27,358 nt of DNA from a virus: the IMG/VR virus record IMGVR_UViG_3300021403_000048, positions 1-27,358 of that record, one strand, 5' to 3'. A program made the translations under genes and the position numbers. The notes below the pieces were generated by a model that saw only the letters and a list, made by a program, of their open reading frames with translations, searched no databases and had not been told where the DNA came from. Of this stretch, positions 1-27,358 are shown piece by piece. Within the stretch, counting starts at the first letter, position 1, and each line of letters begins with the position of its first letter.

Positions 1-6
1 ATTCTA

Positions 7-360
7 ATGGAAAGTAAAACAACAGAAAGACATTATAGACAAGATTATCCTAAGAGAGTAGGATTCGATTTTGATGGTGTATTGTCAAATAGTAAGCTAT
101 ATCAGATATATGCGTCTCACTTGGTATCATCAGGCGTATTTGTATGTATAATCACTAAGAGATCAGTAGATGATGGACAACCTGTATTGGATATGGCTAA
201 AGAACTTGGAATTAAGTCAGAGAATGTGTTTTTTACTGATAACCAGAATAAATCACCTGTGGTCGATAGAATGAGACTGACAAAGTTTTATGATGATGAT
301 AAAATCAATATACAGGATATAAGAGAAAATACGGATTGTAAAACCTTTTTAGTTAAGTAA
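7..360 (+). CDS. HAD-like small phosphatase
   Basis: The 117-aa protein carries the signatures of the HAD superfamily. Motif I is DFDG at residues 21-24, with the two aspartates that would act as nucleophile and acid/base. Motif II is a Thr at residue 50 after a hydrophobic strand (VCIIT). A Lys near residue 82 could serve as motif III. Motif IV is an acidic YDDD around residues 95-98. It lacks a large cap domain, as in compact phage HAD enzymes that dephosphorylate nucleotides or DNA ends. The substrate cannot be told from sequence. It ends 2 nt before the terminase small subunit, so the two are probably co-transcribed. The beginning of its operon lies outside the window. Fold assignment is fairly firm; role is inference. 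Confidence 0.72.
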   Translation: MESKTTERHYRQDYPKRVGFDFDGVLSNSKLYQIYASHLVSSGVFVCIITKRSVDDGQPVLDMAKELGIKSENVFFTDNQNKSPVVDRMRLTKFYDDDKINIQDIRENTDCKTFLVK

Positions 361-362
361 TT

Positions 363-869
363 ATGGATAATTTGCCTGAAAAAAAGACCAAAGTAGATAG
401 ATTGACCGAGAAGAATATGGCATTCATAGATCACTATCTGGCTAATGGTATGAATGCTACAGAAAGCTATTTATCTGTATACAAGGATGTTACAAGAGAA
501 AGTGCAGGTGTAGAAGGATCAAGGGTGTTAAGTAAGCCTAGTGCTGCCGCTTATCTCGCTGTCAAAAAGTCAGAAATAGCAAAACGCTACGAAATCAAGT
601 TAGACTACGTTGTTCCTAAGCTTTTTAAACTTATAGAAAATTGTGAGGCTGAAGGAGAGAAGTTTGCTATGATTAAGGGATTAGAGCTGCTTTGCAGGCT
701 GGGTGGACTTCTCCAGGCTAACCCGATGGTGAATGTACAGTCAACTGGAGAGATAAAGATAGACTTTGGTGGATATGCTTTCAATGATAAGAATGCTATT
801 GAAGCTTCTGATTCTACTAATATAATTACCGATGTTGACTTCGAAGACACTGATAACTCTAATGAATAA
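363..869 (+). CDS. terS: Terminase small subunit
   Basis: The 168-aa protein fits the Terminase_2 type small subunit, which binds the packaging site on phage DNA and loads the large subunit. An N-terminal helix-turn-helix-like segment (residues about 15-65) has the family pattern: a Phe in FIDHYL, then GMNATESYL, and later GSRVLSKPSAAAYL. A helical middle (about 75-120) would form the oligomerisation core. The acidic, low-complexity C-terminus fits contact with the large subunit. The position 2 nt after the HAD gene and 79 nt before the large terminase gene supports the call. Confidence 0.85.
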   Translation: MDNLPEKKTKVDRLTEKNMAFIDHYLANGMNATESYLSVYKDVTRESAGVEGSRVLSKPSAAAYLAVKKSEIAKRYEIKLDYVVPKLFKLIENCEAEGEKFAMIKGLELLCRLGGLLQANPMVNVQSTGEIKIDFGGYAFNDKNAIEASDSTNIITDVDFEDTDNSNE

Positions 870-870
870 C

Positions 871-938
871 ATATATGATGTTTCTTATATTGTGTATCAT
901 ATATAGTACACTCTTATACGTAATATCATATAAGAAAC
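871..938 (+). promoter_or_regulatory. Overlapping inverted repeats before terL
   Basis: The 79-nt gap between terS and terL contains two inverted repeats that cannot form at the same time. ATATATGAT at 871-879 is an exact reverse complement of ATCATATAT at 896-904. GTTTCTTATAT at 880-890 is an exact reverse complement of ATATAAGAAAC at 928-938. The second pair would enclose the right arm of the first. This could be an RNA switch controlling terL, an operator, or chance in very AT-rich DNA. No TAnnTTTG promoter is visible here. Confidence 0.35.
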
Positions 939-948
939 GAAAGTAACT

Positions 949-2292
949 ATGAAGATAAGCCTATATCCCGAACCACACGAGAAGCAGAAGCAAGTGCTCA
1001 AGAGCTGCTCATTAGATAGTCTTAATATGTATACTGTCGTTGTGGCAGGTCGTCAGGGTGGTAAATCAACCACAGCTAAGCATCAGACAATCTATTGGGC
1101 TCTAATGTATCCAGGCTCCAGAATATGGTATGTTATGCCATCTGAGGGGCAGTGCAGAGGAGTGTGGAGAGACATCGTGGTGGCTATGCAGCCTGCTGGA
1201 CTTATCAAGAGTAAGAAGGCAAGCTCTGGAAGCATTGAGATCATATTTAAGAATGGTACGATACTAGAGTTTAAATCTGGTAATAGCAATAGCTTAAGAG
1301 GTACACCAATCAACTTTCTAATTTTAGACGAAGCTGCCTTCCTTAATGGGGCTAAGGTGGAGAGTGATCTCCTTCCAGCGCTTAACGTAGCGGGTAAGAA
1401 GTGCCTTATCTGTTCGACACCAAAAGGTAAGAATTGGTTATTCAAGTTCTATGGTCTTGGTCAAGATGCTAAGAATAAGGACTATAAGAGCTTTAGGTTC
1501 TTATCCACAGATAACCCTGCAGCACAGCCTGAGCAGATAGCTATAGCAAAAGAGAGAGCTCCAGAAGCCATTTTCCGTCAGGAATACCTGGCGGAGTTCG
1601 TGGACGGTGCTGAAGTTTTTAAAAATATACACGAATTATGCTCCATTACCATCCCGCCTACGGCTCCTGAGCTCGGAAAGAAGTACTATTGTGGTATAGA
1701 CGTAGGGTTAAAGACTGATGAAACTGTGATAAGCATCATAGATTCAGATGGTAAACTGGCATTTATGGATAGATTTACAGACATTCCTAGTCCTGAGGTA
1801 GTTAAACGTATACTTTCTATACTTAGAAAATGGAATCCCATAAAGACAAACATAGAAACCAACGGTCAGGGTCTCACTATTTTTGATTATTTACGAAAAG
1901 AATACAAGAATATAGATGGATTCACCACAACAAACCAATCTAAGGAAGAAATAGTGAATCGACTTATAGCTGCTTTCTCTGGAAAAGAGATAAGACTATT
2001 TGATAATGATGATATTAAGGCTCAATTAGAGGCATTTATCTTTGAAATGACACCAACAGGCAAGATAAGGTATAAGGCAGGTTATGGTCACGATGATATT
2101 GTAATGTCACTTTGCTTTGCTTGGAATTTGTATCTTGATAATAAGCTCTCTGGTGGATTTAAAATCTTCAGTGATACTGTGGGACCAAAATCTAAACCAG
2201 GTTCGCACAAAGGAGTATTTGGGGGCTTGGCTGAGGAAGGAAGAGGACAGTTTAATGGAGAAAATGATGAGGAGTTTCTATTCTATCATTAA
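949..2292 (+). CDS. terL: Terminase large subunit
   Basis: This 447-aa protein is the packaging motor, an ATPase joined to a nuclease. The ATPase half has a Walker A motif GRQGGKST at residues 34-41, a Walker B FLILDEAAF at about 123-131 with catalytic Glu 128, and the coupling motif STPKG at 156-160. The RNase H-like nuclease half has the acidic residues expected for metal binding: Asp 251 in YYCGIDVG, Glu 303 in NIETNGQG, and the Asp pair of GHDDIVMSL at about 382-383. Length is usual for the family. The start follows an A-rich leader (GAAAGTAACTATG). This is among the most certain calls in the window. Confidence 0.96.
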   Translation: MKISLYPEPHEKQKQVLKSCSLDSLNMYTVVVAGRQGGKSTTAKHQTIYWALMYPGSRIWYVMPSEGQCRGVWRDIVVAMQPAGLIKSKKASSGSIEIIFKNGTILEFKSGNSNSLRGTPINFLILDEAAFLNGAKVESDLLPALNVAGKKCLICSTPKGKNWLFKFYGLGQDAKNKDYKSFRFLSTDNPAAQPEQIAIAKERAPEAIFRQEYLAEFVDGAEVFKNIHELCSITIPPTAPELGKKYYCGIDVGLKTDETVISIIDSDGKLAFMDRFTDIPSPEVVKRILSILRKWNPIKTNIETNGQGLTIFDYLRKEYKNIDGFTTTNQSKEEIVNRLIAAFSGKEIRLFDNDDIKAQLEAFIFEMTPTGKIRYKAGYGHDDIVMSLCFAWNLYLDNKLSGGFKIFSDTVGPKSKPGSHKGVFGGLAEEGRGQFNGENDEEFLFYH

Positions 2293-2343
2293 AATATTGC
2301 TAGATATTTATCTTCATACCGTTTCATAAAACAAAAAACAGAA

Positions 2344-2351
2344 CATTTATA
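2344..2351 (+). promoter_or_regulatory. Late-promoter-like motif CATTTATA before fibre gene
   Basis: CATTTATA lies 16 nt upstream of the giant fibre ATG, after an AAAACAAAAAA stretch. A second similar string (ATATTTATC) sits near 2304-2311. The same core precedes several other genes of the morphogenesis module, which suggests a phage-specific promoter. AT-richness makes single hits weak. Confidence 0.4.
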
Positions 2352-2367
2352 ATAAAGAACCAGTTCG

Positions 2368-5300
2368 ATGGCAGTTAATCAATTATCTCTTAATCAAATA
2401 ATTCAGTATTTCGCTAGTCTTGGTGCTAGAGATCAACGTATTAACACATTTGGATATGGTCCAATTGATGAAGTATCGTTTGGTCCGTACTTTGCTACCA
2501 AAAATATAACTGGTAATACAACTTACGAGCTATCTAACAAGACCAAACTTGTGTATCCACTTATGTGGGTAAGTCCTGAGCCTTCTCTATTGAGAAGAGA
2601 TTCTATTGTATTAAGACATAAGATTTATTTTCTTGATCTGGTTGAGAAAGATAACACAAACCAATTAGATGTTTATTCTGACTGCTTGAGAAGTGCTCAA
2701 GAGATTAAAGCATTCATATTCAAAGACTTTTTTTATGATATATTTCCAAGTGATGAGAGCACATTAACTCCTATTACAGATGAATTTGATGATGAAGTAA
2801 CTGGATATATATTAGACTTGGAACTGCAGCTTGATTGGCTTGCAGATGTATGTTCTATTCCTGGTCTTTATCCAAGTGGGGTTACGTTTAATGCAGGTCC
2901 AGGTTATTTCAATGTAGCGTCAGTAGGATATCTTCCACTTGCTGGAGGACAATTAACTGGTCCATTAACTGGAACAAGTGCTTATTTTGATAATTACTTC
3001 TCTGGTGGAACGAATCTTAATCTTATATTCTCTAGTATAGAGGCACAGATATCAAGTGCAACAACACAGGTTCAGCCTGGATTAAATACATATACAGGAG
3101 GAACAATATTACTTCCTACTGTAAATATAAGTGCGGCAACACTTTCTTATATATCGGCAACTACGATATCAGGTAGTTCATTTTATTCAGGATCAACTCC
3201 ATTCTCACAGATATTCTCAGGTGGATCAAGCTCTAATCTGTGGTCTGCATCCACAGGATTTGGTTCTATAATAGCAAATAATGGAACTGGAAATGTTTCA
3301 GCAAATAGATTTTCAATTGTAGCAGGACAAGGAAATAGAACATTAGCAAATTATTCCGTAATTGGAGGTGGATATAAGAACTTCATAGATATTAATGGTA
3401 ATAGTTCTGTAATATCAGGTGGAAGAATAAACACAGCAACAACTATATATTCTGTAATTGGAGGTGGATATGGTAATTTACTTTCTGGTTTATTCAGTAC
3501 AATAGCTGGTGGATATAAAAATAGTAATTTAGGTTACTCTTCATTTATAGGTGGAGGTAAATCCAATTATACTAATGGTAATTATGGATTAGTTGTTGGA
3601 GGAAAACTTAATTCTGCCACAACAACTTATTCAATAGTTGTTGGAGGAACAAACAACTTAACATCTGGATTAGGATCATTTATAGGAAGTGGTACTAGAA
3701 ATATTGTTTCTTATGGAACTCAATATTCATCAATAGTAGGTGGTAGTCAAAATATTGTAACTGGTAGTTATTCATCAATACTTGGTGGATACATAAATAA
3801 TTCATATGGTTCATCATCTATAATTGTTGGTGGTGGATCAAATAAAATAAATGCAAATTATTCTGTTATTGTTGGTGGTGCAAGTAATTATAATAAAGGA
3901 GTTTTAGGATTTATAGGAGGAGGAAAATCTAATTCTGCTACAACAAATTACTCAATTGTTATTGGTGGACAACATAATATTTCTTCAGCAGCTGGTTCTG
4001 TAATTATAGGTGGAGGATATAATAGAGCATCTGGTCCATATTCTATTGTTGGTGCTGGTTTTTATAACCTGTCAAGTGGTAATCGTTCTGGAATTTTGGC
4101 TGGTGCAAGCAATTCAGCAGTAACAAATCATACATTTATTGGTTCTGGTCTTAAAAACTTTGTATCTGGACCTTATTCATCAGTTGTTGGTGGTTATAAA
4201 AACTACAGTATAGGTTCAAAGAACTTTATTGGAGGTGGTTTTTCTAACTCAGCATCTTCTGTTTACTCAATTGTAGTTGGAGGAAAGACAAATAATGTAT
4301 CTGGACAGTTTTCAACTGTATTAAATGGAACAAGCAACGTTATAACAGGTGCAAGAAGTGGTATTGGAGCTGGAAGTAACCAGACTCTTACTGCAAATGA
4401 TACTTGGCTTTCTCCAAATCTTCTTGCTACATCAAATATAAGTGGTGGAACCTTTTATTCTGGTTCAACTCCATTATCTCAGATATTCTTAAGTACTGCA
4501 AATACATTTACATCTGTAGCAATACAGAATGGATTGAATACATATACAGGTGGAACTGCTACTTTACCTACAATTAACATTAGTGCAGCAACTCTTACTT
4601 CACTAAGTGCTATTTCATTATCTGGAGCAAATATTTATTCTGGTTCAGTTAATTTAAATCAAATATTCCTTTCAACTGCTACAACTTTTGTATCAACAGC
4701 TGTACAAGCAGGATCAAATATAGTAACTGGTGGAACCCAAGGAGTTCCAATTATTTCTTTGGCTGCTTCTCCAAGTGTTAATAACATAACCGCAAGTGGA
4801 ACTAGCACATTTAATAATACAACTGCGGTTACATTATCAGCAGGAACAATAAGTGGAGGTACATTCTATAGTGGTAAAACACCATTATCTTCTGTATTCC
4901 TTTCTACTGCATCTACATATGTACAATCAGTTGGATCATCTGGAAATATTACAACTGGAGGAACTGCAAGTAATCCTACAATAGGAATTACAACAACTCC
5001 TATATTTACTTCTGTATCAGCTACTACAATATCTGGTGGTACATTATATTCAGGTAGCACTCCTCTATCTCAAATATTCCTTACAACAGGACAACAGATG
5101 TTTAATTCAAACGGATTAAATACATATACTGGAGGAACAACATTACTTACAAGTATTAATATATCTGCTGCTACACTTAATAATTTAGCAGTTACTGGTA
5201 ATACAACTCTTTCTGCAACAACTGCTTCATCACTTAGTGCAAGCACTTTGACCGCAACAACTTCTGTATTTACATCTGGAATAAGATTTGTTCCAAGTGC

Positions 5301-7785
5301 AGCTACAGGATATATATTTACATCTTCTAATAACTCAGGAGATGGATATTGGGCAGCTCCATCAACTCTTTCATCTGGTGCAACTGAATTGGCACCAGCT
5401 ATATCTATTCTTTGTACTCCTCCAACTGCAAATACTGTTGGTGATACATACTTAGTTTGTTCAGCTGGAACAGGAGCTTGGTCTGCAAATAGCAATAACG
5501 AGGCAACATATGTATCAGGCACAACTTGGACATTTGTAACTGCAGCAACTAATAATACAATATTCATTACTTCGACTCTGTTAACATATTTATTTAACGG
5601 AACAAGTTGGTCTGTATATCCTGGTGTAGCAATACTTCAAAATGGAAATTTCCTGGGTAATACGATGAATATTGGAACACTGGACTATAACTCAATTAAC
5701 TTTAAAATATCTGGTAATACAGCTGTTACAATACAAAAACCTACAGCTAATCCAACAGGTACTTCTATTAGCTACTTAATTGTAGGTGGTGGTGGTGGTG
5801 GTGGTTCTTCTACAGCATCACAATCAGGTGGTGGAGGTGGAGGTGGTGGAGCCTGGATTACAGGTTCAACTATTTTATCTGCTGCATCATATTCTATTGT
5901 GGTAGGAGCTGGTGGAACTGGAGGAACAACAGCAACATCTGGATTGGCTGGAAGTGGATTTACTTCTACATTCCTTGGTGTTAATGCAATTGGTGGTGGA
6001 GGTGGTGGTAATGGTAACGGAGCTATTAATGCTGCAGGTTTAAGTGGAGGTTCTGGTGGTGGAGCTGGTGGTGGATTAACAGCTGCTGGTGGAGCTAGAG
6101 TTTCTGGACAAGGATTTAGTGGAGGTACTTCAAATGGAGCTTGGGTTGGTGGTGCAGGTGGTGGTGGTGGATCACAGGTGGGACAGAATGCTCAATCATC
6201 ACTTGTTGGTGGTACTGGAGGAACTGGATTTAATTGGTCTATAACTAATACAAGATATGCAGGTGGTGGAGGTGGTGGATCAACTTCTGTTACATTAGCA
6301 GGTGGTTCTGGTGGTGGAGGTTTTGGTGCTAATGGTGGTCTTGGTGTTGGTCCAGGAAATGGTGGTAATGGTACAAATGGATTTGGTGGTGGTGGTGGTG
6401 GTGCTTATGCAGTAACTGCAGCTGGATCAGGAGGATCAGGTACTGTTATTATATCTTATCCAGTAGGAACTGGTATGGGTACTGGTGGAACAATTTCTTA
6501 CTTCGGTGGAAATGTAATTCACACATTTACTTCTAACGGTACATTTAGCTTTTTACCAAGTGGTACAACTATGGTAGGTATTGGAACAACTCCAACTGCT
6601 GAACTTGATGTACAAGGATCAAACGTAATTAACGCAGCACTTAGAATTAGAAGTGGACAGACAGTTGCCAATCCTAATAACGGAGATATATGGAATGATG
6701 GAACTTTCATTACTTCTCAAACAGGTTTTCAAACAACTGGCAATACAAAACTAGCTGCAGTAACAGCATCTACTATTTCTAATGGTAACCAGGAACTTCA
6801 GGGATACCAGATGAATATAACTGGTGGAACTTTAATGTCTGCTCTTACAGTTGTTAATACTACAGGATTAGGTCCTGGTGGTGGAGGAACTCCAAATATA
6901 CTTTTGTCTGGAGATTCTTTAAATGCATCTTATCCGTATATATCTTTTGTAGGTGGATCACAAGCTGTAACAACAAATTGTTATGTATCTCTTGGTAATG
7001 CTGGTAAAAAAATAACTCTTGGAGGTCCAGTACTTTCAGCTAAACAATCTTATATTGACGCAGATAGTTCAATAGGACTGATATTTGCAGCACTTACAGT
7101 TCAGGGTATGATCTTGGACAACTCTGGATTTGCAGGTGATGCAACTCCAAGAGTTCAAATAGATTCAGCTGGTTGTGTGTTTGGTAGAGCAACTGCCCTT
7201 TTAGATTTGGCTGCTCCAACAGCTAATAGAGCTTCTTTAAGAATAAGAAGTGGTTCAACAAATCCTGGAGTCCAGAATTCTGGAGACTTATGGAATAATG
7301 GAGATAGATTAAACTATTCATCTAATGGTTTGGTTATTCAAGAACTTCCACAGATACAACAAACAAGAGTTCTTACAAATTTTAATAAGACAACTGATAC
7401 AACATTGTCTGCAATTACAAGTTTATCAGCTCACACAGTTTCTGGTAAAAACTATATGTTCACAGCTAACTTACACGTAACTGCTGATGCTGTAGGCGGT
7501 TCTAAATTTGCAATACAAGGAAGTGGTGCAACAAGTGCAACATCAATTATTTATCAAGTAACTATGCTTGATAATACAAGTAATTTAAATACAATTACAT
7601 CAAGACAAACAACATTAGGAGGATCAGTTGGTCAAGCTGGTACAACAACTGGATGGTGTAAGATTGAAGGATTTATGACTATGGTAACTGGAGGAGTAAT
7701 AGTACCAGTATTTGGACAAAACGCATCTAATGGAACGAGCATAATCTTAACTGGATCAACATTTGTGGTTCAGCAAATAACATAA
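2368..7785 (+). CDS. Giant tail fibre/adhesin with tail-terminator-like N-terminus and YadA-head-like repeats
   Basis: The 1805-aa protein is a mosaic. Residues 1-190 resemble a small stand-alone tail terminator/neck protein of Bacteroidota and marine phages (YPLMWVSPEPS, FLDLVEKDNTNQLDVYSDCL). About 311-677 are YadA-head/Hep_Hag-like repeats of the form S-x-I-x-GGG-x-x-N, expected to build a trimeric left-handed beta-roll. Around them are GLNTYTGGT...NISAATL and GGTFYSGSTPLSQIF modules. About 1135-1370 is glycine-rich, with runs of seven or more Gly. Two LRIRSG...GDxWNxG segments lie near 1424 and 1622. The last 140 residues match a common phage fibre tip fold ending STFVVQQIT. It probably binds the host surface. 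Fibre identity is firm; the terminator-like identity of the N-terminus is from memory of the family. Confidence 0.85.
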   Translation: MAVNQLSLNQIIQYFASLGARDQRINTFGYGPIDEVSFGPYFATKNITGNTTYELSNKTKLVYPLMWVSPEPSLLRRDSIVLRHKIYFLDLVEKDNTNQLDVYSDCLRSAQEIKAFIFKDFFYDIFPSDESTLTPITDEFDDEVTGYILDLELQLDWLADVCSIPGLYPSGVTFNAGPGYFNVASVGYLPLAGGQLTGPLTGTSAYFDNYFSGGTNLNLIFSSIEAQISSATTQVQPGLNTYTGGTILLPTVNISAATLSYISATTISGSSFYSGSTPFSQIFSGGSSSNLWSASTGFGSIIANNGTGNVSANRFSIVAGQGNRTLANYSVIGGGYKNFIDINGNSSVISGGRINTATTIYSVIGGGYGNLLSGLFSTIAGGYKNSNLGYSSFIGGGKSNYTNGNYGLVVGGKLNSATTTYSIVVGGTNNLTSGLGSFIGSGTRNIVSYGTQYSSIVGGSQNIVTGSYSSILGGYINNSYGSSSIIVGGGSNKINANYSVIVGGASNYNKGVLGFIGGGKSNSATTNYSIVIGGQHNISSAAGSVIIGGGYNRASGPYSIVGAGFYNLSSGNRSGILAGASNSAVTNHTFIGSGLKNFVSGPYSSVVGGYKNYSIGSKNFIGGGFSNSASSVYSIVVGGKTNNVSGQFSTVLNGTSNVITGARSGIGAGSNQTLTANDTWLSPNLLATSNISGGTFYSGSTPLSQIFLSTANTFTSVAIQNGLNTYTGGTATLPTINISAATLTSLSAISLSGANIYSGSVNLNQIFLSTATTFVSTAVQAGSNIVTGGTQGVPIISLAASPSVNNITASGTSTFNNTTAVTLSAGTISGGTFYSGKTPLSSVFLSTASTYVQSVGSSGNITTGGTASNPTIGITTTPIFTSVSATTISGGTLYSGSTPLSQIFLTTGQQMFNSNGLNTYTGGTTLLTSINISAATLNNLAVTGNTTLSATTASSLSASTLTATTSVFTSGIRFVPSAATGYIFTSSNNSGDGYWAAPSTLSSGATELAPAISILCTPPTANTVGDTYLVCSAGTGAWSANSNNEATYVSGTTWTFVTAATNNTIFITSTLLTYLFNGTSWSVYPGVAILQNGNFLGNTMNIGTLDYNSINFKISGNTAVTIQKPTANPTGTSISYLIVGGGGGGGSSTASQSGGGGGGGGAWITGSTILSAASYSIVVGAGGTGGTTATSGLAGSGFTSTFLGVNAIGGGGGGNGNGAINAAGLSGGSGGGAGGGLTAAGGARVSGQGFSGGTSNGAWVGGAGGGGGSQVGQNAQSSLVGGTGGTGFNWSITNTRYAGGGGGGSTSVTLAGGSGGGGFGANGGLGVGPGNGGNGTNGFGGGGGGAYAVTAAGSGGSGTVIISYPVGTGMGTGGTISYFGGNVIHTFTSNGTFSFLPSGTTMVGIGTTPTAELDVQGSNVINAALRIRSGQTVANPNNGDIWNDGTFITSQTGFQTTGNTKLAAVTASTISNGNQELQGYQMNITGGTLMSALTVVNTTGLGPGGGGTPNILLSGDSLNASYPYISFVGGSQAVTTNCYVSLGNAGKKITLGGPVLSAKQSYIDADSSIGLIFAALTVQGMILDNSGFAGDATPRVQIDSAGCVFGRATALLDLAAPTANRASLRIRSGSTNPGVQNSGDLWNNGDRLNYSSNGLVIQELPQIQQTRVLTNFNKTTDTTLSAITSLSAHTVSGKNYMFTANLHVTADAVGGSKFAIQGSGATSATSIIYQVTMLDNTSNLNTITSRQTTLGGSVGQAGTTTGWCKIEGFMTMVTGGVIVPVFGQNASNGTSIILTGSTFVVQQIT
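3079..5180 (+). repeat. Three dispersed direct repeats of about 68 bp in the fibre gene
   Basis: Segments starting at 3079, 4531 and 5113 all encode GLNTYTGGT followed by NISAATL and are similar at the DNA level (GGATT(A/G)AATACATATAC). Each is about 68 bp. A companion module encoding FYSG(S/K)TPLSQIF recurs near 3181, 4449, 4861 and 5041. These repeats flank the YadA-like region and could recombine to change fibre length. Confidence 0.7.
3299..4398 (+). repeat. YadA-head-like coding repeat array
   Basis: About 1.1 kb encodes roughly two dozen degenerate repeats with the core (S/F)-x-(I/V)-x-GG-x-x-N, separated by short variable spacers. Codon use inside the cores is monotonous (GGTGGATATAAAAAT), giving partial direct repeats in the DNA. 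The array is an in-frame protein repeat, not CRISPR. Confidence 0.85.
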
Positions 7786-7788
7786 TGT

Positions 7789-8133
7789 ATGAGCATTATA
7801 ATGGGTAAACCTCTACCAGCTTTAGTTAGCTATAAGGTTATTAGCTCAAATTATACACTAACAAATATTGATTATACAATAGAGTGTAGTGCAAATACAT
7901 TTACAGTAACATTACCAGATGCAACGACAATTTTTACAATACCTGGTAGGACTTATACAATTTGTAATACAGGAAGTGGATCAATAACATTAAGTGCAAC
8001 AAATTTACAAACAATAAATGGATTAACAACTCAAACAATACAAGCACGAGGAGGACCAGCAAGAGGGTTTTCTACGTGCATAATACAAAGCACAGGATTT
8101 AATTGGCTTATAATTTCAGCATCTTTACCATAA
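7789..8133 (+). CDS. Small fibre-tip-like protein
   Basis: The 114-aa protein looks like the beta-rich domain often found at the end of phage tail fibres. It has the pattern TVTLPDATT, IPGRTYTICNTGSGSITLSAT, a TINGL turn, and a final W in FNWLIISASLP. It starts 3 nt after the giant fibre stop. An alternative start is the in-frame ATG at 7801. A free tip domain right behind a fibre could be an accessory fibre subunit or chaperone-like partner. Which one is not visible. Confidence 0.55.
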   Translation: MSIIMGKPLPALVSYKVISSNYTLTNIDYTIECSANTFTVTLPDATTIFTIPGRTYTICNTGSGSITLSATNLQTINGLTTQTIQARGGPARGFSTCIIQSTGFNWLIISASLP

Positions 8134-8146
8134 AAACAAAAAAAAT

Positions 8147-8380
8147 ATGTATTACATCTTAACAGACATAAGTTATCAAGGAGCACCAGGAACAAATCCT
8201 GATGGAACTTTTAATCAATCAGCAATTGTAACTATTGGAATTAGCGGAGACACCTTTGGATTTTATCAAAAACAAAATATTAGTATTGTTTTTGGACCAA
8301 CAGACTCTGTTTATTCGGTTCAACAGTCAATTATAACAAGTGCTCAGACACTTGTTAACTCAATTTATAATGGAATTTAA
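8147..8380 (+). CDS. Small virion-module protein, unknown
   Basis: I do not recognise this 77-aa protein. It begins after a clear A-rich leader (ACAAAAAAAATATG). It has beta-like segments (SAIVTIGISGDTFGFY, NISIVFGPTDSVYSV) and a helical C-terminus rich in Gln, Ser and Thr. No membrane segment or catalytic motif is seen. Its position between a fibre-tip protein and an HK97 gp10-like protein suggests a neck or tail completion role, as inference only. Confidence 0.5.
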   Translation: MYYILTDISYQGAPGTNPDGTFNQSAIVTIGISGDTFGFYQKQNISIVFGPTDSVYSVQQSIITSAQTLVNSIYNGI

Positions 8381-8400
8381 TAATTAAAACCAATCTATTT

Positions 8401-8712
8401 ATGAGTGAGTGGAAGAACATAGAATCAAAGGTAAAAGAATTGGAAAGTAAGTGGATGAAAGATTTGAAAGAAGATATTGTTCACGCTGGACACGAAGGAA
8501 AGGGTGCTTTGATAAAAAGTATTCATATAAAGGTTAAAGATGGACAAAAAGGTCCTCAGATAACAATACAGGCAGATGATTATATTAAATATCTTGACAA
8601 CGGAAACTTCTTAAAAAGGTTTTTAGAAAAAAAAGAAAAAGAATTGATTAAAATAATAGATGACAACATAGGAAAAGACATCTTAGATCAATTAACAGAT
8701 ATATTTGAATAA
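8401..8712 (+). CDS. HK97 gp10-like head-tail completion protein
   Basis: The 103-aa protein has a long N-terminal helix rich in Lys and Glu, then a GKGALIKSIHIKVKDG hairpin and YIKYLDNG. This order (helix, 'A.L..S' segment, beta strands, 'Y..Y.D.G' and closing helix) is that of the HK97 gp10-like neck family, which joins the head connector to the tail. The call rests on pattern only. It follows the previous gene by 20 nt, and the ATG is embedded in a CTATTTATG string. Confidence 0.5.
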   Translation: MSEWKNIESKVKELESKWMKDLKEDIVHAGHEGKGALIKSIHIKVKDGQKGPQITIQADDYIKYLDNGNFLKRFLEKKEKELIKIIDDNIGKDILDQLTDIFE

Positions 8713-8717
8713 AACAA

Positions 8718-9968
8718 ATGGCAATAACTATAGTTTCAAGTCCAAGTTTATATCAACCAGTGTATAATCCATTTTATTGGAATATTACTAGTTCAAACTC
8801 ATCACAACCTAATTTTAGATTTGTTGTTGATATTTTTACTGGATCAACTGCAAGTACTTATGTTTCAAGACTAAGAATTCTTCCACGTCCAGGAGGTTCA
8901 GCTAATTGTATTGTATCTCCTGCTCGTGTTTTAGAATCTTTTATTTCATATGATATCAATGCATATTCTGCTATTGGAGGTATACCAACATCAAATGAAA
9001 TATTAAATTATACTTTGTCTTTTGGAGAAGAGTATGGTGCTACAGCAACTGGAACAACTACTTATCCTAATCTAAAACAATCAAGTGGACTTACTTGGAA
9101 TGCTGTTGTTCCTTATACTATTTTATCACCATCTGTTTTTAAATACACAGATTATGTTTTGTCTGCAGCCACATCAAACTTTTTAACAAATCAACCAAAT
9201 AATGTTTATTTCAGAAATCCTACGGATAGAGCTAGTTTAACTTTTACCAATAATGATTTGTCTGCTACAATCAGTAATACTCAATATGTAGAGATTTTTG
9301 TGTATCAGAAATCAGGAGGATCAATTTTTTATCAGATAGGTAATAATGCATTTTCTTCTACTACTGCTCCACAAAATATAATTAATCACTTTGGAGTTGG
9401 TCCTTGGAATATAAATAATGTTCCACCAGCTATGTTTGTTACTCCATTTGTAACGTCAACTTTGTTTAATTTTAATACTGACTTATACTATACAGTACAG
9501 TGTTGGTATAATGAGCTTACACCTGTTAGCAAATTACAAACTTATACGTTAGATACGTGTACTAAATATCAAACAGTTAGACTTCAGTGGTTAAATGAAT
9601 TGGGTGGATGGGATTATTTTAATTTTAATCTAATAAGTAGAAAATCTATTACAACAAATCGTTCAACTTTTAAGAAACCCCTGGCATATAATTATGTTAT
9701 TGGAGATAGAGGAACAACTGTAATTGATATGAACTCTCAAGAGAGCGTGTTAGTTAATGCTAATTATGTAAATGATGCAACCAGTATTTGGCTATCAACT
9801 TCTCTTATGAACTCAACCGAAGTTTATGAACAACTTCCTGATGGAACAATTCTGCCAGTTATTATAGATGATAATGATAAGGAAGAGTTGAAACAAATTA
9901 ATGATGGATTATTGAAGTATGAGTTTAATTATACATATGCAAATCCAGTAAATACAAAGAGAAACTAA
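8718..9968 (+). CDS. Putative distal tail/baseplate protein
   Basis: The 416-aa, beta-rich protein resembles a conserved tail-tip component of Bacteroidota phages. Recognisable stretches are NPFYWNITSSN near the N-terminus, an ILPRPGG turn, VRLQWLNELGGWDYFNF near residue 293, and TTNRSTFKKPL then GDRGTTVIDMNSQE near 320-340. It would form a ring between the tail tube and the tip protein encoded next. Its stop overlaps the next start in an AAACTAATGAGT junction, so the two are translationally coupled. No enzymatic motif is seen. Dit-like is my best guess, not a demonstrated homology. Confidence 0.6.
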   Translation: MAITIVSSPSLYQPVYNPFYWNITSSNSSQPNFRFVVDIFTGSTASTYVSRLRILPRPGGSANCIVSPARVLESFISYDINAYSAIGGIPTSNEILNYTLSFGEEYGATATGTTTYPNLKQSSGLTWNAVVPYTILSPSVFKYTDYVLSAATSNFLTNQPNNVYFRNPTDRASLTFTNNDLSATISNTQYVEIFVYQKSGGSIFYQIGNNAFSSTTAPQNIINHFGVGPWNINNVPPAMFVTPFVTSTLFNFNTDLYYTVQCWYNELTPVSKLQTYTLDTCTKYQTVRLQWLNELGGWDYFNFNLISRKSITTNRSTFKKPLAYNYVIGDRGTTVIDMNSQESVLVNANYVNDATSIWLSTSLMNSTEVYEQLPDGTILPVIIDDNDKEELKQINDGLLKYEFNYTYANPVNTKRN

Positions 9969-12688
9969 TGAGTCAAGCTAAAATAGAATTATTTTTAAGT
10001 GGTGGTAATGGTACTCAAGGAGGTCAGATTGATCTTCACGGAGATGAGCCTATAACCATTTCTATGGCTTTTAACGACATTAGAGATATCAGCGCATTAT
10101 CTACATCAGTCAGTCAACAATTCCTTGTCCCAGGGTCTTCAAACAATAATCAGTTATTCACTCAGATATTTAATATAACTAGTGATTCTACATTCGATGC
10201 TAGAAAGAAGACTCCTTCTTTTTTAATGGTTGATAGCATTCCAGTTTTAACTGGTAATCTTCAGCTTACAGATATATTTGTTGATGACCAGCAAAATATT
10301 CAATACCAGATATTACTTTTAGGAGATACTTCTTCTTTTGTAACAGCTCTAAGTGACAATTATTTAACAGATTTGAGTTTTAGTGCTCTTAATCACTATT
10401 ATGTTTACTCGGCAATAACTGATTCCTGGACATCTACTACTAAAGGATATTATTATCCTTTGATTGACTATGGATATGGATTTAACTATAATGATTTTAA
10501 TGGAGTAAATGGTATTTCAAACGTTGCACAGGTAAGTCAGTTCTTTCCAGCTACATATGCAAAGACAATATTAGATAATATTTTCCACTCAACTGGATTT
10601 ACATATTCATCTTCTATTTTTAATGGTCCTGATTTTGCTCGTACAATGATTCCTTTTAATGGATCACTTGCACTTAACGAAAGCATATCTTTCTGTACTG
10701 GAAGAACATTTATTGCTCAACTTACTGGAAATACAAGCATACTATCTAATTATTTAAACACAAATGATAATGCTAATGAGCCACCAGAATTTTCATTTAG
10801 TGCTAGTTCTGCTGTATTAAATCCCTTAGGTTTATATAGCTCATCAACTTTTAAATTTTCTGCAGATACAGCTTTTAATACCACTTTTGGTCTTAAGATG
10901 GATTTTAATAATGATATTGGTAATTATGGACCAGCTATAGATGTTACATCTATAAGTGTTAATTTTTATAGAAGTACTTATGCAGGTGGTACTGCTTATT
11001 TTGACCAGTGTACAGTACCACCTGCACCTCAAGCAAATAAGGTTCAAACTCTTTTATTTGGAACAAATTGTGACAATCCATTATCTACAAGAAACTATCC
11101 TGCTAAACCAGGTGAAACCTTTTGGGCTAATGTTAAAGTTGTAACTAATTATGCTCCTGGTGGAGGTGGTTCTATTGGTCCTGGACACGCTGTTTTTCAA
11201 TTAAGTGGTTCTTCTTATTGGTTTAATAATGTGACTTCTGAACTTGTACCTGGACAGTTGGTTGATTACGATATTTTTATTCCTCAGAAAATTAAGCAAT
11301 TAGATTTTGTAAATTCACTTCTTACAATGTATAATTGTTTCGTTATTCAGGATGTAAATAATCCTAAAAACATAATTCTTGAAACAAGAGATGTATTTTA
11401 TGCATCAGGAGCAACAAAAAATTGGACAAATAAATTAGATTTAAGTCAGTCAATTCAACAAAGTTTGATTTCTGAATTAAATCCTAGAAAAATAACTCTT
11501 ACTCACAAAACAGATCAGGATTATTACAATAATAATTACCAAACTGTTACAAATAGAACATATGGTGACTATATTTTTGAAATAAATAATGATTTTAATA
11601 AGGACGAACAAGTAATTTCTACAATATTTAGTCCAACACCTGTTGGATTGGTACAAGGTTATGCTGCAAGTCAGAGTACTTTTATAATTCCTATAATTGA
11701 AAAATTAGACCCAAGTAACGCAGCTGGTTATACCGCAAGTAATATCAGAATTGTTCAAAAGAGCAAGAATAATGTAATTTCTTTGCAACCATATGACTAT
11801 TGGGACTTCAATAATGTGATTCAAACAACACTTCCATACGTTGGAATGTTTGATGATCCACTTAATTCAACAAGTGATATATCTTTTGGAGCACCAAACT
11901 TCCTATATTATACAGCGAGCACAGTTACTTCAAATAACTTAGAAGGATTGTATTGGGATAAGTATCTGAGTGATATAAGTGATAAAAACAGCAAGTTAAT
12001 AACTTGTTTCTTATATCTTACACCTGCAGATATACAACAATTTGCCTGGAATGATTCTATTTACATAGAACATATTACTGATGGTGGAGGAGAATACTTC
12101 CACGTGAATAAGATTGATTATACGTGTACTTCTAATGAACCATCACGTGTAGAACTTATTAAAATAAGCAATAAATACGTTCCTAAAGCAAGTAACTCAA
12201 ACAATATTTCTATAGGTATTGGTTCAGCAGTTTCTGCTGGAATAAAAACCAACTCTCTTGTACTTGGATCAAATGCTACATTAGCTCAGAGATCAATTGT
12301 TGTTGGACAAGGAAATAATATTGGAATTAACTCTAATAATTCTTTTGTAATTGGAAATCAAAATTCAATTGGTGGAGGAGTACAAGGTAATTCTATTATA
12401 GGAGGAAGTAATAATACAATAAATGGAGCATCAAATGTATCTCTTATAGGTGTATCAAATGTAACAGCAACCACATCTAATTCTTTGGTAATACCACAGA
12501 ACCTTGTTTTTGCAAATACATCAGGAGGTACAATAGCAACAATAAATGTAACTCAATTAACTGGATCAACTCTTTGGTCTAGTTCAACAGGAGCTCATTC
12601 AGTTATTTTTGTAAATAATACTCTTCAAAACTATGTTGGAACAGCATATGGAAATATACTTGGTGGAAAAAATAACAAAATAAACTAA
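9968..12688 (+). CDS. Putative tail-tip/hub protein with C-terminal YadA-like repeats
   Basis: The first 730 residues of this 906-aa protein look like a large tail-tip structural protein of Bacteroidota phages: ISMAFNDIRDISALSTSVSQQF, KKTPSFLMVDSIPVLTGNLQLTDIFVDD, and later YYYPLIDYGYGF. From about residue 740 to the end the sequence changes to YadA-head-like repeats (SIVVGQGNNIGINSNN, FVIGNQNSIGGG, SIIGGSNNTINGASN), with a GSTLWSSSTG linker like the LWSASTG linker of the giant fibre. The protein stops in mid-repeat (NILGGKNNKIN), and the next gene resumes the same periodicity. Hub proteins are usually trimers, as are YadA heads, which fits a central spike. Tail-tip role is likely; 'hub' is inference. 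Confidence 0.62.
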   Translation: MSQAKIELFLSGGNGTQGGQIDLHGDEPITISMAFNDIRDISALSTSVSQQFLVPGSSNNNQLFTQIFNITSDSTFDARKKTPSFLMVDSIPVLTGNLQLTDIFVDDQQNIQYQILLLGDTSSFVTALSDNYLTDLSFSALNHYYVYSAITDSWTSTTKGYYYPLIDYGYGFNYNDFNGVNGISNVAQVSQFFPATYAKTILDNIFHSTGFTYSSSIFNGPDFARTMIPFNGSLALNESISFCTGRTFIAQLTGNTSILSNYLNTNDNANEPPEFSFSASSAVLNPLGLYSSSTFKFSADTAFNTTFGLKMDFNNDIGNYGPAIDVTSISVNFYRSTYAGGTAYFDQCTVPPAPQANKVQTLLFGTNCDNPLSTRNYPAKPGETFWANVKVVTNYAPGGGGSIGPGHAVFQLSGSSYWFNNVTSELVPGQLVDYDIFIPQKIKQLDFVNSLLTMYNCFVIQDVNNPKNIILETRDVFYASGATKNWTNKLDLSQSIQQSLISELNPRKITLTHKTDQDYYNNNYQTVTNRTYGDYIFEINNDFNKDEQVISTIFSPTPVGLVQGYAASQSTFIIPIIEKLDPSNAAGYTASNIRIVQKSKNNVISLQPYDYWDFNNVIQTTLPYVGMFDDPLNSTSDISFGAPNFLYYTASTVTSNNLEGLYWDKYLSDISDKNSKLITCFLYLTPADIQQFAWNDSIYIEHITDGGGEYFHVNKIDYTCTSNEPSRVELIKISNKYVPKASNSNNISIGIGSAVSAGIKTNSLVLGSNATLAQRSIVVGQGNNIGINSNNSFVIGNQNSIGGGVQGNSIIGGSNNTINGASNVSLIGVSNVTATTSNSLVIPQNLVFANTSGGTIATINVTQLTGSTLWSSSTGAHSVIFVNNTLQNYVGTAYGNILGGKNNKIN

Positions 12689-13599
12689 TGAGTAAATACG
12701 GATTTATAGGTAATGGAAATGGTAATAGTGCTACCACTTATTCTTATGCTTCAGTTTTAAATGGAAATTTAAACTTGGCATCAAGTTATTTTTCTTTTAT
12801 AGGAGGAGGATATAAAAACTATATACGACCAGGTAATGGAAGTGGATATGGAGTAATTGTTAATGGTAGAAATAATATTAGCGAACCAAGTTGTTTTGTT
12901 GGTACTGGTAGTTATAATTCTGCAACAACAGTATCTGGTTCTGTAGGAGCTTCAGTATTAAATGGAAATAGTAATTGGGCTGCTGGTAGTTTTAACTCTA
13001 TATTAAATGGTAAAAAGAATGTTGTTTTAGATAACTATTCTATAATTGGAAATGGATATAATAATAAAATATCTTCTGTTTATACACATCATTCTTTTAT
13101 AGGAACAGGAGTTAATAATCAAATAACACCTGGTGTAGCAACAATATCGTTTCACAGTAGCGTATTAAATGGATATGCAAACACATTAAATTTAGGTCAG
13201 TTCTCAACAATATTAAATGGACAGAACAACAATATAAATAACTGTAAGGGTAGTGCAATTTTAGGAGGAAGTGGAAATACAATTTCTGGATCACATTCCT
13301 CCATATTGGCTGGTACAGGAATTACATCTTCTTTAAATGATACAGCTATTGCACAAAATTTTGGTGTTGTAACAAGTGGACATAATCCAAGTGCTGGTCA
13401 AGGAGTTTTGGTAGCTGGATCATTAACTATTACAACAAATGTTGCAACTGTCAATTCATTAGTTTTTTGCCAAAGACTTTCTGGTGGTATAAATCAGGGA
13501 TTTCTTGTTGTAAATAATTTTGGTGGTTCATTTACAGTATCAAGTTCTAATGGTTTAGATACAGGTACTTTTAACTGGTGGGTATTAAATCCAGCTTAA
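12688..13599 (+). CDS. YadA-head-like repeat adhesin
   Basis: Almost all of this 303-aa protein is beta-roll repeats (FIGGGYKNYI, VIVNGRNNIS, SILNGKKNVV, SIIGNGYNNKIS, AILGGSGNTISG) from residue 4 to about 215. The last 85 residues form a cap ending NWWVLNPA, like C-terminal caps of other phage fibres. It begins in the stop codon of the preceding tail-tip gene (AAACTAATGAGT), the same junction used at 9968. It continues the repeat periodicity of that protein's C-terminus, so the pair may derive from one split gene. It probably forms a tip fibre or spike with that protein. No enzyme motif is seen. Confidence 0.72.
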   Translation: MSKYGFIGNGNGNSATTYSYASVLNGNLNLASSYFSFIGGGYKNYIRPGNGSGYGVIVNGRNNISEPSCFVGTGSYNSATTVSGSVGASVLNGNSNWAAGSFNSILNGKKNVVLDNYSIIGNGYNNKISSVYTHHSFIGTGVNNQITPGVATISFHSSVLNGYANTLNLGQFSTILNGQNNNINNCKGSAILGGSGNTISGSHSSILAGTGITSSLNDTAIAQNFGVVTSGHNPSAGQGVLVAGSLTITTNVATVNSLVFCQRLSGGINQGFLVVNNFGGSFTVSSSNGLDTGTFNWWVLNPA

Positions 13600-13612
13600 T
13601 TAATAAAAATAA

Positions 13613-13621
13613 CTATTTATA
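13613..13621 (+). promoter_or_regulatory. CTATTTATA motif before GIY-YIG gene
   Basis: CTATTTATA lies 21 nt before the GIY-YIG ATG, after AATAAAAATAA. It belongs to the recurrent C(A/T)ATTTATA set seen before several plus-strand genes. Confidence 0.4.
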
Positions 13622-13642
13622 TAGCGTACAATAACAACAACA

Positions 13643-14110
13643 ATGGCTGACGAAAAGATTTACTACATATATTTTCACATTAATCCTCTTAAAAATGAAG
13701 TTTTTTATGTTGGAAAAGGAAAAGGAAAAGACAAAAGAGCTTATTCTAAACAAGGTAGAAATAAATACTGGAATAATACTGTTAATAAGTATGGTTTAAT
13801 AGTTAATTTAATTGAAACAGGATTAACTAATGAAGAGGCTAAAGAAAGAGAAATATTTTATATAAATAAATTAGGAAGAAAAGACCTTGGTACTGGAAGT
13901 TTAGTTAATATGGTTATTGGTGGAGAAGGAGGAAATGGTAGAAAGAAAAAATATCATACAGAAGAAGAAAGAATAAAAGCATACAAAGAACATAAAAAGA
14001 AATATATTAGACCTGCTCACGTAATAGAAAATGGGAAGAGAATGAATATCATATATAAAAAAAGAGAACGTGAAAGAATTAAACAAGAAAGACTAACAAT
14101 GATATTCTAA
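13643..14110 (+). CDS. GIY-YIG homing endonuclease
   Basis: The 155-aa protein has the GIY-YIG nuclease fold: YYIY at residues 7-10 standing for GIY, FYVGKG at 21-26 for YIG, an Arg at 32 as the likely catalytic Arg, Glu 70 in EREIFYI as the metal ligand, and the Asn of LVNMVIGGEGG at about 89. The Lys/Arg-rich C-terminus (residues 100-155) is suited to DNA binding. Enzymes of this kind cut DNA lacking their gene and spread by repair. It sits alone between adhesin and tape measure, where virion genes are expected, which fits an inserted mobile gene. It ends 5 nt before the tape measure gene. Confidence 0.85.
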   Translation: MADEKIYYIYFHINPLKNEVFYVGKGKGKDKRAYSKQGRNKYWNNTVNKYGLIVNLIETGLTNEEAKEREIFYINKLGRKDLGTGSLVNMVIGGEGGNGRKKKYHTEEERIKAYKEHKKKYIRPAHVIENGKRMNIIYKKRERERIKQERLTMIF

Positions 14111-14115
14111 ATAAT

Positions 14116-16329
14116 ATGGATGAGAAGAAAAAAATAGATGTAGACGTAAATGTAAATGTTACTGGAAAAGATAGCATTGATTCCACCAAAGAATCCCTAG
14201 AGGGACTTGCTGGTAGTGGAAAAAAATTGCCTGGTGTTTTCGGTGAGGTTGCTGAGGGTGCTATTGGTCTTGCTGAAGGCATAGGATCAGCTACTAAAGC
14301 AGCACTTGCTTTTATGGCAACTCCTATTGGTCTTGTTCTAGGTGCTCTTGCAGTTGCTATAGGATCGGTTAAAGCCGCATTTGAATCATCAGAAGAAGGA
14401 CAGAACAAATTTGCTAAAATTATGTCTGTCATCGGTTCTGTTGTACAGAAGGTAATAGATGTATTTGCACAAATAGGTGATATCATTATTGATGCATTCG
14501 AACATCCAGTTGAGTACATAAAGAAATTTGCTGAATTAATTAAGCAAAACGTAATCAATAGATTTGAGGGTCTTCTTGAATTAATTCCTAATTTGGGTAA
14601 AGCTGTATCTGAACTCTTCCACGGTAACTTTAAAGAAGCAGGTAAAATAGCCACAGATTCCCTGGCTAAAGTATCTCTTGGTGTAGATCACGTTACAGAT
14701 AGAATAGAGGCTGCTGCAGCTGCTGCAAAGAAGTGGGGTGAAGATGTTAAGGTTGCTGCTGATAGAGCTGCTAAGGTAGCTGATATGAGGGCTAAGGCAG
14801 AAAAAGAAGAGAGAGAATTCAGTGGAAAGAAACTTGAACTTGAAGCAAAGATTGCCAAGCTCAGAGAGGATATGGCGGACAAAGACAATTTCTCTGCCTC
14901 TGAAAGAAAGAAATTTGCTAAGGAAGCACTGTCATTAGACGAAGAATTATTTGCTGAGGAAAAGAAACTTGCAGATCAGAGAAAAGAAGCAACACACCTT
15001 GAACTTGATTGGAGAAAGGCTAGTGGAAAGCTTAATAAAGAACAATTAAAACAACTTCAGGAAGTAGATGATAAATCTACTGAAGTAGATATTGAACGTG
15101 CTAAGAGCGGAAAAACTCTGACAAAAGCACTTTTAGGAACAGAAAGAGAAATTAGAGCTGCTGAGAAAGCGGCTGCAGCTGAAAAAGCAAAAGAAGCAAA
15201 AGAGTATGCAAAAACCATTAAAGACCTCAATAAAAAGGAACTTAAAGGTGAACAGGAAGTTTCTAAAGGAGTTTTAACAGAGCTTGATAAAAAGAAACAA
15301 GCAGTTCAAGATGCATATGATAATGATTCAGCTGCTCTTCAAGACTTATTGGATAATAATAAGATAAAACAAGCTGACTTTGATAAGTTTTCTCTTGCTT
15401 TAGAAAAGAAAAGACTTGGTGAAGTAGCAATTCTTGAAAAGGAAGCTAAAGACAAGTACGATAAAGAAAAGAGAGAGTACGAAAAGAAAAAAGAATTAGA
15501 ATCACTTGAGACAGAGAAGGCTACGCTTCAGGCTAAAACAGATTTAGCTATACTTGCGGCTAAAGATGATGCACTTAAGATTCTGGAGATAAAAGATCAG
15601 GAATTAAAAGATGAATATTTTCTAGCTGTTGAAGCGGCTATTGCCAAAGGAGAAGATATAAGTAAGATTGACCTTGAATACCAGGCAAAATTACAGAAAA
15701 ATGCTGAAGAAACAGCCAAGAAGAAGAAGGAAATAGCTAAACAAGAGGCTGAAGGAGAGAAAGCAATAGCTTCAGAGCTTGAATCAAGCCTTCAGGGGTT
15801 ATCAGACATCACATTTGATGTAATGAACAGCAACCTTAAGAAGGGTTCTGCTGAGCAATTGGCTGCTGCTAAGAAGCAATTTAAGATTAACAAGGCACTT
15901 TCCTTGACTTCTGCCATCATAACTGGTGTAGAAGGTGCTATGAATGCCTATACAAGTGCTGCTGCTATCCCTGTAATAGGTTGGATAGCTGGTCCTATAG
16001 CCGCAATTGCTGCTGGTATAGCTGCTGCAGCCAACGTAGCCAAGATATCTTCACAACAGTTCAGTGAAACAGGAGGAGCATCGGGTGGTGGAGCTTCTGG
16101 AGCACGTGGTGCCAATCCTTTGGGAGCATTAACAAGCGCTCAGTCTATGATTGCTCCTACTCTAACAAAAGTTGGTAATAAAAATACCAATATGCCAACA
16201 GGAGGAGCTACTGGTAAGGGTGGAATAAATACAAAACCACAACCTATTAAAGCAATTGTTGTAAGTACTGATATGACCAAGCAACAGAATAGTGATGCAG
16301 CAGTTCAGAGAAGAGCCAAGATAAGATAA
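14116..16329 (+). CDS. Tape measure protein
   Basis: The 737-aa protein sets tail length and may help DNA enter the cell. Residues 62-88 are hydrophobic (LAFMATPIGLVLGALAVAIG), and a second hydrophobic stretch lies at about 612-645 (IPVIGWIAGPIAAIAAGIAAAANVAKI). The middle (about 195-540) is a long Ala/Lys/Glu-rich coiled coil. The C-terminus is Gly-rich and loose. This architecture and the neighbouring tail assembly chaperone support the call. At about 1.5 Angstrom per residue the tail would be near 110 nm, typical of a siphovirus. Its position before, not after, the chaperone is unusual. Confidence 0.88.
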   Translation: MDEKKKIDVDVNVNVTGKDSIDSTKESLEGLAGSGKKLPGVFGEVAEGAIGLAEGIGSATKAALAFMATPIGLVLGALAVAIGSVKAAFESSEEGQNKFAKIMSVIGSVVQKVIDVFAQIGDIIIDAFEHPVEYIKKFAELIKQNVINRFEGLLELIPNLGKAVSELFHGNFKEAGKIATDSLAKVSLGVDHVTDRIEAAAAAAKKWGEDVKVAADRAAKVADMRAKAEKEEREFSGKKLELEAKIAKLREDMADKDNFSASERKKFAKEALSLDEELFAEEKKLADQRKEATHLELDWRKASGKLNKEQLKQLQEVDDKSTEVDIERAKSGKTLTKALLGTEREIRAAEKAAAAEKAKEAKEYAKTIKDLNKKELKGEQEVSKGVLTELDKKKQAVQDAYDNDSAALQDLLDNNKIKQADFDKFSLALEKKRLGEVAILEKEAKDKYDKEKREYEKKKELESLETEKATLQAKTDLAILAAKDDALKILEIKDQELKDEYFLAVEAAIAKGEDISKIDLEYQAKLQKNAEETAKKKKEIAKQEAEGEKAIASELESSLQGLSDITFDVMNSNLKKGSAEQLAAAKKQFKINKALSLTSAIITGVEGAMNAYTSAAAIPVIGWIAGPIAAIAAGIAAAANVAKISSQQFSETGGASGGGASGARGANPLGALTSAQSMIAPTLTKVGNKNTNMPTGGATGKGGINTKPQPIKAIVVSTDMTKQQNSDAAVQRRAKIR

Positions 16330-16342
16330 TACTTTTAAAACA

Positions 16343-16366
16343 CATATTTATAAATAAAAATTATGA
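16343..16366 (+). promoter_or_regulatory. CATATTTATAAATAAA element before chaperone gene
   Basis: A 24-nt block running from CATATTTATA through the start codon is identical to the block at 20985-21008 before the portal gene, though the genes are unrelated. It also contains TATAAATA, the T4 late promoter core. It is likely a promoter joined to an A-rich translation start. Confidence 0.5.
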
Positions 16367-17037
16367 GAACAATAAAAATAGATGGAGTGAAATATAAAGT
16401 CCCAACAACCTGGGACGATCTTACTCTTGAAAAATTTAATGGACTTAGATCATTAGAAGATGCTCGTACATCTGGTAAGATTACAGATGGAGTTGAATTT
16501 ATGAATCAATTTGTTGCGGTATTAACTGGAATAGAAGGGGATACTCTACTTAAATTAACAGAGGATGAGTTGGAAAAAATTTCAAACTTGTTATCTGAGA
16601 TAGTTAAAAAACCAATTTCTTCTTTCAAAGAACAGTGTGTTGTTTTAGATGGTGTTCCTTATGCTTTTGATTTGGATTCAAAACTTATGACAAGAGGAAT
16701 GTTTATTGACTCAGAGAATATTACAAGAGGAGTTAATATATGGGATGTGGCACATAAGGTAACAGCAATGTTCCTGCGTCCTATGTCGGTTAAAGATTAT
16801 CTTTTATACAGAGCAAAAAAAATGCTTAAAATGAAGGTTACTTTTAAGGATTTTCCTGTTAAAAAATATGACTACTCTTCTATGGAAAACAGAGCAGAGA
16901 TATTTAGCAAAAAACTTCCGATGACTGCGGTTTATGCTGTTATAACTTTTTTTTTGCTTTTAAAGAAGGTCTCCAACGTGACTTCCCAATCCTCTATCCA
17001 AAACAACGAGAATCAAGAGAAGATGATGGTGGAGTAA
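16363..17037 (+). CDS. Tail assembly chaperone, zero-frame product
   Basis: The 224-aa protein has features I associate with tail assembly chaperones of Bacteroidota phages: VPTTWDDLTLEKFNGL near the N-terminus, a helical body, IWDVAHKVTAMFLRPMSVKDYL in the middle, and AVYAVITFF near the end. Such proteins bind the tape measure and recruit tube subunits, and are often made in a short and a frameshifted long form. Here a T9 run at 16947-16955 lies in the last conserved segment. After it the zero frame reads a low-complexity tail (LLLKKVSNVTSQSS), while the -1 frame stays open for another 100 codons. It lies next to the tape measure gene as expected. Confidence 0.7.
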   Translation: MRTIKIDGVKYKVPTTWDDLTLEKFNGLRSLEDARTSGKITDGVEFMNQFVAVLTGIEGDTLLKLTEDELEKISNLLSEIVKKPISSFKEQCVVLDGVPYAFDLDSKLMTRGMFIDSENITRGVNIWDVAHKVTAMFLRPMSVKDYLLYRAKKMLKMKVTFKDFPVKKYDYSSMENRAEIFSKKLPMTAVYAVITFFLLLKKVSNVTSQSSIQNNENQEKMMVE

Positions 17038-17246
17038 AAACAACAAAGAAATATATCAAGACAGAGACTGAAGAATTTAATGATACCTGGTATTGGTTTG
17101 AGACTCTTTTTGAGATGGCAGGAGAAGATTTGAGTAGAATGGATGAAGTAGCAGGAGAAAATTTGTATTCAATGCTTAACTTTTTACAGTACAAAATACA
17201 GAAGTCTCAATTACAAAATTATTTAGATAAGAAAAACAACAAATAA
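16945..17246 (+). CDS. Tail assembly chaperone -1 frameshift extension
   Basis: This open frame has no start of its own. It is entered by a -1 shift on T9 (slippery T-TTT-TTT, 16947-16953) near the end of the chaperone gene. It reads FFFAFKEGLQRDFPILYP, then a charged region, then TWYWFETLFEMAGEDLSRMDE and NLYSMLNFLQYKIQKSQLQ, stopping at TAA 17244-17246. The combined product would be 294 aa. The segment fills an otherwise empty 220-nt gap and reads as normal protein, so it is almost surely translated. Ribosomal frameshifting, polymerase slippage or a missed T in the homopolymer would each explain it. Confidence 0.72.
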
Positions 17247-17257
17247 ACAACAAAAAT

Positions 17258-17944
17258 ATGCAAGATAATAATGAACCAAAAAAGTTAGCCTGTTACAGAC
17301 TTCTTATTGACGAGAATGATGATACAGAAGTAAATTATATTTCTATGGTGGAGGACCCAGCTATTAAAATAGACTGGTTTGCATTTTCTAATGGAGATGT
17401 AAAACCAAAGGAACAAGAGTTTAAATTTAAGACTCTAAATAAGGAACACGCTGAGAAAAGAATGATTTCTGGTGTTTTTATGGTTCCTGATAAACCTATT
17501 TATCGTGTAGACAAAGAAAGTGGAGAAGAATATTTTGTGATGTTTACAGCCGATGATATAGAAAGAGCTAGAAATAAGTTTATGAAATCACGTTATAATA
17601 ATCAGATAGATACTGAGCATAACGAGATAGCAAATGGATGTTACCTGGTTGACACCTGGATTCTACGTGATGAAGATTCTAACCCTGTTAAGAAATATGG
17701 TTTTGAAAATATTCCTGTAGGTGCCTGGGTGGGAACAATCAAGGTTGATGACGATGCGATCTGGAACGATTTCATTAAAACAGGTAAAATTAAGGGTTTT
17801 TCTGTATCTGGAATGTTTAAATTCGGAAAAAAGTCACTTATTAATACGTTCAAAGATGAAAAAACACCTCATACATTCACAGCTGAGGAACTTAAATTCA
17901 TAAGTGATATAGCTGATTTTCTTCTGGATGACGAAAATATTTAA
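17258..17944 (+). CDS. Prohead protease, XkdF-like
   Basis: The 228-aa protein matches the XkdF-type serine protease family (Peptidase_S78_2) that cleaves scaffold and capsid during head maturation. Its N-terminus has YISMVEDPAIKIDWFAF, typical of the family. The catalytic His is in IDTEHN (His 121). The nucleophile Ser is in KGFSVSG (Ser 182 most likely), preceded by VGAWVGTIKVDDDAIW. Length is usual. It is followed by the scaffold-like and capsid genes, as in most phages with separate protease and scaffold. Confidence 0.85.
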   Translation: MQDNNEPKKLACYRLLIDENDDTEVNYISMVEDPAIKIDWFAFSNGDVKPKEQEFKFKTLNKEHAEKRMISGVFMVPDKPIYRVDKESGEEYFVMFTADDIERARNKFMKSRYNNQIDTEHNEIANGCYLVDTWILRDEDSNPVKKYGFENIPVGAWVGTIKVDDDAIWNDFIKTGKIKGFSVSGMFKFGKKSLINTFKDEKTPHTFTAEELKFISDIADFLLDDENI

Positions 17945-17975
17945 AGAATTTTACCTACAAAACAAAAAAAACACT

Positions 17976-17983
17976 CATTTATA
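17976..17983 (+). promoter_or_regulatory. CATTTATA motif before scaffold-capsid genes
   Basis: CATTTATA, continued by TATATAAG, lies 17 nt before the scaffold ATG, after AAAACAAAAAAAACACT. It would drive scaffold and major capsid together, since no similar element or terminator separates them. Confidence 0.45.
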
Positions 17984-18000
17984 TATATAAGCAGATAACT

Positions 18001-18738
18001 ATGTCAAGCAAAAAAGATAAAATAACCGAAAAGCTTAAAGAACTTTTCGCTCTTACAAAAAAAGTTACATTCTTTGATTGTCCTTTAAAAGATGGATCAA
18101 TCCTTAGAACTGAAGACGAAGCTCTTGCTAAAGGTTCTGAAGTAAAGATCATCTCTAAAGATGGTGTTGAATCAGACGCTCCAGATGGAGATGTTACTTC
18201 CCAGGATGGCAATACAATCAGCATTAAAAGCGGTGTAGTTGATGCAATTGCACCAGCAACACCTGAAAAAGCTAATGAAAAGATGGATACTCCTCCAACA
18301 CCAGTTGAGGGAGCACCAGCACCACAGTCTGAAGCATCTGCAGAAGACGAAGCACCTATTGATATGGATATGTTACAGGGCATTATACAGAACTTGGTAG
18401 ACAGGATAGCAGCTCTTGAAGCAAAGATCAGCGATACCAGTATGACTGTAGAGAAGATGTCCGCTCTTCCTGCTGCAAAGCAGTTCAATTTCGACCCAAT
18501 GGGAGATTCTCTTTATAAAGAAGGATCAGTTGGATACGAAATAGAGAAATTTAAGGCTGAAAAGAAGGCTAAGAGGACTGCTCAAACAGCTTCTAACCAA
18601 GATGCTTTCTCTGTAGAGAGAAAAGAGAAGCCAAAATCACAACAGTTTAGTAAGAATGATGCTCCAGTAGCAAACTCAAACAAGTCAGAAATGAATTTGG
18701 ACAGCTTATTCGGATCAGGATTCTCAGTAGGAGCTTAA
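18001..18738 (+). CDS. Scaffold-like protein
   Basis: The 245-aa, acidic and low-complexity protein lies between protease and major capsid genes, the usual scaffold place. Residues 20-85 contain a beta-like segment (FFDCPLKDGSILRTEDEALAKGSEVKIIS). Then comes a Pro/Ala/Glu-rich linker, a predicted coiled coil at about 118-150 (MDMLQGIIQNLVDRIAALEAKI), and a charged C-terminus ending in a short capsid-binding-like tail (DSLFGSGFSVGA). No enzyme motif is seen. The role is inferred from composition and position. Confidence 0.68.
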   Translation: MSSKKDKITEKLKELFALTKKVTFFDCPLKDGSILRTEDEALAKGSEVKIISKDGVESDAPDGDVTSQDGNTISIKSGVVDAIAPATPEKANEKMDTPPTPVEGAPAPQSEASAEDEAPIDMDMLQGIIQNLVDRIAALEAKISDTSMTVEKMSALPAAKQFNFDPMGDSLYKEGSVGYEIEKFKAEKKAKRTAQTASNQDAFSVERKEKPKSQQFSKNDAPVANSNKSEMNLDSLFGSGFSVGA

Positions 18739-18773
18739 TTAACTAGAAAATAAACAAATAAAAATAAAAGAAT

Positions 18774-19787
18774 ATGGCAATTAGCTATGGTAATTTAACA
18801 AACTATGTGAAGCAGTATTCACAGCCTATTATATCTAAAGCGATCCTTGAAGCTAGAACTCTTCAATTCGTAGATATCATAACTGGTGTAAAATATGCTG
18901 AGCAGATCAACATTATGGATATTAATCCATTTATTGTTCAAGCTAACAACCCTTCAAACCAAGGATTCTTCGATGGTGGTACTCCGATCTTGTCTGGAAA
19001 GACAGCGGTTGCTTGTCCTCTTAAAATTCAGAACGCATTCGTTCTTGAAGGTGTTTCTTCCCTGGAGTCTATTTGGTACTCAGAACTTATGAAAAAGGGT
19101 TCTTATGTAGAAGATGCTCCAGTGTTTGAAAAAGCATTTATGAATCTTTTAGGTAAGTATACCTCACAGGTAACTGACCTTGGTTTCTGGCTTGGATCAT
19201 ATGCTCCAACAGGTGCAAATGCTCACAGTGCTGATACAGCTGGTAACACAGGTTACTTGGCAGGATGTCAGGGTGTTCTTTATAACATCTTTAACACTGC
19301 ATCAAGTGCTGCAACTACCTTCATCTCTTACTCAGGTGCTCCAACAGTTTCTACTATTTATGGAATAATCGAAGCAATTGTAGGTGCTATTCCAAACAAT
19401 ATGTTGATGTTGCAAAATATCTCTATCTGGTGTGCTCCACAATATGTGGACCTTTACAAGAGAGCGTTGATTGCAAATAACAACTTCCACTACTTCGTTC
19501 AAGGTTCAGAAGCTACTTCTGATTTGGATATCCAAATCCCAGGTCGTTCTAACATTCACCTTAGAGGTACTCCAGGTCTTGCTGCAATGGCAGTAACTGG
19601 TTCTACAACTGGATTCCAAGGATTAGTTTGTACTAACGACAATAACTTGGCTGCAGTAGTTGACCTTGAGAATGACTATGAAAAGACAACTCTTTGGTTC
19701 TCTAATGACTTTGACCAATTGAGAGCTACAACCAAATTCAAAATTGGTGGTATCCAGAGAATTGACTCACAGGTTATCGTGTACTAA
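18774..19787 (+). CDS. Major capsid protein
   Basis: The 337-aa protein looks like an HK97-fold shell protein of Bacteroidota phages. It begins MAISYGNLTNYVKQYS with a short N-arm. PLKIQNAFVLEGVSSLESIWYSELMKKGSY fits the spine helix region. The C-terminus, DLENDYEKTTLWFSNDFDQLRATTKFKIGG, fits the P-domain strands. Codon use shifts toward frequent codons (many CTT, GGT, AAC), as expected for an abundant product. It follows the scaffold by 35 nt and is followed by an intrinsic terminator, which fits very high expression. Confidence 0.85.
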   Translation: MAISYGNLTNYVKQYSQPIISKAILEARTLQFVDIITGVKYAEQINIMDINPFIVQANNPSNQGFFDGGTPILSGKTAVACPLKIQNAFVLEGVSSLESIWYSELMKKGSYVEDAPVFEKAFMNLLGKYTSQVTDLGFWLGSYAPTGANAHSADTAGNTGYLAGCQGVLYNIFNTASSAATTFISYSGAPTVSTIYGIIEAIVGAIPNNMLMLQNISIWCAPQYVDLYKRALIANNNFHYFVQGSEATSDLDIQIPGRSNIHLRGTPGLAAMAVTGSTTGFQGLVCTNDNNLAAVVDLENDYEKTTLWFSNDFDQLRATTKFKIGGIQRIDSQVIVY

Positions 19788-19813
19788 AAATACACTTTAA
19801 ATAAGAAAACAAG

Positions 19814-19847
19814 AAAGCTGCTGCAGAAAAAAGTGGCGGCTTTTTTT
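19814..19847 (+). terminator. Intrinsic terminator after major capsid gene
   Basis: AAAGCTGCTGC (19814-19824) pairs with GTGGCGGCTTT (19833-19843) through an 11-bp stem with G-U wobbles and an 8-nt A-rich loop, followed by seven Ts (19841-19847). It lies 27 nt after the capsid stop. Confidence 0.85.
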
Positions 19848-19881
19848 GCAATAAATTAACTAATTAAAACAAAAAAATAAT

Positions 19882-20448
19882 ATGGCAAATTGCGGACCTA
19901 CCTCAGGCTTACCACTACCTTGTAAGACATTTATGCCTGGTCTCAGACGTATTTATATTGCGTCTTTTTATTCAGGCTCTACAGTTGGTGAAAACCTTAC
20001 GTATACAACTAATGCTACATCTGTAATTACAGCTGCTACTCTTGTTACTGGATTCTTCTATCAGTATGACCTGACTAAAGAAGCTGGTGAAGTACAAGAT
20101 GCTATGCACTTTAATCCACAGAATGGGACTACTTCTTACGAAAGTACAATCAACGTATATCTTTCACAGTATTCTACTGCCGTAAGAAACCAGATCGTAA
20201 CTCTTGGAAAATCAAAACTTCTTTTGATTACCGAAGACAGAAATGGTCAGTATTTCCTTTATGGAACTGATGGAACTGGAGTTGCACCGAGCACTTCTAA
20301 CGGAGTTGACTTGATGGATTCTACTGCTACAACTGGTAAGGCTTATGGAGCTGACCAAAATGGTTATAACCTTGTGTTTAACTGTATTGAGAAGACTATG
20401 GGTATCGAAGTTGCTGCTTCAGTAGTTGCTGGTATAACTTCTATCTAA
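19882..20448 (+). CDS. Major tail (tube) protein
   Basis: The 188-aa protein resembles tail tube proteins of Bacteroidota phages. It has CKTFMPGLRRIYIASF near residue 15, LGKSKLLLITEDRNGQYFLYG at about 112-132, VDLMDSTATTGKAYGADQNGYNLVFNCIEKT at 143-173, and a short hydrophobic C-terminus. The DxNGY..VF pattern before a final beta strand is typical. It starts after AAACAAAAAAATAATATG and has its own terminator 46 nt after the stop, giving a single-gene unit suited to an abundant protein. It lies next to the capsid gene but far from the tape measure. Confidence 0.7.
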   Translation: MANCGPTSGLPLPCKTFMPGLRRIYIASFYSGSTVGENLTYTTNATSVITAATLVTGFFYQYDLTKEAGEVQDAMHFNPQNGTTSYESTINVYLSQYSTAVRNQIVTLGKSKLLLITEDRNGQYFLYGTDGTGVAPSTSNGVDLMDSTATTGKAYGADQNGYNLVFNCIEKTMGIEVAASVVAGITSI

Positions 20449-20493
20449 TTTTAACGCTGTACACACCTTCGTCTTAACAAACGAGAAAAAAAG

Positions 20494-20525
20494 AGGGTTG
20501 GACTATAAAGTCTAGCCCTTTTTTA
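20494..20525 (+). terminator. Intrinsic terminator after tail tube gene
   Basis: AGGGTTGGACT (20494-20504) pairs over 11 positions with AGTCTAGCCCT (20509-20519), with two wobbles and an ATAA loop. The stem runs into six Ts (20519-20524). Confidence 0.88.
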
Positions 20526-20539
20526 TTAAATAGAAAACT

Positions 20540-20974
20540 ATGACAATAAAACTAAACCAAAATCAAAGCAACAATGTGATCTTGACTCTTCAAGAAAACT
20601 CTGCTTTGTTTACATATTCTGGTTATCAGCCATATTATTTGTTTGTTTTTAGTTCTCAAACAACCAATTCTTCTTTTTCTTTTGTTGCTGACAATATTTC
20701 ATCGGTTTCTGCTCGTAATAGTTACGATCAATTTACAATTATTTGTACTGGAGCTACACACATTAATTTAAGTGCTGGTACCATAAATTTGAATCCAGGT
20801 ATGTTCTGGCACTATACCATTTATGACCAAATTAACCAGTATAATTTTGCTATTAGCGGAACAACTGGAATGGTAGAACAAGGTAAGGTTCAATACTTCC
20901 CTGCGTCACAAGATTTCCAATATATACAAATGACTGGAGACAGTTCTTATATAGTATTCAACACCTATCAATAA
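20540..20974 (+). CDS. Small beta-rich virion protein, unknown
   Basis: The 144-aa protein has NNVILTLQENSALF, then PYYLFVFSSQTTNSSFSFVADNISSVSARNSYDQF. This pattern recurs in small virion proteins of Bacteroidota phages and faintly recalls the N-terminal domain of baseplate upper proteins. The second half (FWHYTIYDQINQYNFAISGT, VEQGKVQYF) continues a beta sandwich. It begins 15 nt after the tail tube terminator and precedes the portal. A decoration, tail or baseplate role is possible. I cannot assign one. Confidence 0.5.
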   Translation: MTIKLNQNQSNNVILTLQENSALFTYSGYQPYYLFVFSSQTTNSSFSFVADNISSVSARNSYDQFTIICTGATHINLSAGTINLNPGMFWHYTIYDQINQYNFAISGTTGMVEQGKVQYFPASQDFQYIQMTGDSSYIVFNTYQ

Positions 20975-20984
20975 GATATAAATC

Positions 20985-21008
20985 CATATTTATAAATAAA
21001 AATTATGA
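20985..21008 (+). promoter_or_regulatory. CATATTTATAAATAAA element before portal gene
   Basis: This is identical over 24 nt, start codon included, to the element at 16343-16366. It lies in the 30-nt gap before the portal gene. Confidence 0.5.
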
Positions 21009-22432
21009 ATGACGAACAATTAGATGATTTCAAGAAAATAATGGATGAGAAACGTGTGTCTTTTAAGAAAGATAGCGTAATTCAGTCTATTGACTTCAGT
21101 ACGTATAATACTCCAGTCTTCAAAGAATCAAACTTCAAAGAATACATCCTGGCAGGTCACGATAATTTGTGGCCACAATACCTTACAAAGCTTTATAACA
21201 ACGGAAGCATACATACAGCTATAGTTGATGACAAAATACGTAGGATCGTTGGAAAAGGGGTTAAAATCGAGGATTCTGAAGACAAAGATCAACTGGCAGA
21301 AATGACAGATTTTCTTAAGAAGACAAATATAAAAAAACAACTAAAAGGTTGGGCTCAGGACCAGCAAATTTTTGGCTATTGGTTCGTAGGTATCACCTGG
21401 AACAAAACTAGAACTGCTATTAGCAGACTATATCACGTAGATGCTACTACAATTCGTGTTGGTAAGCCTGATGAAGATGGACGTGTAAATGATTTTTGGT
21501 ACAGTGAGGACTGGTCACGCTTTCGTAAGTCAGGCTTCAGACCACAGAGAATTGAGCGTTTTGATCCATTAGAAAGAATTGAAGAAAATTGTCTTCTTAT
21601 GGTAAGACGTAAAATACCAAATTCTAGGTTCTATTCACTGCCACCTTACGAAGGCGCTAGAGACGCAATTGAGCTTTCGGTAACTCTTACATCTCACTTG
21701 CTTAATAGTCTTCAGAATGGACTTAATCCATCTATGATTATTAACATCAATAATGGAAAGGGTCTTTCTACAGAAGAGTTGGAGACAACTTACAGAACAA
21801 TCCAAGGAATGTTTACTGGAGCAAAGAATGCAGGTAAATTTATGATGGCTGTAAACGACAGCAAGGATAATGCTACAGAAATCGTTCCTATCAATGCAAA
21901 TAATATGTCTGAGCTTTATTCTAAGCTTGATGAATACGCAGAAGGAAAGATTCTTAGAATTCACAAGACAAGTCCTATTCTTGTTGGTATTGCAACTAGT
22001 GGAAAACTTGGTGGAGCAGGAAATACACAAGAACTTGAAGTTACAAGTGAAGAGTTTAACTACTCTGTAATCGAACCAGCTCAAGATGAAATTTTAGAAG
22101 TACTTCAGGATGTGCTTGAGATAAATGATTTTAATCTTAGAGTTTATATCGAAGGAGTTAAGAAAATTAGTTCTTCATATGATTCTAATACACTTCTTTC
22201 TGTTTGTACAATTGATGAGATCAGATCAAAACTTAACTTACCACCACTTTCAGAAAGTGATAAGAAGAACCTGGCTATTAATGCTTCATCAGCTGGAGCA
22301 GAACTTCCTGCAGAGAAATCAAATGCTCCATTAGAACAATCTGCAGAAGAAATGGCTATATTAACACCTGGATTACCAAATTATGTTGACCAAGCACCTA
22401 CAAAGAAGAAAGAAACCGATAAAACTGAATAA
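21005..22432 (+). CDS. Portal protein
   Basis: The 475-aa protein is most likely the portal, the dodecameric ring through which DNA is packaged. It has the expected layout: an N-terminal arm, NLWPQYLTKLYNNGSIHTAIVDDKIRRIVGKGV near residues 54-87, a wing region with YHVDATTIRVGKPDEDGRVNDFWYSEDWS, SLPPYEGARDAIEL at about 215, a long clip/stem helix region, and a disordered Pro- and Glu-rich C-terminus. It ends 2 nt before the adaptor gene. Placement after capsid and tube, not right after terL, is unusual. Confidence 0.82.
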   Translation: MNDEQLDDFKKIMDEKRVSFKKDSVIQSIDFSTYNTPVFKESNFKEYILAGHDNLWPQYLTKLYNNGSIHTAIVDDKIRRIVGKGVKIEDSEDKDQLAEMTDFLKKTNIKKQLKGWAQDQQIFGYWFVGITWNKTRTAISRLYHVDATTIRVGKPDEDGRVNDFWYSEDWSRFRKSGFRPQRIERFDPLERIEENCLLMVRRKIPNSRFYSLPPYEGARDAIELSVTLTSHLLNSLQNGLNPSMIININNGKGLSTEELETTYRTIQGMFTGAKNAGKFMMAVNDSKDNATEIVPINANNMSELYSKLDEYAEGKILRIHKTSPILVGIATSGKLGGAGNTQELEVTSEEFNYSVIEPAQDEILEVLQDVLEINDFNLRVYIEGVKKISSSYDSNTLLSVCTIDEIRSKLNLPPLSESDKKNLAINASSAGAELPAEKSNAPLEQSAEEMAILTPGLPNYVDQAPTKKKETDKTE

Positions 22433-22434
22433 CT

Positions 22435-23109
22435 ATGAGCTTTAACACGCTAACCCCCAGACCTTCCAAGGTTCTTTTTATTGACGAGACCTATCTTAAA
22501 AATTGTACTGAGATAGATCAGAACGTTGATGCTCGTTTGTTAAGAACAAGCATTCAATACACACAAGACAAATATGTATTGCCAGTTCTTGGTAACAATA
22601 TATTTGAGCAGTGGAAACAGTGGATTGCATCTGGTGTAACCTTGCAGAATAATGCATCTTATTACTTTGATTCTAATGATCTATATGTACTTGAGACATT
22701 TGTTCAACCAATGCTCGCAGCTGCTTGTATGATTGAATTGGTGTTTAAAATAAATCTTCAAATTAGAAATAAGGGAGTTGAACAATCACATAGTGAGTTT
22801 TCTACCACAGCAACTGACAAACAAATAGCTTGGCTATCAGAAAACTATAGAGAGACAGCCAATTTTTACTGTCAGAGATGTACTCAGTTTCTGTCTGCAA
22901 ATCCAGACATATTTGTTAACTGGTTAAATCCACAACTTGGAACGAATGGAAATGGAGCTGACTTGTTTTACCCAGAGAAGACCAAATACAATTGTGGAAT
23001 ATTTTTGCCTGGAATAGCTGGCGCAAATTCTGCATCTGCCACATCTGGACCAGGAGCGGGTTGGGGAATGTCTGTCCTACAGAGAATAGAATTTTTGGGT
23101 TATGAATAA
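22435..23109 (+). CDS. Head-tail connector/adaptor protein
   Basis: The 224-aa protein starts LTPRPSKVLFIDETYLKNCTEIDQNVDARLLRTSIQ, followed by QDKYVLPVLGNNIFEQW. This is the look of the gp6/gp15-type helical adaptors in Bacteroidota phages. A helical core continues to about residue 165 (NYRETANFYCQRCTQFL), and a Gly/Ser-rich tail ends LQRIEFLGYE. It would form a ring under the portal, encoded directly upstream with a 2-nt gap. Family recognition is moderate; position supports it. Confidence 0.65.
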   Translation: MSFNTLTPRPSKVLFIDETYLKNCTEIDQNVDARLLRTSIQYTQDKYVLPVLGNNIFEQWKQWIASGVTLQNNASYYFDSNDLYVLETFVQPMLAAACMIELVFKINLQIRNKGVEQSHSEFSTTATDKQIAWLSENYRETANFYCQRCTQFLSANPDIFVNWLNPQLGTNGNGADLFYPEKTKYNCGIFLPGIAGANSASATSGPGAGWGMSVLQRIEFLGYE

Positions 23110-23125
23110 TCAAACAAACAAATCA

Positions 23126-23308
23126 ATGGAACTATCACACGACACAACAAAACACATCTTACAAGTTATTGCAGTTAATATAGCTGCAATAAGTATCACC
23201 TGGAGCGATTTAAACAAGGCTCTGAGCACTCTATCTCTTGTCATAGGTATATCCTATGGTTTGTATAAATGGTGGAAGGAAATCAAATCAAATAAAAAGC
23301 CCAATTAA
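23126..23308 (+). CDS. Holin-like small membrane protein
   Basis: The 60-aa protein has two hydrophobic stretches (HILQVIAVNIAAISI and ALSTLSLVIGISYGLYKWW) and a positively charged tail (KEIKSNKKPN), as in small holins that open the inner membrane for lysis. I chose the ATG at 23126 because it follows an A-rich leader (CAAACAAACAAATCA), like most starts here. An in-frame ATG at 23102 would add eight residues and overlap the adaptor gene. The stop codon lies in the loop of the terminator that closes the operon. No endolysin is seen nearby. Confidence 0.58.
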   Translation: MELSHDTTKHILQVIAVNIAAISITWSDLNKALSTLSLVIGISYGLYKWWKEIKSNKKPN

Positions 23309-23319
23309 GGGCTTTTTTT
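23294..23319. terminator. Bidirectional intrinsic terminator between converging operons
   Basis: AAAAAGCCC (23294-23302) and GGGCTTTTT (23309-23317) form a perfect 9-bp stem with a 6-nt loop, flanked by an A-run and a T-run. It can end transcription from both sides. It contains the holin-like stop codon and abuts the end of the lipoprotein gene at 23318. Confidence 0.92.
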
Positions 23320-23737
23320 ATTTAATTGTATCTGTTACTGTGAACATTTCACCTCCTTGTGATGTCAAACTATATGTCTGTAGAATATTGTTGTTTAAAC
23401 GTGTTGTAATGAAGAAGTTTGAGCTGGTATGTATTCCATATACACTCTTAACTATATCTCCTTTCTTAACACAGATTGTTGTATCACCTGAGGTCATATA
23501 CGGAGAGAACCATCCCATAGGTGTCTTCTTCATATAGTATTCAATTGTATCTTTATTCAATATAAGTGCATTAACCATTCCCCCAGATGTAGAACAGGTT
23601 AGATGATAATTTGATGTCTGAGTTGTTGACGTTACAACACTTGGTTGTGTTATTGATTGCTTCTGACAGCTTGACATCATTGTCGCTATTAATACAAGTA
23701 TTAAGAATCCTATAATGTTATTGATGGTGTTTTTCAT
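23318..23737 (-). CDS. Phage-encoded lipoprotein
   Basis: The 139-aa protein starts with a lipoprotein signal peptide: MKNTINN, a hydrophobic core IIGFLILVLIATMM and the lipobox MSSC with Cys near residue 24. The mature part is short, Ser/Thr-rich and beta-like (TVTDTIK at the end), with further Cys residues. It would be attached to a membrane on the outer side. It is the last gene of the minus operon and converges on the holin-like gene. Candidate roles are outer-membrane spanin, superinfection exclusion or surface masking. Sequence alone does not decide. Confidence 0.72.
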   Translation of the reverse strand: MKNTINNIIGFLILVLIATMMSSCQKQSITQPSVVTSTTQTSNYHLTCSTSGGMVNALILNKDTIEYYMKKTPMGWFSPYMTSGDTTICVKKGDIVKSVYGIHTSSNFFITTRLNNNILQTYSLTSQGGEMFTVTDTIK

Positions 23738-23791
23738 TTGTCGTTGTTTTAGTGTTTATACTTAGTTATACGTGTTAATTAGCAAAAGGTT

Positions 23792-23983
23792 TCATAAATC
23801 TTCTTCTTTATATTTGAATCCAACAACTCTCATTATCTCAATACAACTGAATGAAACCTGGTTAACATCTCTACTAAGATGTTTGTATATTTCCTTCTCA
23901 GTAGTATAAAATGTCGTTATTTTACCCATATATTCAAATATTAATTGAACTGAGTCATTTAATTCGATTACTTCTAGTTTCAT
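23792..23983 (-). CDS. Small protein, unknown
   Basis: The 63-aa protein is not recognised. It is a compact alternation of beta-like (SVQLIFEYMGKITTFY) and charged helical segments (TTEKEIYKHLSRD). It starts 1 nt after the end of the upstream gene, so it belongs to the minus operon. No membrane segment or catalytic motif is visible. Confidence 0.55.
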   Translation of the reverse strand: MKLEVIELNDSVQLIFEYMGKITTFYTTEKEIYKHLSRDVNQVSFSCIEIMRVVGFKYKEEDL

Positions 23984-23984
23984 C

Positions 23985-24380
23985 TTATAGGTTTTTTACT
24001 TCTAAATCATAAGTTCTCCAGTCAACACCAAGTTGAATAGCCATATTTCTCTCCATAGATTCAGCATAAGCGTGTTCCATTCCATATGGAGCTCTTGGGT
24101 CCCATCCTGGCTCATCATCTTGTGTCCACTTACCATCTACTCTCTCTAGTTCAAACTCAAGATCAAAATCCATTATTTGTTTCTCAGTTATACCACGATG
24201 CTCGGTTTGAATAACCTCAATCATCTCGTGAAGGAATACTAAAAGTTCATAACGATTATCAGACATCTCACTTACACGAACCTGAAGAGTACCTGATTCA
24301 TCAAACCAGTAGTCGCCAACCGTTTCATAACGATGTTCTGAGTGAGGTATTACTTTAAATTCTACTTTTTTTATGTTCAT
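23985..24380 (-). CDS. Conserved phage protein with HExxE metal-site-like motif
   Basis: This 131-aa protein resembles a widespread conserved hypothetical family of phages and bacteria. Its pattern is YELLVFLHEMIEVIQTEHRGITE (His 51, Glu 52, Glu 55, His 61), then a DxDxxFE segment, then EPGWDPRAPYGMEHAYAESMERNMAIQLGVDW (His 103, Glu 107, Glu 110). The helix with HExxE and the second helix with H-x3-E could form a metal site, but the zincin HExxH is not present. I know of no established function. It overlaps the upstream gene by 4 nt, so translation is coupled. Confidence 0.66.
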   Translation of the reverse strand: MNIKKVEFKVIPHSEHRYETVGDYWFDESGTLQVRVSEMSDNRYELLVFLHEMIEVIQTEHRGITEKQIMDFDLEFELERVDGKWTQDDEPGWDPRAPYGMEHAYAESMERNMAIQLGVDWRTYDLEVKNL

Positions 24381-24736
24381 TTCATTATTGATTTTAATAG
24401 TTCTTGTATCATTCTATATCCTAGATTTATTGGAGCATTATATGTTTCACTTTTTATTTTTCCATAGAACTCTTCAATTGAACCTTTACCTATAAATGGT
24501 ATTGTTTGTCTAATTCTTATTGGATCACCAATATCACGCTTAAAAAATAAAATCACTTCAAGTCCATCCTCTCTAGTATTTGCTCTGACTAGTTTTGAGA
24601 ACTTAATCTTATCACCTGTATTAAGAATCATATTTGATTCCAAATCAGATTTTATATATGACCACACTCTGTTGTAGTCAATTAAGGAGTTATAGTATTC
24701 AATTCCTTTATAAATTTGTTCTATTGTGTAGTTCAT
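24377..24736 (-). CDS. Minus-operon protein, unknown
   Basis: The 119-aa protein is not recognised. It begins with a helical region (IEQIYKGIEYYNSLIDYNRVWSYI), followed by a beta-like section (GDKIKFSKLVRANTREDGLEVILFFKRD) and a helical end. It overlaps both neighbours by 4 nt (ATGA), showing coupled translation with the 40-aa membrane peptide before it and the HExxE protein after it. Confidence 0.6.
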   Translation of the reverse strand: MNYTIEQIYKGIEYYNSLIDYNRVWSYIKSDLESNMILNTGDKIKFSKLVRANTREDGLEVILFFKRDIGDPIRIRQTIPFIGKGSIEEFYGKIKSETYNAPINLGYRMIQELLKSIMK

Positions 24737-24855
24737 TTGTTTTTGATTTTATCTTCTATTTTTAGATATATTATCGTTCCTGAAAAAAATACAATTAACA
24801 ATGCCATTATACAAATTGGAGTCATTGAAATTATATAGAGAATTTTGTCCATCAT
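24733..24855 (-). CDS. 40-aa single-pass membrane protein
   Basis: The peptide begins MMDKILYIISMTPIC, has a hydrophobic segment continuing through MALLIVFFSGTIIYL, and ends in a charged tail (KIEDKIKNK). It follows an AAAAACAAATAACT leader typical of this phage's starts. It fills a gap of about 120 nt between two genes, overlaps the next start by ATGA and lies 2 nt after the previous gene. The tight fit makes it a real gene. Role is unknown; small phage membrane peptides often act in lysis timing or host inhibition. Confidence 0.66.
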   Translation of the reverse strand: MMDKILYIISMTPICIMALLIVFFSGTIIYLKIEDKIKNK

Positions 24856-24857
24856 AG

Positions 24858-25262
24858 TTATTTGTTTTTGTATTTCCATTTGAATCCGTAACCAATTCCT
24901 CCTAGCTCACAAGACTTCTTAATATTGCTGGCTCCTTTATACTTGCCACAACTTGCAGCGGCTGCATATAAGCTCTTATATTCTTGCAATTCATCTCCTG
25001 TCTCAGGATCGCATTTAATCACAATTGAGGATGATTTTTTGCTCCAGGTTTGATGCTCATTTGTAAGTTTATAAGCTCCCTTCTTACTATCATTAAACGA
25101 TTTTAAAAAAGAATCATTCTCTAAATCACGCAATATAGTGAATATTGATTCTTTATTATTTAACCTTTTTGTCACTTGATCGTAGGTTTTATCCAACTGG
25201 TGAGCAGTAAGGAATATTCCTTTTTGAGACAAATTGTTGTATACTTCTTGTTTAATTGTCAT
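24858..25262 (-). CDS. NUMOD1-type DNA-binding protein
   Basis: The last 55 residues of this 134-aa protein match the NUMOD1 module found in homing endonucleases: VIKCDPETGDELQEYKSLYAAAASCG, then NIKKSCELGGIGYGFKWKYK. That module is a helix-turn-helix-like DNA-binding unit. Residues 1-75 (MTIKQEVYNNLSQKGIFLTAHQL) look like a winged-helix domain. No nuclease motif is seen. It lies 3 nt after the HNH gene, so the two may act together, or be halves of a former HNH-NUMOD enzyme. Confidence 0.7.
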   Translation of the reverse strand: MTIKQEVYNNLSQKGIFLTAHQLDKTYDQVTKRLNNKESIFTILRDLENDSFLKSFNDSKKGAYKLTNEHQTWSKKSSSIVIKCDPETGDELQEYKSLYAAAASCGKYKGASNIKKSCELGGIGYGFKWKYKNK

Positions 25263-25265
25263 ATT

Positions 25266-25886
25266 TTAGTTTTTAATAAATGTGTGTTTTCCTTTTCTAA
25301 CGTTTCTTAGAGAGCACAGTGGTTGGAAATTATACCATCTATTTGCCTCTTGTAATTCTTCTTCTGTATTAACATTTGCTATTGCCTTTCTGTGATCTAA
25401 TTGCCAAGTTTCATTTTCTTTTCCTGTAATCTTTCCCCAATTATTCCAATTCATCCAGGGTTTGAATTGTTGTTCTATATATTGTTTAAATTGTTCTATA
25501 GAACATCCTAGTAATTCTTCTGCTCTTATTATCTTCTTTGTCTTTTTTTTTAATATGAAGTTTTTCTTTTTATACTGAATAAGCGCTTGAGATACTATAA
25601 TTCTTAATTCAAACTTCTTCTTTTTAAACGGATCACGTTCTAGTTTTATAAGAAGTCGTCTTCTCGTTTCTTTTAGTTGATCTTTCGTCCTAGTTTGTTT
25701 CTTTATGTCTTTCTTTTCATATTCTATTCCAAGACAGTTATCAACATAACACCCATAAGCTATTATATTTCCTGTTAAGTGTTGTTCTTTAGTACGATAT
25801 TCTTTTTTTTGATAGAAGAACTTTTCACTTGTTTCAGTATTGGGGTTATTATACCATTCTTCATATGTCATTGGAATTGTTTTCAT
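25266..25886 (-). CDS. HNH homing endonuclease-like protein
   Basis: The 206-aa protein is basic in its first half, suited to DNA binding. The C-terminal half is an HNH nuclease: LLGCSIEQFKQYIEQQFKPWMNW (about 125-147), then TWQLDHRKAIANV with His 165, YNFQPLCSLRNVRKGKH with Asn 186 or 195 and His 201. This is the phage HNH type with the LGCS and LQPL-like landmarks. It probably nicks or cuts DNA and behaves as a selfish gene. A minus-strand CTATTTATTT string lies just before its ATG, possibly a promoter of its own. Confidence 0.8.
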   Translation of the reverse strand: MKTIPMTYEEWYNNPNTETSEKFFYQKKEYRTKEQHLTGNIIAYGCYVDNCLGIEYEKKDIKKQTRTKDQLKETRRRLLIKLERDPFKKKKFELRIIVSQALIQYKKKNFILKKKTKKIIRAEELLGCSIEQFKQYIEQQFKPWMNWNNWGKITGKENETWQLDHRKAIANVNTEEELQEANRWYNFQPLCSLRNVRKGKHTFIKN

Positions 25887-25913
25887 ATCTTTTAAATAAA
25901 TAGAACCATTATT

Positions 25914-25938
25914 GTTATTAACTTAATGTGTTAATAAC
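25914..25938 (-). repeat. Hairpin in minus operon
   Basis: GTTATTAAC (25914-25922) and GTTAATAAC (25930-25938) form a perfect 9-bp inverted repeat with a 7-nt loop. It overlaps the stop codon of the 78-aa gene and lies before the HNH gene. No T-run follows on the minus strand, so it is not a classic terminator. It may stabilise or process RNA, or be an insertion boundary. Confidence 0.5.
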
Positions 25939-26174
25939 TATTTCTTTTTAGACCTCCTGTTAGCCAGGAACTCTTCTAGTTCATTTGACTCTCTCCTAGA
26001 CATCTTGTGCATTGTTGTAAGCGCCCACTGTCGTTCTTTCTGAGCCTTCTGTTGAGCTTTCTTCCAGTTCTCAAATGATTCCTCAAGGAAGTGTAGTTCT
26101 TCTAATTTACGTGCAATACTGTCCTCGTAATTTGCACATATTTCTTCGTGGTAATATTCTTTTGTTTTGCTCAT
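25938..26174 (-). CDS. Small coiled-coil protein
   Basis: The 78-aa protein is almost wholly helical and charged (LEELHFLEESFENWKKAQQKAQKERQ), with a basic end (NRRSKKK). It follows AAAAACAACCACTATG. I do not recognise a family. Size and charge would suit a nucleic-acid or protein-binding early phage protein, but this is only a guess. Confidence 0.58.
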   Translation of the reverse strand: MSKTKEYYHEEICANYEDSIARKLEELHFLEESFENWKKAQQKAQKERQWALTTMHKMSRRESNELEEFLANRRSKKK

Positions 26175-26185
26175 AGTGGTTGTTT

Positions 26186-26551
26186 TTAGAACGATTTAAG
26201 TATGATTTTTTTCCAGTAATTGTCCCTGCATTGTTCCCTTACACGATCTATGTGTTTCATCATATATTCGTGTGCATAATCCTTCAATCTCTTGGCGACC
26301 TTTGGGTCCTTCTTGTAGTTATGCATATAGTTTGTAATATACTTCCTGCTCTTCTCTGGATTCTCTGCTCTGTATTTGGCAGCTTGAGCTCTAAGTCTAT
26401 CTCTTTCTCCAGGTATAGTCTGTCTCCTAAGCGTTTGATATATGTTGATACACTTCTTACAGGAGTGTCCACGTCCATCACGACATAGTTTGATCTTTCT
26501 GAAGTCTTCAATTGGTTTAATTTCACCACACTTTCTACATTCTTTTTTCAT
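26186..26551 (-). CDS. Zinc-ribbon DNA-binding protein, homing-endonuclease-associated type
   Basis: The first 35 residues of this 121-aa protein have the pattern CRKCGEIKPIEDF, then RDGRGHSCKKC, with CxxC pairs at about 5/8 and 31/34. This is the zinc-binding module often found at the N-terminus of phage HNH proteins. The rest is basic and helical (Lys, Arg and Tyr-rich). No HNH or GIY-YIG catalytic core is visible, so it is either a degenerate homing gene or a stand-alone DNA-binding protein. It starts 2 nt after the 55-aa gene. Confidence 0.68.
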   Translation of the reverse strand: MKKECRKCGEIKPIEDFRKIKLCRDGRGHSCKKCINIYQTLRRQTIPGERDRLRAQAAKYRAENPEKSRKYITNYMHNYKKDPKVAKRLKDYAHEYMMKHIDRVREQCRDNYWKKIILKSF

Positions 26552-26553
26552 AA

Positions 26554-26721
26554 TTACTTTGTTAAAAATTTGTTCAGTTCTTCCGTTTCTTTCTTAATAG
26601 ATTTGGTCTTTTTTCTTCTTCCAGTGATTCCCATCTTGAACATTTCTGCTTCGAACTTTGCCATACATTCATTCTTGTGATTTATTCTGGCAAATTGTTG
26701 TTTGTTTAGTGCTTGTGTCAT
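26554..26721 (-). CDS. Small basic protein, unknown
   Basis: This 55-aa frame starts MTQALNKQQFARINHKNECM and continues through FKMGITGRRKKTKSIKKE to FLTK. Its start overlaps the preceding stop by ATGA, and its stop lies 2 nt before the zinc-ribbon gene, so it fits the operon exactly. It is strongly basic and helical. No family is recognised. Confidence 0.62.
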   Translation of the reverse strand: MTQALNKQQFARINHKNECMAKFEAEMFKMGITGRRKKTKSIKKETEELNKFLTK

Positions 26722-26906
26722 TTTAGTTTTGTTATTAGTTTTTCAATAACCATTATTTCTTTCTTATATTCTTTAATGAACATTAGTTTAGGTTTTGATT
26801 CATTTTCTTCTGATTCTATTCTATCAAGAAAGCAATCTCTCTTTACATTGATTGCATCTAATACTTGTTCTAGTTCTTGTTTTGTTAACTTTACTGTCTT
26901 GCTCAT
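26718..26906 (-). CDS. First gene of minus operon, small helical protein
   Basis: The 62-aa protein starts MSKTVKLTKQELEQVLDAIN after AAAAACAACAAAA, a very good start context. An upstream in-frame ATG at 26933 lacks that context and lies close to the promoter, so I reject it. The protein is helical and charged (KLMFIKEYKKEIMVIEKLITKLK). As the first gene behind a consensus host-type promoter, it is probably made early in infection. No family is recognised. Confidence 0.62.
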   Translation of the reverse strand: MSKTVKLTKQELEQVLDAINVKRDCFLDRIESEENESKPKLMFIKEYKKEIMVIEKLITKLK

Positions 26907-26956
26907 TTTTGTTGTTTTTATGAAGAGCTTCACTGCTACTTCTATTAATATATAGT

Positions 26957-26987
26957 CAAAGATATTTCTTATTAATCTAAATACAAA
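26957..26987 (-). promoter_or_regulatory. Bacteroidota-type promoter of minus operon
   Basis: On the minus strand TTTG (26987-26984) is followed by 19 nt and TATCTTTG (26964-26957), a perfect fit to the Bacteroidota consensus TTTG-N19-TAnnTTTG. Transcription would start near 26950, about 45 nt before the first gene. Two more TAnnTTTG strings overlap just upstream (26984-26991, 26998-27005). Confidence 0.8.
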
Positions 26988-27027
26988 ATTATTTTTCCAA
27001 AGTTATTAACATTTGTTGGTTATGTAT

Positions 27028-27062
27028 AAAAAAAAGGAGCCCAGGTTTCCTTCCTGAGCTCC
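27028..27062 (-). terminator. Intrinsic terminator of candidate small RNA
   Basis: On the minus strand GGAGCTCAGG (27062-27053) pairs with CCTGGGCTCC (27045-27036), with one G-U wobble and a 7-nt loop. Eight Ts follow (27035-27028). Confidence 0.9.
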
Positions 27063-27141
27063 AAACTAAAACAACAAAAACTCCAACTTCACTATTTATA
27101 TCTACATCCTTGAGAAGAGAACGACCACTTCTGGGATGACT
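27028..27141 (-). ncRNA. Candidate phage small RNA
   Basis: A Bacteroidota-type promoter (27177-27147) and a strong intrinsic terminator (27062-27028) frame about 110 nt on the minus strand. The longest start-to-stop frame inside is a few codons (for example a GTG frame of eight codons), so no protein is likely. The next gene downstream has its own promoter below the terminator, so the unit seems independent. It could be a trans-acting RNA, or an attenuated leader with regulated read-through into the operon. Confidence 0.55.
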
Positions 27142-27146
27142 TAATG

Positions 27147-27177
27147 CAAAGATACATTATATTATTCTAACTTGCAA
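27147..27177 (-). promoter_or_regulatory. Bacteroidota-type promoter of candidate small RNA
   Basis: On the minus strand TTG (27177-27175), 20 nt, then TATCTTTG (27154-27147). The -7 element is the same octamer as in the operon promoter at 26957. Start of transcription would be near 27140. The -33 element lies in a CTTGCAAG palindrome (27171-27178). Confidence 0.75.
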
Positions 27178-27184
27178 GTATTAT

Positions 27185-27237
27185 TTTTACGGTTTATCGC
27201 AAAAGTTATTGTTTATTTTACGGTTTATCGCAAAAGT
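27185..27237. repeat. Twin 22-bp operator-like direct repeats
   Basis: Two identical 22-bp copies that start TTTTACGGTTTATCGC and end AAAAGT lie at 27185-27206 and 27216-27237. Their 31-bp period is close to three helical turns. Each unit is an imperfect dyad (TTTTxCG...CGxAAAA). They lie directly upstream of the -33 element of the small-RNA promoter, so a regulator bound there would face one side of the DNA. Nothing else codes in this stretch. Confidence 0.75.
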
Positions 27238-27250
27238 GTTAATAGGACTT

Positions 27251-27358
27251 TCAAAATTTGCAAGTCCATAAAAATCTTTTACTCATTTTGCAAATGGCTT
27301 GGTTTATATAATTTCTTAGACTATTTTTTATTGAGTTTAGAGCAAACAGGTTTACCAT
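27251..27358 (-). CDS. Possible partial ORF at window edge
   Basis: A minus-strand frame enters from the right edge (an ATG lies exactly at 27358-27356) and stops at 27251. It encodes 35 residues, beginning MVNLFALNSIKNSLRNY and ending in TCKF. It may be the end of a gene beyond the window, or chance. The rest of 27063-27358 holds the promoter, repeats and a GGACTT/AAGTCC inverted repeat (27245-27267). Confidence 0.2.
   Translation of the reverse strand: MVNLFALNSIKNSLRNYINQAICKMSKRFLWTCKF

Follow-up and report, generated by a model that had tools for sequence, protein, structure and literature searches.

Short terminated RNAs from phage control regions, such as lambda OOP and prophage DicF, act on mRNA by pairing; OOP overlaps its target and is antisense to it, and DicF acts on host mRNAs. 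In the IstR-1/tisB type, the small RNA lies beside the gene whose translation it blocks, with membrane toxins as targets and divergent genes. FopS and GibS of Bacteroides thetaiotaomicron (PMC11697453, PMC7366714) carry a seed at the 5' end and a Rho-independent terminator, and pair with the first gene of a polycistron at its start region; FopS is transcribed from a sigma-ABfr promoter and targets polysaccharide-utilisation operons. BTnc201 (MasB), a narrowly conserved host RNA of about 100 nt with a 5' hairpin, a U/G-rich linker and a terminator, contacts its target with positions 41-50 and 69-74 (PMC10994844), the target site being located about 40 nt inside the coding region. In a full-text literature search, with subscription papers mostly outside its scope, no account of a small RNA encoded by a Bacteroidota phage came up.

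The window analysed here (27,358 nt) covered an IMG/VR virus record from end to end, in which terminase, tail, head and portal genes followed one another on the plus strand, and ten small genes formed a minus-strand operon extending from 26906 down to 23318, with a bidirectional terminator-like hairpin standing between the two (Table 1). No Shine-Dalgarno sequences were present and the start regions were A-rich. The portal protein was 27% identical to that of Nonlabens phage P12024S, and by this protein P12024S and P12024L were the nearest cultured Bacteroidota phages. Together with the promoter type described below, these features support the label of Bacteroidota phage given in the first-pass annotation. 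Three relatives possessed capsid proteins of about 66% identity, only one of which, G001 (33 kb), spanned the region upstream of the minus operon. A search for relatives of the 62-aa protein of the first operon gene found none. Within the operon, the C-terminal part of the protein predicted at 25266-25886 (minus) was about 53% identical to that of a gene at L027:2410-3030 (plus) in relative G003; the differing place and strand are consistent with a mobile endonuclease gene. The genes starting at 16363 and 21005 shared the upstream stretch CATATTTATAAATAAAAATTATGA (16340-16365 and 20982-21007, plus), and words similar to CATTTATA preceded several other genes. These words are possibly a phage-specific promoter or processing signal; G001 carries a gene for a sigma-like factor.

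Table 1. Features of the small-RNA locus, its predicted targets and the associated genes
Feature	Position	Strand	Remarks
Distal repeat copy (ACTTTTGCGATAAACCGTAAAA)	27216..27237	minus	imperfect palindrome, centre about -84
Proximal repeat copy	27185..27206	minus	identical to distal copy, centre about -53
P1, TTG-N20-TATCTTTG	27147..27177	minus	Bacteroidota sigma-ABfr type; consensus from PMC7366714
Predicted small RNA	27028..27143	minus	about 112 nt; start ±3 nt, 3' end within T run; placed from P1 and terminator
5' hairpin of predicted small RNA	27105..27138	minus	
Anti-start linker (seed), GUUUUUGUUGUUUUAGUUUG	27062..27081	minus	
Intrinsic terminator	27028..27062	minus	10-bp stem and 8 T
Operon promoter P2, TTTG-N19-TATCTTTG	26957..26987	minus	
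Pairing site, first operon gene start region (AAAACAACAAAAA)	26906..26918	minus	-12 to A of AUG
First operon gene	26718..26906	minus	62 aa, no family; predicted target (-8.8 kcal/mol)
Pairing site over AUG of second operon gene	26716..26729	minus	-8.3 kcal/mol
Second operon gene	26554-26721	minus	
Pairing site upstream of last operon gene	23741..23753	minus	-9.3 kcal/mol
Last operon gene	23318-23737	minus	lipoprotein-like
Bidirectional terminator-like hairpin	23294..23317	both	ends minus operon and plus structural operon
Head maturation protease gene	17258-17944	plus	
Weaker pairing site upstream of head maturation protease gene	17245..17257	plus	-7.5 kcal/mol

The published Bacteroidota promoter consensus consists of TTTG at -33 and TAnnTTTG at -7 (PMC7366714). 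On the minus strand, the near-consensus host promoter noticed in the first-pass annotation was present as P1, composed of TTG (27177-27175), a 20-nt spacer and TATCTTTG (27154-27147), with CTTG instead of TTTG as the -33 box, and the operon had, as claimed, its own promoter, P2, located 190 nt beyond P1 and just past the terminator of the small-RNA unit. Only these two sites, the P2 one at 26986, matched TTG-N19-21-TATCTTTG on both strands of the record, against 0.15 expected in shuffled sequences. By their match to the consensus, P1 and P2 look like primary host promoters, and P1 lies directly upstream of the transcribed part as the TTTG/TAnnTTTG elements do in sigma-ABfr-driven small RNAs. 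The likeness between the two promoters extended beyond the boxes to 19 of 24 nt (26957-26980 versus 27147-27170) and may reflect a common origin or a shared regulator.

The terminator stem (27062-27028) contained 7 G-C pairs in its 10 bp. When strong terminators were defined by seven T after a stem with 7 or more pairs, 5 or more of them G-C, only two were found in the record, against 0.01 expected, which bears out the strength ascribed to this one. The second was observed after the capsid gene (19810-19850, plus), where a stem was followed by TTTTTTT at 19841. Between P1 and the terminator, the only start-bearing frames were two GTG frames of 8 codons, and a longer open frame lacked ATG, GTG or TTG; the description of about 110 nt devoid of a sizeable ORF thus stood, with the start now placed near 27143 and the length at about 112 nt. 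A terminator of its own and the lack of an ORF are shared with sigma-ABfr-driven intergenic small RNAs. The predicted fold had a z-score of -2.2, to which the terminator was the main contributor. It is quite probable that the promoter-RNA-terminator unit yields a discrete transcript.

No Rfam family reached its threshold with this RNA. The best weak match was BTnc201 (MasB, RF04177), with 24.2 bits against a gathering score of 105 and with broken pairs; rteR scored 16.9 against 72 bits, and the FopS/GibS family model was not among the Rfam matches up to E = 10. By its sequence, the predicted small RNA is not a member of FopS, GibS, MasB or rteR.

A repeat search over the region revealed that the linker repeats, in inverted orientation, the start of the first operon gene and the nucleotides just before it. 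The perfect match covers 13 nt, and was equalled in none of 500 shuffles of the small RNA and none of 1000 shuffles of the target; apart from these two sites, its 11-mer core AAACAACAAAA occurred in the record only just upstream of gene 17258. This pairing was spotted post hoc, not predicted in advance. Unconstrained duplex energies were not exceptional and proved uninformative, the signal being swamped by long G-U-rich pairings, and scoring was therefore restricted to ungapped helices, with the cost of opening each of the two RNAs taken into account; the linker, partly paired within the small RNA, cost 3.1 kcal/mol to open. In the target prediction against phage start regions, a check proposed in the first-pass annotation, the last, first and second operon genes ranked top, in that order, among 30 start regions. 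The head maturation protease gene came fourth, so that 4 of the 30 lay between -9.3 and -7.5 kcal/mol; among 300 internal coding windows, none scored better than -6.5 kcal/mol.

Controls in which the hairpins were kept and the linker alone was scrambled brought at least 3 of the 10 operon starts to -8 or lower in 3 of 1500 shuffles, and gave a first gene scoring as well in 15 of 1500; at least 4 of the 30 starts at or below -7 were obtained in 6 of 200 shuffles. Predicted pairing of the linker with the adjacent operon is significantly above chance, and the wider target set is suggestive. In Flavobacterium, translation initiation relies on adenines at -3 and -6 and on the surroundings of the start being unstructured (PMC6847099); the linker would cover this very stretch.

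We infer from these elements, and from the above-chance complementarity, a stand-alone phage small-RNA gene that is transcribed and whose product pairs in the cell and represses its neighbour. Host RNA polymerase would start from P1 near 27143 and halt at the terminator (27028-27036), producing an RNA of about 112 nt composed of the 5' hairpin, the U-rich linker and the terminator hairpin. The linker would pair with the A-rich initiation regions of the first, second and last (lipoprotein-like) operon genes, blocking ribosome entry and thereby tempering expression of the adjacent minus operon. Transcripts reading through from P1 would carry the linker in cis and fold over the first start, so that only P2 transcripts would be freely translated. 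A regulator acting at the twin repeats upstream of P1, from an activator-like position or shared with a divergent promoter, probably sets the timing. That the phage small RNA represses the neighbouring operon by blocking ribosome entry, in the manner of FopS in Bacteroides, is, for the mechanism taken in full, a proposition to which we give about even chances.

Compared with FopS and GibS, this RNA is alike in possessing a seed and a Rho-independent terminator and, with FopS, in its sigma-ABfr promoter; pairing with the start of the first gene of a polycistron is likewise predicted from the sequence, above chance. It differs in that no sequence match was found, the seed lies in the linker and not at the 5' end, the RNA is phage-borne and the predicted target is the adjacent operon, unlike the polysaccharide-utilisation operons regulated by FopS. 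Length, 5' hairpin, linker and terminator resemble those of MasB, whereas MasB is a host RNA with an intragenic site. Unlike those of OOP and DicF, the RNA and its predicted target are in tandem on the same strand; in contrast to the IstR-1/tisB type, the 62-aa product, encoded in tandem with the RNA and not divergently, has no toxin-like feature.

It is also conceivable that the small RNA exists but acts on host mRNAs, or on a protein, and that the match to the operon merely reflects a U-rich seed meeting A-rich starts. Some such complementarity is generic in Bacteroidota, where A-rich start regions are general (PMC6847099), and the start regions of other phages reached -7 in 3 of 91 cases, which indicates that part of the pairing effect is generic; the layout also recalls host RNAs such as BTnc201 (MasB), which pairs through its linker region. 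However, other phages' start regions paired well less often than those of this record (4 of 30), and three of the ten operon starts outscored all 300 internal windows, an outcome given by only 3 of 1500 linker shuffles. This reading is considered unlikely.

Less is explained if the unit is an insulator, that is, a promoter that works for the repeats or for an adjacent unit, followed by a terminator, which yields a short RNA devoid of function. Searches of phages, plasmids, viral contigs and 395 Bacteroidota genomes indeed turned up nothing homologous to the block or its transcribed part, and so no covariation. DNA similarity searches in phages and plasmids gave nothing meaningful, and a linker 22-mer had no match in viral contigs. 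Matches of the small-RNA DNA in the 395 genomes were 19-29 nt long with E of 0.003-0.008 per genome, which is chance level for so many genomes, and the capsid profile had no match in the same genomes. The small RNA is known from a single sequence. An insulator would leave the linker complementarity unexplained, and we consider it improbable.

The first-pass annotation offered an attenuator leader with read-through into the operon as the alternative to a small RNA. P1 would then count among the main promoters of the operon, which would be controlled by how often transcription is allowed past the terminator. The terminator does precede the operon on the same strand, and one 8-codon GTG frame ends just before it. 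Nevertheless, a near-identical operon promoter follows the terminator directly, and the leader fold contained no mutually exclusive antiterminator, nor a leader peptide coupled to one. In the predicted read-through RNA, the linker paired with the first start region with a probability of about 0.95 per base pair, and the first start site was unpaired with a probability of 0.06, against 0.92 in the P2 transcript; with a scrambled linker the average was 0.77, and none of 200 scrambles was as low as 0.06. By this model the read-through transcript would sequester the first operon start site in cis. Read-through, the productive form of an attenuator, would thus hide the first start, and the attenuator was judged weak and quite improbable.

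The twin repeats were present as described, two identical 22-nt copies 31 nt apart, each an imperfect palindrome TTTTGCG-N6-CGTAAAA, and no further copy with up to 3 mismatches occurred elsewhere in the window (0 expected). The proximal copy stops 8 nt upstream of the -33 element and the promoter core is not overlapped, which speaks against a repressor operator pair. The first-pass reading of an independent small RNA is favoured by its own promoter, strong terminator, lack of an ORF and linker complementarity; its regulation by twin operators is unproven, as the repeats lie wholly upstream of the promoter and their position does not imply that role. Such a location would suit an activator, or control of a divergent promoter, better than it would simple repression. 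Searches with an exact repeat 20-mer in viral contigs gave one chance match, in a ParA-like gene, and those with the tandem repeat core in genome contigs gave 18 loci, each of them an unrelated repeat array or coding repeat. The twin repeats, being exact and direct, set in A+T-rich DNA and spaced by 31 nt or near three helical turns, recall replication-origin iterons with the RNA as replication primer or control RNA. This reading is highly improbable: the repeat has no more than two copies, the record shows no recognisable replication initiator, and nothing ties the RNA to replication.

Beyond the repeats, TTTG-N22-TCATTTTG with one mismatch was observed on the plus strand (27257-27290), a weak candidate for a divergent promoter, maybe serving a plus-strand gene past the record end. 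A minus-strand frame at 27358-27251 may belong to the end of a gene lying upstream. The corresponding side in G001 carries a plus-strand sigma-like gene.

In G001, this sigma-70-like gene diverges from the minus operon, whose genes also differ from those of the record; absence of the block there is therefore uninformative. The matching place was occupied by a 740-nt non-coding region with terminator-like repeats (L026:6946-7687, G001 25946-26687, minus), which contained several AAAAAGGTGCARTTC repeats in both orientations and had a predicted fold z-score of -4.5. An element in it was complementary, over 17 contiguous pairs (3 G-U), to the start region of the first gene in the G001 operon; 4 of 500 shuffles of the region were as good, and the predicted cis fold did not form this pairing. 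Found post hoc, it is a weak second case. In the leader of the G001 minus operon (L026:6900-7030, minus), alternative hairpins CUGGG...CCCAG and UUCUCAC...GUGAGAA were predicted beside the start, a possible RNA switch.

A broader and rather doubtful picture is one in which the seed mirrors the phage's own start signal and targets several operon genes in trans and the read-through mRNA in cis. This would amount to an RNA brake fitted to a phylum without Shine-Dalgarno sequences, and G001 may have independently evolved a comparable anti-start element at the same place. For the predicted small RNA of this record, a concrete seed and concrete targets can be named, beyond a mere promoter-terminator pair. 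If the proposal is true, the phage would use RNA pairing at Shine-Dalgarno-free starts to time its own genes.
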